DNA from: Chthoniobacterales bacterium
Lineage (GTDB): Bacteria > Verrucomicrobiota > Verrucomicrobiia > Chthoniobacterales > JACTMZ01
Length of the DNA: 64,000 nt
Direction of reading: 5' to 3'
Assembly (NCBI GenBank): GCA_018402585.1
Contig: JAGYIO010000006.1
Span: forward strand, 1 to 64,000
Under the pieces are notes generated by a model, which made no database searches, was not told the origin of the DNA, and was given only the letters and a program-made list of their open reading frames with translations. The translations under genes were made by a program, and so were the position numbers. This document shows positions 1 to 64,000 of this stretch, one piece after another; position 1 is the stretch's first letter, and each line of letters starts with the position of its first letter.

Positions 1-151
1 CATTGTGCGTGCGGATGCCGTGGCGCGCGGCGCTGTGGCAAAATCGCGCCGTATCACGCGCCTCGTCCGCGGAATACCCGCGCGCCAGATAGGCTCTCGC
101 TACCAACTCGTCATGTTTTTCCGCGGGAACGATGAACCAAGTTTCGGCCAT
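1..151 (-). CDS. Ldh_2-family malate/L-lactate-type dehydrogenase, N-terminal part
   Basis: The first 50 codons of a gene that runs off the left edge. The protein starts MAETWFIVPAEKH and continues through ARFCHSAARHGIRTHN. The last part matches the N-terminal helix and the A..HG..TH signature of NAD(P)-dependent malate/L-lactate/ureidoglycolate dehydrogenases (Ldh_2 family). The ATG lies 2 nt after the gnd stop codon, so the gene is the third member of the 2-hydroxyacid dehydrogenase-gnd operon. The substrate cannot be told from this fragment; a sugar-acid or hydroxy acid oxidation role is inferred from the neighbours. Confidence 0.75.
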   Translation of the reverse strand, partial: MAETWFIVPAEKHDELVARAYLARGYSADEARDTARFCHSAARHGIRTHN

Positions 152-153
152 GA

Positions 154-1653
154 TTAAACCTCGTGCTGCTTTTTGTCCCCGACCCAGTCGAAGTGGAACC
201 ATTGCCCCTTGGGCTGGTCGGTGCGCTCGTAACTGTGCGCGCCGAAGTAGTCGCGTTGGGCTTGGAGCAGGTTGGCCGGCAGGCGGGCCGATCGGTAGCT
301 GTCGAAGTAGGCCAGGGACGCACTGAAGGCGGGGGTCGGGAGGCCAGAAAGCACGGCATCGGAGACGATTTGGCGCCACGGGGATTGGGTGCGTTCGATG
401 ACGTCCTCGAAATACGGGTCGAGGAGAAGATTGGGCAAAGCCGGATCGCGGTCGAAGGCTTCCTTGATCCGCTGCAGGAAGCGCGCCCGAATGATGCAAC
501 CACCACGCCAGATCATGGCAATCTCGCCGAAGTGGAGGGGCCAATTTTGTTCCGCGGCCACTGCACGCATGAGGGCAAAGCCTTGGGCATAGGAGCAGAT
601 TTTCGAGGCGTAGAGCGAATCGCGCACCGCGTCGATCAGTTCCTGCCTGTCGCCGGGGAAGTGGGCGGCCGGGCCTTGGAGAATTTTCGCCGCGGCCACG
701 CGCTCTTCCTTGAGCGCGCTGATGCAGCGGGCGAAGACGGCTTCCGAGATGGTCGAGATCGGGATGCCGGCGTTGAGCCCGTCGGTCACGGTCCACTTGC
801 CGGTCCCTTTCTGGCCGGCGCGGTCCATGATGACGTCGACAATCGGCACGCCGGTCACGGGATCGTTCACCGCGAGGATGTTGGCCGTGATTTCAATGAG
901 GAAGGAATCAAGGTCGCCGGCGTTCCACGAGGCGAAGGCCTGCTGGGTTTCCTCCACGGTGAGCCCGATGCCGTGGCGCAGGATGTTGTAGGCCTCGCAG
1001 ATGAGCTGCATGTCGCCGTATTCGATGCCGTTGTGAACCATCTTGACGAAATGGCCGGCGCCGTTGGGTCCGATGTAGGTCGTGCAAGGGACACCGCCTT
1101 GGACCGGTTTCCCGGGGGCCGCGCCTTCGAGCGGCTTGCCGGTCTTTGCGTCCACCTTGGCGGCGATCGCGTTCCAGATCGGAGCGAGTTCCTGCCAGGA
1201 GGATTCCGCGCCGCCGGGCATGAGGGACGGACCAAAGCGCGCGCCCTCTTCGCCGCCGGAGACGCCGGAGCCGATGAAGCGGAGATGTTTGGTCGTGAGG
1301 TCTTTTTCGCGGCGGATGGTGTCCGACCACAAGGCGTTGCCGCCGTCAATGATGATGTCATCTTTCTCGAGCAGAGGCACGAGGCTGTCGATCACGGCGT
1401 CGGTCGCCCGGCCGGCTTGGACGAGGATGATGATTTTGCGCGGGCGTTGGATCGAGGCGACGAAGTCTTCGAGCGTCAGCGCCGCATGGAGTCCGCCGGG
1501 CGTGTCGGGGTGCTTTTTGACGAATTCCTCGGTCTTTGCCGTCGTGCGGTTGTAGACGGAAATACGGAAACCGTGGTCGGCGATGTTCAGCGCGAGGTTT
1601 TGTCCCATCACGGCGAGGCCGATGAGACCGATGTCGGAGAGTTCTTTGCTCAT
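154..1653 (-). CDS. gnd: 6-phosphogluconate dehydrogenase, decarboxylating
   Basis: A 499-residue NADP-dependent 6-phosphogluconate dehydrogenase that makes ribulose 5-phosphate and CO2 in the oxidative pentose phosphate pathway. The N-terminal Rossmann motif is [18 protein letters not shown]. The substrate motif [19 protein letters not shown], the catalytic Lys region [13 protein letters not shown] and the C-terminal segment FGAHSYER are all present. Compared with the E. coli enzyme there is an insertion of roughly 20 residues before YIGPNGAGH. The start is the ATG at 1653, 5 nt after the stop of the broken 2-hydroxyacid dehydrogenase. The reading frame stays open upstream to 2460, but that extension is the frame-shifted upstream gene, not an N-terminal fusion. 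The gene is intact although both neighbouring regulatory and catabolic genes are broken. Confidence 0.95.
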
Positions 1654-1658
1654 GTGCT

Positions 1659-2615
1659 TCAGATTTTGTTGGCTTGGGCGAGAGCGGGCTGGCCCTCGAG
1701 GATATTGATCATATTTTGCGCCGCCATGGTGGCTTGGCGCACCACGCTTTCGTAGGTTCGCGAGCCGATGTGCGGGGTGATGACCGCGCCGCGGCACTTC
1801 AGCAGCGGGTGATCGGGACCGGGCGGTTCCTCGTCGAGAACGTCGGCGCCGTAGCCGGCGATCTGCCCCGCGCCGAGGGCGGCGGCCAGCGCGGCGCTGT
1901 CGACCAGTTCGCCGCGCGCGCAATTGAGCAGTACGGCGTTTTCTTGAGAGCTTGAGGCGCTCCGCGTTGATGAAATTTTTCGTCTCCGGCGTGAGGTTCA
2001 TGTGCAGGGACACGATGTCGGAGCGCCGGATGAGATCGTCCACCTCGTCGACCCGCTCGACACCGTGGGCCTGGGCGAAGTCCGCATCCCAATAGACGTC
2101 GTAACCCAGCACGTTCAGGCCGAAGGCGCGGGCGCGGACGGCGACTTCCTTGCCGATGCGACCCAGACCGGCGATGCCGATGGTCTTTCCCATCAGTTCG
2201 TGACCCGTGAGGCGTTGCCATTTTCCCGCGTGGACGGCATTGCACTGCTCGACGATCTGGCGATAAATGGCGAGAAGGAGCCCGAAGGTGTGTTCGGCCA
2301 CCGTCGTGTGGTTGACTCCCGGACAGAACGTAACGGGGATTTTCAGTGCGGTCGCCGAGGTGACGTCCACTTTGTCGAGTCCGATGCCGTATTTGGCCAC
2401 GACCTTGAGGCGCGGCAGAGATTTTTCAAGACGGCGCGCGTGATTGCGTCGTCGCCGCAAAGCAACGCGTCAAAATCCCCGGCCAACTCGAGCATGCGCG
2501 CTTCGTTGAGCGGACCGCGCTCGCGGACGATTTCGTAGCCTTTTGCGCCAGCGAGATCGTGGTGCGGACCGGGTGTGTCTTGGAAAGATGTGGTGGTGAG
2601 GAGAATTTTGGTCAT
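1659..2615 (-). pseudogene. D-isomer-specific 2-hydroxyacid dehydrogenase, two frameshifts
   Basis: The gene starts MTKILLTTTSFQDTPG at 2615 and ends QANKI at 1659. It encodes a phosphoglycerate dehydrogenase-like enzyme with the NAD motif GLGRIGKE, then [15 protein letters not shown], and the catalytic His in [10 protein letters not shown]. Two frame changes are needed to read it. One is at the T run 2422-2426, where LKNLC must become [15 protein letters not shown], as if one base is missing from TTGGAAAAA. The other is near 1939-1950, between AERLKLS and ENAVLLN. Apart from these the family sequence is continuous, so this is either a recent pseudogene or carries sequence errors. It is the first gene of the operon with gnd and the Ldh_2 gene and is divergent from the AraC gene. 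Confidence 0.85.
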
Positions 2616-2731
2616 GTGGAAACGGGGACATCAGGAGAAGACAGATTTCATCCACCACCCTAGTGCACCCCACCCGCTGCTGAAGGAAACAAGTGTAGCA
2701 CCGCCGCAGGTATGGTATAAATTGCTACTTC
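2616..2731. promoter_or_regulatory. Divergent intergenic region, AraC gene / dehydrogenase operon
   Basis: This 116-bp gap separates two divergent genes and must hold both promoters. A TATAAA at 2716-2721 could be a -10 box for the AraC gene, but it lies only about 10 nt before the GTG start, which would give a very short leader. No clear -35 box or operator is visible. An AraC-type protein beside a divergent dehydrogenase operon is a usual local activator layout, which is inference. Confidence 0.35.
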
Positions 2732-3644
2732 GTGAAAGCGGCCCGCGAAATCTACCTGCCCGAACCCGGATCGCCACACTGGATCCCCCGGTCCGCCCCG
2801 GGCGGTTTGCTTTACCTCGCGTGGGGCCGGCGTTTCTACGGCCGCTACCCCATTCCCCTGCGCGTTCACCACGGCTGGACCTATATGGTCGTGCTTTCGG
2901 GGCACCCCGTCCTGCTGGCCGGAGACCAGCGCCAGCGCACCTCGCGAGGATCGCTCATCGTGGCCGGACCCGATGTCCCCTACGGCTGGAATGATCGCCC
3001 GACCGCCCCGTGCTCTCTCCTCGTCTGGTTTTGGAGCCAACCGCCGGAAATCGGCGCGCCTCTGGATAAAATGACCTGCTGGCTGCGCACGGCCGACGCC
3101 GAGACCACGGCGGAACTGGAGCAGTTGCATCGCCTGACCAGGCGCGAGATCCAGCGTCCGGATTCACTGTCGCCGGAGATTCTCGTCGCCTTGAAAAACT
3201 TATCGATGCCAACCTGGCGCGCAGCGCCGCGGCCCGGCCGAGACTGGAACGCGTGATGCCCACCGACTCCAACTGGCCGAACAATGGATGCGACGGCATC
3301 TCGACGTGCGGGCACCGGCGGCCGCGTTGGCCGATTACCTCGGGGTTTCTCCGATGGGCCTGCAGCGCTTGTTCCGCGAGGCAACCGGCCGGGCGCCCGG
3401 CCAAGCCTTGCTCGAGATGAAGATGCGCGAAGCCTCCCGCCTGCTCTCCCGGCCGGGCAGCACGGTGAAAGAAACCGCTCTCACGCTCGGCTACCGGCAT
3501 CCGGGCGATTTCACCCGCGCCTACGCCAAATTCCACGGCCACCCGCCCTCGGACCTTTGCCGTTCGCCGACATCCGTGAGAACGTGCACGGCGGCAAGCC
3601 AGCGGCGAAAAATCGGCAATGTCTTTCCCCGGCTTTTGTCATGA
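2732..3644 (+). pseudogene. AraC-family transcriptional regulator, two frameshifts
   Basis: The N-terminal part begins at a GTG (2732) as KAAREIYLPEPGSPHW and forms a cupin-like effector domain with VHHGWTYMVVLSGHP. The C-terminal part is a complete AraC double HTH: ALADYLGVSPMGLQRLFREA and then VKETALTLGYRHPGDFTRAY. Between them two frame changes are needed. One is at the A run near 3190-3199 (VALKNL should be VALEKLIDANLARS), the other near 3265-3275 before LQLAEQWMRRHLDVRAP. As it stands the effector and DNA-binding domains are made in different frames, so no full regulator is produced. The first shift has the same TTG-A5 form as the one in the divergent dehydrogenase gene. Confidence 0.8.
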
Positions 3645-3733
3645 ACTTCTGCGGTTTGTCGACTCGATCCAAGACATCACCCGAGACCCCGGCGCGGAAT
3701 GCCCACGACGCTTTGAGCGCACAAAATTCGAGA

Positions 3734-3753
3734 GCATTTGTCACCATTTTGTC
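3734..3753. repeat. 20-bp att-like repeat, left copy
   Basis: GCATTTGTCACCATTTTGTC differs at one base from GCATTTGTTACCATTTTGTC at 19110-19129. Similarity continues loosely beyond the core, where both copies have ACCAT followed by a CCGGAA..TCCG palindrome. The right copy lies next to the tRNA-fMet terminator. The two may be the ends of an integrated island or a dispersed repeat. The surrounding 3645-3894 stretch holds no gene I can recognise. Confidence 0.45.
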
Positions 3754-3894
3754 CTGACCATGCAAAGCGCCGGAATTCCGAACCGTGCGGCAGGTTACTA
3801 AGCCCAACGGACCTCTTCGGACCTTCGCGCCGGCATCCTGAGCACGCTTGCCACAGAGTGATGACGGCACCTCAAGCGGCACTTCGCCGAATTT

Positions 3895-4406
3895 TTAGAT
3901 CAGCGAGTATTGATGGGTGGTTGGGTCTCCACCAGAGCGCGGAACATCCTCTGCGTGTTCATTTAAGTCGCTCGTTAGCTCCGAGAGGTAAACCGCGTCC
4001 GAGGTGGTGTGGCCGGCGAACATCACCGGCATAAGTGCGGGGAAGTAGCGGTCGGCCATTTCGAGCGCCATTCTATGAAAGCCATGATCGTCTCATTGCT
4101 GAGCGCGGCGGAACCGATAATGTGGCCGACGCGATAACGGAGCCTTCCATTATCCATATCCAGATCGAAATGGCCGATGATGAGGGGATAGTTGGCACGC
4201 GCCACTACCTCGGCGACTAGCGGACGCATCTCCTCATGAGCCGCCGCGACCGGAATCTCCAAAGTGACCTGCAAAACCTGATCATTCGGCGTCACTTGCA
4301 GACCAAGTTCGTAGCGAGCGGCTGCACCATTGACCGAAACGGCAACAAGCTTCACCTCGATGTTTGAGCGGTGGGTAATCTGGTTGTCGCGGCAGTAGTC
4401 CAACAA
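3895..4406 (-). pseudogene. YbjN-domain protein, truncated and frameshifted
   Basis: The minus-strand frame from 4406 reads LLDYCRDNQITHR and then VVARANYPLIIGHFDLDM DNGRLRYRVGH. This is the core of the YbjN family, a small predicted chaperone-like fold. Near 4065-4075 the frame changes and the usual family C-terminus follows in another frame: MALEMADRYFPALMPV and DAVYLSELTSDLNEH, ending at a TAA at 3895. The N-terminus lacks the usual first 10-20 residues and a normal start codon. The break lies at the GGGGTCAG sequence near 4417, so the gene looks cut by a mobile remnant and later frameshifted. Function was unknown even when intact. Confidence 0.65.
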
Positions 4407-4564
4407 AGAGCGTGTTTGGGGTCAGATCTTGATTTTTGACATTTCTTGCGTCGTGCCCCCGCCAATTGATATTGGCCCCTCTCCAATTCCACGGCCAACA
4501 ACCGCCCGGAAACCCGCGCTGCCAAAACCTCGCCATCCACAAACTACCAGCCCCCCAAATGCAT
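4407..4564. mobile_element. Mobile-element scar between YbjN-like gene and fucI fragment
   Basis: This 158-bp segment matches neither flanking gene family. It contains GGGGTCAGATCTTGATTTTT at 4417-4436. From memory, strings of this type are often found beside REP-associated (Y1) transposase genes; I could not check this. No transposase gene remains. The segment joins the truncated 5' end of the YbjN-like gene to the truncated 3' end of the fucI copy, so it is the scar of a rearrangement. Confidence 0.3.
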
Positions 4565-5108
4565 CGAAAGCGGCCCAGGTGCTCGGACGGAAGACGTGCG
4601 CGCGGTCGACATTGTGCATGTAGACCGGGATGCGCAGCACGCTGGCCAAACTGATGAGGTCCGCACCGATATGGCCGTAACTCATGACGCCGTGGATGGC
4701 GCCCCAGTTGTCCATCACCGAGTAAGTGTGGCCGAATGGCGTCTGTTCCGTAAGACGCGGGGCGAACCATGTGGCCGGCCACGTCGGGTTGGTGCGTTCC
4801 TCCAGCAGACGGTGCGTCTTGGCCGGCAGTTCGACCGTCTGGCCTTCGGCGATTTGCAGAGCGGGACCGATTCCATGCACGAGGTTGATGCGGTAGGTCG
4901 TGGCCGGCATGCCGCCGCGCGCCACATAGCGCGTGCTCCATCCGCCGCCGGGAAAATAATCGGTAATCGAAGGATGCCATGCCGTGGCGCCGAGGCAGGC
5001 TTTGATTTCCTGCGGCGTGATGTCCCAGAACGGCTTCATGGCCGATTGTCCGCCGATCGTCTGTTCGCCGCAGCCATCGAGGGCCGAGGTTTTGGAATTG
5101 ATGAGCCA
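4565..5108 (-). pseudogene. Second, C-terminal copy of L-fucose isomerase
   Basis: The frame from about 5108 reads [19 protein letters not shown], then [19 protein letters not shown], and ends in [19 protein letters not shown]. Over about 158 residues it differs from the C-terminus of the fucI at 6540-8316 at only around 20 positions by eye. The N-terminal two-thirds of an isomerase is absent, and after STWAAF the sequence becomes unrelated. It cannot encode an active enzyme. fucP lies directly upstream, so the remnant marks either a second fucose operon collapsed onto the first or a partial duplication around fucP. Confidence 0.85.
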
Positions 5109-5168
5109 AACGAAGGGCCGAGGCGAGCACCATTTGCATGGGCGCGCCTTGGGGAAGGACGCTCCGTC

Positions 5169-6428
5169 TTAAGCGCGACGCGGGGCGGCGAGGGCGAAGA
5201 GCAAGATAACCGCGTAGCAAGCCAAGGGCAGCAGGTAGGAGAGACCGACGCCGAGCGCGTCAAGCAAAGCGCCTTGGGCGGGCGTGATGATCGCTCCGCC
5301 GATGATGGCCATGATCATCCCGGATGAAGCCAGCTTGGTGTCTTCGCGCACCACCGAGCAGCCGATTCCGAAAATCGTCGGGAACATGAGCGACATGCAA
5401 CCGGACAGCGCGACGAGGGCGATCACGCCCGGCATGCCCCCGACAAAAACCACAACCAAGGAGAGAAGCACGCCGGCCGATGCCGCGAGGGCAAGCAGCG
5501 TTGCGGCGCGGACGTAATTCATCAGGCCGGTGAAGACCCACCGCGACAGGCCGAAGAGGACAAGGGCTGCGGTGTGGTATTGCAACGCGACTTCTTGCGA
5601 GACGCCGATTTGCTCGGGAATGTAAAAGTTGGTGTAGGTCCAAACCGTGATCTGCAGCCCCACGTAGCAAAACTGCGCGAACACCGCGAAAAGGTAGAAG
5701 CGATTCCGCAACAAGCGCCCGGCAGCCGTGGCGAAGGGCACCTTGTCGTCTTCTTCCGCTGCCAGAGGCATCTTGGTGGCCAGAATGAGAAACCAGACAG
5801 TCACCAGAACGACGGCAATGGCCAAGTAAGGGGCAATGACCGTGGAAAGAGCATCAGGAACCTCGACCGGCGTCATGGACAGACGTCCCTCGTTGTCAAA
5901 AGGTAGCCGCGCCATGATGAAGACTTGGCAAATGAGGATTCCCGCCACGGAGCCGACGGGATTGAACGACTGGGCTAAATTGAGGCGCCGCGTCGCCGAG
6001 TCACCGCGCCCGAGGGCCAGGACGTAGGGATTGGCGTTGGTCTCGAGAATGCCGAGGCCACAGGCGAGCACGTAAAAGGCCAGGCAGAAGAAGGCGAACT
6101 GCGCAGTGAGCATTGCGGGATAAAGCAGTCCGCAGCCCGCGGCGTAGAGACCGAGTCCGACAAGCACACCGGTCTTGTAGTTGAAGCGCCGGGCAATCAT
6201 CGCGCCGGGCAAGGCCATGCAGAAATACCCGCCGTAAAAGGCCATCTGGATGAGCGAGGCTTGGAAAGTCGACATCCCGAAGATTTCCTTGAAAACCTTG
6301 ACCAAGGGGTCGGTGATGTTGTTGGCCACACCCCACCAGAGGAAACAGCTGGCGAGCAAGGCAAACGACCAGAGCGCTCCGCGAGGGACCACGGCGCTTG
6401 AGGCGGCTACCGCTTTGGGTTTGGTCAT
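5169..6428 (-). CDS. fucP: L-fucose:proton symporter, MFS (FucP type)
   Basis: A 419-residue inner-membrane sugar permease of the FucP branch of the major facilitator superfamily. The start MTKPKAVAASSAVVPRG is followed by a first helix with FLWWGVANNITDPLVKVFK, and the family sequence GLGILETNANPYVLALG and LNLAQSFNPVGSVAG is present. About 12 membrane segments can be followed. It lies between the fucI gene and the fucI fragment, so L-fucose or a related 6-deoxyhexose is the expected substrate. The frame is intact, unlike fucI and fucU. Confidence 0.88.
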   Translation of the reverse strand: MTKPKAVAASSAVVPRGALWSFALLASCFLWWGVANNITDPLVKVFKEIFGMSTFQASLIQMAFYGGYFCMALPGAMIARRFNYKTGVLVGLGLYAAGCGLLYPAMLTAQFAFFCLAFYVLACGLGILETNANPYVLALGRGDSATRRLNLAQSFNPVGSVAGILICQVFIMARLPFDNEGRLSMTPVEVPDALSTVIAPYLAIAVVLVTVWFLILATKMPLAAEEDDKVPFATAAGRLLRNRFYLFAVFAQFCYVGLQITVWTYTNFYIPEQIGVSQEVALQYHTAALVLFGLSRWVFTGLMNYVRAATLLALAASAGVLLSLVVVFVGGMPGVIALVALSGCMSLMFPTIFGIGCSVVREDTKLASSGMIMAIIGGAIITPAQGALLDALGVGLSYLLPLACYAVILLFALAAPRRA

Positions 6429-6539
6429 GTCGCTGGAAGAAAAAGTTGGGCGGTACTGACATGTAGTTCATGGATGGCGATGGCATCCCCCCGCTCCGAG
6501 AGCCGACCTTGCATAAACCCAGTGAATGCCGGGTTTCAC

Positions 6540-8316
6540 TCAGTAGAGAGGGCCGAAATTGGCACAGGCGCGGAAGTCGGCGCCCATCAGGTCATCGGTG
6601 CCGAACGCGGCCCAGGCGCTCGGACGGAAGACCTGCGCGCGGTCGACATTGTGCATGTAAACCGGGATGCGCAGGATGCTGGCCAGGCTGAGGAGGTCCG
6701 CGCCGATATGGCCGTAACTCATGACGCAGTGGTTGGCGCCCCAGTTGTTCATCACCGAGTAGGTGTCGCCGAATGGCCCCTGCCCCGTGAGCCGCGGCGC
6801 GAACCACGTGGTCGGCCAGGTCGGGTTGGTGCGTTCCTCGAGCAGGCGGTGCGTCTTGGCTGGCAACTCGACCGTCTGGCCTTCGGCGATTTGCAGCGCC
6901 GGACCGAGGCCTTGCACGAGGTTGATGCGGTAGATCGTGGCCGGCATGCCGCCGCGCGTGACATAACGCGTGCTCCAGCCGCCACCGGGAAAATACTCCG
7001 TGATCGACGGGTGCCATGTCGTCGCGCCGAGGCATGCTCTGATTTCCTGCGGCGTGATGTCCCAAAACGGTTTCATGGCCGGTTGACCGTTGATCGTTTG
7101 TTCGCCGCAACCATCGAGAGCGGCGGGTCCGGAATTGATCAGGTGCAGAACGCCGTGTGCTGCCGCACCAGACGGAGTTTCGCCCGAGACGCGTTTCATG
7201 GCCTCCGCGCTCCAATAAGTGCGCAGGTCGGCGAAAATCTGCGCGGTGTTGGTTAGGAGATGACCGAAGAGCATGCTCGCACCATTCAGCGCGTCATTCT
7301 CTGTGGCGATGATGTAAGGCGCGCGCGGGCCGTTCCAATCGAAGGACGTGCTGAGGATGGCCTCGAGAAAGTCACCGTTTGGCATGTGGTCGGTCCACTG
7401 GCGCTGGCCTTGGAATCCGGAGGCAATGGCATAATGCCCCTGGGCCTCTTCGCCGAATCCCGCCTTCGCCAACTGCGGATTGCCAACCATGAGATCGCGC
7501 GCGATGAGCGCCATCTTCACGGATGTTTCCCATTCGGCATCGAGCTGCTTGCGGGAACGTTTGGTTTTCGGGCTGTTCCAATCCTTGCCTTCCTTGCAAT
7601 TCGCTTTGACCCACTTGAGCGCTTTGGCGAATTCGGATTTGTCGTAAATGCCGCGCTCGATGCGGCGGATGAACTCGGTCATGTCGACCGACTCGACGCG
7701 CATGCCGAGCCAATGCTCGAAAAACGCGGGATCGACGATCGATCCGGCAATGCCCATCGAGGTGCCGCCCATGGCCAGATAAGCGCGCCCGCGCATCGTC
7801 GCTGCGGCGAGACCGGCGCGGACAAAGCGCAGAATTTTCTCCTCCACGTCGGCGGGAATTTTTTGTCCCCGCTTCCTGCACGTCTTGGCCGTAAATCCCG
7901 AAGGCCGGCAACCCCTTCTGCGTGTGCCCGGCCAGCACGGCGGCGAGATAGACCGCGCCCGGACGCTCCGTGCCGTTGAAACCCCACACGGCCTTCGGAG
8001 TCAGCGGGTCGGCGTCCATCGTCTCGGACCCGTAACACCAGCACGGCGTGACGGTGAGCGAGACGCCGACGTTTTCGCGACGGAACTTCTCCGCACAGGC
8101 CGCGGCCTCGGCCACGCCACCGATCGTGGTGTCGGCGATGACGCATTTGACCGGCTCGCCGGTCGGATAGCGCAGCTTCGCGGCGATGAGTTTGGCCGTG
8201 GCTTTGGCCATGTTCATCGTTTGGACTTCGAGCGATTCACGCACGCCGCCGAGGCGGCCGTCGATCGTCGGGCGGATGCCGACTTTCGGAAGGTTGGAGA
8301 GAACGGGGTTGGTCAT
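6540..8316 (-). pseudogene. fucI: L-fucose isomerase with one homopolymer frameshift
   Basis: It would convert L-fucose to L-fuculose. The first part starts [20 protein letters not shown] at 8316 and reads to QDVQEAGTK. The rest, from [20 protein letters not shown] to ANFGPLY at 6540, is in another frame. The two join cleanly if one base is removed from the run of six T at 7859-7864 (AAAAAA on the coding strand), giving [14 protein letters not shown]. With that single change the gene is about 591 codons, normal for FucI, with GGTSMG and the C-terminal SYGHIGADL region present. It may be a sequencing error or a very recent inactivation. It sits downstream of the aldolase gene and upstream of fucP. 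Confidence 0.85.
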
Positions 8317-8386
8317 GGGGAAGTGTTCAGTGTTCAGATTACAGTTTTCAGCGTGTTGAAATTTTCGTGCGCAGACTGGTCTTAAC

Positions 8387-9160
8387 TTAAGCCGGACCTT
8401 TGACGATTTGTGCACGGCGGTAGTGCTCGTCGGGACGCTGGTCGATGCGCTCGCTGACCGCGGAAGGCAGAAACTTCGGGCCGCCGACAGCAAGCGTGCC
8501 AGCGAAGATGCGCGCCCATTTGTCGAGCATAAGAAGAGTGTTGAGCACTTCCTTCTCGCTCGCGCCGAGGGCGACCGGTCCGTGGTTTTCCAAAAGGATG
8601 ACCTTGGGTGCCGTCCCGTGCGCGGCGCGGAACTCGCGAAGAACCCGGCGCACCTCGCGGGCCAGTTCGAGTCCCGGGTCGATGTAGGGCACCGCGGCAA
8701 CATGCCGTCCGCAGACCACGATGGCATCGGGGAAAATGTGGCCAAGGAATGGCTTCGCGCCGTGCTCGGAGCAAAGGACGGACATCACCGACTCGGCGTG
8801 GCAATGGCCGACCCATTGCGCGCCGCCTTCGGTAAGGCAGACCGCGTGCATGAATGTCTCCACCGAGGGCAATTTCGGCGATTGATCGGCGCGGGAATTT
8901 TCCAAGACCTTCCGGACACCCACGTCGTCAAGAGTCTGATCCTCCAAAGCGGCGAGCACCTTCGCCATGTCCACGCGACTGACACCGGATTCGTCGAGGT
9001 CGGACAAACTGCAGCCCGACGATTTGACCAAGAAGGTGCCGTCGCCGAGGTCCACGCTGGTATTGCCTTCGCCGAGGATGGCCAAACGGCGGTCCTCGCG
9101 GCCGATTTGCCGGGACAGGGAAATCAAACCGGACAGAGCATCACCCGTCGGAGGATTCAA
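8387..9160 (-). CDS. Class II aldolase (L-fuculose-phosphate aldolase-like)
   Basis: A 257-residue zinc-dependent class II aldolase/adducin family protein. The phosphate/substrate loop GEGNTSV, the strand [10 protein letters not shown], the His pair in [11 protein letters not shown] and the later HG pair in ENHGPVALG are present. It starts with TTG at 9160, and that codon overlaps the TGA stop of fucU (TTGA), so it was translationally coupled to fucU. It is longer than E. coli FucA (about 215 residues), so related substrates such as rhamnulose phosphate are possible. The fucose context favours cleavage of fuculose 1-phosphate. No fuculokinase gene lies in the window. Confidence 0.8.
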
Positions 9161-9420
9161 GCGGTTACTCCTTTTTTCAAAATGAGGTTGCCGTATTTGG
9201 CGGTTTCGCCCGTCATGACCACGGCGTAGGCGTTCCGGGCCCGATCGTAGAAAGCAAAACGGTCGATGCGCTCCGGTGCGGGAGCATCGGACAACGGCAC
9301 GGATAGCCGCGGGTATTTCTCCTCCACGGCGGATCAGGGTGTCGCCGGGACGGCGCCATCATGACCAGGGCGGGGCATAAGCATCGAGGGCAAAGAGAGG
9401 CAGATTCCGGAGAGGAGGCG
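9157..9420 (-). pseudogene. fucU: L-fucose mutarotase FucU/RbsD family, truncated and frameshifted
   Basis: The C-terminal end reads [19 protein letters not shown], then [19 protein letters not shown]. This is the hallmark end of FucU, which interconverts fucose anomers. Further upstream, pieces of the family sequence ([27 protein letters not shown]) appear in at least three different frames, so several indels have accumulated between about 9300 and 9390. The match stops near 9420, where a DNA ligase-like fragment begins. About half of the protein, including the N-terminal ISPLISPELL-type segment, is gone. The gene was first in the fucose operon and lost its 5' end at this junction. Confidence 0.75.
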
Positions 9421-9423
9421 GGA

Positions 9424-9512
9424 CAATGCACCACCGCCCGCCAGCCGTTGTACTTCGGCTCTGCATACCACAGCCCGATCTTCTTCGGCGCTCTATCAAG
9501 CTTGCCCCCTTG
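9424..9512 (-). pseudogene. Fragment of a second polynucleotide ligase
   Basis: About 30 codons read QGGKLDRAPKKIGLWYAEPK followed by YNGWRAVVHC. AEPKYNGWR resembles the adenylation motif KxDG/KxNG of ATP-dependent DNA/RNA ligases. Nothing downstream of VVHC belongs to a ligase; fucU sequence follows at once. The part before the motif continues into leader-like DNA, including CTGATAAACGCG at 9561-9572, a string also found in the leaders near 11.5 and 16.6 kb. It is a 5' stub left at the junction. The complete ligase at 15202-16089 is a different sequence. Confidence 0.45.
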
Positions 9513-9637
9513 AATTGGGCGAACGGGGTAGGAAATGAGGGAAGGAACTCCCCCGTTTTGCGCGTTTATCAGGCTGTTTTGCCCCGTTCCCCCCTCGCCG
9601 AGGGTGGAGATAGCCCCAGCTTCATTCTCCCCGCTGG

Positions 9638-9889
9638 TCACCTCGGCACCTCCTTCTCGAAAATGGCCAACTCGCCCTCAGTGCGAACCCACCGAAACCC
9701 GCACTTGAGCAAATCCCGCACGACTGCCGTGTCGGCATCATCGCTCACGTAGGCGTCGGGATACTTGGGCTCGGCCGTCAGCGCCCGCACTGCCTCGACC
9801 GACACGCAGGCATACTCGTACCCGCGCCGGCGCGAGGCGAACACCTCGGCAAAGGCGCGGGCCAACTGGTAGGCGTCGCGTTCGTTCAT
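9638..9889 (-). CDS. Small hypothetical protein of the accessory module
   Basis: An 83-residue protein starting MNERDAYQLARAFAEVFASR and ending FEKEVPR. It is acidic to neutral with a predicted alpha/beta mix and has no signal peptide or membrane segment. The ATG overlaps the TGA stop of the upstream Cys-rich gene (ATGA at 9886-9889), so the two are translationally coupled. It is the last intact gene of the module before the junction with fucU. I do not recognise a family. Confidence 0.6.
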   Translation of the reverse strand: MNERDAYQLARAFAEVFASRRRGYEYACVSVEAVRALTAEPKYPDAYVSDDADTAVVRDLLKCGFRWVRTEGELAIFEKEVPR

Positions 9890-10197
9890 GGCCACGCCTC
9901 CTCGGCCGCCATCGCCTCCTCGCGAGCGCGGGCCTCCCAGTATTCGGCCTCGGCTTGGGCGATGGCATCCCACTTGTCCATCTCGCTGCGAAGGCTTTCC
10001 ACCTGCGCCGCGGTGCGAACAAGTCCGTGTCCGTGCTCTTGGTCGTAGCACTGCGGATCACCCTGGCATCCGCAGACCTTGCATTCGGCACAGATGCACC
10101 GATCCACATCCTTGCCGCATACGTCGCACGGCCTGTCTTCATCCCACGGCGTGCCACTGCACCCCGGCGGGTAACTCCATCCAAATATTCCGCTCAT
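9886..10197 (-). CDS. Small Cys-rich, probably zinc-binding protein
   Basis: A 103-residue protein with a dense cysteine cluster: CDVCGKDVDRCICAECKVCG followed by CQGDPQCYDQEHGHG. The CxxC spacing and flanking His suggest one or two structural zinc sites. The C-terminal half is a charged helix rich in Ala and Glu (AEAEYWEARAREEAMAAEEA). Similar short Cys-rich proteins occur in phage genomes, but the function is unknown. It starts 4 nt after the AAA+ gene stop and overlaps the next gene by ATGA, so it belongs to the same transcript. Confidence 0.65.
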   Translation of the reverse strand: MSGIFGWSYPPGCSGTPWDEDRPCDVCGKDVDRCICAECKVCGCQGDPQCYDQEHGHGLVRTAAQVESLRSEMDKWDAIAQAEAEYWEARAREEAMAAEEAWP

Positions 10198-10201
10198 GGT
10201 G

Positions 10202-11125
10202 CTAGTTCAGGCTGAGGTTGAGCTTCGAGTCGTCGCGGCCCGAGTGAACGCGCTTGGTCGATTGCACTTTGCGCACTTGGGCCATGAGCATTTCCTCGGT
10301 CACCCGCCAGTTCTGCGGATCGGGATCGATGGACGCGGCCTCGATCGCATTGAGACACACGTTGAGTAGGTCGCCGCCAGAAAGCCCGTGCGCTGCCATG
10401 GCAATGCCGCGCAGCGTCTGCGGCACGCGGTCGGCGTTGGGCAGATGGAGCCGCAGGATTTGCTCCCGCATGGCCGTGTCGGGCAGTCGGAACTCGATAT
10501 GTCGGGCGATGCGGCGAAGCATGGCCTCGTCGTAGTTGCCAAACAGGTTGGTCGTCATCACGACCACCTCCCCGAACCGATCCAGTTCCTGCATCAGCGT
10601 GTTGCGGTTCTGGTTGATCGAGGTCGAGCAGGATTCTCCGGTGGAGACGCGCTTGGATAAAAGCGAGTCGGCCTCATCGAAGAAGAGCACCGCATCGGCC
10701 TCCCTCGCCTGACGGAAAGCCAGCACGATGTGCTTGGCCGTGTCGCCGAGGTATTTGCTCACGATCGCGCTGTAGTCCACCTGATAGAGCGGCTTGCCCA
10801 GTTGGAGGGCGAGGCCCAGCGCGGCGCGCGTCTTCCCCGTCCCCGGCGGTCCGTAGAAGTTGAGGATGCAGCGGCCGCTCATCGGGCGGATCGTGCTCAG
10901 CTTCCACACCTCCTCCATCTGCTCGGCCATGGCCAGGCTACGGATGGCCGTGGCGATGTCGCCCCTGGCCTCCTCGTGGAGCACGAGCTTATCGAGTTCG
11001 TGCCGCGCTTCGGGCATTACCAGCAGCCCCACTTCAGGCGTCTGGCTTTGTCGCTCCCTTCGGCGCGGGTTGCGGTGGTCGTCTTGGGGCAACTGCTCGT
11101 CGCCCATCATTTCGTTGTCAGGCAT
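10202..11125 (-). CDS. AAA+ ATPase
   Basis: A 307-residue AAA+ protein. Walker A is GPPGTGKT at about residues 92-99 and Walker B is AVLFFDEADSLL at about 142-153. Then follow NTLMQELDRF, the sensor 1 strand VVVMTTNLF and an arginine-finger-like LRRIARHIEFRLPD. The C-terminal helical lid carries GLSGGDLLNVCLNAIEAA. The ATPase core resembles FtsH/CbbX/p97-type single-domain remodellers rather than clamp loaders. The N-terminal 70 residues hold no known domain. The start ATG overlaps the end of the upstream frame and is preceded by AGAAAGGAAA, with a conserved hairpin about 39 nt upstream. A role in remodelling a protein or DNA complex of the module is inferred. Confidence 0.85.
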   Translation of the reverse strand: MPDNEMMGDEQLPQDDHRNPRRRERQSQTPEVGLLVMPEARHELDKLVLHEEARGDIATAIRSLAMAEQMEEVWKLSTIRPMSGRCILNFYGPPGTGKTRAALGLALQLGKPLYQVDYSAIVSKYLGDTAKHIVLAFRQAREADAVLFFDEADSLLSKRVSTGESCSTSINQNRNTLMQELDRFGEVVVMTTNLFGNYDEAMLRRIARHIEFRLPDTAMREQILRLHLPNADRVPQTLRGIAMAAHGLSGGDLLNVCLNAIEAASIDPDPQNWRVTEEMLMAQVRKVQSTKRVHSGRDDSKLNLSLN

Positions 11126-11384
11126 GTCTCTGGTTTCCTTTCTCTTTGCGTTGGCGCGGCCCAGTGCTACGCGACTTGCGTATCTTGGGACGCGAAAAAT
11201 GCTCAGGCACGATCATGGCGGCGGTCGTCAGCTCCTGCGGGCGCAGCACACCGTGCGGCCAATACAGCGGCGTGATCACTCCGCGGTCGATGTTCCATTC
11301 CACGACCACATAGAGCGTGTCGTCGCCATCCCATTCGGGGGCAATGCGCACGCGGTCACCGGCTTGGTAGTTGGGTTCATTCAT
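11118..11384 (-). CDS. Small hypothetical protein, internal start behind leader copy A
   Basis: An ATG at 11384 directly follows a copy of the repeated leader (GAGAGGCCAAGGACT then ATG). It opens an 88-residue protein, MNEPNYQAGDRVRIAPEWDG and then YVVVEWNIDRGVITPLYW. The AGDRVRI..EW start suggests an SH3-like small beta barrel. The frame is open upstream into the transglutaminase-like gene, so this is either an internal second gene or the C-terminal part of a fusion. The last 25 codons (KIRKSRSTGPRQRKEKG) run through the hairpin repeat and are probably read-through. The leader and good ribosome site favour separate translation from 11384. Confidence 0.55.
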   Translation of the reverse strand: MNEPNYQAGDRVRIAPEWDGDDTLYVVVEWNIDRGVITPLYWPHGVLRPQELTTAAMIVPEHFSRPKIRKSRSTGPRQRKEKGNQRHA

Positions 11385-11858
11385 AGTCCTTGGCCTCTCG
11401 CAGTCAGCCGCGCTGAGTCCATCCGATTTTTTCACCATTTTTCGGCGGCCGTTCGGAGTGGGATGAAGTGAAGGAAAGGAAGGCCCCGAAAAGCCTCGTT
11501 TATCAGTCTTAGGAGATCGTTTTCCCCCGCTCGGGGTGGTGAGGGATGGCCGCTTTTCCCATGGCCCATAGTGGTGCGTTTCCAGCATCTGCCGCGTGGC
11601 CTCTTCGAATGCGTAGCGGGTCACCGGTTCACTGATTTCGCCCTGAGCGTAGTAGGCTGACTTCCTTGCGCAGACGAAACGTCCGTTGCTCGGATCAAGC
11701 ACCACATCGCCGATCTCCACCCAGGCATGCCCGTAGCGGATTCCGGCAATCGGTCCCTGCCCCGTCACCATGCCGTGGACGAGCACGATGCCCGGACACG
11801 ACCGGTGCGCATAGAGCAACTTGGCCGCAGCCTCGTAGCAATCGCCCGCGCCCGTCAT
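11118..11858 (-). CDS. Transglutaminase/papain-like Cys-His-Asp protein, open into next gene
   Basis: It starts MTGAGDCYEAAAKLLYAHRS at 11858, overlapping the stop of the upstream AAA+ gene by ATGA. The first 100 residues hold GDCYEAA, YGHAWVEIGDVVLDPSNGR and a Tyr-rich end LETHHYGPW. The Cys, His and Asp placement matches the transglutaminase-like/papain-like fold, whose members are peptidases, amidases or acyl transferases. No stop codon follows: the frame runs through low-complexity sequence and leader copy A into the small protein starting at 11384. The natural domain end is near HHYGPWE (about 11570). It lies in the same operon as a class II amidotransferase and below an amidoligase, so a peptide-bond chemistry role is plausible but inferred. 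Confidence 0.65.
   Translation of the reverse strand: MTGAGDCYEAAAKLLYAHRSCPGIVLVHGMVTGQGPIAGIRYGHAWVEIGDVVLDPSNGRFVCARKSAYYAQGEISEPVTRYAFEEATRQMLETHHYGPWEKRPSLTTPSGGKRSPKTDKRGFSGPSFPSLHPTPNGRRKMVKKSDGLSAADCERPRTMNEPNYQAGDRVRIAPEWDGDDTLYVVVEWNIDRGVITPLYWPHGVLRPQELTTAAMIVPEHFSRPKIRKSRSTGPRQRKEKGNQRHA
11164..11182 (-). promoter_or_regulatory. Hairpin leader element, copy 1 (before AAA+ gene)
   Basis: TACGCAAGTCGCGTAGCAC on the minus strand also occurs at 14117-14135. TACGC and GCGTA form a 5-bp stem around AAGTC. It lies 39 nt before the AAA+ start, and a purine-rich AGAAAGGAAA follows, as at the other copy. It may be an operator or an RNA hairpin near the ribosome site. Confidence 0.5.
11385..11445 (-). 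promoter_or_regulatory. Repeated leader, copy A
   Basis: On the minus strand the segment holds AAAAATGGTGAAAAAA, then GATGGACTCAGCGCGGCTGA, then CTGCGAGAGGCCAAGG just before ATG. The same order occurs before the genes starting at 15084, 16473 and 18648. Further upstream CTGATAAACGAGG at 11494-11506 is shared with the 16.6-kb copy. The GAGAGG/AAGG part is the ribosome site. Unlike the other copies this one lies inside an open frame. Confidence 0.6.
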
Positions 11859-12508
11859 GCCACGGCCCCCATGTCGTAGGCGCTTTCCAGATCGGCAAGG
11901 GCGGCCCGCACACATCCGCCGCAGCCCAGGGCAATTTCATGGGCAAGCGGCTTGGGCGCTTTCCACCGGCGAACCAGCCACGCGGCAATTTCATCGGAGT
12001 CGGGCGCGGCAATCTTCCAAGCTTGGAACCTCGTCTGGAACCGCTCGGTGAGCAGATCAAGCTGCAGGTTGCTCGTGCCGATAAACGCGCGGCCCGGACG
12101 CAGCTTGTCCAGATACGTGAGCAGCAGGTCTTGGCTTTCCTTGCTCGCGCGGTCGAGTTCATTGACCACGCGCACCTCGTAGCCGCCGAACAGGCCTTGG
12201 TAGGCGAGGCTGTCCATCCATCGCCGCACCGAGTCCAACGTGATTTCACGGCCGTTGAAATCCTCAATCGCGAGGGCCTGCTCATCGCACAAGGCCATGG
12301 CCACCATGTCCGCCACGCTCGTCTTGCCAACCCCCGGCGGCCCGTAGAGCAGCACCTTCATCGGCCCGCCGCCCAAGAGCCGCACGCGATGAGCTTTGGC
12401 AACCAATGCGGTCGCAACTTTGCGCGCATGCCCGATCAGGTCCTCCGGCTTACGCGGCCGGAACGAGGCGGGTGTGATTGTGTATCGTTTGGTTTTCATA
12501 GTCTTCAA
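11855..12508 (-). CDS. AAA+ ATPase, clamp-loader/RuvB-like
   Basis: A 217-residue AAA+ protein starting MKTMKTKRYTITPASFRPRK. The N-terminal FRPRKPEDLIGHARKV box is typical of clamp-loader and RuvB/RarA ATPases. Walker A is GPPGVGKT (about residues 56-63). The Walker B position reads VRVVNELDRAS, so the usual DE is replaced by NELD. The sensor strand is RAFIGTSN, followed by TERFQTRFQAW. It may still bind ATP, but hydrolysis may be altered. It overlaps the downstream transglutaminase-like gene by ATGA. With the RarA-C-like protein at 18052-18648 it could form a split RarA-type pair, which is inference. Confidence 0.8.
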   Translation of the reverse strand: MKTMKTKRYTITPASFRPRKPEDLIGHARKVATALVAKAHRVRLLGGGPMKVLLYGPPGVGKTSVADMVAMALCDEQALAIEDFNGREITLDSVRRWMDSLAYQGLFGGYEVRVVNELDRASKESQDLLLTYLDKLRPGRAFIGTSNLQLDLLTERFQTRFQAWKIAAPDSDEIAAWLVRRWKAPKPLAHEIALGCGGCVRAALADLESAYDMGAVA

Positions 12509-12644
12509 TCTTGGTGAGTTCGGCGGCCACTGACTGGGCGCCCTTGCGGTAAACGGTGACGGCGATAAGTTCCGCCCCGCGCCACACGGCCCAATAGCGC
12601 GTCGTGCGGTAGCGGCTGATGTGAATGAAGGGGTGCGCGGTCAT
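12450..12644 (-). CDS. Small phage-like conserved protein
   Basis: A 64-residue protein: MTAHPFIHISRYRTTRYWAV followed by WRGAELIAVTVYRKGAQSVA. Short proteins with a YRTTR.WAV..G.EL..VTVY core are found in phages and plasmids, with no known function. The ATG overlaps the stop of the upstream gene by ATGA. The last 20 codons overlap the start of the AAA+ gene in another frame, which suggests coupled translation. Confidence 0.6.
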   Translation of the reverse strand: MTAHPFIHISRYRTTRYWAVWRGAELIAVTVYRKGAQSVAAELTKIEDYENQTIHNHTRLVPAA

Positions 12645-12841
12645 CGGGCGTCCTCCGGTGTGGAGGGCTCGCGATCTTCCCATCCGCGCGCGGCCTTCTG
12701 CGCTTGCCGGTAGTCGGCAAAACTCCGACCGATCCAGCATTCGAAGCCGCCGCGCTCGTCGCGGCCCCCGCGCACCACGGTCCAGCCGTGTCCGGGCGCC
12801 GGCACAACCTCAGGAGCGTAGAACGTGTTCATTTGCTCCAC
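12641..12841 (-). CDS. Small hypothetical protein of the accessory operon
   Basis: A 66-residue protein with MEQMNTFYAPEVVPAPGHGW and then FECWIGRSFADYRQAQKAAR. The start could be the ATG at 12841 or, better spaced from the upstream stop, the ATG at 12832 (MNTFYAPEVV). It overlaps the genes on both sides. No family is recognised. Confidence 0.55.
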   Translation of the reverse strand: MEQMNTFYAPEVVPAPGHGWTVVRGGRDERGGFECWIGRSFADYRQAQKAARGWEDREPSTPEDAR

Positions 12842-13422
12842 CCCTCCCTGCGGATGCGGGCCTTGAGCGTGTTGATCGGCACATCGAAGTTGGCCGCGGT
12901 CTGCTTGATGCTCTTGGTCTTCGCGTAATGCCGCCGGATGGCCTTCCAGTCCGGCCCGAGGATGGCACGAAGCCGCGCTGGAATGGCCCGTGGGGGCTCA
13001 CGCCGCTCCGCCTTGGATGGTGGGGATGCCCCAAGCGTCGCGGTGGGATCGAAGCGCTGGGGAAGCTTGCTCCCCTCCTCGTCCGTGATCGCTTCCCCCG
13101 CATTGCCCTTGCGGCCCTCGAGCGCGGTCAGGCGGTTCTTGATCGCGGCAAGCTCCTGCTTAACCGCCGCCTCGGCTGCCTCCCGCATGAGCTTGGCCGG
13201 ATCAATCCGTCCATTGCCCACAGACACCCGCGCCATCTTGGCCGTCACGATTTCCTCGATCAGCGCGGCGGGGATTTCCGTGATCGCGTAGACCAGACCG
13301 GTCAGGCTTTCGAGTCGAAGACCACGCTTCATGACCTCCCTCGCCTCGCGGGGGCTTGCCGCCTCCACGCGCTGGTCGAACACGATGCGATCGCCCTGGC
13401 TGGCCACAATCTTGAACGTCAT
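12829..13422 (-). CDS. DNA-binding protein with C-terminal HTH
   Basis: A 197-residue protein. The N-terminal half (MTFKIVASQGDRIVFDQRVE, then EIPAALIEEIVTAKMARV) is helical and charged, with a short coiled-coil-like segment AAVKQELAAIKNRLTALEG. The C-terminal 45 residues read WKAIRRHYAKTKSIKQTAAN then FDVPINTLKARIRREGW. This is a helix-turn-helix of the kind in phage terminase small subunits and Fis-like activators. It overlaps the amidotransferase stop by ATGA. It is a candidate regulator of the repeated leaders, but nothing in the sequence shows that directly. Confidence 0.65.
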   Translation of the reverse strand: MTFKIVASQGDRIVFDQRVEAASPREAREVMKRGLRLESLTGLVYAITEIPAALIEEIVTAKMARVSVGNGRIDPAKLMREAAEAAVKQELAAIKNRLTALEGRKGNAGEAITDEEGSKLPQRFDPTATLGASPPSKAERREPPRAIPARLRAILGPDWKAIRRHYAKTKSIKQTAANFDVPINTLKARIRREGWSK

Positions 13423-14081
13423 GACGCCACCTCCTCGTCATCGGCGTCCGAGCCGGCGGTCCACAGAGCGAGTTGCTCGCCCGCATCGGCCGTGTCACCG
13501 CTCCAACGCACACGGCGCTCGGCGCGTTCCATTTCGTAGACAAAGCCCAAGTTGGACACACGCATGCCGCCCCACGTGCGCCAGTCGCCGTAGAGCTTGG
13601 TCGACTTTGCCGAGTAGAGCACGAACCGCCCCTCGATGTGCTCGAGCACGGAGTTGTCGCGCAGGTGATCAACCAGCAGGGCAATCACCCGGCTGTCGCT
13701 CATCGGCCCACCCACCTTGCGCTTCTGCTTGGCCTCCACAAATTCCAGCGCGCTCTTGTGCCCCGACCACGTGCCGTTGTGGAAAAGGAGCCGAGCCGCC
13801 TTCCCCTCCAGCTTGGTCGAAGACACACGGTCCACAGGGAACGGATGGCAGAGCTGCGGTTGAACACCGCCCACGCTGGCCCACCGGAAGTGGATCACCA
13901 GTTCACCGTCGAGTTTACCGATCAGTTGGCCGACCTCCTCCGGACCGAGGTTCTTCTGCCAATGCACTTTGTCGCCACGGCGCCAGCCCACGCCAGCACC
14001 GTGCGGGTTGGCCGCGTGACAGGCACGCAGCACGTCAATATCCGGCCGAACCTTCGGCGGGCATACAAGGATCACACACAT
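13419..14081 (-). CDS. Class II (Ntn-type) glutamine amidotransferase-like protein
   Basis: A 220-residue protein with Cys at position 2 (MCVILVCPPKV), the usual N-terminal nucleophile of class II glutamine amidotransferases after Met removal. NPHGAGVGWRRGD, VIHFRWASVGGV, HPFPV and LLFHNGTWSGH follow in the order seen in that fold. No synthetase domain is attached, so it would supply ammonia or act as an amidase/peptidase with a partner. The amidoligase gene lies directly upstream (65-nt gap). A hairpin leader copy lies 36 nt before the ATG, with GAAAGGAAAAGAAG as ribosome site. The pairing of an Ntn amidotransferase with an amidoligase is known from comparative genomics of peptide-modification systems. 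Confidence 0.8.
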   Translation of the reverse strand: MCVILVCPPKVRPDIDVLRACHAANPHGAGVGWRRGDKVHWQKNLGPEEVGQLIGKLDGELVIHFRWASVGGVQPQLCHPFPVDRVSSTKLEGKAARLLFHNGTWSGHKSALEFVEAKQKRKVGGPMSDSRVIALLVDHLRDNSVLEHIEGRFVLYSAKSTKLYGDWRTWGGMRVSNLGFVYEMERAERRVRWSGDTADAGEQLALWTAGSDADDEEVAS

Positions 14082-14116
14082 ATCGCTTCTTTTCCTTTCT
14101 TAGTTGTTGGTTGGTT

Positions 14117-14137
14117 GTGCTACGCGACTTGCGTAGC
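14117..14137 (-). promoter_or_regulatory. Hairpin leader element, copy 2 (before amidotransferase gene)
   Basis: GCTACGCAAGTCGCGTAGC is a perfect 7-bp inverted repeat around AAGTC on the minus strand. It lies between the amidoligase stop and the amidotransferase start, 36 nt from the ATG. The copy at 11164-11182 has the same loop and almost the same spacing. A stem this short without a T run is unlikely to be a terminator; an operator or translational hairpin fits better. Confidence 0.55.
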
Positions 14138-14145
14138 TTGAGGGC

Positions 14146-15084
14146 TTAAAGTGGCGCATGGGGGTAGCGGAGATCGAACTGGCGGCAGAGGCGCAGGGCC
14201 TCCTTGCGGTATTGGCGGAACTCCGTGTGCAGGCAGCCGAAGAGGCCGAGGGCGCAGTCGCGCTTGCTGCCGGTCCATCCGAGGTAGTCCCACAGGAACT
14301 TGACCGCATCGGCCGCCGTGCGCGTGCGGGCCTCCTGCACCTTGTTCTTTTTGAAGGCCCCGAGGCACTCCACCTCAGCCGCGCGGCGGCAGAGCCCGAT
14401 CGCCGTGGCCACGTGGTGCTGCACCTTGGCCACGCTGGTCGTTCCGGCAAAGGCACGGAATTCGACCAGTCCGTGGCTGAAGAGCTTGCGGAAGTTGATC
14501 ATGCCGCGACCACAGGCAATGGCGGCCGATTCCTTGATCCGCAGCTCGGGATGCCGCTCCATCGTCTTGACCAAGTTGGCCACGTCGGCGGCAAACGTGT
14601 GGCTGTAGCTATTGACGTGCCGGCCGGCGCCGGTCTGGCCGTAGATTGAGCGCGCGTGCCACTGGGCAATGTGGGCAAGTTTGCGGGCGAACTCGCCGCG
14701 CTTGGCATGGTCGCTTGAGCCAATGATCGAATCCACGCTCACCGTGACATGGCAGCCGCAGCTGTCATTGACCGTGGCGCCGATCGTGATGGTGAATTCC
14801 ACGAACTCGCAGAGCGCGGCCACGCCCGCCTCCCCGTGCAAGATCGGGGAGACGAATTCACAGGCCACGCCACTGCCGCGGATCGAGCCGTCGTGCTCGG
14901 CCCGCCATGCGTTGCGGTTGAACTTGGGCGCGGTCACAACCGTGCCATCCGACTTACGCAACCCACCGGTGACTTGAATGCCACGGTGGTAGTTGCCCAC
15001 TTGAACCCCGCATCCGGCGGGGATGACTGTTTCCAGCTCCACTCCGAAGAGCACGCTGGCGGCTTTGGTATCCGGCTTTTTCAT
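14146..15084 (-). CDS. Amidoligase_2-family COOH-NH2 ligase
   Basis: A 312-residue protein starting MKKPDTKAASVLFGVELETV. The motif series is that of the Amidoligase_2 family, a glutamine-synthetase-like ATP-dependent ligase fold: metal-binding FGVELE at about residues 13-18, AWRAEHDGSIRG, CEFVSPILHGEAG, NDSCGCHVTVSVD and, later, GLVEFRAFAGTT. Such enzymes join a carboxyl and an amino group to form amide or peptide bonds on small molecules, peptides or proteins. The start follows leader copy B with CAAGGGGGTT before ATG. The next gene downstream is a class II glutamine amidotransferase. Substrates are unknown. Confidence 0.8.
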   Translation of the reverse strand: MKKPDTKAASVLFGVELETVIPAGCGVQVGNYHRGIQVTGGLRKSDGTVVTAPKFNRNAWRAEHDGSIRGSGVACEFVSPILHGEAGVAALCEFVEFTITIGATVNDSCGCHVTVSVDSIIGSSDHAKRGEFARKLAHIAQWHARSIYGQTGAGRHVNSYSHTFAADVANLVKTMERHPELRIKESAAIACGRGMINFRKLFSHGLVEFRAFAGTTSVAKVQHHVATAIGLCRRAAEVECLGAFKKNKVQEARTRTAADAVKFLWDYLGWTGSKRDCALGLFGCLHTEFRQYRKEALRLCRQFDLRYPHAPL

Positions 15085-15195
15085 AACCCCCTTGTCCTCT
15101 CGCAGGCAGCCGCACTGAGTCCATCAGTTTTGATCACCATATTTTTGCTCCATTTGGCTCTCGCCCAACGAGTTGGCATGGTTTTTGACACGGCC
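15085..15195 (-). promoter_or_regulatory. Repeated leader, copy B
   Basis: The part near the amidoligase start holds ATGGTGATCAAAACTGATGG, then ACTCAGTGCGGCTGCCTGCG, then AGAGGACAAGGGGGTT before ATG. The upstream part shares AAAACCATGCCAAC with copy C, so B and C are alike over about 115 nt. The segment fills the gap between the DNA ligase stop and the amidoligase start and probably holds the promoter and ribosome site. Confidence 0.6.
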
Positions 15196-15201
15196 CGTTT
15201 T

Positions 15202-16089
15202 TTAGAGATCCCAGGCTTCTCGGAAGCCCAGAAACTTCGGGAATCGGGGCGCTTCCTTGGCACCGCTCGGTTGGTGGCTGAACTTCACCAAACGTCCGAT
15301 CAGCGCCTCCTTCTTGAGCCACAGGCTCACCCGGTCGATGCCCCCGAGCACGTGGTTGTAACCGAGCCGGAATTCCACGCCCGTATCGAGCGCTCGGACA
15401 ATGAATCCGCCGAGTTCTCCACGGCCTACCATCCCTGCTTTGGAGAGGCTGCGCTTCGTCCGACCGAACGCATCACGCTCGGCCTCGTTCTGGTTGCTCA
15501 TGCCCTCGTAGGGCTCAAGCACCTCAGCCTCGGCATCGGCGAATCGCTTGATCTTGAGCAGCCAGCCTTCGCGCTCGGTCGATCGGCCGCACTTATACGG
15601 CCCCGCCGGATCACGGACCATCACGCCCTCGTAGCCGGCGGCCACGCACTTATCCTCGTAGGCCGCAAGCTCATCGGCGTTGTTGATCTCGACCGGCAGA
15701 ACCTTCTCCACGTGCTCCCACTGGGGCAACCGCTCCAACTCCCGCACGCGGCAGGCATACGGCACGTCGATGCCCTCGCTCACGTAATCGAACACGTGGA
15801 ACACGAAGTCCGGCTCACCGCTCTCGCGCCCGATCGCACTCGTGGTCGCGTTGAACGTGCCGCCGCGCAGCATCAGCTCGCCGTCCAAGCCATCGGGCAA
15901 GTTCGCCTCGATCCATTCGCGGGCAAACGTGTTGCTGATCGGCTTGAACGAGCGCGTCAGCGCTTGGCCTGCGATCTTCAAACACCGGATGCCATCCAGC
16001 TTCGGCGTGGCCAAGACTGGAAAGCTTAAGGCTTCGGGTACGTCGCACTTGCCGGCCAGCATCGGCTTCTTAATGGCGGAGGCGCTCAT
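15202..16089 (-). CDS. ATP-dependent DNA ligase, phage type
   Basis: A 295-residue ligase starting MSASAIKKPMLAGKCDVPEA. Motif I is PVLATPKLDGIR, with the adenylated Lys near residue 30. Motif III is the VFHVFDYV region, motif IV EGVMVRDP and motif V WLLKIKRFADAE. A C-terminal OB-type domain follows (LGGFIVRALDTGVEFRLGYN). The size and lack of extra domains fit T7-like phage ligases that seal nicks during replication or repair. It overlaps the upstream small gene by ATGA. It supports a phage or plasmid origin of the module. Confidence 0.88.
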   Translation of the reverse strand: MSASAIKKPMLAGKCDVPEALSFPVLATPKLDGIRCLKIAGQALTRSFKPISNTFAREWIEANLPDGLDGELMLRGGTFNATTSAIGRESGEPDFVFHVFDYVSEGIDVPYACRVRELERLPQWEHVEKVLPVEINNADELAAYEDKCVAAGYEGVMVRDPAGPYKCGRSTEREGWLLKIKRFADAEAEVLEPYEGMSNQNEAERDAFGRTKRSLSKAGMVGRGELGGFIVRALDTGVEFRLGYNHVLGGIDRVSLWLKKEALIGRLVKFSHQPSGAKEAPRFPKFLGFREAWDL

Positions 16090-16274
16090 TGTGTCACCTC
16101 CTCGCCAACACTTTTACCCTCGGACTCCGCAAACGCCCGGATCGCCTCGATGTGCTCGAGGATCATCTTGGCTTTGCCCAGTCCGAACTGGAACGGCCAC
16201 CGCGATCCCGCATTAAGCACGATCAGTGGCTGCCCCTTGTATTCCGACACAACGGCGGGTTGATTCGCGTTCAT
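16086..16274 (-). CDS. Small hypothetical protein
   Basis: A 62-residue protein: MNANQPAVVSEYKGQPLIVL, then FQFGLGKAKMILEHIEAIRA. It looks like a small beta sheet followed by a helix. It sits between the 65-residue gene and the DNA ligase, with an ATGA overlap to the ligase. Proteins of this form (EYKG.P.I.L....FGLGKAKMILEHIEAI) occur in phage operons; the function is unknown. Confidence 0.6.
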   Translation of the reverse strand: MNANQPAVVSEYKGQPLIVLNAGSRWPFQFGLGKAKMILEHIEAIRAFAESEGKSVGEEVTQ

Positions 16275-16275
16275 G

Positions 16276-16473
16276 TCAGGCAGCCGCGACGATACGGCCC
16301 ATCAGGGTGTTGAGGTTGAACTTGCGCAAGCCGCGGCTTTCCACGTCCCAGACCGTGATCAGTCCGCGCTTGCCCAGATTGGCGGCAGCGGTCGTAAAGC
16401 GCATCGTGCGGGCTGCGCCCGAGGCTTTAATGAACGTGCCGATGTATTCACTGCGTTTGGTGCTGTTTTTCAT
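16276..16473 (-). CDS. Small basic hypothetical protein behind leader copy C
   Basis: A 65-residue basic protein: MKNSTKRSEYIGTFIKASGA, then RTMRFTTAAANLGKRGLITV. The ATG at 16473 is chosen because it follows CAAGGGGGTT, as at the other leader copies. An in-frame ATG 13 codons upstream lies inside the leader. It may bind nucleic acid given its charge, but no family is recognised. It is the first gene of a unit with the 62-residue protein and the DNA ligase. Confidence 0.6.
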   Translation of the reverse strand: MKNSTKRSEYIGTFIKASGAARTMRFTTAAANLGKRGLITVWDVESRGLRKFNLNTLMGRIVAAA

Positions 16474-16613
16474 AACCCCCTTGGCCTCTCGCAGGGGGCT
16501 CACCAAATCCATCAGTTTTAGCGCACCATATTTTTCACCATTTTTCGGTCGCCCTCCATGTTGGCATGGTTTTCGGCACGAAGGCCGCAGTTGGCCGTTT
16601 CCTCGTTTATCAG
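16474..16613 (-). promoter_or_regulatory. Repeated leader, copy C, with upstream box
   Basis: The gene-proximal part reads AAAAATATGGTGCGCTAAAA, CTGATGGATTTGGTG, then CTGCGAGAGGCCAAGGGGG before TTATG. AAAACCATGCCAAC, shared with copy B, is upstream, and CTGATAAACGAGG at 16601-16613 is shared with copy A. The fuller form suggests a promoter or activator site some 130 nt from the start and a conserved 5' leader after it. From 16614 to 16852 no gene or further signal was seen. Confidence 0.6.
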
Positions 16614-16852
16614 CCGTAGGAACTCACGAGCCATCGGGAGCCATAAGAAGCGTTTGGCTCGGGTGGTATGGGGGTAGCCGCGAAGCCGACCTTGAAGCTG
16701 GCTAAGCAGCAAATTCTGGGACCGAAGCCCGCGGCAAGCCAAAGCAGCTGCGGCATCCCCGTGGCCGCGCTTCGGATGCTACCGGATACTGCCTGAGCCG
16801 TTACGTCATTTTTCAGTAGCCTTAGCCTCGCATCGATTCGCGCGCGCCATTT

Positions 16853-17170
16853 TCAATCGCTTGGATTGTTTTTTTCGGATGTTCGGGTCTTCCAGTAGTC
16901 CGGGTCACGATGAAGATGCATGATGGCCATGACCGCGATGGCATCCGGTTTGACCCGGAACAAGACGCCGAAGGGGAAGGTCTTTGTGAGACAGCGTCGG
17001 ACATCCCCTTCAACAAACGGGTAGAGCGCGGGATTTATTGCGATTTTGTTCAGGGCGTCTTGAACTGCCGTGAGGAATCGCTTCCCGAGATCTCCCTGCC
17101 GGGACTCGTACCACACAGCTGCGTCAATCATCTCTGCGTCGGCATCGGGATGGAAGCGAACAGGCCTCAT
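16853..17170 (-). CDS. ParE/RelE-family toxin
   Basis: A 105-residue toxin starting MRPVRFHPDADAEMIDAAVW. Family marks are WYESRQGDLGKRFLTAV, the Arg-Pro region VRRCLTKTFPFGVLFRV and the C-terminal HLHRDPDYWKTR. ParE-type members poison gyrase and RelE-type members cleave mRNA; which applies cannot be told here. The ATG overlaps the antitoxin stop by ATGA (17167-17170). The pair probably helps keep the module in the chromosome. Confidence 0.88.
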   Translation of the reverse strand: MRPVRFHPDADAEMIDAAVWYESRQGDLGKRFLTAVQDALNKIAINPALYPFVEGDVRRCLTKTFPFGVLFRVKPDAIAVMAIMHLHRDPDYWKTRTSEKNNPSD

Positions 17171-17397
17171 GCGAGGGCCGCATGCGCTTTGGCAAACACG
17201 TCGGCGGACTCGAGCAGATCGATACGGCCTTCGTCCATCTCTCGGCACCGCTTCCGGATCTCGTCGCGCCAAGCCGGCGAGAGTTCGTCACCGGGGTTGG
17301 CGTCAAGGCTCTCTATGAGGCGCTCAGCCACGAAAGCACGCGCATGCGGGGAAAGGGAAAGTGCCTCCGTAACGATTTTTTCAGCCGATGTGGTCAT
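17167..17397 (-). CDS. Antitoxin of addiction-module family
   Basis: A 76-residue protein, MTTSAEKIVTEALSLSPHAR followed by AFVAERLIESLD, with a C-terminal acidic helix MDEGRIDLLESADVFAKAHA. This is the addiction-module component family (TIGR02574-like) that pairs with ParE/RelE toxins. It is upstream of the toxin and overlaps it by 4 nt, the usual order. Antitoxins of this kind often repress their own promoter. The gap 17398-17626 should hold that promoter; no clear box was picked out. Confidence 0.85.
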   Translation of the reverse strand: MTTSAEKIVTEALSLSPHARAFVAERLIESLDANPGDELSPAWRDEIRKRCREMDEGRIDLLESADVFAKAHAALA

Positions 17398-17626
17398 GCA
17401 GAAAAACTACTTTTTGCGCGCTTCGTCGTCAATTCGCTGATTTGCAACAAATACGTCGGATTGCGAAAGCCGCGAGGCTTGCGACTTAGTGGACTCAACA
17501 GTTCCACTTGAACATAAGTAGTGCTTCATGAGCACCGCAGACAGGGAGGCCAGCCCCAAGAGGTGGCGACCATTTGGCCTACGTCGGGATCAAGGCACGG
17601 GCCGATTTCTAGTCGCGCGCGCTTCT

Positions 17627-18055
17627 TTACTGAATTCGGGTCTCGCGCAGGAAGCGCTCGATCTCCGTCAGGGCAAATCGAGGCGAGCGCAAAGCGTAGC
17701 TGGGGTTGAGTAAACCACGTTTGCACAAGCGCCACAGGGTAACTCGTGAGATACCAAGCGCCTTGGCCGTTTCCTCAGAACTAAGCGCCAACCTATCGCG
17801 GATTGGATCCACCGGCACAGCAACCGGAACGAGCGCAGGCTGCGGCGGCGGGCTCATCGCCCGCTGTGCCGCCTGAATGCAGCGCTCAAGTTGCTCCGCT
17901 GTGAGATTCACAAACACCGGCTCGGGCGGAAGCTCATCGCCCAGCATGCCCTCAAGTATCTCCATCGGCTCCCTCTTGAGCATCGGAGCAAGCCCATGCT
18001 CCACCAGCGTGCGCAAGTGGATGCGGTCGGGCAACGTGGGGTCATCAGCCCTCAT
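17627..18055 (-). CDS. HTH protein with excisionase/MerR-like domain
   Basis: A 142-residue protein. The N-terminal 80 residues (MRADDPTLPDRIHLRTLVEH) are helical and end in a Pro-rich linker MSPPPQPALVPVAVPV. The C-terminus reads LSSEETAKALGISRVTLWRL followed by CKRGLLNPSYALRSPRFALT. This is the winged HTH_17 fold of excisionases and MerR-like proteins. The ATG overlaps the stop of the upstream gene by ATGA. In a mobile element an excisionase-like protein can direct excision or act as a regulator. No integrase partner is present. Confidence 0.7.
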   Translation of the reverse strand: MRADDPTLPDRIHLRTLVEHGLAPMLKREPMEILEGMLGDELPPEPVFVNLTAEQLERCIQAAQRAMSPPPQPALVPVAVPVDPIRDRLALSSEETAKALGISRVTLWRLCKRGLLNPSYALRSPRFALTEIERFLRETRIQ

Positions 18056-18648
18056 GCGTCGACCAGATGATCAAAGAGGCCTTGCTCCAGCGGCACCAGT
18101 GCTGCCTGCTCGGCCTTGAAGAAGTCCGCCTTGGTCTTACCCATCGACTTGCCGCGGCGCGTGTGGCAATCGAAGGCATAGTCGGTAACCGCAACGTATT
18201 CCGGCGCGCTGCGCAGTTCATCGGCCAGCGTATCCGGATCAATGCCGCGCATTTCGTCGTAAACGAAGTTCTGCAAGTGGTCGGCATCACGGCTCTTCTT
18301 GGCCGCGCAAAGCAGGATCACCGCCTTGGAAATAAAGATGCGGCCGCGGGCACGGCGACCAGAGAGGTTTGCATTGATCATCGCATACGAGTCATGCAGC
18401 GCCTTGACCTCCTTGGTGATGATGCCCCAGCAATCCTCGGCCGACACGGTGAGGAGCCGTTTCCACACGTAGTGACCGAAGCCGCTGGCCCAAAGCTCCA
18501 AAGCCCAGTAACCGGCGTATGGAGTTTCCCCGCGCCGGATCGCCTTTTGCATGGCCGAGCTGACCTCGCCGAAATCGTAGCCTCTGATCGTTCTAAGCCT
18601 CATGCCGTGCCCCGTCAGTCCGAACATGTCTGGTGTGAATTTTTGCAT
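18052..18648 (-). CDS. RarA/MgsA C-terminal-domain-like protein
   Basis: A 198-residue protein starting MQKFTPDMFGLTGHGMRLRT. The stretch VSSAMQKAIRRGETPYAGYW followed by WKRLLTVSAEDCW matches the helical C-terminal domain of RarA/MgsA replication-repair ATPases (S.MQK..R......A.YW...RL..ia.ED). The ATPase part is missing, so it could work with the separate AAA+ protein at 11855-12508. The ATG follows leader copy D, with GAGAGGCCAAAGGGG as ribosome site. It is the first gene of the minus-strand series and faces the divergent Xre regulator. Confidence 0.65.
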   Translation of the reverse strand: MQKFTPDMFGLTGHGMRLRTIRGYDFGEVSSAMQKAIRRGETPYAGYWALELWASGFGHYVWKRLLTVSAEDCWGIITKEVKALHDSYAMINANLSGRRARGRIFISKAVILLCAAKKSRDADHLQNFVYDEMRGIDPDTLADELRSAPEYVAVTDYAFDCHTRRGKSMGKTKADFFKAEQAALVPLEQGLFDHLVDA

Positions 18649-18787
18649 CCCCTTTGGCCTCTCGCAGGAGTCGCACGGAATCCATCAGTTTTTTCCACCA
18701 TTTTTCGCATCTCAAAAGGGTATCGCGTTGAAGGCACAGAACCTAATTTCCTTGGGGGTGCATTGAGGGTGCGACCTTGACTCGGCG
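18649..18787. promoter_or_regulatory. Divergent control region with leader copy D
   Basis: Copy D of the repeated leader lies at 18649-18708 on the minus strand: AAAAATGGTGGAAAAAACTG, ATGGATTCCGTGCGACTC, CTGCGAGAGGCCAAAGGGG. The remaining part up to 18787 must carry the promoter of the Xre gene. A divergent Xre gene next to the first leader copy is the layout of a phage-type switch. No clear paired operator was picked out by eye. Confidence 0.5.
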
Positions 18788-19000
18788 ATGCGCATATCGC
18801 GTAGTGGCATCGTGACACGGAAGAAATTCGCTAAGCTCCTCAAGGACTACCGCGAGAGACGCAGGTTCACGCAGGAAGACGCAGCCAAGCACTTGGGCGT
18901 TTCCGTGCGCACGCTGCAGAACTGGGAGATCGCCCGGAATATGCCGAGGGGGTTTGGACTGCGGGCACTCGTGACGACTTTGGAAAAGGGCCGGAAATAG
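18788..19000 (+). CDS. Xre-family HTH regulator
   Basis: A 70-residue single-domain regulator: KFAKLLKDYRERRRFTQEDA followed by AKHLGVSVRTLQNWEIARNM. It is a clear HTH_3 with the Q-E-D-A helix and the recognition helix VSVRTLQNWE. There is no effector or protease-sensitive domain. It is the only plus-strand gene of the module and is divergent from leader D, so repression of the minus-strand genes is the likely job. The start is the ATG at 18788; a GTG at about 18812 is an alternative. Confidence 0.8.
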   Translation: MRISRSGIVTRKKFAKLLKDYRERRRFTQEDAAKHLGVSVRTLQNWEIARNMPRGFGLRALVTTLEKGRK

Positions 19001-19109
19001 ACCGGGCAACCTGAAGGGCGGGAGAAGCGCCAAGTGTGCGTTCAACAGAGGCGGAAAGCCACCTCCAGCGACGAATGCCTGCAAGCCGTTGCAAACGAGC
19101 AACTTGCGC

Positions 19110-19129
19110 GCATTTGTTACCATTTTGTC
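19110..19129. repeat. 20-bp att-like repeat, right copy
   Basis: GCATTTGTTACCATTTTGTC matches the copy at 3734-3753 with one mismatch. It lies about 65 bp beyond the 3' end of the tRNA-fMet gene and 8 bp from its terminator. tRNA 3' flanks are frequent integration sites, so the pair may bound a 15.4-kb island. No integrase is present and the tRNA end itself is not duplicated. Confidence 0.45.
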
Positions 19130-19136
19130 ACCACCA

Positions 19137-19162
19137 TAAAAAAGGCCCGGAAAATCCGGGCC
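19137..19162 (-). terminator. Rho-independent terminator of tRNA-fMet
   Basis: On the minus strand GGCCCGGATTTTCCGGGCC forms a 7-bp GC stem with a TTTT-type loop and is followed by a T run (A run at 19137-19143 on the plus strand). It lies 32 nt after the tRNA 3' end. Confidence 0.85.
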
Positions 19163-19193
19163 GCGAAATCCACTTAAGTTGTTGGTGGAGAGT

Positions 19194-19270
<77 letters not shown>

Positions 19271-19306
19271 ATTGAATGAGAAACTTAATCGCCACAGATA
19301 ATGCTG

Positions 19307-19882
19307 TCAACCTTTTGGTGCGTATTTCGTGATGGCTTCGTCGTTGATTACGCCGATGTAGGGCAGGTTGCGGAAGCGTTCCATGTAATCCAGGCCGTAG
19401 CCGACGACAAATTCGTTGGCGATATCGAAGCCGACATAGTCGGCCTCCAATTCACGCTGGCGCGGCACGTCTTTGCGCAGAAGGACGCAAATTTTGACGC
19501 TCAAGGGCTTTGTTTCGGCCATGAGTTTGTCCTGAATGGCATGCAGGGTGTGCCCGCTGTCGAGAATGTCATCAAGCAACAAAACATGCCGGCCGTGCAC
19601 CTCGGGCAGATGCAGCTGATTGAACGTGACCACGCCGGTGGTCGAGGCTCCGTGGTAGCTGGAGACGCTGAGGCAATCGAGGCGCAGCGGCATTTCGAGG
19701 CGTCGCAGAAGATCGGCCCCGAACATGAGACTGCCATTGAGCACCGCGAGCACGGTGAGATCTTTCCCGGAATAGTCGGACGAAATTTGGCCGGCTAGCT
19801 CGTCAAGCCGGCTCATGATCGTGCTCTCGTGAAAGAGCACGCCGCGGATCTCGCTCCGCATTTCCCCGGCGATGGATGACAT
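19307..19882 (-). CDS. hpt: Hypoxanthine phosphoribosyltransferase
   Basis: A 191-residue type I phosphoribosyltransferase for purine salvage; it makes IMP or GMP from the base and PRPP. The PRPP-binding loop is VLLLDDILDSGHTL. LAVLNGSLMFGADLLRRL and the flexible-loop SSYHGASTTG are present, and the C-terminus has DIANEFVVGYGLDYMERFRN. It lies 9 nt behind fba on the same strand. Confidence 0.93.
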   Translation of the reverse strand: MSSIAGEMRSEIRGVLFHESTIMSRLDELAGQISSDYSGKDLTVLAVLNGSLMFGADLLRRLEMPLRLDCLSVSSYHGASTTGVVTFNQLHLPEVHGRHVLLLDDILDSGHTLHAIQDKLMAETKPLSVKICVLLRKDVPRQRELEADYVGFDIANEFVVGYGLDYMERFRNLPYIGVINDEAITKYAPKG

Positions 19883-19891
19883 GGCCGGCGG

Positions 19892-20845
19892 CTAAACGCC
19901 CAGTTCTTTGCGCACATTGGGAAGTTCCCCGGCGGAGCCGAGCATCTTGTTCTTGTGCGCGATGAACTTGGCGTATTCCTCGACGAAGATTTTGCCGGGA
20001 GGGCGGAAGTCGAATTCGCCAGGCTTGTTGTGGAAAAATTCGCGGTGCACGCGGGTCCAAAGAAGGCGGCCGTCGGTATCAATGTTGACTTTGGTCACCC
20101 CGAGTTTGGCCGCGGGCAAATACTCGTTTTCGTCGACGCCGCGCGCGCTCTCGTCGAGCTTGCCGCCGGCGGCGTTGATACGCTTGACCTCATCCTGCGG
20201 GACGCTCGAACTGCCGTGCATGACGAGCGGAAAGCCGGGCAAGAACGCCGCGATCTTTTCCAGCACGTCAAAGTGCAGACTCTGCTGGCCCTTGAACTTG
20301 TAGGCGCCGTGGCTCGTGCCGATGGCGCAGGCCAGAGAATCACACCCCGTGCGGACCACGAATTCCTTGGCTTCGTCCGGATTGGTCAGACAGGCATGCC
20401 CCTCGTCGACCTGAATATCTTCCTCCACTCCGCCGAGCATGCCGAGCTCGGCTTCGACGCTGATGCCCTTGGCATGGGCGCGCTCGACCACCCGCTTGGT
20501 GATGGCGACGTTTTCGTCGAACGGAGCGTGGCTCGCGTCGATCATGACCGAGCTGTAAAAACCGGAATCGATGCAATCGTAGCAGGTCTCCTCGTCACCG
20601 TGGTCAAGATGCACGGCGAAGACGGCCTCGGGATACATGGTGTCCGCCGTGCGGATAAGGGCTTCGAGCATTCGCTTGTCCGCATATTTGCGCGCACCCT
20701 TGGAGAGCTGGATGATAAAGGGCGCTTTGCCCTCGATGCAGCCCTGAAACAGACCGAGCGTCTGTTCCATATTATTGATGTTGTAGGCGCCGACCGCATA
20801 TTGGCCGTAGGCGATTTTGAAGAGTTGGTCTGTCGTGACGATCAT
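19892..20845 (-). CDS. fba: Class II fructose-bisphosphate aldolase
   Basis: A 317-residue zinc-dependent aldolase of glycolysis/gluconeogenesis, starting MIVTTDQLFKIAYGQYAVGA. Marks are the zinc and active-site HLDHGDEETCYDCIDSG, MIDASHAPFDENV, EAELGMLGG and VMHGSSSVP. The lysine-to-alanine family position reads GVTKVNIDTDGR. The ATG at 20845 is chosen because it starts the conserved barrel; the frame is open further upstream without homology. Confidence 0.93.
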   Translation of the reverse strand: MIVTTDQLFKIAYGQYAVGAYNINNMEQTLGLFQGCIEGKAPFIIQLSKGARKYADKRMLEALIRTADTMYPEAVFAVHLDHGDEETCYDCIDSGFYSSVMIDASHAPFDENVAITKRVVERAHAKGISVEAELGMLGGVEEDIQVDEGHACLTNPDEAKEFVVRTGCDSLACAIGTSHGAYKFKGQQSLHFDVLEKIAAFLPGFPLVMHGSSSVPQDEVKRINAAGGKLDESARGVDENEYLPAAKLGVTKVNIDTDGRLLWTRVHREFFHNKPGEFDFRPPGKIFVEEYAKFIAHKNKMLGSAGELPNVRKELGV

Positions 20846-20940
20846 ACGAACCACGCATTGAAGCGATCGCGCGCCGCTACGGCAAGGAAAAGCCCGCGGG
20901 CCCGAAGGCACCAAGGGGGCCAGTGGAGCAACTGCTGCAG

Positions 20941-21420
20941 CTACTGCGCCGCCCCACCCGCCAAGCGGCAGTGCTGCAGGACAATGTCGCCTGCGTCAAA
21001 CCTGAGAAAAGATCCTGTCACCACGACTTGCTGGCCGGTCTGGACGAGTGGCTCGGAGGAAATAACATTACCGATCGTGTCGCGCTTGCGCAGGACCGCC
21101 TCACTTCCGTCGTCCGGAACATAGATTTCGGTGTTCTGGGCGAGGTCCTCGTTTTGGAAGAGACATTTGACGTCCGGGCCCGGGCCGGCCGAGGTGGAAA
21201 GCGTGACCGCGACCGCAGGGTTGTCGGTGGTCATGTCACCTTGGGCAATGCCGGAAACCGGCCCGGTCACGGTGATCATTTGGCCCTGATACTTGGTACT
21301 GGCGGCAGCCTCGTCCTGCGCGAACTCCGCTGCAAGGGTCTGCCAGTCGACCGGCGTGGTCTGGCCACTGGCCAGCTGGGCAGCGAGACTAAGAAAAAAA
21401 CAAAAAGGGATTGCTCTCAT
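20941..21420 (-). CDS. Secreted OB-fold (tRNA_anti-like) protein
   Basis: A 159-residue exported protein with signal peptide MRAIPFCFFLSLAAQLASGQ. The mature part contains AEFAQDEAAASTKYQGQMIT followed by VTGPVSG, then VKCLFQNEDLAQ and QQVVVTGSFLRFDAGDIVLQ. This is the tRNA_anti-like OB-fold family, often in periplasmic proteins of unknown role. Two Cys (CLFQ and HCRL) could form a disulfide. It stands alone, between the exonuclease and fba. Confidence 0.65.
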   Translation of the reverse strand: MRAIPFCFFLSLAAQLASGQTTPVDWQTLAAEFAQDEAAASTKYQGQMITVTGPVSGIAQGDMTTDNPAVAVTLSTSAGPGPDVKCLFQNEDLAQNTEIYVPDDGSEAVLRKRDTIGNVISSEPLVQTGQQVVVTGSFLRFDAGDIVLQHCRLAGGAAQ

Positions 21421-21520
21421 TCTTTGAATTTTACGCCATCCAGCTCCTTTGGCAATCACCGAGGAGGCGGGGATCCGGACTTTGCACGGCTGGGGCCCAA
21501 GGAAAGGCCGGAGACCGAGA

Positions 21521-22432
21521 TCAGAAGAGCTCGCCCTGAGCGGGAGGAATGCCCTCGCTGGCCGGTTTTTCGTATTCCGCGAGCAAGCTGCGAAATTCAC
21601 ATTTCTTGGCCAGTTCGACTACGGCTGCGCGGTCCGCGCTGATGGTCAAAGCGGACAAGGCAACAGGCAAAGGCAAGTCGTGCTCAAGGCGCACCAGTTC
21701 GAGATTATCGCGCAACCGTTCGGCGGCGGCAGCCACTTTGGCGCGCAGTTTTTCGTTTTTGATCAGCGCGGGATTTTCGGCGAGCAACGCGACCGGCCCA
21801 TGCTCGCGCACCAATTTGGCAGCCGTCTTGGGACCCACGCCCTCCACCCCGGGAATGTTGTCGGCCGCGTCGCCGGTCAAGGCCAGCACGTCGGGAATAC
21901 TCCCGGGGGGCACACCCCACTTTGCTTCCACTTCGACCGGACCAAGCAAAGTAAAGCTGTCCTTCGGATCCTTGAGGTCCGTCTTGTTCGTCGAGTAGAT
22001 GTGTACGCCCTCGCCGACCAACGCGTAGATGTCCTTGTCGTTGGTGGCAATCACGACCTCGGAGTCTCCGCCGCGGGCCGCGGCCGCGTAGGAGGCGATC
22101 AAGTCGTCAGCTTCGTGCCCCCCGAGCCTGACATTGTGCACGCCCAAGGCTTTCACCCCTTCCTCAATGACCGGGAATTGCCGCGCGAGATCTTCCGGCG
22201 TCTCGTCGCGTTGCTGCTTGTACGAGGGTAGAAGCTGCATCCGCCGTTCCGGCAGGCCGGCATCCCAGATCACTGCGGCGGCATCCGGTTTGACCTCGGC
22301 CAGCATTTTGCGCAAGGCCTTGACGAAACCGAAGACCGCGTTGGTCGGTTCGCCCCGCGAATTGGTCAGGTCGCGAATGGCGAAAAACGACCGGTAGGCA
22401 TAGTAGTGGCCGTCGACGAGGAGAAGACGCAT
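21521..22432 (-). CDS. Stand-alone 5'-3' exonuclease (Pol I N-terminal type)
   Basis: A 303-residue FEN/ExoIX-type nuclease. LLLVDGHYYAYRSFFAI at the N-terminus, GGHEADDLIASYAA and TNDKDIYALVG carry the metal-binding acidic residues. The helix-hairpin-helix is IPGVEGVGPKTAAKLV. It is similar to the 5' nuclease domain of DNA polymerase I but has no polymerase part. It would remove RNA primers or flaps. The start MRLLLVDGH at 22432 is preferred over the ATG three codons upstream. The DUF72 gene ends just upstream. Confidence 0.85.
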   Translation of the reverse strand: MRLLLVDGHYYAYRSFFAIRDLTNSRGEPTNAVFGFVKALRKMLAEVKPDAAAVIWDAGLPERRMQLLPSYKQQRDETPEDLARQFPVIEEGVKALGVHNVRLGGHEADDLIASYAAAARGGDSEVVIATNDKDIYALVGEGVHIYSTNKTDLKDPKDSFTLLGPVEVEAKWGVPPGSIPDVLALTGDAADNIPGVEGVGPKTAAKLVREHGPVALLAENPALIKNEKLRAKVAAAAERLRDNLELVRLEHDLPLPVALSALTISADRAAVVELAKKCEFRSLLAEYEKPASEGIPPAQGELF

Positions 22433-22442
22433 GGCAGGCACT

Positions 22443-23318
22443 TTAGACCAGGCCCTTCCCGCCGAACAGTTCGAGTTGCCGCCCCTCTGCCGGCCGGGAG
22501 GACAGAGGCAGCTCCAGCTTGAGGGCCAGACGCCGCATAGTCTCCACCGCCATCCCTTCGTAATGATTGTTGGCGAAAACGTAGATCGCCTCGGCCTCCG
22601 CGTGGTTGCGCAACTTCACCGCCCAGTGCTCGAGCGCTGTCTCGCGCGCCCAAAGGATATTCCCGTAGCGGTGCGTTTCCTGGCCGTCCGGACCGTATTT
22701 GGTCCGGAAATCACCAAGCAAGCGGACGTAAAGGTGCCGCGCCGTGACCGGCAGGAAACCGAAGCCCGCATGCTTTTCCTCGCCGACGGCATGGGTGTCG
22801 GCCCACACCCAAGCCACGCCCCTCTCCTCAAGAATCCGCGCACTGTGGGGAGTGTCCCAACTCCCGTCGCGGAACTCGACCGCCAGCGGGATGACGTCCG
22901 GCCACTCCCGGAGAAACTTGCGCAGCACTTTTTCCTCGTGCGGCCGCGCGTGGAATGACGGCGGCAACTGCAACAAGGCGCAACCGAAGCGCGGCCCGAG
23001 TTCATCGGCCAACTGCCGCATCATGGCAATCTCCGCAGCCGGATCCTCGAGGCGCTTTTCGTGACTCAAGGTCTTGGGCAACTTCGGGCAGAAGCGGAAC
23101 GCTGGGCCGGTCAGGTCCCCCCACTGCTCGACAGTGCGGGCCGGCGGGACGTGGTAAAAACTCGAATCCATTTCCACCGCGGGAAATTGCCGTGCGTAGA
23201 ATTGAAGCCAACGATTGCGGGGCAAAGCATGGGGATAAAAGACATCGCGCCAGTCGTCGTAGCTCCACGCGCAGGTCCCGAGAAAACAACGATCCGGCCG
23301 GAGCGTCTGCCGCGCCAT
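22443..23318 (-). CDS. DUF72 family protein
   Basis: About 291 residues, starting MARQTLRPDRCFLGTCAWSY. The DUF72 TIM-barrel marks are GTCAWSYDDW, VEMDSSFYHVP, FCPKLPKTLSHEKRL, LLQLPPSF and VFANNHYEG. The family is widespread and has no firmly assigned activity; a hydrolase or nuclease role has been suggested. The start is 2 nt from the stop of the DUF697 gene, so they form one unit. Confidence 0.85.
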   Translation of the reverse strand: MARQTLRPDRCFLGTCAWSYDDWRDVFYPHALPRNRWLQFYARQFPAVEMDSSFYHVPPARTVEQWGDLTGPAFRFCPKLPKTLSHEKRLEDPAAEIAMMRQLADELGPRFGCALLQLPPSFHARPHEEKVLRKFLREWPDVIPLAVEFRDGSWDTPHSARILEERGVAWVWADTHAVGEEKHAGFGFLPVTARHLYVRLLGDFRTKYGPDGQETHRYGNILWARETALEHWAVKLRNHAEAEAIYVFANNHYEGMAVETMRRLALKLELPLSSRPAEGRQLELFGGKGLV

Positions 23319-23320
23319 GG

Positions 23321-24379
23321 TCAGCGCTCCAATCGCGGCAACGACCTGGCCCGCCGCCACGGCAAGTGGAAGCGGACCGCAGTCTGCCCGTCGATGAAGT
23401 AAGCGATGGCCGCACGGCCCAACGCATAAGTCCCCGCACCCGCCACCCCGCCGGAAATCATATGACCCCAGACGGGAAGGATTTTCACCGCGGCGCGCGC
23501 CGTCTCCCGAAAGACAAGCCCGGCGCCGAAGCCGATGCCGAGCGAAGCGGCGAATTCACCGGCCAGGCGCGGCGAGAAATCGCGTCCGCTCACGTAGACA
23601 ATGAGCGAGACCATGAACATCTGCAGGGCGAGGAGAACCGGAAAATCGGCGAGCGGCAACGGTTGCATCCCGATCACGCCGGCCACCGCCCCGAACGACT
23701 TGAGCACTGTCCCGGCCAGCCGGGCCTGCGCGCCCCGCGCCACGAGGAAGCGGGCCAACTCCAATTGGGCCTCCTCGGGCAAGTAGTCGCAGAGGCGGTC
23801 GCCGAGGGCCGACCTCTCTTCCGCCCCGAAGCCCACCTCGATACTCTGGCGCGCCAGATGCGTCGAGAAGACGACGGAGGAAGATGCTCCCGCCCCGGCC
23901 AAGGCAGCGAGAACGGCGGAACTCTCGGTCCGAGCACCAAACACGACGACGGCCAGGCCGGCCGGACTTCCCCCTTCCCGCAGCGGTGCCGAGGCCAGCA
24001 CTTCGGCAGCACGTCGCGCATCCGCGGCCAGTCCGGCGTGGGGTGATCCCACATAGAGATAAAGGTCGGCCGGTTCCACCGGCACAGCGCCGGAGTCGCG
24101 CAGATCGGCCAACTCAATCGTGCCCACCCCTTGCACTGCGGTCCAGGGACCGCGGACCAAAGGCGCGCGCAGCACGGTACGGCCAGCCAAGGCGTTCAGC
24201 AGGGCGGGCAGTTCGATACCGGCCTCGCCGAGCACGGCAATGCGGGGCGCCCGCTGAAGGAGAAAAATTTCTTTGATTGGATCCAACTCCCGCAGGATGG
24301 GCTCCTGCAATGACCCGGGAAGCTTGTCCAACAAAACGGACATTTTTTCGTAAGCGGCGAGGAGGGCGGGACGACTCAT
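23321..24379 (-). CDS. Degenerate GTPase-like domain plus DUF697 membrane domain
   Basis: A 352-residue protein. The N-terminal 200 residues have the layout of a small GTPase (IAVLGEAGIELPALLNALAG and WTAVQGVGTIELADLRDSG), but the P-loop lacks the GKS/T residues, so GTP binding is doubtful. The C-terminal part (GVIGMQPLPLADFPVLLALQ, then SGGVAGAGTYALGRAAIAYF) is the DUF697/YcjF-like membrane-associated domain usually fused to Era-like GTPases. It ends in a basic tail. It may be a scaffold for envelope stress. Expected partners are unknown. Confidence 0.7.
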   Translation of the reverse strand: MSRPALLAAYEKMSVLLDKLPGSLQEPILRELDPIKEIFLLQRAPRIAVLGEAGIELPALLNALAGRTVLRAPLVRGPWTAVQGVGTIELADLRDSGAVPVEPADLYLYVGSPHAGLAADARRAAEVLASAPLREGGSPAGLAVVVFGARTESSAVLAALAGAGASSSVVFSTHLARQSIEVGFGAEERSALGDRLCDYLPEEAQLELARFLVARGAQARLAGTVLKSFGAVAGVIGMQPLPLADFPVLLALQMFMVSLIVYVSGRDFSPRLAGEFAASLGIGFGAGLVFRETARAAVKILPVWGHMISGGVAGAGTYALGRAAIAYFIDGQTAVRFHLPWRRARSLPRLER

Positions 24380-24391
24380 GATGCAACCGAC

Positions 24392-27300
24392 TCAATTCAG
24401 GAGCAAAACGTTCAATGCAGCCCGCAACTTAGCTTCGCACCCGACTTTGAAATCGTCCCCCGCGTGCACCCGCCGCGTGCTCCCGTCGCGGGCTACGAAT
24501 TCGAGGACCAAAGGACGGCGCCCGGGAAAATCGAGGACAACAGAACGCAAATCCTCAAGTTCGCGCCGCCCGGACCGGCCCGCCGCCAGACGCAGCACCA
24601 CCGGCTGCTCGCTCCCGGCCGGGGGCGCAAGCGGCTTGATTTCTATTGCGGTGACCGCCGGCTTGTCGTCGCGCTTGTCGAGACGCCCGGTGATTTGCAC
24701 GACCTTACCCGGGACGAGCTGGGCGAGGAACCTTTCAAAGGCCTCGCTCCAAACCCGCACTTCCACTTTACCGCTGAAATCCTCCAGGGTAAAAAAAGCG
24801 CAGGGTTTACCCGTGGACTTGGTGAACTTCTTCTCCACCCCAACGATCAGACCAGCCACCGTGACCGTCGCCCGGTCGTCCATTGCCTCGAGCGCGCTGA
24901 GGCGGTTGAATTTCGGATTTTCCAGCGATTCAAGGTAAGGATCGAGCGGATGGGCCGTGACGTAAAATCCGAGCAGCTCCTTCTCGAAGGAAAGCAACTC
25001 AGCCTCGGCAAAGGGACGTGCGCGCCGCTGCCCCGTGGCCCTTCCCGCCGCCGGAAGGGACTCCTCGCCGAAGAGGCTTTGCTGGCCTGCCGCGCGGTCA
25101 CGATGCGCCGAGGCGCTCGCCGCGAGGACCGGATCGAGGTCTTCGACCATCTGGGCGCGCTCCTCGCCGGTGAAATCGAAAGCGCCGCATTTGACCAGGC
25201 ATTCCATCGACTTGCGGTTCACCGCCCGCGGGTCCATCCGCGCGGCAAAATCCTCCAGCGAAGAGAATTCACCGCGGGCCTCCCGCTCCGCGACAGCTTC
25301 GCCCATGGAGGCCCCGCCCACATTTTTGATCGCACTCAGGCCGAATCGGATGGCCATGCCCTCCCCGTGTTTTTCGGGGGAAAACTTGAGCATACTTTTG
25401 TTTAACTCCGGCGGCAGGATGGTCAATCCCATCCGCTTCGCCTCGTCGACGTAAAAGGAAATTTTCTCCGTGTCATCCACTTCATTGCTCAGCACTGCGG
25501 ACATGAACTCGACCGGATAGTGCGCCTTGAGCCAGCACATGCGGTAACTAATCAGGGAGTAGGCCGCGCTGTGGCTTTTGTTGAATCCGTAGTCGGCGAA
25601 TTTTTCGAGCAGGTTGAAGATGGCCGTGGCCTTTCTTTCCGGGATGTCATTGTGCTCGCGGCAACCAGTGATGAAGTTGACCCGTTCCTTGGCCATCTTC
25701 TCCTTGTCCTTCTTCCCCATGGCCCGGCGCAGGAGGTCGGCCTGCCCCAAGCTGTAGCCGGCCAGCAAGTTCGCCGCTTGCTGCACTTGTTCCTGGTAAA
25801 TGAGGATCCCGTAAGTTTCTTGCGCCACCTTCTCGAGCAGCGGATGGTCGTAATTGATCTTGGTCTGGCCCTTCTTGCGCTTGATGTAGTCGGGAATGAG
25901 CGCCATGGGTCCCGGTCGGTAAAGCGCGCAGAGCGCGTTCATGTCGTCGAGGCTGTGGAAGCCGAAATTACGGCAGTAGCGCGACATGCCGCCTTCAAAT
26001 TGAAAGATGCCGACCGTCTCGCCCCGATTGAGCACGTCGAAAGCCGCCTGATCATCGACCGGCAAATTTTCCACGTCAAAATCCGGAACATGACCACGGA
26101 TCAATTCCTCGGCATCGCGGATGAGGGTCAAAGTTTTCAGCCCGAGAAAATCCATCTTGAGCATGCCCAGGTCGCCGAGCGGTTCCATGGAGAACTGGGT
26201 GACCACCTCGTTTTCCTTCCCGCGGGAGAGCGGGATAATCTCGGAAAGATCACGGTCGCCGATGACCACGCCCGCCGCGTGGATCCCGGCATTGCGGGAC
26301 AAACCCTCGAGCACCGTGGAGTAATTCCAGAGTTGCCGCGTACCGGGCTCGGACTCGATGGCTTGCTTCAATTCCGGATTTTTCTCCCGCGCCAGGGTGA
26401 GCGTGATGTTCAACTCGTTGGGAATCATCTTGGCGATCCGGTCGCCCTCCCCGTAGCTCATGCCGAGCACCCGGGCCACGTCACGCACCACACTCTTGGC
26501 CCCCAGCTGGTTGAAGGTCACGATTTGCGAGACGCACCGCTCCCCGTATTTCTGCCGCACGTATTCGATGACCTCGCCGCGGCGGGCTTGGCAAAAGTCA
26601 ACGTCGATGTCGGGCGGACTGACCCGCTCCGGATTCAAAAAGCGCTCGAAGATGAGCCCGTAGCGCACCGGGTCGAGGTCTGTGATACCAAGCGCATAGG
26701 CCACCATGCTTCCCGCGGCCGAACCGCGCCCCGGCCCGACCGGAATCGCGCGCTGCTTGGCGTAGTGGATAAAGTCCCAAACGATAAGGAAGTAGCTGGT
26801 GAAACCGAGTTTTTCAATCACCCCCAATTCGTAATCCAGACGTTCCTGCAGCTCCGGCGTGCCTTCCCCGTAACGCCGGCTGAATCCCGCGCGGCAAAGT
26901 TCGCGCAAATATCCCTCGCGGGTCTTGCCCTCGGGCGGATGGAAAACCGGAAAGCGCGACTTGCCGAACTCCAGGGTGACATCGCACCGCTCGGCAATGC
27001 GGGCGGTATTGGCCAATGCCTCCGGATGATCCGCGAAGATTTCCGCCATTTCCGCCGGCGTTTTGAGGTAAAGCTCGGGAAGATAACGCAGCCTCCGCTC
27101 GTCGGTCACGTTGGCCCCCGTGCCGATGCAGACCATCACGTCGTGGGCCTCATGGTGCGAGCGCTCGAGAAAGTGCACATCATTGGCCGCGGCCAACCCG
27201 AGCCCCAGATCGCCCGCCCAGCGGATAAGTTGCGGGTTGACCTCGCGCTGCGCATCCATCCCGTGGTCGTGGATCTCGATAAAAAAGTTCTCTGGCCCGA

Positions 27301-27805
27301 AAATATCGCGGTATTGACCGGCCAGATCACGGCCGCGTTTCGGATTACCTTGGAGCAGAGCGCTGCTGATCTCACCCTTTAGGCAACCACTTAGGCCGAT
27401 CAGCCCCTTGGCATGTTGGGCGAGCAGATCCTTGTCGACCCGCGGCTTGTAATAAAATCCCTCAAGGTGTGCCGCACTGACCAGTTTGATCAGGTTGGCC
27501 CAGCCCTCGTTTGTCTCAGCCAAGACGGTCAGATGGAAGGCCGCATCTTTGCCCGAGGAGGCCTTCTTCTCGTGCATCGAACCGGGTGCAATGTAGAGCT
27601 CGCAGCCGAGGACCGGCTTCACTCCCGCCTTTTGCGCTTCCTTGTAAAATTCGACCGCCCCGTAAAGCACCCCGTGATCGGTCATCCCCACTGAGTTCAT
27701 CCCGGATTCGGTGACTTTGCGCATCAGGTCCGCCGCCCGCACCGCACCATCGAGCATGGAGTATTCGGTGTGCACATGAAGGTGCGCAAACTCCGGGGTG
27801 GGCAT
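24392..27805 (-). CDS. dnaE: DNA polymerase III alpha subunit
   Basis: A 1137-residue replicative polymerase of the DnaE1 type. The N-terminal PHP domain starts FAHLHVHTEYSMLDGAVRAA. The catalytic region contains GPGRGSAAGSMVAYALGITD and PDIDVDFCQARRGEVIEYV with the metal-binding Asp pair. The tau/beta-binding part and a C-terminal OB fold (VTVAGLIVGVEKKFTKSTGK) follow. It has no DnaQ-like exonuclease domain. Length and order are standard. It lies divergent from the Nudix-like gene across a 91-bp gap. Confidence 0.95.
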   Translation of the reverse strand: MPTPEFAHLHVHTEYSMLDGAVRAADLMRKVTESGMNSVGMTDHGVLYGAVEFYKEAQKAGVKPVLGCELYIAPGSMHEKKASSGKDAAFHLTVLAETNEGWANLIKLVSAAHLEGFYYKPRVDKDLLAQHAKGLIGLSGCLKGEISSALLQGNPKRGRDLAGQYRDIFGPENFFIEIHDHGMDAQREVNPQLIRWAGDLGLGLAAANDVHFLERSHHEAHDVMVCIGTGANVTDERRLRYLPELYLKTPAEMAEIFADHPEALANTARIAERCDVTLEFGKSRFPVFHPPEGKTREGYLRELCRAGFSRRYGEGTPELQERLDYELGVIEKLGFTSYFLIVWDFIHYAKQRAIPVGPGRGSAAGSMVAYALGITDLDPVRYGLIFERFLNPERVSPPDIDVDFCQARRGEVIEYVRQKYGERCVSQIVTFNQLGAKSVVRDVARVLGMSYGEGDRIAKMIPNELNITLTLAREKNPELKQAIESEPGTRQLWNYSTVLEGLSRNAGIHAAGVVIGDRDLSEIIPLSRGKENEVVTQFSMEPLGDLGMLKMDFLGLKTLTLIRDAEELIRGHVPDFDVENLPVDDQAAFDVLNRGETVGIFQFEGGMSRYCRNFGFHSLDDMNALCALYRPGPMALIPDYIKRKKGQTKINYDHPLLEKVAQETYGILIYQEQVQQAANLLAGYSLGQADLLRRAMGKKDKEKMAKERVNFITGCREHNDIPERKATAIFNLLEKFADYGFNKSHSAAYSLISYRMCWLKAHYPVEFMSAVLSNEVDDTEKISFYVDEAKRMGLTILPPELNKSMLKFSPEKHGEGMAIRFGLSAIKNVGGASMGEAVAEREARGEFSSLEDFAARMDPRAVNRKSMECLVKCGAFDFTGEERAQMVEDLDPVLAASASAHRDRAAGQQSLFGEESLPAAGRATGQRRARPFAEAELLSFEKELLGFYVTAHPLDPYLESLENPKFNRLSALEAMDDRATVTVAGLIVGVEKKFTKSTGKPCAFFTLEDFSGKVEVRVWSEAFERFLAQLVPGKVVQITGRLDKRDDKPAVTAIEIKPLAPPAGSEQPVVLRLAAGRSGRRELEDLRSVVLDFPGRRPLVLEFVARDGSTRRVHAGDDFKVGCEAKLRAALNVLLLN

Positions 27806-27896
27806 GGGGCAAGATTAGTTGGCCTGCCAAGGCTGGCAAGCGGAGGGCGCAATTTGTTTTCCGGATGGCCAAAAGCGAACGCGCCGGTAACCTGCC

Positions 27897-28517
27897 GTGG
27901 TGTCTGACTCGGCCGAAAATATCCTGGTGGTTCCCCGTCACGTGTTTGCCACGCTCGGGGCTTTCCAGGGCCTGAGCCTTGAAGCCGACCGCTATATGGC
28001 CGCCTTCCTCGACCCGCAAAACAACCTTTTCTTGCCCCGCCCGTGCGCCGAACTGGACCCCTCGCACAAGCAGATCATCCCCTACCTGGTCCTGCGGCAT
28101 GGCGACCGTGTCCTCAGCTACACACGCGGCCAGTCGGGGGGCGAGGCGAGGCTCCACGCCAAAATGTCCCTCGGGATCGGCGGGCACATGAATGAGGGCG
28201 ACAGCCACGCCACCCATTTTGACCGGGCCGCTTACCTCCGGGCGGTCGAACGGGAATTGCACGAGGAGCTGGAAATTCCCGGGCCCTACCGCCAGCGCGC
28301 CGTGGCCCTGATCAATGACGAGAGCAACGAGGTTGGCCGCGTTCATTTGGGCATAGTGCACCTCGTCGAAGTCGACTCGATGGACCTCCGCCCGCGTGAA
28401 GAGGCCATCCGAGATCTCACCTTCCTCACCGTGGCGGAAGTGCAAGAGCAGCGCGAACGCCTCGAATCGTGGTCGCAATTTGTGGCCGACGCTTTGCCGC
28501 AACTCCTCGTCTCTTAG
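27897..28517 (+). CDS. Nudix-like predicted phosphoesterase
   Basis: A 206-residue protein with a relaxed Nudix box: GIGGHMNEGDSHATHFDRAA followed by YLRAVERELHEELEIPG. The GG...E and REL.EEL parts are kept. The N-terminal ENILVVPRHVFATLGAFQGL and the PYLVLRHGDRVLSYTRG strand match a bacterial family of predicted MutT-like phosphoesterases (COG4112 type). The substrate is unknown. It starts with GTG at 27897 (or 27900). Confidence 0.75.
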   Translation: MVSDSAENILVVPRHVFATLGAFQGLSLEADRYMAAFLDPQNNLFLPRPCAELDPSHKQIIPYLVLRHGDRVLSYTRGQSGGEARLHAKMSLGIGGHMNEGDSHATHFDRAAYLRAVERELHEELEIPGPYRQRAVALINDESNEVGRVHLGIVHLVEVDSMDLRPREEAIRDLTFLTVAEVQEQRERLESWSQFVADALPQLLVS

Positions 28518-28564
28518 CTCCTCTCAGGCGGGCACTTCCTGCCAGGGGAACGCCGCAACCTTCA

Positions 28565-29857
28565 CTACCCTTGCAGGCCGCTGATAATACTGATCAGCGG
28601 CAAGAAAAGCGCGATGACGATGGTTCCTACCACCACAGCAAGGAAGACAATCATGATCGGCTCGAGCAGGGAGGTCAAACCCGCCACGGTGTTGTCCACC
28701 TCGTCGTCATAGACGTCGGCCACTTTGAGCAACATTTCCGGGAGCTGCCCGGTCTCTTCACCGACGTCGATCATACTGACCACCATCGGCGGGAAGATGC
28801 CGCTCTTTTCCAGCGGCGAGACGATCGACTCGCCCTCCTTCACGCTGTCGTGCACGTGCTGGATAGCCCCGGCAATCTTTGTGTTACCGGCCGTGTCCCG
28901 CGTGATGTTTAGGGCCTGCAAAATGGGCACACCGCTGGTCACCAAGGTGCCGAGGGTCCGGCTGAAACGCGAGATGGAGCCTTTCTTGATCAGGTTGCCA
29001 AAGAGCGGAGCCTTCAATGTCAGGGTATCAATGACCATCCGGCCCTTGGCCGTCTTCCCGGCAAAGCTGTAGAGCACGACGAGCGCGACAGCCCCTCCAA
29101 TGATGAGATACCACTGGTTTTGGAAAAAGCGGCTCGCCCCGATGACGAATTCAGTCAAGGCAGGCAGGGGCTTGCCGCCGAGCATATCTTGGAAGATTTG
29201 CTCGAACTTCGGGACAATGTAGACCAGCAGGAAGGCCATGATGGCCACGGCAATGACCAAAACAATGATCGGATAAAACATGGCCGAGACGACCTTGTTC
29301 TTCAGCTTCTGTGCTTTTTCCTGGAAGTCGGCCAAGCGGACCAAAACCAACTCCATCACACCCCCGAGTTCACCGGCTTTGACCATATTGACGTAGAGCT
29401 TGTTGAAAATTTTCGGATGTTGGCCGAGGGCGTCGGAAAACGTGCTCCCGCCCTGCACCGAATCGGCTAATTTGCCGATCGTCTTGCGCAAAACCGGATC
29501 CGGTTCCTGTTTGCCCAAGACGGTTAGCCCGCGCAGCAAGGGGAGTCCGGAGTCGATCAGCGTGGCCAGCTGCCGGGTGAAGATCATCAAGGTTTTCGGC
29601 TTGATCGATTTCCGCTCAAGAAAGGGAATGCTGATGTTGATTTCCTTCTTAAGTCCTGCCCCTTTGGCCTTCGGTGCCTTGGCTCCCGCTTTGCCCCGGG
29701 CGGCGGCTTTGGCTGCTTTGCCCGCCTCCACTACACTAGTTGGGTAATAGCCTGCCTGCCGCAAAGCCGCGACCGCCTCTTGGTTGGTTCCCGCCTCAAG
29801 TGTGTCGCTCACTTCCTGCCCGCGGGCATCAAGAGCGGTGTAAGCGAAATTCGGCAT
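28565..29857 (-). CDS. gspF: Type II secretion/type IV pilus inner-membrane platform protein
   Basis: A 430-residue GspF/PilC protein, the polytopic platform that couples the assembly ATPase to pseudopilin insertion. It starts MPNFAYTALDARGQEVSDTL. Two T2SSF domains are clear: FTRQLATLIDSGLPLLRGLT and later FSRTLGTLVTSGVPILQALN. Three membrane segments are visible (VVSAMFYPIIVLVIAVAIMA, WYLIIGGAVALVVLY and IMIVFLAVVVGTIVIALFLP). An Ala/Lys/Gly-rich linker (about residues 45-70) is unusual. No other gsp or pil gene is in the window. Confidence 0.9.
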   Translation of the reverse strand: MPNFAYTALDARGQEVSDTLEAGTNQEAVAALRQAGYYPTSVVEAGKAAKAAARGKAGAKAPKAKGAGLKKEINISIPFLERKSIKPKTLMIFTRQLATLIDSGLPLLRGLTVLGKQEPDPVLRKTIGKLADSVQGGSTFSDALGQHPKIFNKLYVNMVKAGELGGVMELVLVRLADFQEKAQKLKNKVVSAMFYPIIVLVIAVAIMAFLLVYIVPKFEQIFQDMLGGKPLPALTEFVIGASRFFQNQWYLIIGGAVALVVLYSFAGKTAKGRMVIDTLTLKAPLFGNLIKKGSISRFSRTLGTLVTSGVPILQALNITRDTAGNTKIAGAIQHVHDSVKEGESIVSPLEKSGIFPPMVVSMIDVGEETGQLPEMLLKVADVYDDEVDNTVAGLTSLLEPIMIVFLAVVVGTIVIALFLPLISIISGLQG

Positions 29858-29940
29858 GGTCGTGGGGAGCGGGTCAATGAGGCGGTGCGATGAGCATTAC
29901 GCGTCTCGACCAGTTTCTCCAAGAGCAAAAACCGGCCCGC

Positions 29941-30552
29941 TCAGACCCGGAGAAAGGGATTACCCGCTTTTTCCTCCGCCACCGTGGTGGCGGGACCGTG
30001 CCCCGGCAGCACCATAGTTTCCCCGGGCAGGGGGAGAATTTTTTCGCGGATTCCCTGCAGCAGAATCTCTCCGTTCCCACCCGGCAAATCCCAACGGCCG
30101 ATTCCGCCCCGGAAGAGAACGTCGCCACCGATCAGGCTGCTTTGGTCCGGAAGATAAAAACAAAGACTGCCCGGACAGTGCCCGGGCAGATCAAGGACAT
30201 CGGTGGGGAGACCAAGCAAGTCTTGACCCCTGCCCTCCGCGAGTAGGCCATCCGGCACGACCGGTTCGACCTGCAGGGGAAACCCTTGCCGCTCGAAAAA
30301 ATCCTGCTCCGAGACCATGGGCACCGCATCAAGATGGCAGAGCACCCGGCACCCGTGGCGTCTCTGCACCGCCGCGGCGTCCGCGGTATGATCCCAGTGA
30401 CCGTGGGTCAGGACCAGAAGGTCGATTTTCTCCCCCCGAAAATGCTCCTCGGCCCCTTCCGGAGCGTCGAAGAGGATATTTCCCCGGGGCGCCTCGACCA
30501 AGAAGCAGTTCGTTTCGTAAGGGCCACCGGTGAATGTTTTGAACTTCAACAT
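29941..30552 (-). CDS. MBL-fold metallohydrolase (glyoxalase II-like)
   Basis: About 203 residues from MLKFKTFTGGPYETNCFLVE. The metal motif is THGHWDHTADAAAV, followed by GHCPGSLCFYLPDQ, IGGDVLFRGGIGRWDLPGG and VLPGHGPATTVAEE. The order H-x-H-x-D-H, H, D, H is complete, so it should bind two metals. Small members of this group hydrolyse thioesters such as hydroxyacylglutathione or bacillithiol-type substrates. The start at 30552 is preferred over the upstream in-frame ATG. It is divergent from the protease gene. Confidence 0.85.
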   Translation of the reverse strand: MLKFKTFTGGPYETNCFLVEAPRGNILFDAPEGAEEHFRGEKIDLLVLTHGHWDHTADAAAVQRRHGCRVLCHLDAVPMVSEQDFFERQGFPLQVEPVVPDGLLAEGRGQDLLGLPTDVLDLPGHCPGSLCFYLPDQSSLIGGDVLFRGGIGRWDLPGGNGEILLQGIREKILPLPGETMVLPGHGPATTVAEEKAGNPFLRV

Positions 30553-30628
30553 AACTCTCCGGTCAAAGCTAAGGGTCTCATTTTCCTTGCGCAATGCGCC
30601 AGTCGAGGCGACCTATTTATTCTTCCAA

Positions 30629-32923
30629 ATGATACCCTTCCGCCTGGCCCCTCTGGCCCTCGCTGCCTCTTTAGCCGCCTTCGCCCCCCTCCGCGCCGAC
30701 CAGCCGGAGAAAGACGCAAGTCGGCTAGGCGAAATCACCCAAACCGTGGCTCGCATGCTCGAAAGCGCGCACTTTAGTCGTCAGCGCCTGAACAACGAGG
30801 TCGAACCCGGGGTGACCCAAGCCCGCAAAGCCCTCGACCGCTACCTGGAGCTGCTCGACTACAACCGCCTTTTCTTCACCCAAGCCGACATCGACGAATT
30901 CACCTCCAAGCACGGAGAATGGATTCACGAGGACATCTTGGCCGGCAACCTCAAGCCTGCCTTCGAAATTTACGACCGATTCATCTCCCGCGTCGAGGCC
31001 CGCGTTGCCTGGATCGGGGAAAGACTCGAGGGAAACTTTAGCTTTGAAGGCGAGCGCACCGCGCAGATCAACCGCGACAAACTTCCGTGGCCAGCCAGCG
31101 AGGCCGAGGCCGATACCATGTGGTCCGACCGGCTCGAGGCCGAACTCCTCCAAGCGATCATCGCCGACCAAGCGGTGGAGGAAACTGCGGCCAAACAACA
31201 CGACGAAGCTGACACGAAGGAGGCCGAGACCAAGGAATCCGCCAAAGTTCCCGCCTCACCGCCGAAACGTACCCCGGTTGAGACCGTGAGCAAGCGCTAC
31301 GAGCGCCTGCTCAAGACACTGCAGGAGGAAAACCGCGAGGACCAGGCCACCACTTTTCTTTCCGCGCTGGCCCAAAGCTACGACCCGCACTCCGAATACA
31401 TGAGCCAGCGTGCGCTGGACAACTTCAACATCCAGATGGGCCTCTCCCTTGTCGGTATCGGCGCCGTGCTCCGGAGCGACGATGGCTACGCCAAGATTGT
31501 CGAACTCGTCCCCGGCGGACCCGCCGACCGCGGCGGCAAACTCAAGGTCAACGACCGCATTGCTGCCGTCGCGCAGGACGACGAGGAATTCGAAGACGTC
31601 GTCGATATGAAACTTGACCGGGTGGTCGAGCGAATCCGCGGCAAAAAGGGGACCACCGTCCGCCTCCAAGTTCTCCCCGCCACCTCCCCCGACCCCTCCA
31701 AGCTTGAAGTCATCGTTATTGTGCGCGACGAGGTCCAACTCAAGGACCAGCAGGCCAAAGCCCAAGTCATCGACACCATGGGGCCCGACGGCGCCGACAC
31801 GCGAATCGGTTGGATCACCTTACCTAGTTTTTACGCCAACATGAACCAGCGTGGCAAACCTGAACGCAGTACGACCAAAGACGTCTCCGCTCTCCTCAAG
31901 CGCCTCAAAAAGGAGAATATCGAGGGCTTGATCATTGATCTGCGCCGCGACAGCGGCGGCTCCCTTGATGAAGCCATCCGCCTGACCGGTCTCTTCATTA
32001 CCAAAGGTCCTGTGGTGCAAGCCAAGGATACGGACGGCAACATCAATTCCATGGCCGACTCTGACCCCGGCGTCCTCTGGGATGGTCCTCTCATTGTACT
32101 CATGAACCGGCTTAGCGCCTCGGCCAGCGAAATTTTCGCCGCGGCCCTGCAGGACTACGGCCGCGGCATTGTGGTCGGCGACGAGCAAAGCTTCGGCAAG
32201 GGCACGGTGCAAACCCTGATCGACGTGCAACGCTTCATGCCCTTCTTCGCCCAGGCCCGCGAGGCCGGTGCGGTCAAACTAACCATCCAGAAATTTTACC
32301 GGATCAAGGGAGGATCGACCCAATTGCGCGGGGTCGCCTCCGACCTCGTCCTCCCCTCGCTCACCGATCAAGCGGACGTCGGCGAAGGTTCGCTCAAGAA
32401 TCCTCTCGGCTATGACGAAGTTCCCGCGCGCTTATTCACGCCCGCAGGCAATGTCGCCGCCCTCGTCCCGCGCCTGCGCACTGCGAGCGCAGCCCGCGTC
32501 GCGGCCAACCCCGAATTCGACTACGTCCGCCAGGACTACGATCGTCTCGTCACCCGCATCGAGGAAAACGCCGTGAGCCTGAACAAGAAAACCCGGCTGG
32601 CCGAAATCGAAGAAGAAAAAGCCCGCCGCGAAGCGCGACTCGCCGAGCGGAAACAACGCGGCACACCCGGGCTCATGGCCAGAGAAGTCACCCTCGACAC
32701 CGTAGAGTCCCCCGAGTTGCAAAAGGTCTCCCTCGATAAGCCGCCCAAGCAATCCTACACCGAGCCGGAGAAGGGTGAAGATCCGTCGGCGCCCGACGAA
32801 GAGGAGCCCTTCGTCGATCCGGTACGCGATGAGTCCCTCCTCATTATGCAGGACTACATCAAAATGCTCGGGCCCGAGCCCGTCACGGCCCGCGCCGCGA
32901 CCCAGGACGCCGCCACGCCCTGA
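30629..32923 (+). CDS. prc: Tail-specific (C-terminal processing) protease, Prc type
   Basis: A 764-residue periplasmic serine protease. The start MIPFRLAPLALAASLAAFAP is a signal peptide. Next come an N-terminal helical domain with LELLDYNRLFFTQADIDEF, a PDZ domain (LSLVGIGAVLRSDDGYAKIV) and the S41 catalytic core, with the nucleophile in LSASASEIFAAAL (Ser near residue 498) and the Lys in FGKGTVQTL (near 523). The C-terminal Glu/Lys-rich helical part is of the DUF3340 type. Prc trims C-termini of envelope proteins and regulates murein hydrolases. An acidic insert (about residues 190-215) is local to this protein. Confidence 0.92.
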   Translation: MIPFRLAPLALAASLAAFAPLRADQPEKDASRLGEITQTVARMLESAHFSRQRLNNEVEPGVTQARKALDRYLELLDYNRLFFTQADIDEFTSKHGEWIHEDILAGNLKPAFEIYDRFISRVEARVAWIGERLEGNFSFEGERTAQINRDKLPWPASEAEADTMWSDRLEAELLQAIIADQAVEETAAKQHDEADTKEAETKESAKVPASPPKRTPVETVSKRYERLLKTLQEENREDQATTFLSALAQSYDPHSEYMSQRALDNFNIQMGLSLVGIGAVLRSDDGYAKIVELVPGGPADRGGKLKVNDRIAAVAQDDEEFEDVVDMKLDRVVERIRGKKGTTVRLQVLPATSPDPSKLEVIVIVRDEVQLKDQQAKAQVIDTMGPDGADTRIGWITLPSFYANMNQRGKPERSTTKDVSALLKRLKKENIEGLIIDLRRDSGGSLDEAIRLTGLFITKGPVVQAKDTDGNINSMADSDPGVLWDGPLIVLMNRLSASASEIFAAALQDYGRGIVVGDEQSFGKGTVQTLIDVQRFMPFFAQAREAGAVKLTIQKFYRIKGGSTQLRGVASDLVLPSLTDQADVGEGSLKNPLGYDEVPARLFTPAGNVAALVPRLRTASAARVAANPEFDYVRQDYDRLVTRIEENAVSLNKKTRLAEIEEEKARREARLAERKQRGTPGLMAREVTLDTVESPELQKVSLDKPPKQSYTEPEKGEDPSAPDEEEPFVDPVRDESLLIMQDYIKMLGPEPVTARAATQDAATP

Positions 32924-33037
32924 CCGGTCGGCTCCCTCTTCCCGCTCCACCGAGAGGACCGGGCAAAAATCTTGCAGGGGCCGGCCGCCGATCCGACTGG
33001 ACATCTCATGCCCTCCGCAGGCAAATTCCGCGCCGTG

Positions 33038-33184
33038 ATGAAATATTTATTCATTCTTCCCGCCTGTCTCCTCCTTCTCGGCAGCCTCTGCTCGTGCCAA
33101 ACGACAGCAGGCTTCGGCGAAGACCTTTCCACCCTCGGCAATCGCATCAGCGATGACGCCCGGGAGCGCAGTGGCGACGACTAA
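33038..33184 (+). CDS. Entericidin-like small lipoprotein
   Basis: A 48-residue lipoprotein precursor: MKYLFILPACLLLLGSLCSC, then QTTAGFGEDLSTLGNRISDD. The lipobox is LCSC and the mature part has the G.G.D....G..I pattern of entericidins, tiny membrane lipoproteins linked to stress and cell lysis control. It lies 114 bp downstream of prc and before tRNA-Arg. Confidence 0.75.
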   Translation: MKYLFILPACLLLLGSLCSCQTTAGFGEDLSTLGNRISDDARERSGDD

Positions 33185-33240
33185 GCCCGCGTCGTTCTCG
33201 ACAATCGCGCTTGGCCGCGCAATTTTGAGCCTGCCGATCC

Positions 33241-33313
33241 GCGCCCGTAGCTCAGGGGATAGAGCAGTAGATTTCTAATCTATTGGTCGGGAGTTCGAAT
33301 CTCCCCGGGCGCG
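33241..33313 (+). tRNA. tRNA-Arg (TCT)
   Basis: A 73-nt cloverleaf: acceptor GCGCCCG/CGGGCGC, D arm GCTC..GAGC, anticodon loop TTTCTAA with TCT anticodon on a TAGAT/ATCTA-type stem, and T arm GGGAGTTCGAATCTCCC. CCA is not encoded, unlike the other two tRNAs of the window. Confidence 0.93.
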
Positions 33314-33325
33314 CGCACCTCCGAA

Positions 33326-33790
33326 ATGAAGACGGTCGACTACCTTGGGTTTGCCTGGACCGCCGCACAATGTCTGGGTTTGGCCGCCGTGCTCGGGGCC
33401 GGGTGGCACTACGGTCGTCCTGATGGTGCCGCTTGGATTTCCATTGCGGGAGGGGTGATCATGACCCTCTCCCTCTTGCCGGCGATTCTCGGTCTGCGCG
33501 ATCTCGGCACCAACCTCAGCCCGTGGCCGCAACCGCACGCGACCAACGAATTGGTCACCCACGGCATCTACCGCCGCTTACGGCATCCGCTTTACCTCAG
33601 CCTCATCCTCCTCGCCGTCGGATGGGCCATCTGGCGGCAAAGCTGGCCCTCGCTCCTTGCCACGGCCATTTTGCTCTTCATCCTGCGTCGCAAGGCGGCC
33701 CATGAGGAACGGCTCCTCGGCCGGAGGCATGCCTATTATTCTGCCTACGCTCAAACCACGGGATGTTTTTGGCCCCGCTGGCGGGCCTGA
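33326..33790 (+). CDS. Isoprenylcysteine carboxyl methyltransferase-like membrane protein
   Basis: A 154-residue membrane protein with about four segments. The C-terminal signature LVTHGIYRRLRHPLYLSLIL followed by KAAHEERLLGRRHAYYSAYA is that of the ICMT/PEMT (isoprenylcysteine or phospholipid methyltransferase) superfamily, which binds SAM with RHP..YE-type residues. Small bacterial members act on unknown lipids or thiols. It begins 12 nt after tRNA-Arg. Confidence 0.8.
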   Translation: MKTVDYLGFAWTAAQCLGLAAVLGAGWHYGRPDGAAWISIAGGVIMTLSLLPAILGLRDLGTNLSPWPQPHATNELVTHGIYRRLRHPLYLSLILLAVGWAIWRQSWPSLLATAILLFILRRKAAHEERLLGRRHAYYSAYAQTTGCFWPRWRA

Positions 33791-33808
33791 GCCTGCCGGC
33801 GCCATCCC

Positions 33809-34774
33809 ATGCCACGCCCTCGCTTCTTTCAGATTTGGTTTTGTCTCGCCCTCATCAGTTGGGCTTTTCTGGTCACGCGCCTCGTCGATCTTTCCTTTCT
33901 CGCCGCCCATTGGTTTTACCCCGCCATCATGGTGCTGGGCGGTTTTGTGGCCGGCATCACTCCGGAGGGCGGCGGAGCCGTGGCCTTCCCCATGCTCAGC
34001 GTCTTCTTCGAGGTGGAACGTTCGATGGCTCGCGATTTCAGCCTCATGATCCAGAGCGTGGGCATGACCAGTGCCAGCATCTTTATCCTCACGCGCCCCG
34101 CGACCGACCTCCGCTCCTTCCGCCCGCTCCTCTGGTACGTGCCGGTGGCCTTCGCCGGCTTTGTCTTCGGCATGCAATTCCTGCAAAGCCTTCCCGCCTA
34201 CCTCCTCCAGGCTTTCTTCCTCAGCCTGATCACCACCTTCACCGTTGCTTACCTCTTCAGCGACCACCGCGGGAGCGAGACGTCGCTTCCCGTGACCGTG
34301 GGACGCCTGGCCACCGTCGCCGTGCTTTTGGCCGGCGGGATGTGCGCCAGTCTCTTCGGCACGGGCGCTGACATCCTGCTCTACACCCTGCTTGTCACGC
34401 GTTTCCGCCTGCAGGAAAAAAATGCCACCCAGACGAGCATCATTCTCATGGCGGCGATCAGCATTCTTGGTTTCGCCTACCGCGGGATGGCCGACGCATC
34501 ACTCACCACGTACCAATTCCAAACTTGGCTTACCGCATTTCCTGTTGTGCTCGTCATGGCCCCCCTCGGTGCTCTCCTTCTCTACAAAATCCCCCTCGAG
34601 TGGTTGCTGCGCAGCCTAGTCGTGCTCAACATCGGACAACTCGTCTACTTCAACCTGCAGAATCCGTCCTGGGAGAAAATAGCCGCCAGCACCATTTTTT
34701 CGGTCGTTCTGATGGCCGCCTTCGCCGTGACGCTCGACCGTCTGGCGCTGGCGCGCGACAAGAGGGCGGCTTAG
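33809..34774 (+). CDS. TauE/SafE-family sulfite/sulfonate exporter-like permease
   Basis: A 321-residue inner-membrane protein with about 8 segments. GGFVAGITPEGGGAVAFPML in the first repeat and LLAGGMCASLFGTGADILLY in the second are the paired G-rich motifs of the TauE/SafE (DUF81) family. Members move sulfite, sulfonates or other organic anions. It follows the methyltransferase-like gene by 18 nt and is convergent with the lipoprotein gene, overlapping it by 4 nt. Confidence 0.82.
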   Translation: MPRPRFFQIWFCLALISWAFLVTRLVDLSFLAAHWFYPAIMVLGGFVAGITPEGGGAVAFPMLSVFFEVERSMARDFSLMIQSVGMTSASIFILTRPATDLRSFRPLLWYVPVAFAGFVFGMQFLQSLPAYLLQAFFLSLITTFTVAYLFSDHRGSETSLPVTVGRLATVAVLLAGGMCASLFGTGADILLYTLLVTRFRLQEKNATQTSIILMAAISILGFAYRGMADASLTTYQFQTWLTAFPVVLVMAPLGALLLYKIPLEWLLRSLVVLNIGQLVYFNLQNPSWEKIAASTIFSVVLMAAFAVTLDRLALARDKRAA

Positions 34775-35184
34775 TTGGACGAGGCGCGGCGGAAAAGAAA
34801 CGGCTCGCTCTGCCCCTTGATCAAGCGCACCGGAATCCCGCGCGAATAAAGCCCCTCCAGCACCGGGCCTTTGTGCAAGGCTTCAACGGAATAATAATAC
34901 CAGTCGTCGGCTTTGAGCGCCAAGAACACGCGCGAACCATTCATCACACCGTCCACTTCGTAATTGCCAAGTGTGCCGGTGATCTTGTTCCCGCGCTGCA
35001 CCAGACGGGCATCACCCCAAGCCTCCCGCGTCCCATCACGCCAAGCTCCACTCACGTCGCCCCGCGCGGTCCCGGCTTTTCCGGACAACCAAGATTGGGC
35101 CGCGGTGCGATTGGCCTCGAAACGTTGCGGGCTGTTGCAAGCGGTGAGAAGAACTGCGGCCAGAAAAAACGGGAGGAACTTCAT
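34771..35184 (-). CDS. Predicted lipoprotein of unknown function
   Basis: A 137-residue protein with signal MKFLPFFLAAVLLTACNSPQ, whose LLTAC lipobox predicts lipidation. The mature part contains GDVSGAWRDGTREAWGDARL, then GNKITGTLGNYEVDGVMNGS and YYYSVEALHKGPVLEGLYSR. This looks like a small beta-barrel ligand or lipocalin-like fold, but no family is recognised. It lies 10 nt downstream of the methyltransferase gene. Confidence 0.7.
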   Translation of the reverse strand: MKFLPFFLAAVLLTACNSPQRFEANRTAAQSWLSGKAGTARGDVSGAWRDGTREAWGDARLVQRGNKITGTLGNYEVDGVMNGSRVFLALKADDWYYYSVEALHKGPVLEGLYSRGIPVRLIKGQSEPFLFRRASSN

Positions 35185-35194
35185 TGCGCTGTGC

Positions 35195-35884
35195 CTAGTC
35201 CGTCGACCACGTCCTCGCAAGCGGCAAATCTCTTGGTGCAGTGACTTCCAACCAGTAACTGCTGAAGGGTGTCTTCCCCCACAGCGGTCGCACCTCCACC
35301 CGGCAGCCTGCCGCGGCGAAGACTCCGTGCAAGTCCTCCAGTCGCGGAAAGTTGATCTTGCCACCGCGGATCCAACCGCTGGCGCGGGTCCACCATTCCT
35401 CGGCCCGGGTCACGGCACTGCGCCAACCGCAACCACGCACCCCGGTGCGAATCAACACCGTGGCTCCACGGCGGGCCGCGTCGATCAGACGCTCCATGAG
35501 CAAAGCCTGACCGGCCGCATCAAGGTAGTGAATCACATCGAAAGCGCAGACAGTCCTCGCGCCCTCCAGCGAAAAGTTCGTCATATCCGCCACCCGGAGT
35601 TGGAAGTCCTCGCAACCAAGCTGCCTGGCCGCCCGCTGCCCCGCCTCGATCTTCCAGCGCCCCAAATCGCAGCCACGGTAGACCGCATCAACCTCCAACT
35701 GCCGCAGCCATAAGCCAAACAAACCAAGTCCGCAACCAAGGTCCACCACCGGCCCGCCGGTTCTGGCCACCACCGCCCGCCCCGCTTCGAAAACCGGATC
35801 ACTCCCCAACTTTCCCCGCACATAACCGCGCAGCCAACGACTTCCCCCCAGCGCATCGGCAATGGTCTCGGCCACCGCGCTCAT
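35195..35884 (-). CDS. SAM-dependent methyltransferase of the pigment-like cluster
   Basis: About 229 residues, starting MSAVAETIADALGGSRWLRG. The class I SAM fold is shown by VVDLGCGLGLFGLWLRQL (motif I), RGCDLGRWKIEAG (motif II), VCAFDVIHYLD and a late GKTPFSSYW. Methyltransferases of this type occur in aryl-polyene clusters, where they methylate the aromatic head group. The start overlaps the stop of the FAD-dependent oxidoreductase by ATGA. A start three codons earlier is possible. Confidence 0.8.
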   Translation of the reverse strand: MSAVAETIADALGGSRWLRGYVRGKLGSDPVFEAGRAVVARTGGPVVDLGCGLGLFGLWLRQLEVDAVYRGCDLGRWKIEAGQRAARQLGCEDFQLRVADMTNFSLEGARTVCAFDVIHYLDAAGQALLMERLIDAARRGATVLIRTGVRGCGWRSAVTRAEEWWTRASGWIRGGKINFPRLEDLHGVFAAAGCRVEVRPLWGKTPFSSYWLEVTAPRDLPLARTWSTD

Positions 35885-37140
35885 CGGGCACAAGCCTCCC
35901 GGATCGCCACGGCATCAACATCCGCCCCGCGCGACAAGCAAGCCGCCGCCTGACCGGCCGCCTGGCCCGTCGCCATGCTTGTGCCGATGACCCGCAGCGC
36001 TGCCTGGGCCTCGTGCGTGGCAGAGAGACATCTTCCGGCCAGGAAAACATTGTCCGCATCTTGCGAACGCAAGGCCCGCAGAGGCACACCGCACGCCGCG
36101 CCATTGTCCGGATAAACCAAACGCATGGCCGCCCCCGCCTCGTGCCACTCGAGGGGCCAAAACGAAAAACAAACCGTATCTTCCGGCACCGCACCGGACA
36201 GCACCTCATTCGCGGTGATAACATGCCGCCCCATCACCCTCCGGCTCTCGCGGATTCCGATGCGCTCCGGCCAACTGCACCCCTCTGCCTTCTCAAAACC
36301 CGCGGCCTCCCGACGCAAGAAATCGGTCAGCATCTCGGCCGACTCCCGCGCCTCCGCGGTCAATCGCCGCACCTGCACCTCATCGCAAGGATCGTAGTCC
36401 CCACCCCCCGCCGCCAAATCGAGCGTGACCCGCACCATGCCATCACGACAAGTCGGCCGCACCGCCGCCCCGAGCGCCCCGGCGCCGAGACGCCCGTCCC
36501 GCACCGCGGCCACGAGCAAGGCGGACCAAGCCAACCGCGCCGCCGGCGCCAAGGCCGCGCTGGCCACCGGCCGGAGACCGAAAATGTAAGCCGGGCGCTG
36601 AAGTTCCAGCCGGGGAACAGACTCGGCAGAAAGGCTCACCGCCGCAGCCAGATTGCCATCGCCGGTGGCCTCCACGAAGGTCGCGGCTTCCATCGTGACC
36701 CGTCCGGCCGGCGTGGCGAGGTGCAGGGATTTCACCCTCCTCCCCTCCACTTCGCCCCCGGTCACCCGCGCATTTCTCATCACTTCAATGGTCTTGGCTT
36801 CCGTCACCCAGTCCTCGCACAGGCGGGCAAAAGCTTCCGGTTCTTGGAGCAAGACATCGAGCCGGCCGAAACGTTGCGGACCGCAGGCCCCACCGGACGC
36901 GACAAGCCGCCGGGCAAATTCCATGGCCAGGCCCGTTTGCAGCGGCTCGGCCCCGGGGCCCGCCGCGCTGCGATAAAGTCCGCAGATACTGTGCACTTTC
37001 GCCGCCCGCACATTCCCGCCCAGACCCGCTTCGCGCTCGACGAGCAAGACCCTCGCCCCAGACCGTGAGGCCGAGACAGCCGCCGCCACCCCGGCCGGAC
37101 CGCCCCCCGCCACGACCACATCGAAAGAGCGCGTCTTCAC
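35881..37140 (-). CDS. FAD-dependent oxidoreductase (FAD_oxidored type)
   Basis: About 419 residues if read from the GTG at 37140. It starts KTRSFDVVVAGGGPAGVAAA, a dinucleotide-binding motif; LGGNVRAAKVHSICGLY and VEATGDGNLAAAV follow, and near the end DNVFLAGRCLSATHEAQAAL and VIGTSMATGQAAGQAA. This is the FAD_oxidored family, whose activities include dehydrogenation and dearomatising reactions. A start at 37239 would overlap the divergent acyltransferase gene, so the GTG is preferred. It is coupled to the methyltransferase gene by ATGA. The position suggests oxidation or tailoring of the polyene or its starter. Confidence 0.75.
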   Translation of the reverse strand: MKTRSFDVVVAGGGPAGVAAAVSASRSGARVLLVEREAGLGGNVRAAKVHSICGLYRSAAGPGAEPLQTGLAMEFARRLVASGGACGPQRFGRLDVLLQEPEAFARLCEDWVTEAKTIEVMRNARVTGGEVEGRRVKSLHLATPAGRVTMEAATFVEATGDGNLAAAVSLSAESVPRLELQRPAYIFGLRPVASAALAPAARLAWSALLVAAVRDGRLGAGALGAAVRPTCRDGMVRVTLDLAAGGGDYDPCDEVQVRRLTAEARESAEMLTDFLRREAAGFEKAEGCSWPERIGIRESRRVMGRHVITANEVLSGAVPEDTVCFSFWPLEWHEAGAAMRLVYPDNGAACGVPLRALRSQDADNVFLAGRCLSATHEAQAALRVIGTSMATGQAAGQAAACLSRGADVDAVAIREACAR

Positions 37141-37219
37141 AGCATCCGCCTCCGGCCGAAGATGATCACAGTCATGGTAAAAATCGCTTGGTCCACTTAG
37201 CCTCCCGGCAGCACGCATC

Positions 37220-38026
37220 ATGCGAACGTCGCCCTCCACGATCCAGTTGGAAAATCCGGAACTGGCGCCCGCGCCGGGGCCGGTCCGCCATCACGTGCCC
37301 TATGGGCGGCAGGCCGCCGCCCACCTCTACTTCATCGCCGCAGGTCTGCAACTCACTCTCCGTGCCGCACGGCGCGGGCGCCGCACGGCTTCCGGCGAGC
37401 GGTTGCACCTCCATCGGCGTTTTGCCCGCTATATCGCGCTCCTCGAGCGCTGGGGCATTATCCAAGTGGAATTCTCGGGATTCGAACAAGCCGCAGCATG
37501 GAAAGGCTCCGTCATCGCGCCGAATCATCCATCCATCCTCGACGCCATCATCCTCTGTTCCCGCCTCCCTGGTCTCGACTGCGTGATGAACTCCCGCCTG
37601 CTCCGCGATCCCGTCATGTCGGGCACCGCCCACCTCTGCGGCTTCATCCGCAACGACACCCCGCTTTCCATGGTCCGGGATACCCGCGATCGCCTTCTGG
37701 CCGGACACAATGTCCTCATCTTCCCCGAAGGCACGCGCACCAAGGGATGCCCCGTCGGCTCCTTCCGCCACGGATTCGCCCTGGCCGCGGCTCGCGCCGG
37801 CGCGCCGGTGCGCACCATCCTGATCGAATGCGACTCCGATTATTTCGGACGCAATTTCAACTTCTTCCGTCCCGCCCCGTGCCCCATCCGCTACCGCCTG
37901 ACCGCGTCGCAGGTTTTTTTACCGCAGATTGACGAAGATGCCCGGGCAACATCCGCGGAAATCGAAGAATTCTTCCACGCCTCTTTGCTGCGCGACGAAA
38001 ACGGCGTGCGGCGTCGCGCCTCATGA
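37220..38026 (+). CDS. 1-acyl-glycerol-3-phosphate acyltransferase-like (LPLAT/PlsC)
   Basis: A 268-residue acyltransferase. The catalytic HX4D box is APNHPSILDAIIL and the second box is IFPEGTRTKG. An N-terminal segment, LYFIAAGLQLTLRAARRGRR, may be membrane-associated. Such proteins in aryl-polyene clusters move an acyl or polyene chain to a glycerol-phosphate or sugar carrier. It overlaps the GT2 gene by 4 nt (ATGA) and starts the plus-strand operon. Confidence 0.85.
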   Translation: MRTSPSTIQLENPELAPAPGPVRHHVPYGRQAAAHLYFIAAGLQLTLRAARRGRRTASGERLHLHRRFARYIALLERWGIIQVEFSGFEQAAAWKGSVIAPNHPSILDAIILCSRLPGLDCVMNSRLLRDPVMSGTAHLCGFIRNDTPLSMVRDTRDRLLAGHNVLIFPEGTRTKGCPVGSFRHGFALAAARAGAPVRTILIECDSDYFGRNFNFFRPAPCPIRYRLTASQVFLPQIDEDARATSAEIEEFFHASLLRDENGVRRRAS

Positions 38027-38793
38027 TGCCTGATCCGCACCGCGGGGTCATCATCCCCAGCTACAACTCCGGACCGCTGCTCGAAAGCACGGTGCGCGCG
38101 GTGCTCGAGACTTGGCGCCCGGTCGTGGTGGTGGTGGACGGCTCGACGGATGGCAGCGAGCAAAGGATTCGCGACCTGGCCGCGCGGCAAAAGGACCTTC
38201 ATGTCATCTCCCAACCGGTGAACAGGGGCAAAGGCGCCGCCGTCTTGACCGGCTTGGAATTCGCACAGTCGGAAGGCTGGACCCACGCCGCCGTCTTTGA
38301 TGCCGATGGACAACATGAAACCTCCGACCTGCCCGGTTTCATGGCGGCATCCCGCCTGCACCCTCAGGCCATGATTCTCGGACGCCCCGTGTTCGGTCCC
38401 GACGCTCCAACCGTGCGGGTGGTCGGCCGCCGCGCCGGCAATTGGTTCGCCAACCTCGAGACCTGGTGGGGCGGCATCAATGACTCCCTCTTCGGCCTGC
38501 GCGTTTATCCCGTTGGTCCGGCTCTGGAAACTTTGCGTTCGATCCGGGGCGGACGACGGTTTGATTTCGACACCCAACTCGCCGTGCGACTTTATTGGCG
38601 CGGCGTGCCGCCGATGAACCTGCCCACCCGCGTGCATTATCATGCCGCCAACCTCGGCGGGATCAGCCACTTTGACTACCTGCGCGACAACCTCCTCCTC
38701 GCCCGCGCGCATGCCGGACTCCTTCTCCAGTCGTTTTTCCTCGCCCCGCGGCTGGCCCGCTACCGCCAGCGCCGCCCACTCGTCGCCCCATGA
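38023..38793 (+). CDS. Family 2 glycosyltransferase
   Basis: A 256-residue GT-A enzyme, starting MMPDPHRGVIIPSYNSGPLL. VVVVVDGSTDGSEQRI, NRGKGAAVLTGLEFAQSEGW and the DxD-like FDADGQHE are present. The C-terminal region has a hydrophobic pair DNLLLARAHAGLLLQSFFLA. It resembles DPM1/dolichol-phosphate sugar synthases and the GT2 genes of aryl-polyene clusters. It overlaps both neighbours by 4 nt, so it is translated in one coupled block. Confidence 0.85.
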   Translation: MMPDPHRGVIIPSYNSGPLLESTVRAVLETWRPVVVVVDGSTDGSEQRIRDLAARQKDLHVISQPVNRGKGAAVLTGLEFAQSEGWTHAAVFDADGQHETSDLPGFMAASRLHPQAMILGRPVFGPDAPTVRVVGRRAGNWFANLETWWGGINDSLFGLRVYPVGPALETLRSIRGGRRFDFDTQLAVRLYWRGVPPMNLPTRVHYHAANLGGISHFDYLRDNLLLARAHAGLLLQSFFLAPRLARYRQRRPLVAP

Positions 38794-39563
38794 AGGCGGA
38801 ACTCCGGCGTCGCCTCGGCTTCACCCTTTCCGGCCTTTGCGCCGCAAGTGCGGCTGTTCACGCACTCCGCGGGAATCCGGCCCGTGCCCATCACTGGGGC
38901 ATGCTCGCCACCGCAACTTTACTTGGCCCGACCCTCATTCCGAACTGTCCTTGGAATGGACCCGTCCTCCGGCATTGGCGCACCGGCGAGCGTGAAGTCT
39001 GGCTGACCATCGATGACGGACCCGATCCGCAGGACACCCCGGAAATTCTCGACGTGCTCGCCCGGCATGACGCCCGCGCCAGCTTCTTCGCCATCGGCCA
39101 TAAAGTGTGGCGCTACCCCGCAGCGGCCCGCGCGGTGGTTGCGGCCGGTCACGAGCTGCACAACCACACATGGTCGCATCCCGCCGGTTCATTCTGGGCC
39201 GCCTCGCCTTCTTGCGTCCGCCACGAGATCAGCGCCGCAAGCAACGCCATCCGCCAAGTCACCGCGCAGGATCCGCGCTTTTTCCGCGCCCCGGCCGGAT
39301 TGGCCAATCCATTCGTCCATGCCGCGGCGGCGAAAGCCGGCCTCCGCCTTGTTGGATGGTCCACACGTGGCTTCGATGGCGTGCCGCACGAACCGGATGT
39401 CGTGGTGGACCGCATTGTCCGACGCCTCCACGCCGGAGCGATCATCCTTCTCCATGAGGGTCCCGTTTCCGGACTCCGGCCCGGCACCCGCGCCCGCACC
39501 CTTGAACGCCTGCTTGGCAAATTATCCGCCCTGGGCTACCGCACCGCCCGCCCGCCCGCCTGA
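38790..39563 (+). CDS. Polysaccharide deacetylase-like (NodB/CE4) protein
   Basis: A 257-residue protein with an N-terminal hydrophobic/basic part and a CE4 domain: WLTIDDGPDPQDTPEILDVL, then GHELHNHTWSHP with the metal His pair, FFRAPAGLANPF and GAIILLHEGPV. The Asp-Asp, His-x3-His and catalytic residues are kept. A role in trimming N-acetyl or O-acetyl groups from the carrier sugar or cell wall is inferred from the neighbouring GT2 and acyltransferase genes. Confidence 0.82.
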   Translation: MKAELRRRLGFTLSGLCAASAAVHALRGNPARAHHWGMLATATLLGPTLIPNCPWNGPVLRHWRTGEREVWLTIDDGPDPQDTPEILDVLARHDARASFFAIGHKVWRYPAAARAVVAAGHELHNHTWSHPAGSFWAASPSCVRHEISAASNAIRQVTAQDPRFFRAPAGLANPFVHAAAAKAGLRLVGWSTRGFDGVPHEPDVVVDRIVRRLHAGAIILLHEGPVSGLRPGTRARTLERLLGKLSALGYRTARPPA

Positions 39564-39614
39564 CCAGCACGGCCTTTACTTGACCGCTGAAATTCCTAAA
39601 TTGGGAATCTCGCG

Positions 39615-39884
39615 ATGGCTGAAGTAACGATTGACCTTCTCAAAGAACTGCTGGTGGAAAACTGCATGGTTAAAGTCGACCCGGAGACCATCCAAGCGGA
39701 CACTCCGCTTTTCGGGCCGGAAAGCATCGGGCTCGACTCACTCGACGCCCTGCAAATGGCCATCGCGGTGGAAAAACAATACGGGCTCGCCATCGGCGAC
39801 CCCGCCACAGCCCGCGACGCCCTGCAGAGCCTCGGCGTCCTCCACGGCTGGATCACCCATCGGCTCGCCGCGCAGGCCTCATGA
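39615..39884 (+). CDS. Acyl carrier protein 1
   Basis: An 89-residue ACP: EVTIDLLKELLVENCMVKVD, then the phosphopantetheine site GLDSLDALQMAIAVE. It carries the growing chain as a thioester. It begins the core biosynthesis block and overlaps the flavoprotein gene by ATGA. The pathway uses two ACPs; the other is at 53342-53599. Confidence 0.9.
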   Translation: MAEVTIDLLKELLVENCMVKVDPETIQADTPLFGPESIGLDSLDALQMAIAVEKQYGLAIGDPATARDALQSLGVLHGWITHRLAAQAS

Positions 39885-41149
39885 CTCCGTACCCTCAGTC
39901 CTGCGATGTCGCCATCATCGGCGGTGGCCCGGCCGGTAGCGCCGCCGGCACACGACTCTCGCGCGCCGGGCTCCGTGTCACCATTCTCGAAAAGGAAAAA
40001 TTTCCCCGCTTCTGCGTGGGCGAATCCCTTCTGCCGCACGGCAACGACCTGCTCAAGGAAATCGGTGTCTGGGACAAACTCGAACAAGCCGGCTTTCTCC
40101 GCAAATACGGCGCGGAATTCAGCACGCCCGACGGCGAACGGCAAAACCGCCTCTGGTTCGGCGAGAACCTCGCCCCGCAGCACGAATACACCTACCAAGT
40201 GGAACGCGCCCCTTTCGACCAACTCCTTCTCGAGCACGCGCGTGAAAACGGTTGCACCGTGCATGAGGAAACGCGCGTCACGGCGCTGCATGATGCGCCC
40301 GGCGCACCGATCACTCTCCACGCCGAAGGACCGTCGGGACGGACCGAGCTGACCGCCCGTTGGGTCGTCGATGCCAGCGGGCGCTGTGCCTTCGCCGGTT
40401 CCCGGGCCGGACTGCGCCGTCGCGGCACGCAAAAAGTCCGCCGCGTCGCCATCTACGCACATTTTGAAGGCGCCACCCGCCACGAGGGCAAAGCCGAAGG
40501 TCATATCACCATCATCCGCACCGCCGGCGGATGGTTCTGGCTCATTCCTCTGGCCGGCGACCGGATGTCCGTCGGCCTCGTTCTCCCCGCCGGAGAAGTC
40601 AAAGGGGAAGGCGATTATAATGACCTCTTCGCTGCCGCCGTGGCCGCCGCACCCGCTGTCGCCCAACGTCTGGACTCCGCCCGACGCATCACTCCGCTGC
40701 GCGCCACCGGCGACTACAGCTGGAAGTTTTCTTCCTTCGCCACGCGGCGCGTCTTGCTCACCGGTGACGCCGCCGGTTTCGTTGATCCCATCTTTTCCTC
40801 CGGAGTCATGCTCGCCCTGCAATCCGGTCTCCGCGCGGCCGACCTCCTGGTCAAAGCCGACCGTTGTGGGCGCTCCCTGCGGCCCTGGGAGCGGTGGGCT
40901 TATACCCGGAGTGTCACCGGATGGATGAACCGCTATGCCCGGCTCATTCGCTCCTTCTACGACCGGGCGGGTTTCGAAGTTTTCATGAGCCCGCAACCCG
41001 TCCTGCAACTGCCCCGCAGCGTGGCGCGCCTGGTGGGTGGGCAGACCGATCCCGGCCCGGCCGACCGTCTCCGCCTCCGTCTCTTCGACACCGTCTGCCG
41101 CCTGCAACGCCGCCTCAACATCGCCCCGCCTATCCCTTCCTTGCGCTGA
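39881..41149 (+). CDS. Flavin-dependent halogenase-like oxidoreductase (WxWxIP)
   Basis: A 422-residue flavoprotein. The FAD site is VAIIGGGPAGSAAGTRLSRA, followed by EKEKFPRFCVGESLLPHGN. GGWFWLIPLAGDRMSVG contains WxWxIP, the motif that sets flavin-dependent halogenases apart from monooxygenases. The second FAD motif is RVLLTGDAAGFVDPIFSSGV. Xanthomonadin-type pigments are halogenated aryl polyenes, so ring halogenation is a reasonable inference. The catalytic Lys typical of tryptophan halogenases was not confirmed. It is coupled to ACP 1. Confidence 0.78.
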   Translation: MTPYPQSCDVAIIGGGPAGSAAGTRLSRAGLRVTILEKEKFPRFCVGESLLPHGNDLLKEIGVWDKLEQAGFLRKYGAEFSTPDGERQNRLWFGENLAPQHEYTYQVERAPFDQLLLEHARENGCTVHEETRVTALHDAPGAPITLHAEGPSGRTELTARWVVDASGRCAFAGSRAGLRRRGTQKVRRVAIYAHFEGATRHEGKAEGHITIIRTAGGWFWLIPLAGDRMSVGLVLPAGEVKGEGDYNDLFAAAVAAAPAVAQRLDSARRITPLRATGDYSWKFSSFATRRVLLTGDAAGFVDPIFSSGVMLALQSGLRAADLLVKADRCGRSLRPWERWAYTRSVTGWMNRYARLIRSFYDRAGFEVFMSPQPVLQLPRSVARLVGGQTDPGPADRLRLRLFDTVCRLQRRLNIAPPIPSLR

Positions 41150-41215
41150 CCGGGCCTTCGGCGCCGCCACTCACGCCAGTTTCCAAGTCCAGTCTCCCGT
41201 CTCCCGACCCGCTCC

Positions 41216-44200
41216 ATGGCTCTCTTCCGCTCCCTGCCGGGCACGCTTTTCCTCGTTGCCGTGGCCGGAGCCGGCCTCTGGGCCGCCCTCACCATCCGCT
41301 TCGAAACGGAACTGCTCCCTGCCCTTCCCCCGGAACTGCCGAGCGTGCGCGGCCTCGCGGCCTTCACCCGCTTGGCCGCCGGCGAAAACGAGGTCTTTGC
41401 CGTAGCCGACCCTCGTCTGCCGCTGGAGGAACGCACCCGCTTGCTGGCCGCCACCCGTGCCGCCTTGACCGCCCTGCCCTCCGTCGCCTCAATCACCACC
41501 CCGGCGGAACAATTCGAAACCCAGTCCGGCACCCTCGCCGCTTGGCTTCTGCTCCAAGCAGACTCATCCGTCCTCGACGGCGTCAACGCCTCACTGGCGC
41601 CCGCCGCGGTGGCACAAAGTCTGCAGAGCCTCCCTGCACAGCTGGCCGGAGCCATCGATCCCTTCGCCATCGTCAGCTTGCAACTCGATCCGCTCGGTCT
41701 CCTGCCCGCGAAAATCGATCCGCCTGACCAGCCCGCTCCCGCTTTTCTTGTCGTAACGCCCTCGTCACCACTCGCGGACAGTGCCGCCGATGACGCCTTC
41801 ATCACCGCCTTGCGTGGCGCCATCCCGGCTGACTCCTCCGGAAAAGTTTTGCTCACCGGTCGCCCGGTTTTCAACGCCGACATCTCCCGCCAAATGCGGG
41901 GCGACATCATCCTTATGGTGGTCGCCGCGGTCTTCCTGCTGGCTGTCGCCTTCTGGATTTTCTACCGCACGCTGCGGCCGCTCGGATGGATCATGTTCCT
42001 CCAATTGTTCGCCCTGCTGGCCGGACTCGTCGCGGCCCGTGTCTTTTTCGGCAGCCTCAATGTCATCAGCATCGGATTTGCCTCCATCCTCCTCGGCGTC
42101 GGCATGGACTACAGTATTCTGGTTTACCACCACTTCGGCTCGCCGCATCGCGATGATCAGTCCGTCTGGCGCACCTTGCGCCGCGCCATTTGGTTCAGCG
42201 CGCTCATCACGGCCGCCGCATTCTACTTTCTCGCCCTCACCTCGTTCCCCGCTCTGCAGCAACTCGGCGTCCTCGTCGGCACCGGGCTCCTCGCCTCAGG
42301 CCTCCTCGCCACATGGCAGCTGCAGATCATCCTTTCCGCCCGCCCCCCGCACGCCCCCCCGATTCTCTTCCGCGCCAGCCGCGGCGCTGCCGGATTGGTC
42401 GAGCGCCACCGCGGCCTGCTCGCCGGCGGGGCGGTCTTCCTCGCGCTGACCATCTTTTGGCTGCAACCTTGGTCGTCCTCCTCCGGATTTTACCAACCCG
42501 GACTCGACCGCCTCCGCCCCGTCGGCAGCGATGCTTACACCGCCCAAGAGTGGCTGCAGGAACTTGATCCCGCCGCCAACGATGCGGTTTATGTGCTGCG
42601 GGCGAAAAACCATGACGTCATCCGCGGCGCCGCGGCCTCCATGGCGGCGCGATTCCCGGACGCCGATCCCGCTGCCCTTCTCGCCCGCATCCCCTCGGAA
42701 TCACAACGTGCGGCGAACCTGCAGGCCTGGAACCCGGACACCACAACGCGTCTGGCCGAAGCCTTCCAGCTTGCCGGCCTCGGTCCCGAATGGTCCGGCC
42801 CCACGCTGCAATTCACCGCCGCGCTCGACGCCGTCGCGCGCGGGGACGACCGCGCCTTTGCCGCTCTCCATCCCCTACTCCGCACCACTGCCGGAAAGGA
42901 TGCCGACGGGGCCTACGCCGTTATTCGCATCCCCGCCGCGGCCACCACCCCGGTGCCGGAAGATGGTTGGAACATCGCTGACGCTGAAATCCTGCCGGTC
43001 AGCTGGATCTCGCTCACCCGGGAAATCACCGCCCTCGCGCAGCACGACTTTCACCGGCTCAGCATCGCTATGCTTGCGGCCATCGTTCTGCTCTGCGCCT
43101 TGGCCCAGCGATCCCTCCGCATGGTCGCGCTCAACCTGCTCGCCATCGTTCTCTCCTCCACCCTCTTTCTCTGGTTGCTGCGGCTGACCGGCACCTCCCT
43201 CAGCCCACTCTCTCTCATCAGCCTGCCCCTGCTGGTCGGACTCGTCGTCGACTACAGCCTGCACGTCCTCATGGCGCTGAAAAACCAACGCGGCGACCTG
43301 GTCAAGACCTACGATCATCTCGCTGCCCCCATCCTGCTCACCGGCATCAGTGCCTGCATCGGCTTCGGTGCCCCCGCCCTGACCGGACAGCCTGCCTTGC
43401 AAAATTTCGGTTTGGTCATGGACTTCGGCATCATGGCAGCAGTTGTCGCCTGTCTGGTTTTGTTGCCGGCCTTTTTTCCCCGCAGCACCAACCACGATTA
43501 TCGCGATCACGGATTCTACCGGTTTTTCTACCGCAAACGCGGATTCGAATGGATTCTTCTCGGTTGGCGATTCCTCGGACGCCGCGGCTCGTGGCTCATT
43601 TCGCGGACGCTCGGACTTTTTTACGCCTTGACCCATCCCGCCACCGTGCGCGCCGTGCGCGACAATCTTGCCATGCTCGATCCGGCCCAAGCCGGCTTTG
43701 CCTCCGCCTGCCGCCTCTTCATGAATCAATCGGAAAATTTTTCCACTTACGGCCGCCTCTCCACGCGCCCGACCTCGGAGGTGGTCGACATGCTCGGTTT
43801 CCGTCAGGGCTTCGAGCACCTGCAACGGGCCCGTGATGGCGGCCAAGGCTGTCTGCTCGTCACCGGGCATCTTGGTTTTTTCGAACTGGGCGGACTCGTC
43901 ATGGCCCAACTCGGCTTTCCCATGACCGCCCTTACCCTGCCGGAACCTTCGACCGCGTTGACCGAATGGCGCGCCGAATTCCGCGCACGCTGGGGCGTCG
44001 AAACCATCGTGGTCGGCAATCATTCGTTCTCCGTCCTCGACATCGTGCGCTCTTTGCAAGGCGGCGCCTTTGTCGCCTCGCTGGCCGACCGTCCCTACGA
44101 TGGCAACAGCGTGGCCGTTGACCTGCCGCACGGACGCATTCGCTTCTCCACCGGCCCCGTCTTGCTCGCCCTGCTCGCCGGCTGCCCGATTATTCCCGTC

Positions 44201-44389
44201 GGCATCACCCGCCAACCCGACGGTCTTTACCACATTGAAGCGCGTGCCTACATCGAGCCGCATTGGCAACCCGAAGGCCGCACCGCCACCCTCGAGCTCT
44301 ACACGCGCGAGGTGGCCGCCGCCCTCGTTCCTCTCTTTGCCGCCTACCCCGAGCAGTGGTATCACTTCACTTCCTTGCGCTGCGAATAA
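41216..44389 (+). CDS. MMPL/RND exporter fused to LpxL-like acyltransferase
   Basis: A 1057-residue protein. Residues 1-760 are an MMPL-type exporter with two membrane bundles: FASILLGVGMDYSILVYHHF in the first and LISLPLLVGLVVDYSLHVLM in the second, each with a large outer loop before it. From about residue 770 a second domain begins (AMLDPAQAGFASACRLFMNQ), with the acyltransferase box GHLGFFELGGL (His near 882) and VASLADRPYDG, typical of LpxL/HtrB-type acyltransferases. Most clusters of this type encode the two as separate genes. The fusion would place chain transfer at the exporter's membrane side. Confidence 0.85.
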   Translation: MALFRSLPGTLFLVAVAGAGLWAALTIRFETELLPALPPELPSVRGLAAFTRLAAGENEVFAVADPRLPLEERTRLLAATRAALTALPSVASITTPAEQFETQSGTLAAWLLLQADSSVLDGVNASLAPAAVAQSLQSLPAQLAGAIDPFAIVSLQLDPLGLLPAKIDPPDQPAPAFLVVTPSSPLADSAADDAFITALRGAIPADSSGKVLLTGRPVFNADISRQMRGDIILMVVAAVFLLAVAFWIFYRTLRPLGWIMFLQLFALLAGLVAARVFFGSLNVISIGFASILLGVGMDYSILVYHHFGSPHRDDQSVWRTLRRAIWFSALITAAAFYFLALTSFPALQQLGVLVGTGLLASGLLATWQLQIILSARPPHAPPILFRASRGAAGLVERHRGLLAGGAVFLALTIFWLQPWSSSSGFYQPGLDRLRPVGSDAYTAQEWLQELDPAANDAVYVLRAKNHDVIRGAAASMAARFPDADPAALLARIPSESQRAANLQAWNPDTTTRLAEAFQLAGLGPEWSGPTLQFTAALDAVARGDDRAFAALHPLLRTTAGKDADGAYAVIRIPAAATTPVPEDGWNIADAEILPVSWISLTREITALAQHDFHRLSIAMLAAIVLLCALAQRSLRMVALNLLAIVLSSTLFLWLLRLTGTSLSPLSLISLPLLVGLVVDYSLHVLMALKNQRGDLVKTYDHLAAPILLTGISACIGFGAPALTGQPALQNFGLVMDFGIMAAVVACLVLLPAFFPRSTNHDYRDHGFYRFFYRKRGFEWILLGWRFLGRRGSWLISRTLGLFYALTHPATVRAVRDNLAMLDPAQAGFASACRLFMNQSENFSTYGRLSTRPTSEVVDMLGFRQGFEHLQRARDGGQGCLLVTGHLGFFELGGLVMAQLGFPMTALTLPEPSTALTEWRAEFRARWGVETIVVGNHSFSVLDIVRSLQGGAFVASLADRPYDGNSVAVDLPHGRIRFSTGPVLLALLAGCPIIPVGITRQPDGLYHIEARAYIEPHWQPEGRTATLELYTREVAAALVPLFAAYPEQWYHFTSLRCE

Positions 44390-44390
44390 C

Positions 44391-45008
44391 ATGAACCCCC
44401 CCGGCATCTTTCTTCTTCTTGCCGTATTAAGCGCAACCGGTCTGGCCCGCGACATTGCATCGTCCGACGCAGTCGTTTTGGAAAAACGCTTTTTCGCCGC
44501 CCAGCAAAAAACCCGCACCCTCGAGGCTGCCTTCACCCAGACCATCTCGGCCCCCGGTCTCGCGAGTCCCACCATCAGCCGCGGACAGCTTTTTTACCGT
44601 GGACCTGACGACCTTCGCATTTCTTATCAAGTCCCACCCGGGGAACTCATGCAGCTCGACGCCGGAACCTTCACCACCATCCGCACGGGCCGTGCTCCCC
44701 TTGCTCGCCCGGCCGGTCATCCCTCCGCCCGGGCGCTCGGCGCCCTGCGCGATATCCTGCGCGGAACTCGCCCGCCGGGGGACATGCAAGTGTCCGTTAC
44801 GCGTCAGGAGGGCAACTACCTCGTCGTCCTTGTTCCCTCGACCCCCGGCAACTTCCAACCAGAACGGATCGAGAACACGATCGATGCGGACACCATGCAA
44901 CTACGCTCCATGAGCCTGAGCTTGCCGCGCGGCACCGTCATGCGGTTCGATTTTTCCGCGGTCCGACGCAACCATCGGTTGCCCGCCACCACTTTCCGTC
45001 TTCCATGA
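44391..45008 (+). CDS. LolA-like outer-membrane lipoprotein carrier
   Basis: A 205-residue secreted protein with signal MNPPGIFLLLAVLSATGLAR. The LolA-like fold is shown by KTRTLEAAFTQTISAPGLAS, RGQLFYRGPDDLRISYQVPP and the late RMSLSLPRG-type strand. Cluster-specific LolA proteins of aryl-polyene loci are thought to ferry the lipid-linked pigment across the periplasm. It follows the exporter by 1 nt and overlaps the dehydratase gene by ATGA. Confidence 0.82.
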   Translation: MNPPGIFLLLAVLSATGLARDIASSDAVVLEKRFFAAQQKTRTLEAAFTQTISAPGLASPTISRGQLFYRGPDDLRISYQVPPGELMQLDAGTFTTIRTGRAPLARPAGHPSARALGALRDILRGTRPPGDMQVSVTRQEGNYLVVLVPSTPGNFQPERIENTIDADTMQLRSMSLSLPRGTVMRFDFSAVRRNHRLPATTFRLP

Positions 45009-45421
45009 ACACACCCCTCACCCCGCACGGACCTGGCTTCCGGTTCATCGACCGCTTCGAGAAACATGACGCCACCAGCGGCACGGGTTGGAAAACCCTC
45101 GACCCCGACTTGCCGTTTTTCGCCGACCATTTTCCCGGACGCCCCCTCATGCCTGCCGTGCTCCTTGTCGAGTGCGCCGCCCAAGCCGCCGGCGTTCTCT
45201 GGATGCAGGATTCCGCGCAACCCGAGACGCCGCTTTTCCTCGCCGGCATCGACCAATTCCGTGTCCTCGGGCCCGTCGCACCCGGGGAAACCCTCGAAAC
45301 ACACATCACCTTGGTCAAGGAACTCGGCGCTCTCGCCCAATTCGAAGCCGAGTCCCGCGTGGCCGATCGCCCCGTGGCCCGCGGACGATTCATGATGAGT
45401 CGGCAACTGGCCGGCGCTTGA
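45005..45421 (+). CDS. Hot-dog 3-hydroxyacyl-ACP dehydratase-like protein
   Basis: A 138-residue FabZ/FabA-like protein. FFADHFPGRPLMPAVLLVEC holds the catalytic His, and AAQAAGVLWM with the helix Glu follows; GIDQFRVLGPVAPGETLETH is the second strand pair. The final G of the usual PG motif is replaced by A (PAVLL). It would dehydrate the 3-hydroxyacyl intermediate to give each double bond of the polyene. No ketoreductase lies in the cluster, so fatty-acid FabG may be borrowed. Confidence 0.82.
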   Translation: MNTPLTPHGPGFRFIDRFEKHDATSGTGWKTLDPDLPFFADHFPGRPLMPAVLLVECAAQAAGVLWMQDSAQPETPLFLAGIDQFRVLGPVAPGETLETHITLVKELGALAQFEAESRVADRPVARGRFMMSRQLAGA

Positions 45422-45471
45422 GCGCGAGAAAATGCCTCCTCATCGCCCCTGCGGTGCGTTGAAATAAAGAA

Positions 45472-46689
45472 GTGTCCGCCACCCCGCCTCCCCAAATCGC
45501 GATCACCGGCCTCGGCTGCGTTACCGCCTTGGGCGGGGATGCGACCTCGACCTGGGAAGCACTCCACACCGGTCGTTCGGCACGTGGCCCCCTGACCGCC
45601 ATCGTCGTCGACGGTTGCCGCGTCACCGAGGGGGCAGAAGCAAGCCTCCCTTCTTGGCCCTCGTGGCCGGAAAAACGCCTGCGACGAGTCAGCCGCTCGA
45701 CCCGTCTCGCCCTGCCGGCCGTCCGTCAGGCCCTGAGCGAAGCCCGCTTGCTCGATGCGAATGACCGCTGCCTGCTGCCCCGACTCGAAATGTCGGTCAG
45801 CACCACCGCCTGCGGCATGGAAAAGGGCGAAGAATTCCTCCGCGCACTCTGGAGCAAGACCCGCACCGGCCAATCCGCGCGCGTCGCCCAATACCAGTCC
45901 CAAGCGCAGACCGGCGCGATCCATGATCTCTTCGGTTTCGACGGACCGGTTATGACAGTGGCCAATGCCTGCGCCGGTGGCGGCAATGCCATCGGCCACG
46001 CCGCGGACCTTATCCGCAGCGGGATGACGGATATCGTCCTGGCCGGCGGCTACGAGGCGCTGAGCGAACTCGTCTTTGCCGGTTTTGACGGACTCCAGTC
46101 TCTTGCACCAGAGGCCTGCCGTCCCTTTGACCGCGGACGCCGCGGACTCATGCTCGGCGAAGGCGCCGCCTTTCTTGTGCTGGAAAATGCCGGCCGTGCC
46201 CGTGCGCGCGGCGCGAAGATCCTTGGGTATCTCGCTGGTTACGGCCAGACCACAGACACCCACCACCTAACCCAACCTGCCCCCGACGGCGCTCCGCTCG
46301 AACGCGCCATGCGGCGCGCACTCGAACAAAGCGGCCTCGACGCGTCTGACGTCGGTTACGTCAACGCCCATGGCACCGGGACGCCCTTCAACGACGGGGC
46401 CGAAGCACAGGCTTTCCACCGCGTCTTCGGCGCCGGCCAAACCAAACTCAGTTCGACCAAAGCCGCTCTCGGCCACACCCTCGGCGCGGCCGGTGCCATC
46501 GAGGCGGTCCTTTGTCTGCTTGCCCTGCAAAGCGGACAACTCGCGCCGCAGATCAATCTTCTCGATCCCGAACCTCTCGTTGCCAAGGCCCTCGTCGGGC
46601 ACGGCGAAAGAGCCGACCTCTCCGCCGCGATGAGCGTAAACCTCGGGTTCGGCGGATCCAACGCCGCAGTCCTTTTCACCCGCGCATGA
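45472..46689 (+). CDS. Beta-ketoacyl-ACP synthase (KS), complete active site
   Basis: A 405-residue FabF-type ketosynthase. The nucleophile is in VANACAGGGNAIGHAA (Cys near 165), the first His in VNAHGTGTPFNDGAEA (near 299), and Lys/His in TKAALGHTLGAAGAIE (near 333). The end is SVNLGFGGSNAAVLF. It starts with GTG at 45472. It elongates the polyene chain by two carbons per round. It overlaps the KS-like gene by 4 nt, as in KS/chain-length-factor pairs. Confidence 0.9.
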   Translation: MSATPPPQIAITGLGCVTALGGDATSTWEALHTGRSARGPLTAIVVDGCRVTEGAEASLPSWPSWPEKRLRRVSRSTRLALPAVRQALSEARLLDANDRCLLPRLEMSVSTTACGMEKGEEFLRALWSKTRTGQSARVAQYQSQAQTGAIHDLFGFDGPVMTVANACAGGGNAIGHAADLIRSGMTDIVLAGGYEALSELVFAGFDGLQSLAPEACRPFDRGRRGLMLGEGAAFLVLENAGRARARGAKILGYLAGYGQTTDTHHLTQPAPDGAPLERAMRRALEQSGLDASDVGYVNAHGTGTPFNDGAEAQAFHRVFGAGQTKLSSTKAALGHTLGAAGAIEAVLCLLALQSGQLAPQINLLDPEPLVAKALVGHGERADLSAAMSVNLGFGGSNAAVLFTRA

Positions 46690-47654
46690 ACCTTTCCCTC
46701 CTCTCCGCGGGCGGCGTTACGCCCGCTGGTCTCGGACCCGATGCGATCACCGCACGCTGGCCGGTCACCGCCACGCACTCCCACGGCGGAGTCCCCGTGC
46801 AAGCCGGCCTGATCGAGCAAAAAGATCCCGCACTCCTCCGCTGGCAAAAGGAACCCCGCCTCCGCCGCGCCAGCCCGATCACCTACTTCATGATCGAGGC
46901 CGTCGAGCAGGCCCTTCAAGGCGCCCCGCACCTTGACCGCGGTCGCACTGGGGTCGTTGCCTCTTTTTTCCTCGGTTGCCTCGTCTACAGCGTTCGTTTC
47001 TACCGCCAGATCACCGAGGAAGGACGCCGCTTTGCCAGTCCTGTCCTCTTTCCCGAAACGGTTTTCAACAGCCCTCTCAGCCATGTGGTCGCCACGCTCG
47101 GCCTCGGGGGGCCGGTCTATTCGCAGATCGGAGACAAAACCTGCTGGGCCTCCGCCCTCCGCACCGCGCAGTGTTGGCTCGCCAATGGCGACTGCGACCA
47201 CGTGATCGTCCTCGCCGCCGAGGAGTTTGATCCGCACGAGGTTGACGCCTTGCAGGCCGGAGGTCTCCTGCGCGGCGGCCTGCAACCGTGTGAGGGCGCC
47301 ATCGCCTTGTTGCTCAGTCCCTCCGCGAACAGCCCCGCGATTGGGACCATCGCCGATGGCTATGACTTTCGCACCCGACAAGAAGGGTTGGAAGCCGCCG
47401 AACGTTGCCTCGCCGAATTCTCGCCGCACACCCCCCTGCTCGATACCGCCACCGGATGGACCCGCACCGCCGCAGCCAAAATCAGCCGCTCCATCATCGG
47501 ACCAAAAGCCACGCTTACCGAAGGCTTCACCCTCTCGGCGGCCGCCGACACCATGCGTGCGCTCGACATCGTGGCCTCCGGGCAATCCCCCGACGTCATC
47601 GTCCCCGTCTGGGGCCTGACCCGGCAGGTGGCGGCCTACCGCGTCACCGCGTAA
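46686..47654 (+). CDS. KS-like partner (Ketoacyl-synt_2 type), His residues missing
   Basis: A 322-residue thiolase-fold protein, starting MNLSLLSAGGVTPAGLGPDA. The active-site helix reads IGDKTCWASALRTAQCWLAN, so a Cys is present, but no HGTGT or KxxxGH segment follows. It is about 80 residues shorter than the KS. It probably forms a heterodimer with the KS and sets chain length or selects the starter, like known chain-length factors. It ends convergent with the flavoprotein gene, overlapping by 19 nt. Confidence 0.75.
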   Translation: MNLSLLSAGGVTPAGLGPDAITARWPVTATHSHGGVPVQAGLIEQKDPALLRWQKEPRLRRASPITYFMIEAVEQALQGAPHLDRGRTGVVASFFLGCLVYSVRFYRQITEEGRRFASPVLFPETVFNSPLSHVVATLGLGGPVYSQIGDKTCWASALRTAQCWLANGDCDHVIVLAAEEFDPHEVDALQAGGLLRGGLQPCEGAIALLLSPSANSPAIGTIADGYDFRTRQEGLEAAERCLAEFSPHTPLLDTATGWTRTAAAKISRSIIGPKATLTEGFTLSAAADTMRALDIVASGQSPDVIVPVWGLTRQVAAYRVTA

Positions 47655-49225
47655 TCCAAGACCTCGGGCCCCGCAACGGCGGCGGGTTCTTCGACCACCT
47701 CTTGCTTCCTTCGTCCCCACGAGCGCCATCCCTCGGTCAGCTCCAGCCACGCCCAACCGGCCAACCCGCCCGCAATAACTTTGAGCAGATAAGGCACGCG
47801 GAAATTGAACCCTGGGAAAAGATCCCGCTGCCGCGCGTTGCTCCGCCCGAAGGTGCCGTTCCTCCGGCGCTCCCGCGCCATGGCGGCAAAGCGCCGGTTG
47901 TAGCCGCGCATCAAGGCAAAGAAAGGACCCGCCTCCCGCGCCGCATAGGGCGGCTCGGCGAACCCCTCTATTCCATCGGAAAACACCGGACGCGCGACAA
48001 ACAGATAGTAAAGGCCGATATCCAGCCGGAAAGCCAAACGCATAATGTCATAGTCGCCCAAGTAGTCGTATTTGTCCTCGTAAAGCGCCTCGAACATGCG
48101 GCGGTAGCTCGTCGTAAAATCCCCGTTGTGCTTGGCCAGCAACGGAGCAAGGTCCTCGCCGGCCCGCCAAGCACGGATCAAACGGACCGCACCGATCGTG
48201 GTGAACGCAATCCAATCCATGCCCGGACTGTAAAGCGGATCGAGAAAGGCCGACGCGTCGCCAGTCAGGACAAACCCGTCCCCCGCCTGCAGGCGCGAGC
48301 AATAGGGCAGATTGCGTCGGAAATGGACGTCACCGCCGACGAACTCCGCACCTGCCATCATCTCCCGGGCCGCAGGGTGCCGGCCGAGAAAATCACGCAA
48401 CTTTTCCCCGACCGGCATCTTGTCATCCGGCCAATCGGCGCAACGCTGGTCCAAGACCACCCCGATACTCGTGTCGCCGCCCTTCAGCGCAATCCACCAA
48501 GCCCACCATCCGTCACCCGCGATGTGGTTTGTCGCGGTGCCGCGGATACCGACATACGAATCTTGCCAACCCTCGTGCCGGCCGGTCAGCTCCGACGCAT
48601 CCCAGTCCCCGGCCCCGCGCCAACGTGACCAGGCGGAAAGCGTGCGATGACGCGTGTTGGGCTCGAGCCAATCGTTGGCCCTGGCCAGCATGGCCTTGAT
48701 CCCCGAGGCATCCACCACCCAACGGGCCCGGACCGTCCGCGCACCGGCCACCGTCTTCACCTCGAGGGTCTGATAACCGCCGGAAGCCAAGGCAACGGAC
48801 GCCACCGTAGCCGGACGCCAAACCTCCGCACCCGCTTCTTCCGCCCGCCGGAGCACTTCTTCGTCCACCACCGAGCGGTCGATGAGGAACGATGGAACGG
48901 TGGACAAATACCGCCCACCGATTTCCGAACAGTCACCGAGATCCTGCGTCTCGCGGTTGGCGAACCAAAAGCGCAGACCGTTCTTGGTCAGCTGCGTCTG
49001 CGTGAGAAACTGCGTCAGCCCGAGCACGCGGCACAAAAAATAGGCACTCACTTCGACCGTTGCCTCACCGACGCGACGCTTGAAAGCCTCGTTCTTCTCG
49101 ATCACCACAATCCGCAGCGCGGGATCCTCGCGCTTGAGTAGGAGCGCCGCCGCCGCGCCACTCAGCGCACCGCCGATCACCGCGACGTCACACTCGGTGA
49201 TCGCCTCTGCCACTGTGTCTTTCAT
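47636..49225 (-). CDS. Second halogenase-like flavoprotein (WAWWIA variant)
   Basis: A 529-residue flavoprotein, starting MKDTVAEAITECDVAVIGGA. The FAD motif is GGALSGAAAALLL, with Ala in place of the third Gly. VGEATVEVSAYFLCRVLGL follows, then DGWWAWWIALKGGDTSIGVV, where the halogenase WxWxIP reads WAWWIA. GFVLTGDASAFLDPLYSPGM is the second FAD site. The C-terminal 120 residues are extra and include a possible membrane segment. Such proteins accompany aryl-polyene and dialkylresorcinol clusters. Halogenase, dehydrogenase and hydroxylase roles are all possible. Confidence 0.72.
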   Translation of the reverse strand: MKDTVAEAITECDVAVIGGALSGAAAALLLKREDPALRIVVIEKNEAFKRRVGEATVEVSAYFLCRVLGLTQFLTQTQLTKNGLRFWFANRETQDLGDCSEIGGRYLSTVPSFLIDRSVVDEEVLRRAEEAGAEVWRPATVASVALASGGYQTLEVKTVAGARTVRARWVVDASGIKAMLARANDWLEPNTRHRTLSAWSRWRGAGDWDASELTGRHEGWQDSYVGIRGTATNHIAGDGWWAWWIALKGGDTSIGVVLDQRCADWPDDKMPVGEKLRDFLGRHPAAREMMAGAEFVGGDVHFRRNLPYCSRLQAGDGFVLTGDASAFLDPLYSPGMDWIAFTTIGAVRLIRAWRAGEDLAPLLAKHNGDFTTSYRRMFEALYEDKYDYLGDYDIMRLAFRLDIGLYYLFVARPVFSDGIEGFAEPPYAAREAGPFFALMRGYNRRFAAMARERRRNGTFGRSNARQRDLFPGFNFRVPYLLKVIAGGLAGWAWLELTEGWRSWGRRKQEVVEEPAAVAGPEVLDYAVTR

Positions 49226-49239
49226 GCCTTGAGGAGAAT

Positions 49240-50253
49240 ATGTGTCTCGACGTGAAGCACGCAATCGTGCAATTCCCCGCCCTCCACATGCGCAAACACT
49301 GGCTCCTCATCCTCCAAGTCGCGCTGTCCGTCTTCCTGCTCTGGAGGATCTTCGGCCACCCGGCCCTGCGCCAGGAAGCATCACGGGTATTCGGGGAAGC
49401 GGATCTCGTCTGGCTACTGGGCGGACTCTTCACCGCCTTGCTCACCGAGTTTCTCTGTGCCGTGCGGTGGTGGCTCATGCTGCGGATCTTCGGCGTGCCC
49501 GTCGGCTTCGGCAGAACCTGCGCCTTCGCCGGAGCCGGACTTTTCTTTTCCCTCGGACTCCCCGGTTCCGGCGGGGGCGATGCCTTCCGCATTCTCTATG
49601 TCATGCGTCTTCATCCGACGCGCAAACTCCGGGCCGCTCTCTCGGTGCTGGCCGACCGCCTGTGCGGACTTTTCGCCTTGCTGCTCACCGTGGTTTTTCC
49701 CGTCTTGCGCCATGCGCAATTCGCGGCGCATCCCGAATCCTACGCCATCCTTGCCGCCGCCGGCACCGTGCTGGTCATCGCCGCCTTCCTTGTCCTCCTC
49801 TGGTGGATGACCACCTGGCCCAGCCTGCACCAAAAGTGGATTCACCTCGCCCCGGCCAAAATTCGTCCCCAAGCCGTGCGACTCGGGCACATCTTCGCGG
49901 GGATGGGAAGTCACCCTCGGCCGGTTTTCACCGCGATCGCGCTTTCCTTCGCCGCCCTCTTGGCCCACTTCACGACCTATTGGTTCAGCGTCCGCGCCTT
50001 CGGCCTGCCGCTTTCGCTCGGCGACATCTTCGCCATCATGCCTCTGGTCGACACCCTCACCATGCTGCCCGTGACCCTTTACGGCATCGGACTACGGGAA
50101 ACGCTCTTCGAATATCTGCTCGGCGGACTCTTCGGCATCGCCCCGGGCGCCGCCACGCTGGCCTCCCTTGGAGGATTCTCCCTTCAAGCCGCCGTCGCCC
50201 TCCTCGGCGGTCTCCTTATTCCCTTCACCGCTCCGCGAAAAACACCCGCTTAA
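49240..50253 (+). CDS. YbhN/AglD-like polytopic membrane protein
   Basis: A 337-residue protein of the UPF0104/LPG_synthase_TM family with about 7-8 membrane segments. LLGGLFTALLTEFLCAVRWW followed by LGLPGSGGGDAFRILYV, ADRLCGLFALLLT and LPVTLYGIGLRETLFEYLLG are family landmarks. Members synthesise or flip lipids. The ATG at 49240 has a strong GAGGAG site; MRKHWLLILQ at 49288 is an alternative. It is divergent from the flavoprotein gene by 14 nt. It may act on the lipid carrier of the pigment. Confidence 0.78.
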   Translation: MCLDVKHAIVQFPALHMRKHWLLILQVALSVFLLWRIFGHPALRQEASRVFGEADLVWLLGGLFTALLTEFLCAVRWWLMLRIFGVPVGFGRTCAFAGAGLFFSLGLPGSGGGDAFRILYVMRLHPTRKLRAALSVLADRLCGLFALLLTVVFPVLRHAQFAAHPESYAILAAAGTVLVIAAFLVLLWWMTTWPSLHQKWIHLAPAKIRPQAVRLGHIFAGMGSHPRPVFTAIALSFAALLAHFTTYWFSVRAFGLPLSLGDIFAIMPLVDTLTMLPVTLYGIGLRETLFEYLLGGLFGIAPGAATLASLGGFSLQAAVALLGGLLIPFTAPRKTPA

Positions 50254-50363
50254 GCCGCAACTATGCAAAACATTCTGCCTTTTCCGGCGCTGCCACAGAG
50301 GCGCGCCCGGGCGGGAGTTGACTCATACCAACGTCCTTTTGCTTTTCTACTATTAATCGAGTG

Positions 50364-50438
50364 GTAGGGCTGGGCCTCCGGACCGGCCGTGTCGAATCCC
50401 AGAGAATGTTCACGGTCGGCCCGGAGGTCCGACCCTAC
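50364..50438. repeat. REP-like imperfect palindrome 1
   Basis: Two 28-nt arms (50364-50391 and 50411-50438) form an inverted repeat with about 23 of 28 positions paired around a 19-nt loop. They begin GTAGGGCTGGGCCTCC and end GGAGGTCCGACCCTAC. GC-rich hairpins of this form are typical of REP/RAYT-type dispersed repeats. It sits in the 314-bp gap 50254-50567 between the YbhN-like and acyl-AMP ligase genes, where no gene was seen. Confidence 0.7.
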
Positions 50439-50465
50439 CCGGGAGCCGAAGGACAAAATCCCAAG

Positions 50466-50525
50466 GCGACGGTGACACCGCCACTACGCCTCCAAACGAC
50501 ATTGTAGCGGCGGCGTCCCCGCGGC
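50466..50525. repeat. REP-like imperfect palindrome 2
   Basis: GGTGACACCGCCACTAC at 50471-50487 pairs with GTAGCGGCGGCGTCCC at 50504-50519, with mismatches. It lies 28 bp from palindrome 1 and differs from it in sequence. The two together fill the intergenic region and could act as a bidirectional transcription barrier. Confidence 0.55.
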
Positions 50526-50567
50526 CGGTGCCCTGCTCGTATTCGCGCCCGTTTTGAATTTTCACGC

Positions 50568-51998
50568 TTAAGTGCGCCGCACTTTGCCGCTGGCCGTGCG
50601 CGGTAACTCATTCACCATCCGGTAGCGCACGGGAATTTTATAGCCGGCCAACCGCGCGCGGCAATGAGCCGACAACTCGCCATCGGTCGGCGGAGAGGTC
50701 ACGTTCACCGGCAGAATTTCCGCCACCGGCAACATGCCCCACCGCGCATGCTCCTCGCCACGAACCCGCGCATCAGCCACCCCCTCATGGCGGCGCAACA
50801 CTTCCTCGATCTCTTCGGGGAAGCACTTGCTCCCGCCGACATTGATCAAGGACTTCAGCCGGCCGACCAACCGGATACTCCCGTCCGCCTCCCGCCGCGC
50901 CAGATCCCCTGTGTGAAACCACCCGTCGGCCATGACCTCCTGCCGCGGACACCATGGCGACAAATAGGCGTCAAACATACCCGGCCCGCGCAGACACAAT
51001 CCACCTTCCGTGCCGCTCCCTTCCAACCGCAGTTCGAAATCGTCCGGTCGGCCGACCACCATGGAGTCTTCGCCCGTTGTGCTCAACAATGGCAAGCCCG
51101 CTTCGATGATACCGAAGCCCTGCGACAAACGGACACCGTAGCGACGGACAAAAGCTCCTGCCGTTCCCGGGGCCAACGGCGCGGCGGTCGAAACCGCCAG
51201 ACGCAACCCGGGCCAATCCCGCTCGGACGCCTCGGCTGCGAGCAACGCCGCTTGGAACGGCGATCCATAAAAGACCGTCGCCCCGTATTGGCAGGCGGCC
51301 GTCAGCAAATCGCCGGCCAAGGATCCCTCCGGCAGCACCACGGTCGCGCCTTCGCGCAAATAGAGCAAAATCGACACCGCGAAATGATGCGCCATCGGCA
51401 AGGTCCAGAGCACACGATCGGTTCCGCCGATCCCCAAGCGCCGGTTCGCGGAATCCAAACGCTCGCGCAATGTCCCGTGCGATAGCACCACCCCCTTGCT
51501 CGCCCCGGTTGTTCCGGAGCTGAAACGAATAAAAGCGGGACAAACGCTCTCGAAATCCTCCACCGGAAAACATGGCTCTTCCGCCGCCAGGCGTTCCCAC
51601 CGCAGACCACCGCCGATCTCATGGCGCTCCGACCCGTCGGCCGCCCGCTCCTCACCTCCCTGCGAAAGCACGCCGTGCAACGCCGTCGTTCGGGCCAACA
51701 TCGAGCGCTCGTCCGCCGGCAATTCTCCGGCCACCGGCACCGCGCAACCTCCAGCCCTCATCACCGCCAACATGAGCACCGTGTGCTGCACTCCATCCGG
51801 ACAACGCACCCCGATCCGCGCCACACCCTCGGCGGGGAACCCCGGCAACCGCGCGATCACCGTTGCCCACCTCTCCACTTCGGCCACCAAGTTCTCGAAG
51901 GATATTTCGCCGTCACGCCCGACAAAAGCCGCCCGCTCCGGCGCCTCCGCCGCCCGGGCGAAAATCGCCTCCACAATGCTGTCCGATAACGCTTTCAC
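50568..51998 (-). CDS. Acyl-AMP ligase (ANL family)
   Basis: A 476-residue AMP-forming enzyme. A3 is FIRFSSGTTGASKGVVLSHG, A5 is SQGFGIIEAGLPLL (Ile-Glu in place of the common TE), A7 is DGWFHTGDLARRE and A10 is ELPRTASGKVRR with the catalytic Lys. It activates a carboxylic acid, in this setting an aromatic starter such as hydroxybenzoate, and loads it on an ACP. It is upstream-spaced from the REP-like gap and starts after the condensation-like gene on the same strand. Confidence 0.85.
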   Translation of the reverse strand: MKALSDSIVEAIFARAAEAPERAAFVGRDGEISFENLVAEVERWATVIARLPGFPAEGVARIGVRCPDGVQHTVLMLAVMRAGGCAVPVAGELPADERSMLARTTALHGVLSQGGEERAADGSERHEIGGGLRWERLAAEEPCFPVEDFESVCPAFIRFSSGTTGASKGVVLSHGTLRERLDSANRRLGIGGTDRVLWTLPMAHHFAVSILLYLREGATVVLPEGSLAGDLLTAACQYGATVFYGSPFQAALLAAEASERDWPGLRLAVSTAAPLAPGTAGAFVRRYGVRLSQGFGIIEAGLPLLSTTGEDSMVVGRPDDFELRLEGSGTEGGLCLRGPGMFDAYLSPWCPRQEVMADGWFHTGDLARREADGSIRLVGRLKSLINVGGSKCFPEEIEEVLRRHEGVADARVRGEEHARWGMLPVAEILPVNVTSPPTDGELSAHCRARLAGYKIPVRYRMVNELPRTASGKVRRT

Positions 51999-52043
51999 GG
52001 ACCGCGTAGACTGAACCGTCCGCGCCCCTGCTTCAATCCGCGA

Positions 52044-53345
52044 CTACCGTGCCCCCAGCAAGTCGACCCGCATTGCGGACAACATCAAGGCCCGCTCGTC
52101 CGCGGACAAAACACCATCCCGCCAGCAGAGCGAGGCTGTCAACCGCCCCTCACGCTCGCTGAAAAACAGACCTGTCCCCGGCGGTTGCGGCACCGAAGGC
52201 ACATGCCAACCGTCCACGACCGCACCGCCGCAAAACTCCCGCAGCCCCGGCAAAAATTCCCCGGTGTGGGCGTGATAAAAAGAAGCCAGCTGCCCGGAAG
52301 CCTCGCGCCGCAAAAATCGCCGGTAAAGCGGCGCCGGCAAGCGACGCATCCAGTCGATCATGACGAGAAACGCTCCATCGAACTTGTCACGCGTCATCGC
52401 CGCGAATTGTCCGTGCAACGCCCGTGCGGTGTCCTCCACCGAGGCCGGATCCGCCAGCGGCCGCGCGAAAAACAACTGCGACACCTGATTTTGAAAGATC
52501 GGCCCACGCGCACCCCGCTTCCGTCCCTGCACCGAAATCGTGCATTCCAGCGAACCGCTCTCTTGTCCCCGCGCCCGGAATACGGCGGCGTGCGCTCGCA
52601 TCGTGACCGCGAGAAACCACGGCAAGGCGAAGATCCCGCCCGTCACCGGCTCGGCCCGCCGTTTCATGGCCGCCGTTTCCTCCCGGGAGAATCGCACCGC
52701 TTCGAAACAAGCCCGGCCCGCGCGCGCCGGCGCCCCGCCCAAAGAAACCACCCGCTCGGAACGCAAAGACCAATACCGCTCGAGAAAAGGCCGCACCGCG
52801 CGAAATTCTTGCCACCATGACCGGTGGCGCGCAAAGGGCAGCGCATGGGAATTCACCTCCGGCTTGGCCGGCACCTCTTCACCCAACCGCGCCACCTCCG
52901 CCAGAGCCAGTTCCACCCCGCGCGCATCGAGCAGCAAATGACTCCAACTCATCAGCACGACGAAACCTTCGCTCGCCGGCCACACGTCGAAGCGCAGTCG
53001 GCCCGGCCACTGGCCTTGCAAACGCTCTTCGGCCAACCCGCGCCAGTCTTCGCCGGTGGGATGAATTTCGACCGCCACCTCGGCCGTCTGGTCGCCACGC
53101 CACACGGGCACCGCACCCGGCAGTCCTCGCTGCAACTTGGCGCCAAGGATAGGCTGACTCTCGGCAAACCTCGCCGCGGCCTCCCTCAAACGCTCCGCCT
53201 CGAACCCGCGTCCCACCTCCAACACGGTCACCCCGACATGACGCCCCTGCCCGGACCGCTCCATCAGATCCTCGAGCGCCAGCAGGTAGCAGTCGCACCC
53301 GCCCAAGGGCGCGCGCAGCTTGGCGCGGGACGGACTCGGAGTCAT
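52044..53345 (-). CDS. Condensation/wax-ester-synthase-like acyltransferase
   Basis: A 433-residue protein with two-lobed CAT-like fold features. The active-site motif reads WSHLLLDARGVELALAEVAR; it keeps the second His and the Asp of HHxxxDG but not the first His. HFRARGQ-type and DKFDGAFLVMIDWMRRLPAP segments follow. The superfamily (NRPS condensation, PapA, wax ester synthase) moves acyl groups from carrier proteins to amines or alcohols. It overlaps ACP 2 by 4 nt, so that ACP is its likely donor. Confidence 0.7.
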   Translation of the reverse strand: MTPSPSRAKLRAPLGGCDCYLLALEDLMERSGQGRHVGVTVLEVGRGFEAERLREAAARFAESQPILGAKLQRGLPGAVPVWRGDQTAEVAVEIHPTGEDWRGLAEERLQGQWPGRLRFDVWPASEGFVVLMSWSHLLLDARGVELALAEVARLGEEVPAKPEVNSHALPFARHRSWWQEFRAVRPFLERYWSLRSERVVSLGGAPARAGRACFEAVRFSREETAAMKRRAEPVTGGIFALPWFLAVTMRAHAAVFRARGQESGSLECTISVQGRKRGARGPIFQNQVSQLFFARPLADPASVEDTARALHGQFAAMTRDKFDGAFLVMIDWMRRLPAPLYRRFLRREASGQLASFYHAHTGEFLPGLREFCGGAVVDGWHVPSVPQPPGTGLFFSEREGRLTASLCWRDGVLSADERALMLSAMRVDLLGAR

Positions 53346-53599
53346 GCCGGCGCGGCGCAGCGCCGCACCATGGCAGCCAGACTGGAAGCCGTGGAAAAAT
53401 TATCCCGGGTCACCGCGGATTCCGGCACCCTCACCCCGAAGCGCTCCTCGATCGAAATCATCAATTGCATGATACCCATCGAATCAAGACCCGCCGCGAA
53501 CAAATCGGTCTCCACCGTCAGCGGCGCGCCGCCCTCGAATAACTTCTCGCGCACCAAGCCCAACAGAGCGTCCTCAAGATTCGCGGGTAATCCGTGCAT
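53342..53599 (-). CDS. Acyl carrier protein 2
   Basis: An 85-residue ACP: NLEDALLGLVREKLFEGGAP, then GLDSMGIMQLMISIEERFGV with the phosphopantetheine Ser. It heads the minus-strand operon with the condensation-like enzyme and acyl-AMP ligase. It is probably loaded by that ligase with the starter acid. Confidence 0.9.
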   Translation of the reverse strand: MHGLPANLEDALLGLVREKLFEGGAPLTVETDLFAAGLDSMGIMQLMISIEERFGVRVPESAVTRDNFSTASSLAAMVRRCAAPA

Positions 53600-53626
53600 G
53601 GTTTCCTTGCTCGCCGATTAAGCAAA

Positions 53627-53652
53627 AGGCCCGCGAGATAAATCCGCGGGCC
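53627..53652 (-). terminator. Rho-independent terminator of the pentapeptide gene
   Basis: On the minus strand GGCCCGCG and CGCGGGCC form an 8-bp stem around a short A/T-rich loop, followed by TTTTGCTT. It lies 20 nt after the stop at 53673. Confidence 0.8.
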
Positions 53653-53672
53653 CTGCTCGGAATCGGCAAAAC

Positions 53673-54230
53673 TTACTGCGCTGCTTTGGCCCCCGCCTTG
53701 ACCGGGTCGAAGCCCGCCGGAAACTTGGTCTTCGCATCATAAATGGCATCATCCCATTCCAGACCGACCATCGGTTGCTTCATTTTCGAAAGATCGGCGC
53801 CCCGCAGGTCGGCGCGCTGGAAATTCGCCCTTTTGACATCGACCAGATTTTTCGCCCCGCGCAAATCCGCCCCGCGGAAATTCACCGACTCGATGTGAGC
53901 ACCGGCAAAGTTCACGCCCTTAAGGTCCGCCCCATTCAAGGTGGAGCGGTAAAACTTCGTCCCTGGACCAAAAACCGCACCCTTCATGTTCGCTCCAGCC
54001 AGATCGCATTGCTCGAATGATGCATCGGTGAATTTCATACCTTGGAAGTTCGTGCCATTGAGCCGCGACTGGTGGTAATTGCCGGTCACCTTGGGCTTGC
54101 CGGTGAAATCGTGGCCCGAAAACCACTCGCGGACGTATTTGGGAATATCCAGGGGGTTGATCGGCGCCGCCGCTTCGGCCCAGGGGGCGAGGGCAAGCAC
54201 GGAGAGGAGGACGAGAGGGATGGCTTTCAT
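53673..54230 (-). CDS. Secreted pentapeptide-repeat protein
   Basis: A 185-residue protein with signal MKAIPLVLLSVLALAPWAEA. The mature part has repeated A(D/N)LXX units: TNFQGMKFTDASFEQCDLAG, ANMKGAVF, ADLKGVNF, VNFRGADLRGAKN and ANFQRADLRGADLSKM. These form a right-handed beta helix. Most such proteins lack an assigned role. It is divergent from the antiporter pair. Confidence 0.85.
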   Translation of the reverse strand: MKAIPLVLLSVLALAPWAEAAAPINPLDIPKYVREWFSGHDFTGKPKVTGNYHQSRLNGTNFQGMKFTDASFEQCDLAGANMKGAVFGPGTKFYRSTLNGADLKGVNFAGAHIESVNFRGADLRGAKNLVDVKRANFQRADLRGADLSKMKQPMVGLEWDDAIYDAKTKFPAGFDPVKAGAKAAQ

Positions 54231-54358
54231 AAGATCTGTTGATCGCACGACAACACCCCGTGCGCAACCCATTTCCTGCCGCGTGCCTTCGTTAACGCGA
54301 CGGTCGTGAAACACCCCGCATCCTTGTCCCCTCCACCCTGCGAGGCTAATCATGATTC

Positions 54359-55990
54359 ATGGCCGACGAGTTTTTCCTGCGCAGTCTGGGACTCATCGTC
54401 ATGGCCGGAGCGTTTTTCTCGGTCGCGGCCGGCTGGATCCGCATGCCGACCATCGTGGCCTATATGTTGGCCGGTCTGCTCATCGGCCCGCTCACCGGGC
54501 TGGTCGAGATCTCGCACGCCCTTGAGCTGATCTCGGAAATCGGCATCGCCCTCCTCCTTTTCATCGTCGGCCTCGAACTGAGCCTCAACAAGGTGCGCGA
54601 CGTGGGCAAGGTCGCCGTGGTGGCCGGGATCGCCCAGGTGGTTTTCACCGCCGTGATCGGCTACGGGCTCTGCGTGCTGCTGGGATTCAACTGGATGGAA
54701 TCCGCCTTCCTCGCCACCGCCCTCACCTTCAGCAGCACCGTCGTGGTGGTCAAACTCCTCGATGAGAAGCACGAGATGGACACGCTTTACGGACGCATCG
54801 CGGTCGGCATCTTCCTCGTGCAGGACCTGATCGCCATTGTCATGCTGACCTTTCTGGCCGGACTCGGCACGGGGTCGGTGGACGCCTCGACCGCCGCGAC
54901 CAGCATGGTCAAAGCCTTCGCCGGGGTCGCTGCCCTCCTCGTCCTCGTCCTTGGCGCGGCACGCTGGTTGCTGCCCGGACCCTTCGCCTGGGCCGCACGC
55001 AGCCCGGAAACCAACGTGATCTGGAGCCTCAGTTGGTGCTTCCTCATTGTGCTCGCCGCGGAACTCTTCGGCCTCTCGCTCGAGATCGGCGCCTTCTTGG
55101 CCGGCCTCAGCCTGGCCCAACTTCCTTACAACAATGACCTCCGGCGGCGCGTGCACCCGCTGATGAATTTCTTCATTGCCGTCTTCTTTGTCTCCCTCGG
55201 GGTGAAGATGGAGCTGTCCGCCGCCTTCGCGCACTCGGGAGCCGTCCTGCTCCTTTCGCTTTTCGTCATCATTGGCAATCCGGTCATTTTCATCTGGGTC
55301 ATCCTCCGCATGGGCTACGGGGAGCGGACCTCTTTCTTCACCGCCGTCACCGTGGCGCAAATCAGCGAATTCTCCTTCATCCTCGTCGCCGTGGGCGTGC
55401 GGGCGGGATTGATCGCGCCATCCATTCTTTCCATCACCGCACTGGTCGGACTGGTCACCATCACGGTCTCGTCCTACATGATCCTCTACAACGCGCCCCT
55501 TTACCGTCTGGTCAAAGCCAGCGGCCTGCTCCGCTTGTTCGGCCCGCCCTCGGTCGAGGAACCCCCGCACACTTCGCAGCAAGCAACCGGACACTTCATT
55601 GTGGTCGGAGTCAACTCCCTCGGGCGGGAACTTGTCCACCTCCTCCGCGCCCGGGGCGAACGTGTTCTCGCCATCGACACCGATCCGCAAAAACTTTCCG
55701 GGCTCGAGTGCGACCTCCTGCTCGGCGATGCCGGTGACCCGAATGTCCTGGCCGAAGCCAACCTGGCCGGGGCGCGCCTGCTAGTTTCTGCCCTGACCAT
55801 CGAGGAAACAAACGATCTGCTCGCCTACCGCTGCCGGGCGGCCGGGATCCCCTGCGCGGTCAATGTCATGGACCTCTCCGCCACGGAAAACCTGCTGGCC
55901 ATGGATGTCTGCTTCATGCTTGTACCCAAAGTCGACGGCGTCTCCGCGCAGGACGCCGAACTACGCAAAATGGGGGTCATCGCACCGTGA
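54359..55990 (+). CDS. CPA2 cation/proton antiporter with TrkA-N domain, copy 1
   Basis: A 543-residue KefB/YbaL-type protein. About 12 membrane segments carry MPTIVAYMLAGLLIGPLTGL, LLLFIVGLELSL and FLVQDLIAIVMLTFLA, where QDL holds the family Asp. The C-terminal Rossmann/TrkA-N domain is FIVVGVNSLGRELVHLLRAR with AIDTDPQKL. It exchanges K+ or Na+ for H+. The stop overlaps the start of copy 2 by ATGA-type coupling (55987). Confidence 0.88.
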   Translation: MADEFFLRSLGLIVMAGAFFSVAAGWIRMPTIVAYMLAGLLIGPLTGLVEISHALELISEIGIALLLFIVGLELSLNKVRDVGKVAVVAGIAQVVFTAVIGYGLCVLLGFNWMESAFLATALTFSSTVVVVKLLDEKHEMDTLYGRIAVGIFLVQDLIAIVMLTFLAGLGTGSVDASTAATSMVKAFAGVAALLVLVLGAARWLLPGPFAWAARSPETNVIWSLSWCFLIVLAAELFGLSLEIGAFLAGLSLAQLPYNNDLRRRVHPLMNFFIAVFFVSLGVKMELSAAFAHSGAVLLLSLFVIIGNPVIFIWVILRMGYGERTSFFTAVTVAQISEFSFILVAVGVRAGLIAPSILSITALVGLVTITVSSYMILYNAPLYRLVKASGLLRLFGPPSVEEPPHTSQQATGHFIVVGVNSLGRELVHLLRARGERVLAIDTDPQKLSGLECDLLLGDAGDPNVLAEANLAGARLLVSALTIEETNDLLAYRCRAAGIPCAVNVMDLSATENLLAMDVCFMLVPKVDGVSAQDAELRKMGVIAP

Positions 55991-57552
55991 TCGGGGTCGG
56001 CGTCATCATGCTCGCTGCCGCGCTGGCTTGCGCAGTTTCGCGACTCACCCGCGTGCCGCTCATTCCGCTTTATTTGCTCACCGGGTGGGTCATCTGGCTG
56101 GTCGGGGTGCAGGCCCCCGAGGATTTCGCCACCGAGGCACTGCAACTCGGCGTGGCCGTGCTTGTCTTCCTCGCCGGGGCCGAACTCAACCCGCAACGCA
56201 TCGCCGGTGACCGGCGGCAAGCTGCTCTCCTCAGCCTCGTCCCCATGCTGATCACCGGCGCCGCAGTCCTCCTCTGGCTCCGGCTGAACCAGACCGCCTT
56301 CGAGCCGGCGCTTTACTTCGCCGCCGCACTGGCCGGCTCATCGACCATAGTCGCCATCCGCCAATTGCGCCAATTGCGCCAGACGCGCGAACCATTCGGA
56401 CGTCTCGTCATTTCGGTCCAACTCCTCCAAGACTTCCTCCTCATCGTCACGCTCGTGCTTGTCGCCGCCTGGCCCCAGGGCTGGGTCGCCTTGTTCTTCG
56501 CGATCGGAAAATCTGCCCTCTTGCTTGGCCTCGCCTTCATCCTGCAGACGGCCATTGTGCCACGCGTTCTGGCCAGGACGCGTCTGGGTGACGAGACCCT
56601 GCTCATGCTCATGCTCTCCCTGCTCTTCGCCTTTGGAGGTGCCGCCGTGGCCCTCGGGTTGCCGCTGGTCGTCGGCGCCTTCTTGGCCGGCCTCTCCATT
56701 TCGCGCTTTCCGGCCAATGGAATCCTCCGCGTGCAACTCGCCGCGCTCGGTGATTTTTTCTTTGCCATTTTCTTCGTCACCCTTGGTTACATCGCCGGTC
56801 TGCCCGCAGCCGACAGCCTCCTCAAAGCAGCCGGGCTCGTGCTCATTGTCGTTCTCCTCCGTCCGCTCGTCGTCACTCTCCTCGCCCGCAGTCTCGGGCT
56901 CTCCGCGCGCCCCGCGGTCGAATCCTCCCTCCTCCTCGGCCAAGCCGGCGAACTCGGCCTGGTCATCGGTCTGGTCGGCCTCGGCAACGGTAGCCTCGGC
57001 GCACCCGAATTCAGCCTGCTCGCCGCCGTGGTCGCTTTCACCATGATGCTCACCCCGTTTCTGGCCACGGACAAGACCACCTCGTGGCTCTTGCACCACC
57101 TGCCGCGGCACCACCCGCCCACCCTGGGCAGCCTGCGTGGCCACGTGCTCATGCTCGGCTACGGCGCGGCCGGACGCTGGGTGCTGAAAACCCTGCAGGA
57201 AAATGGTCAAAAAATCTTCGTGGTGGATGACGACCCGGGCATCATCGCCCACTTGGAAGCCAACGGCGTCCCCTGCCTCCGGGGCGATGGTGCGGACCCC
57301 TACGTTCTCGCCGCGGCCGGGGCCGACGAGGCCCGCGTTGTCCTCTGCAGCATGCGCCGCACCGCCGACGCGGCCAAAGTACTTCGCGCCCTTCGCGGCA
57401 AAGTCCCGGTCATCGCCCGCGTCTTCGAGAAAGCCGAAGCCGACACCATCCGTGGCCTCGGCGGCGTCCCGGTGCTCAACAGCACCGCCGCCGCGCGCCG
57501 CTTTCTCGATTGGTTCGACGCCTCGAGTTTCCGCTACAGCAAGGAGACCTGA
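55987..57552 (+). CDS. CPA2 cation/proton antiporter with TrkA-N domain, copy 2
   Basis: A 521-residue relative of the preceding antiporter, clearly diverged. VAVLVFLAGAELNPQRIAGD, LQDFLLIVTLVLVAAWPQG and GLPLVVGAFLAGLSISRFPA are membrane landmarks, and VLMLGYGAAGRWVLKTLQEN starts the TrkA-N domain. The two are co-translated and may form a heteromeric transporter or serve different ions. Confidence 0.86.
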   Translation: MIGVGVIMLAAALACAVSRLTRVPLIPLYLLTGWVIWLVGVQAPEDFATEALQLGVAVLVFLAGAELNPQRIAGDRRQAALLSLVPMLITGAAVLLWLRLNQTAFEPALYFAAALAGSSTIVAIRQLRQLRQTREPFGRLVISVQLLQDFLLIVTLVLVAAWPQGWVALFFAIGKSALLLGLAFILQTAIVPRVLARTRLGDETLLMLMLSLLFAFGGAAVALGLPLVVGAFLAGLSISRFPANGILRVQLAALGDFFFAIFFVTLGYIAGLPAADSLLKAAGLVLIVVLLRPLVVTLLARSLGLSARPAVESSLLLGQAGELGLVIGLVGLGNGSLGAPEFSLLAAVVAFTMMLTPFLATDKTTSWLLHHLPRHHPPTLGSLRGHVLMLGYGAAGRWVLKTLQENGQKIFVVDDDPGIIAHLEANGVPCLRGDGADPYVLAAAGADEARVVLCSMRRTADAAKVLRALRGKVPVIARVFEKAEADTIRGLGGVPVLNSTAAARRFLDWFDASSFRYSKET

Positions 57553-57595
57553 CGCGACAAGCCCGCGCTGTCCGCAGCTCGGGTCACCCCCTCCC

Positions 57596-58813
57596 TCAGC
57601 GCGCCATCCTCACGCCCCGCAAAACAACCAGTCCCCCGACAAAAAAGACCAAGGTTGCGAGCACCGCTACGCGCAGATCAAACACATCGGCCAGCACGCC
57701 CATAAATAACGGTCCCACCACCGCCGCTAATTTGCCAAAGACTCCCCAGAACCCGAAAAATTCCGCGGCCCGCTCCCGCGGCGAGAGCAAGGACACCACC
57801 GCACGGCTCCCGGCCTGACACGAACCGATGGCCAATCCGGCCACATTGCCGACCAGAAAAAACATTTCCTTGGTCTGGCAAAAATAAGCCCCCACCGCGA
57901 CCAGGCACCAGAGCACCAGCGCCATGGTCAGCATGGTGATCGATCCCACCCGGTCCTGCCACCAACCGAAAGCCAACGCGCCCAGCGCACTGCTGATCTG
58001 CAAGGAGGCAAAGAGCACCAGATTCTCCGCCGTGCTGAAACCCAAGACCTCTGCGGAGTAAATCGCGGCAAAGGCCACCACCGCCCCCAGCCCGCTCATG
58101 TAAAGCAGGAAGGCCAGGAAAAATTTCAACAACTCCCGGTGTTGCGGCAAATCCCGTGCCGCCCGCAACACGCCTGCCCAACCCAACTGCCACCACCCCG
58201 CCCCGCGGGGCTCCGGCTGCTTGCGCTCCCGCAAAAGCAGCAACACCGGCACCGTGGCCAGCACCATGAACAAAGCCGTGACGACAAAGACCCACGACAC
58301 GCCGTCCGGCGACACCGAGAGCACCAACATGGCCAGCCCCAGCGCACCCAGCCCGCCCAGATACCCGAAACTCCAGCCGTAACCCGAAATGCGCCCGCAA
58401 TTCTCCGGCGTGCTCAACTCGCTGAGAAAACTCGCGCAGAAATTTTCCCCGAAAGAAAATGCCGCGTAGGCCACAATGATCAACCCCGCCGCCAGCGCCA
58501 CCGTCCCCGGCCCGGTCAGCCAAAGCGCCGCGGTCGCCGCCGAACAGACCCACATCATGGCGAGCAAAAATTTCTTCTTCGACGCCGTGACATCCGCGAG
58601 CACCCCCAGCGCCGGACCGAAGACCATGACCACGACCTGCGAAGCCGCCAGCGTCACGCTCCACAAAGTATTCGCCCCCGCCCACCCCGCCGCCACCACC
58701 CCGGTGAAATACGGACCATAGACCACGGTCACGACCACCGTGATGAAGGCCGAGTTGGCGAAGTCGTAACAACACCACCCGAAAATCTCCCGTCGCCGCA
58801 CCGGTTTGCTCAT
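57596..58813 (-). CDS. MFS transporter, Atg22/UMF1-like
   Basis: About 405 residues, starting MSKPVRRREIFGWCCYDFAN. The opening CCYDFANSAFITVVVTVVYG is typical of the Atg22-like (UMF1) branch of MFS. About 12 segments follow, with AFSFGENFCASFLSEL and GSCQAGSRAVVSLLSPRERA. The substrate is unknown, with amino acids or lipids possible. It converges on the antiporter operon. Confidence 0.8.
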   Translation of the reverse strand: MSKPVRRREIFGWCCYDFANSAFITVVVTVVYGPYFTGVVAAGWAGANTLWSVTLAASQVVVMVFGPALGVLADVTASKKKFLLAMMWVCSAATAALWLTGPGTVALAAGLIIVAYAAFSFGENFCASFLSELSTPENCGRISGYGWSFGYLGGLGALGLAMLVLSVSPDGVSWVFVVTALFMVLATVPVLLLLRERKQPEPRGAGWWQLGWAGVLRAARDLPQHRELLKFFLAFLLYMSGLGAVVAFAAIYSAEVLGFSTAENLVLFASLQISSALGALAFGWWQDRVGSITMLTMALVLWCLVAVGAYFCQTKEMFFLVGNVAGLAIGSCQAGSRAVVSLLSPRERAAEFFGFWGVFGKLAAVVGPLFMGVLADVFDLRVAVLATLVFFVGGLVVLRGVRMAR

Positions 58814-58845
58814 GCCCTGCGCATTCTGCACCAGCGTACCCGCAG

Positions 58846-59448
58846 CTAAAACCCGTTTTCGATCACGACCTCATCAAAGGCCAATTGGCCGGGACGCGGC
58901 CAGGAGTCTTGGGTCTTTTGACCGATGGCGATCATGAAGGAGATGACCATGCCCGGCGGGAGATTGAGAATTTTCCCGACCGCCTCGTAGTCGAAGCCGT
59001 CCATCGGGCAGGAATCATAACCCATCGCCTTGGCCGAGAGCATGAGAGTCTGGCCGGCCATGCCGCAGGAGCGCATCGCTTCGTCGCGCTGTACTTGGGG
59101 CTTACCCTCGTAATATTGATCGATCGCCGGCAGGAGAAACTCCTGCACTGGTTGCGGCGCGTTGCGCCAGTAGCGGGCCGGATCCTCTTTCCAAGAATCA
59201 AGGTTGCCGCAGAGGACGATCAACAACGAGGCCTCGGTCACCTGCGCTTGGTCCCAAGCCACCGCGCGGATTTGTTGGCGAATTCCCATGTCGCGCACCA
59301 CGACGAAACGCCAATTTTGGATGTTGAAAGCGGTGGGGGAAAGCAGGGCCAGTTCGAGGAGCTCACGCTCTTCGCCGGACGTCATCCGGTGGTTGGGGTC
59401 GTAATGTTTGATCGCGCGGCGCGCCTTGATCGCTTCAATAGTGTTCAT
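58846..59448 (-). CDS. Nitroreductase-family oxidoreductase
   Basis: A 200-residue FMN enzyme: MNTIEAIKARRAIKHYDPNH, LSPTAFNIQNWRFVVVRD for the FMN phosphate site, then SAKAMGYDSCPMDGFDYEAV. Size and order match the NfsB/NAD(P)H nitroreductase-like family, which reduces quinones, nitro compounds or flavins. It is single, 33 nt from the MFS gene. Confidence 0.87.
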   Translation of the reverse strand: MNTIEAIKARRAIKHYDPNHRMTSGEERELLELALLSPTAFNIQNWRFVVVRDMGIRQQIRAVAWDQAQVTEASLLIVLCGNLDSWKEDPARYWRNAPQPVQEFLLPAIDQYYEGKPQVQRDEAMRSCGMAGQTLMLSAKAMGYDSCPMDGFDYEAVGKILNLPPGMVISFMIAIGQKTQDSWPRPGQLAFDEVVIENGF

Positions 59449-59570
59449 CGTTGGGAAGACTGCCCCACTTTCCCGCCAAACTCAACTCCGCCGGCCCTTC
59501 CTTGGCCCGCAAGCACCAAAAATCATTGCAGCGGATGGCAAGGCGCGCTTTAGTTTTGCTTCGACCCAAG

Positions 59571-59645
59571 GCGCGGTTAGCTCAGTGGTAGAGCACCTCC
59601 CTGACACGGAGGGGGTCACAGGTTCGAACCCTGTATCGCGCACCA
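59571..59645 (+). tRNA. tRNA-Val (GAC)
   Basis: A 75-nt cloverleaf with encoded CCA. The acceptor is GCGCGGT/ATCGCGC (one G-T pair), the D arm GCTCAGTGGTAGAGC, the anticodon loop CTGACAC with GAC, and the T arm ACAGGTTCGAACCCTGT. It lies 11 nt before the bactofilin start. Confidence 0.94.
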
Positions 59646-59656
59646 TTTTTTGTCGC

Positions 59657-60304
59657 ATGGCCCTCTTCGTCTCCAAAAACGGTCAGACCTTCGGGCCACA
59701 CGCTCCGGAGGAGGTCGCCATGTTCGTCGCGACCGGAGATTTCTTGCCCGAGGACTTTTGCTGGCAGGAAGGCTGGACCGCCTGGCGGGCCATTTCGTCC
59801 GTACTTCCGGAACGCCCCGCGCCAGCCGAACCATTGGCCTTGGCTTCGGCGCCGCCGCTCTCCAGCCCGCCGCCGCCCCAGACCTCCGGACAAATCCCCG
59901 CCGATATCACGATCATCGGCACGCTCAAGCTGCCGGACGAACGAACCGTCACCTGCCGCGTCGAAGGAGAAATCCACAGCCCGGACACGGTCATCATTCC
60001 GCGTGAAAACCACGTCAAGGCGCGCATTCAAGCGGAGTCCGTCCTGATCTTCGGCACCGTGGAGGGCGATATCCACGTGACCGGACGCGCGGTGCTGAAA
60101 AGTTCCTCCACCTTGCACGGCGACATCCATGCCGCGCGTGTTCTGGTGGAAGAAGGAGCCACTTTCAACGGCAAATCGCACGTCGCGGGCAAGAGGAGCA
60201 CGCCGGTCCCGGCCGCCAAGCCCGCGCCAAACTCGGCGCGGAAAAAATCTACCATCCCCGCGCCGTCAAACTCAGGCGCAGCGTCTCCCTCGCGCCGGGA
60301 CTGA
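59657..60304 (+). CDS. Bactofilin with N-terminal GYF_2 domain
   Basis: A 215-residue protein. Residues 1-55 form a GYF_2 domain, MALFVSKNGQTFGPHAPEEV followed by DFCWQEGWTAWRAIS. A Pro-rich linker leads to a bactofilin core of beta-helix repeats (ITIIGTLKLPDERTVTCRVE, ARIQAESVLIFGTVEGDIHV). Bactofilins polymerise into cytoskeletal filaments tied to cell shape. The C-terminal tail is basic and low complexity and overlaps the convergent epimerase gene by 56 bp. Confidence 0.82.
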   Translation: MALFVSKNGQTFGPHAPEEVAMFVATGDFLPEDFCWQEGWTAWRAISSVLPERPAPAEPLALASAPPLSSPPPPQTSGQIPADITIIGTLKLPDERTVTCRVEGEIHSPDTVIIPRENHVKARIQAESVLIFGTVEGDIHVTGRAVLKSSSTLHGDIHAARVLVEEGATFNGKSHVAGKRSTPVPAAKPAPNSARKKSTIPAPSNSGAASPSRRD

Positions 60305-61136
60305 GCTTCCGCAACCCCAACCCGTTGTGCACCGCATCGGGCAGAGCGGTCCAAGGCTCCACGCAATAAAAGTCCGACTGCGACGACTCGGTCCAGGTGG
60401 TCACCGCATACCACGGATTCTGTCCCGCAGCATCGGGGGACCAGTTGAAGACCACTTCGCGTCCGTCGGTTTGATGACGCAGGGTCGCAACTTCGGTTGG
60501 TGGCCCGAGGTGGAAAAGGTCGACCAGTTCCGGATTGGTTAGCCCGCCGCCCTCCGGGGCCGGCACCGCAATGATGCGCCCATCCGCCTCCTGCCGTGCA
60601 AAGAACTGGAAGGATCCATCCAGAAACCAATTGCCCCGGTCCGCCGCCGGCACTTCAAAGTAGAAATGGTTCCCCAGGCTGTAAGGCATGGTTTCGGCCC
60701 CGGTATTTTCCACCGTGAAAGCGACCAATAATGCGTCCGCGGCAAGAGCATACTCCACGGTGAGGACGAAGGGGAATGGCCACGCTTCGGCCATGCTTTC
60801 ATCCCAGGCCATGCGCATGGTGATGCGATCCGCCTCATGGCTCACGAGGTCAAAGGGTGCGGCCCTGACCAATCCATGCATCGGTGCCGGACGAACTTTG
60901 CCCGCCGGGTCCCTCCAGAATCCGATCTTTCCGTCGAGAAAGGTGCGCGCGATGAGGGGAAAGAGGAGCGGGTTGCCTCCCCGGATTTTGGTCGGGGCCG
61001 ACCAGTCCGCGCTCTCGGGCCAATGCAACACGGTGCGTCCGCGGACAGACCAGCGCATGAGACGCGCGCCGACGGACGGCGCCAGCTCTGCCTCGGCGGA
61101 CTCGTTGCGCAGGGTCAGAACTGGCGGCGCGACCAC
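60249..61136 (-). CDS. Aldose 1-epimerase family protein
   Basis: About 295 residues, read from a GTG at 61136 just after the upstream stop. The beta-sandwich of galactose mutarotases shows in LIARTFLDGKIGFWRDPAGK, MHGLVRAAPFDLV with the catalytic His, SLGNHFYFEVPAADRG with the second His, and YCVEPWTALPDAVHNG with the Glu. It may interconvert anomers of hexoses or hexose 6-phosphates. The frame is open further upstream without homology. Confidence 0.83.
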   Translation of the reverse strand: MVAPPVLTLRNESAEAELAPSVGARLMRWSVRGRTVLHWPESADWSAPTKIRGGNPLLFPLIARTFLDGKIGFWRDPAGKVRPAPMHGLVRAAPFDLVSHEADRITMRMAWDESMAEAWPFPFVLTVEYALAADALLVAFTVENTGAETMPYSLGNHFYFEVPAADRGNWFLDGSFQFFARQEADGRIIAVPAPEGGGLTNPELVDLFHLGPPTEVATLRHQTDGREVVFNWSPDAAGQNPWYAVTTWTESSQSDFYCVEPWTALPDAVHNGLGLRKLSPGARETLRLSLTARGW

Positions 61137-61137
61137 G

Positions 61138-62043
61138 CTAAGCCCTTCCCGTCTCCGCCTTCGCCGCCATCCGGGCACGGCTGAACCCCTCAGTAAAGTA
61201 GGCGCCGATCACCAGGACCTGGGCCGAGAAATACATCCAGAAAAGCAGGATCATGAAGGACGACATCGCCCCGTAGAACGATTCGGCGCTGAGCCATCCG
61301 AGATAAAGCCCCATGCCGAGCTTGCCGATGGCGAAAAGCAAGGCCGTGCCGAACGCTCCCAGCCAGACGTAACGCCAAAGCACCTTTGCCTCAGGGAGTG
61401 ACTTGAAGATCAGCGCGCAAACCGCGGTGACCATGACGAGGGTGATCGCAAATTCGAGGGAGAAGAGAAAGGTGCTCGAGTAGGGCAATTCTTCGGGCAC
61501 GTATTTTTTCATCACGGCGAGCACCGTGGTGGTGATCAAGGAAAGAATAAGGAGCAGACCCGCGACGAGCACACCGGCCAGTGAGACGAGATAGTGTTCG
61601 ACCCACATCCACCAGGACGCCTCCCGCAAATGCGGCACCCGCCAGATGAAATTCATCGATTCCTTCAATTGGCGCATCACGCTTGAGGAGGTATAAAGGA
61701 GAACAACCAGACCGATCGAGGCGGCCAACCCCGAATTGGCCCGCGAACGCACCCCGACGAGCAAACCTTCGATCGTCACCGCGGTTTCCGGCCCGAACAT
61801 CTCGACCAGCTTGTCCCGCAATTCCTCGTTGGCTGCCGCCTCGCCAAAAACCCAGCCGGCCATGGCCGTGGCGATGAGAAGGAGCGGCCCGATGGAAAAG
61901 ACCGCGTAGTAAGTGAGGGCCGCACCGTGCGTCATGCCGCCCTCCATCACGTAGCGGTTGAAGGCCTCGCCCAAAATGCGGAAAACACCTTTCCGCTTTT
62001 CCGCTTGAGTCTGCTCGACTGGTCGCTCGACAACTTCCATCAA
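61138..62043 (-). CDS. YihY/BrkB-family membrane protein
   Basis: A 301-residue protein with about 6 membrane segments. GGMTHGAALTYYAVFSIGPL is the family opening and the later SFMILLFWMYFSAQVLVIGA closes it. An amphipathic helix follows LVEMFGPETAVTIEGLL. The family was once called ribonuclease BN but is now seen as a transporter/permease of unknown substrate. It starts MMEVV or MEVV. Confidence 0.88.
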   Translation of the reverse strand: MMEVVERPVEQTQAEKRKGVFRILGEAFNRYVMEGGMTHGAALTYYAVFSIGPLLLIATAMAGWVFGEAAANEELRDKLVEMFGPETAVTIEGLLVGVRSRANSGLAASIGLVVLLYTSSSVMRQLKESMNFIWRVPHLREASWWMWVEHYLVSLAGVLVAGLLLILSLITTTVLAVMKKYVPEELPYSSTFLFSLEFAITLVMVTAVCALIFKSLPEAKVLWRYVWLGAFGTALLFAIGKLGMGLYLGWLSAESFYGAMSSFMILLFWMYFSAQVLVIGAYFTEGFSRARMAAKAETGRA

Positions 62044-62110
62044 GCTAGCACTTTAGCGTCTCCCCGGCTTCTGACCAGCCGCCTCTTGCCCTGCGGAGAC
62101 CACCCCGGCA

Positions 62111-63442
62111 TCACTTTCCGATACAGAAGCTTCCGAAGATTTTCGCCAATACCTCCTCCGTATCGACCGCCCCGGTAATTTCCCCGATGGCGGCCAGCGC
62201 GGCACGTAATTCCAGCGAGCTGAGTTCCGGAGGATCCTCCCGCTGCAAGGATTGGCGCGCTGCCCCGAGATAATCCTCTGCCGCGGCCAGGCAATGCCGG
62301 TGCCGTTCGTTCACCGCGATGACCTCACCACAGCGGTCCAGCGCGGAGAGATCGGTCCGCGCGATGACTGCGGCGACCAAGTCCTCCAAGCCACGTCCAT
62401 CGAGGCAAGACATGGCCACCTCGCCCCCGGTCGCAACCAGACCGGGCCGCAGGTCGATCTTGTTGAGCACCCGGATTTCCCGCGCGTCGTGCCGCGCGGG
62501 TTCCGCCTCGGCCGTCACATCGACGACACGCAACGAGACATCCGCCCTCTCCAGTTGCGCCCGCGTCCGGCGCATGCCTTCAAGTTCAAGCGGATCCGCG
62601 GACTCCCGCAATCCGGCCGTATCAACCAAGCGGAAGGGAATGCCGCGCAGCGTGAGGTTTTCCTCGATCGTGTCACGCGTGGTGCCGGGAATTTCGCTCA
62701 CCATGGCGCGGTCGTAGCCGACGAGAAGATTAAGCAAACTCGACTTGCCGGCATTGGGCTCGCCGTGAATGACCAAACGCACACCTTCGCGCAGCATGCG
62801 GCCCTCGTCGGCCGTGGAGAGCAAACGCCGCACCGACGCGTGGAGATGATCGACGCGGGCCAGCAGGGCGCGGCCACTCTCCGCGTCGATACCTTCCTCC
62901 GGGAAATCGATGTAGGCCTCAAGGTGTGCCACGGCGGTGAGCGCGTCTCCGCGCAATTCTTCGACCGCACGGCCGAGGCGGCCTTCCAACTGCCCGGCCG
63001 CCGCCCGGGCCGATGCCTCCCCGCGGGCGGCAATCAAGTCCATGACCGCTTCGGCCTGGGTGAGATCCATCTTGCCGTTGAGGAAGGCCCGCCGCGTGAA
63101 CTCGCCCGGCGGGGCCGGACTCGCTCCCGCGGCCAGTACGGCGCGCAAGACGGAAGCAGCGACCACAATCCCGCCGTGCCCGCTGATCTCGACCAAATCC
63201 TCACCCGTGTAACTGCGCGGCGTGCGGAAGACGGTGAGCAAAACCTCATCAAGGACCACACCGTCCTGCTCGATGTGCCCCCGCTGCACGTGACCGGGCT
63301 GCTCATCCCCCAGAGGACGTCGCCCGCGAAAAACCCGGCCGGCAACTTCCAACGCTCCCGGTCCACTGATCCGCACCACGGCCAACGCGCCGGCTCCGGC
63401 CGGGGTGGCGAGGGCGGCAATAGTGTCCGAACCGGACATCAC
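62111..63442 (-). CDS. mnmE: tRNA modification GTPase MnmE
   Basis: A 443-residue GTPase that, with MnmG, modifies U34 in tRNA. The N-terminal folate-binding part is DTIAALATPAGAGALAVVRI, with GEFTRRAFLNGKMDLTQAEA in the helical domain. The G domain has GEPNAGKSSLLNLLVG, DTAGLRES and NKIDL. The conserved C-terminus is FGSFCIGK. It overlaps the hisC stop by 4 nt. Confidence 0.95.
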   Translation of the reverse strand: MMSGSDTIAALATPAGAGALAVVRISGPGALEVAGRVFRGRRPLGDEQPGHVQRGHIEQDGVVLDEVLLTVFRTPRSYTGEDLVEISGHGGIVVAASVLRAVLAAGASPAPPGEFTRRAFLNGKMDLTQAEAVMDLIAARGEASARAAAGQLEGRLGRAVEELRGDALTAVAHLEAYIDFPEEGIDAESGRALLARVDHLHASVRRLLSTADEGRMLREGVRLVIHGEPNAGKSSLLNLLVGYDRAMVSEIPGTTRDTIEENLTLRGIPFRLVDTAGLRESADPLELEGMRRTRAQLERADVSLRVVDVTAEAEPARHDAREIRVLNKIDLRPGLVATGGEVAMSCLDGRGLEDLVAAVIARTDLSALDRCGEVIAVNERHRHCLAAAEDYLGAARQSLQREDPPELSSLELRAALAAIGEITGAVDTEEVLAKIFGSFCIGK

Positions 63443-64000
63443 TGCACCGCGACAAGGGCGCCGCGGTCCACCATTCCTTCCGCATCAAGTGCGCGCAGGG
63501 CCGCGATGAAGGCCTTGTTTTGCGGCATGGTGCCGACCGAGACGCGGATCCATGCGGGCAGTCCATAGCCGCCCATCGAGCGAACAATCAGCCCGCGACG
63601 GAGCAGGGCCGCAAAAACTTTTTGTCCGTCGCCGACGCGGACCAGGACAAAATTGGCGTGGCTCGGCACGAATTCGAGCTTCATCTCGAGGAACTCCGCT
63701 TGGAAAAAATTCCGTCCCTCGCGGGTGACCCGTCGCGTCGCGTCCATATGCACCTGATCAGACAAACCCGCCAAGGCGCCCGCCTGCGCGATACCATTGG
63801 CGTTGAAGGGCTGCCGCGCTTTCTGCAACACCTCGATGATTTCGGCCGCGGCCAGACCGTAGCCAATGCGCAAATTGGCCAGACCTTGGATTTTGGAAAA
63901 GGTCCGCAAGACCACCACGTTTCGGCCGGCGCGCACGTATTTGAGCACATCGGGCGGTTCGTCGAGGAATTCAAAGTAGGCCTCGTCGAAAACCACCATG
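63439..64000 (-). CDS. hisC: Histidinol-phosphate aminotransferase, C-terminal part
   Basis: The final 187 codons of a PLP aminotransferase that runs off the right edge. VVFDEAYFEFLDEPPDVLKY and RTFSKIQGLANLRIGYG, with the PLP Lys, match HisC. PSHANFVLVRVGDG and MGGYGLPAWIRVSVGTMPQN close the fold. It makes histidinol phosphate from imidazole acetol phosphate. Aromatic amino acid specificity cannot be excluded from the fragment. Confidence 0.88.
   Translation of the reverse strand, partial: MVVFDEAYFEFLDEPPDVLKYVRAGRNVVVLRTFSKIQGLANLRIGYGLAAAEIIEVLQKARQPFNANGIAQAGALAGLSDQVHMDATRRVTREGRNFFQAEFLEMKLEFVPSHANFVLVRVGDGQKVFAALLRRGLIVRSMGGYGLPAWIRVSVGTMPQNKAFIAALRALDAEGMVDRGALVAVQ

Follow-up and report, generated by a model that had tools for sequence, protein, structure and literature searches.

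The locus lies in a 64,000-nt stretch (the window; contig JAGYIO010000006.1, positions 1 to 64,000) of a Chthoniobacterales genome assembly comprising 35 contigs and 2.46 Mb (GCA_018402585.1). An earlier reading of the sequence alone (here, the sequence-only reading) had singled out positions 9638 to 15084 as one phage-like module encoding an amidoligase, a class II glutamine amidotransferase (GAT), a transglutaminase-like (TG-like) protein, two AAA+ ATPases and a Cys-rich protein. All of the ORFs that it named are present on the minus strand at the positions it gave, and ATGA overlaps join GAT to the HTH gene, the HTH gene to the ORF at 12641, that ORF to the one at 12505, AAA2 to the TG-like gene, and the Cys-rich gene to the ORF at 9638. 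The span itself was drawn too short, as the block extends to about position 19000 and also carries a DNA ligase gene, small ORFs, a ParE-type toxin-antitoxin pair and genes for excisionase-like, MgsA/RarA C-terminal-like and Xre-type regulatory proteins (Table 1).

Table 1. Genes and elements of the phage-derived block, listed from its right end to its left end (window coordinates)
Feature	Position	Strand	Evidence
Xre-type regulator, phage repressor-like, divergent from early genes	18788..19000	+	phrog transcription-regulator matches; DNA match to related phage contigs
MgsA/RarA C-terminal-like phage protein, first gene of early block	18052..18648	-	phrog_16866, E 1.8e-61; PF12002, 18.4 bits, below cut-off of 27; 80 IMG/VR relatives
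HTH_17 excisionase/regulator-like protein	17627..18055	-	PF12728, 34.2 bits
Small conserved phage protein	16276..16494	-	49-76% identity to many related phage contigs
Small phage ORF	16086..16274	-	Kept mainly in closest relatives
Phage-type ATP-dependent DNA ligase	15202..16089	-	PF01068, 33.5 bits; phrog_114, E 1e-55
Repeated leader element, directly upstream of amidoligase start	15090..15144	-	Direct repeat family D1; motif and position shared with related phages
Amidoligase (Amidoligase_2/COOH-NH2 ligase)	14146..15084	-	PF12224, 31.6 bits; AlphaFold model; fold matches
Class II (Ntn) glutamine amidotransferase (GAT), Cys2	13419..14081	-	Family profile finds PurF/GlmS; invariant catalytic residues
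HTH protein, C terminus weakly terminase-small/sigma-r4-like	12829..13422	-	32-91% identity to related phages
Small phage ORF	12641..12832	-	In a few relatives
Small phage ORF, ATGA-overlapping	12450..12642	-	In a few relatives
AAA2, clamp-loader-like AAA+ ATPase	11855..12499	-	phrog_5846, E 4e-14; phrog_168; PDB: T4 gp44, RFC
Small GDCYEAA/GHAWVE/LDPSNG protein, "transglutaminase-like" (TG-like)	11538..11858	-	PF13471, 15.7 bits, below cut-off of 26
Second copy of leader element, upstream of AAA1 unit	11388..11442	-	Direct repeat; same motif in related phages
Small KOW-like ORF overlapping AAA1 start	11118..11384	-	Kept in L026, L141
AAA1, single-domain Cdc48/p97-type AAA+ ATPase	10202..11125	-	PF00004, 89.5 bits; phrog_3757, E 5e-54; PDB: Cdc48/p97
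Cys-rich small protein	9886..10197	-	Homologues only in closest relatives
Small phage ORF	9638..9889	-	Kept in L026, L028, L141
Truncated second ligase-like phage gene, broken left end of remnant	9354..9548	-	52% identity to residues 3-71 of a 207-aa phage protein

A repeated leader element stands upstream of four genes, and a search of Rfam with it returned nothing. Because copies precede both the amidoligase gene, starting at 15084, and the unit starting at about 11384, at least two transcription units are suggested. This arrangement, together with the lack of conservation of the TG-like and Cys-rich genes alongside the amidoligase and GAT, makes it doubtful that the genes form a single module.

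The phage connection is seen in L024, an IMG/VR viral contig that shares 3.6 kb with the window at 93% DNA identity. Beside the same module, 3 to 5 kb from the MgsA-like gene, L024 encodes large and small terminase subunits and an endolysin. Its terminase is 64% identical to one from larger related contigs, and portal, capsid, maturation protease and tape-measure genes are found on such contigs; the phage-like nature proposed earlier is thereby borne out. A search of the related phages with the phrog_2 terminase gave weak scores because these phages use the phrog_15 type. Among the proteins of the block itself (the island), no terminase, endolysin, portal, capsid, protease or tape-measure protein was found, and on the left the phage sequence breaks off within a second ligase-like gene, beside an apparent 3' portion of a host fucose gene. 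The broken end and the lack of structural genes in the island indicate that the window copy is a truncated remnant, and as such it may be unexpressed. An att direct-repeat pair at tRNA-Met was not found among the repeats listed. Recurrent site-specific insertion, considered in view of truncated amidoligase genes in several genomes, was dropped as an explanation, since integration is clear only in L111/L141 and the remaining cases resemble contig ends or decay.

The amidoligase passes the Amidoligase_2 model, which has a cut-off of 22 bits, and in an alignment (n = 28) residues Glu16, Glu18, Asp65, Glu76, His112 and Arg210, the acidic/His/Arg core of the glutamine-synthetase-like ligase fold, are invariant. 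Its closest homologues in a tblastn search of annotated phages are only about 24 to 40% identical. A profile search of the PDB with the amidoligase alignment returned nothing meaningful, and structure comparison was therefore used. The AlphaFold model (pLDDT 95.1, pTM 0.93) matched phage amidoligases, including those of Salgado, tf and CW02, with E values of 1e-11 to 1e-7. Its best matches among solved folds were glutamine synthetase, GshAB and YbdK (E about 1e-4 to 5e-3), non-phage ligases from which it differs in that identity is 9 to 16%, TM-scores are low (0.27 to 0.45) and the substrate pocket is not comparable. The window GAT, searched alone, matched no Pfam family, including GATase_6/7, but a profile built from 23 members of its family found PurF/GlmS (E 5e-6 to 9e-5). 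GATase_6/GATase_4 was matched by 15 of the 23 members, and the Pfam miss is thus a limit of sensitivity and not the loss of a defining residue. Across all 23 sequences Cys2, which directly follows the initiator Met, Arg66, Asn102-Gly103 and Asp129 are invariant, and the last three elements (the glutamine-binding Arg, the oxyanion pair and the Asp) align to PurF. For both enzymes, then, the family named in the sequence-only reading is upheld.

Some 70 related loci from IMG/VR and GTDB have a common order, in which the MgsA-like gene is followed by those for DNA ligase, amidoligase, amidotransferase, the HTH protein, the clamp-loader-like AAA+ protein and, often, the Cdc48-like AAA+ protein. All 36 related loci on genome contigs carry verrucomicrobial names, and the block also occurs in a genome from the same class as the window, with an amidoligase identity of 60%; the loci described here apparently represent a widespread group of verrucomicrobial phages. 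The IMG/VR loci were retrieved with the MgsA-like protein rather than with the amidoligase and GAT, and are therefore not biased towards the pair; the amidoligase is present in 35 of the 80 so obtained. We treated a locus as testable when it held a complete amidoligase gene and at least 400 nt after it. In every testable locus (52/52, made up of 33/33 from IMG/VR and 19/19 from GTDB), GAT lies directly downstream of the amidoligase gene on the same strand, with a gap of 12 to 83 nt, so that the two constitute a tight unit and the linkage of amidoligase with Ntn-type amidotransferase anticipated in the sequence-only reading is supported. dN/dS for the pair is 0.04 to 0.23 between related copies, which points to constraint on both proteins in the phage lineage and is not a sign that the window copy is active. 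Where loci had enough flank, the order was also kept for the DNA ligase (33/44), the HTH protein (32/39), AAA2 (28/36) and AAA1 (11/18). The expectation that the genes would be conserved together elsewhere therefore holds for the amidoligase/GAT pair and fails for the TG-like gene, carried by 1 of the 36 loci whose flank was long enough, and for the Cys-rich gene, which is limited to the closest relatives. Further copies of the TG-like gene occur in L141, where a split amidoligase gene excludes the locus from the count, and, as a distant copy on the opposite strand, in L034.

The TG-like protein has homologues only in L026, L141 and L034, and it had no match in annotated phages. PF13471 scores are 14 to 16 bits, well below the model's cut-off, and although many of the top PDB matches to the structural model (pLDDT 80) are papain-like, all are non-significant, none having an E value below 0.45. 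Its Cys-His-Asp residues are kept in three close homologues, and the Cys and Asp are replaced in the more distant L034. The transglutaminase-like assignment is accordingly weak and unconfirmed. Both AAA+ proteins, correctly recognised as such before, match PF00004, AAA2 with 35.5 bits. These results bear directly on the idea that the genes form one integrated tagging or modification system, in which the ligase would make an amide, the TG-like protein would cut or transfer and the ATPases would handle the tagged target. Such a system would account for the tight, overlapping genes and for the frequent presence of AAA2 and AAA1 downstream of the pair, but its TG-like component is nearly always missing and poorly supported by residue conservation and fold, AAA2 resembles clamp loaders, AAA1 belongs to the generic Cdc48 type, both ATPases sit amid phage replication genes, and the pair occurs in other phages without TG-like or AAA genes. 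We consider the five-enzyme system very unlikely. Instead, most of the genes grouped with the pair in the sequence-only reading look like the usual early genes of a phage. The DNA ligase, the clamp-loader-like AAA2, the MgsA-like protein and the HTH protein would act in the regulation and DNA metabolism of the phage, AAA1 would be a separate remodelling ATPase, and the TG-like and Cys-rich proteins would be accessory.

AAA1 also matches the PADLOC IetA models (E 1.7e-33), which would fit a prophage-borne anti-phage defence, for example a relative of IetAS. IetAS, however, requires the subtilase IetS, and Pfam searches found no such partner among the island proteins; AAA1 is equally close to Cdc48/p97 and sits in phage early regions, and PADLOC gave no match for the amidoligase, the amidotransferase or the TG-like protein. 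A defence function of this kind seems very improbable, and for the defence role suggested earlier we found no support beyond a published, predicted idea of superinfection exclusion.

That idea comes from phages in which the pair is already known. The sequence-only reading knew of no described system with the full gene set; as far as the core is concerned, amidoligase and amidotransferase together have been described in LUZ24-like, tf, phiEco32-type, RIO-1-type, OM43 and Marvin phages (PMC3890496, PMC3517423, PMC5498523, PMC10580990). Cassettes with both genes are reported for LUZ24-like, tf, phiEco32-type and RIO-1-type podoviruses in three papers, which cite Iyer et al. 2009 (PMC3890496, PMC3517423, PMC5498523), and for phiEco32-type phages, cell-wall modification and superinfection exclusion are proposed in two, citing Iyer and others (PMC10580990, PMC5498523). 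As in the window, these cassettes hold an Amidoligase_2 gene and a class II amidotransferase gene close together in the early region. They also share gamma-glutamyl cyclotransferase with L026 and L111, the two long contigs most closely related to the window phage, which ties the lineage to the published kind of cassette. Unlike them, the island proteins include no ATP-grasp enzyme (by Pfam) and no second COOH-NH2 ligase, and the lineage is of the phrog_15 terminase type with verrucomicrobial hosts; with neither an ATP-grasp enzyme nor a cyclotransferase, the island falls short of the fuller cassette that has been published. Mycobacterium phage Marvin (gp105-gp106) and Arthrobacter phage Ottawa (gp65-gp66) likewise have adjacent amidoligase and amidotransferase genes in the same orientation, but identity is about 20 to 25% and no common surrounding genes were seen. 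OM43 and Planctomycetes phages, which are different phages with different hosts, carry both enzyme families in what are called auxiliary metabolic genes, with proposed functions (PMC10580990, PMC10945688).

The window thus holds a new relative of a known phage system with a predicted role. What is new is that the pair is fixed in a verrucomicrobial phage lineage, that a leader recurs ahead of four genes, that the TG-like and ATPase genes rank as neighbours of the pair, and that the window copy is a remnant. Phage pairs have been annotated for more than a decade with a predicted cell-wall or superinfection role, and the lineage offers them pared down to a minimum, with the two genes side by side, never apart in a testable locus and subject to purifying selection, and with a confidently modelled ligase. 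These properties make it a convenient case in which to test the role of the pair.

Class II amidotransferases release ammonia from glutamine, and enzymes of the amidoligase family carry out ATP-dependent activation of carboxylates. By analogy with these families, we infer that GAT would supply ammonia from glutamine and that the amidoligase would use ATP to convert a carboxylate to an acyl phosphate, open to attack by the ammonia or by another amine; the product would be a primary amide, or the conjugate of whichever other amine the ligase uses. Overall, the block from about 9354 to 19000 is probably a truncated prophage remnant that holds the early genes of a tailed phage infecting Verrucomicrobiota, with the amidoligase and GAT forming a two-protein amide synthetase whose likeliest job would be the amidation or conjugation of wall precursors or gamma-glutamyl compounds. 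The substrate and the benefit are conjectural: a cell-wall precursor or gamma-glutamyl compound may be amidated or conjugated during infection.

A different use of the same chemistry would be auxiliary nitrogen or gamma-glutamyl metabolism, with small gamma-glutamyl amides made or glutamine nitrogen shifted for replication and with no wall target. Nitrogen metabolism has been suggested for a chronic phage of planctomycetes, which encodes all three of amidoligase, amidotransferase and cyclotransferase and is reported to promote nitrogen use (PMC10945688); the cyclotransferase in L026 and L111 recalls that set, but the gene is rare (1/22 lineage records) and absent from the window, and the pair is unaccompanied by metabolic genes, so that we regard this explanation as unlikely. 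The DNA ligase and replication-type ATPases that adjoin the pair, and the ParB-like/methyltransferase-type genes in L024, could instead suggest DNA base modification or counter-restriction, with the pair placing an amide on a modified base. Against this, none of 22 related phage records has a thymidylate-synthase-type base hydroxymethylase and modification enzymes are absent from the island proteins, and we give base modification very little credence.

To return to an amide synthetase acting on wall precursors or gamma-glutamyl compounds, a cell-wall role in particular is a tentative suggestion that we hold to be possible but on balance doubtful. In its most specific form, the pair would need no further partner, would channel ammonia between its two proteins and would amidate a precursor of peptidoglycan, leaving an altered wall on which rival phages or their lysins fail, a scenario that is decidedly improbable as it stands. 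It would, with the same slight likelihood, make the pair a split counterpart, with another ligase fold, of wall-amidating cellular enzymes such as GatD/MurT.

A repeated leader lies immediately 5' of, or spans, the starts of four phage genes, and its consensus is roughly AAAATGGTG..AAAACTGATGGA..CCTGCGAGAGG[AC]CAAGGGG..ATG. Its positions are preserved among the related phages carried on loci L024-L027, L111 and L141, and elsewhere in the host genome the leader core was not found, bar one match with two mismatches, which is at chance level. The leader may be a phage promoter or an RNA control element.

Gene content differs between the window phage and its two closest long relatives, L026 and L111. 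In both relatives a gamma-glutamyl cyclotransferase gene sits between the small protein gene and the excisionase-like gene, whereas in the window this slot is occupied by a ParE/antitoxin pair. At the left end of the window remnant, a shortened phage ligase-like gene abuts the 3' part of a putative fucose mutarotase gene, and this junction suggests that the rest of the prophage was lost by deletion there. In the intact relatives L147 and L153, the gene for AAA1, the Cdc48/p97-type ATPase, is followed downstream by genes for a conserved protein whose function is unknown, for a DUF6573 protein and for a second protein of the ligase-like type.

In L111 and L141 the amidoligase gene is itself interrupted, at its VKFLWD codons, by an integrated element that encodes a tyrosine integrase (PF00589). 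The sequence GTGAAGTTCCTCTGGGA is present in duplicate at the junctions, and the attachment site of this element is a prophage gene, that of the amidoligase.

Coordinates of features in the window phage and its relatives
Feature	Location	Remark
Repeated leader, four copies	window 11388-11442, 15090-15144, 16455-16519, 18651-18705	also L024-L027, L111, L141
Gamma-glutamyl cyclotransferase	L026:8909-9292; L111:8139-8519	
ParE/antitoxin pair	window 16853-17397	
Left-end junction	window 9157-9548	
Integrated element	L111:10798 and L141:10001 (JACSRX010000035.1)	roughly 28 kb
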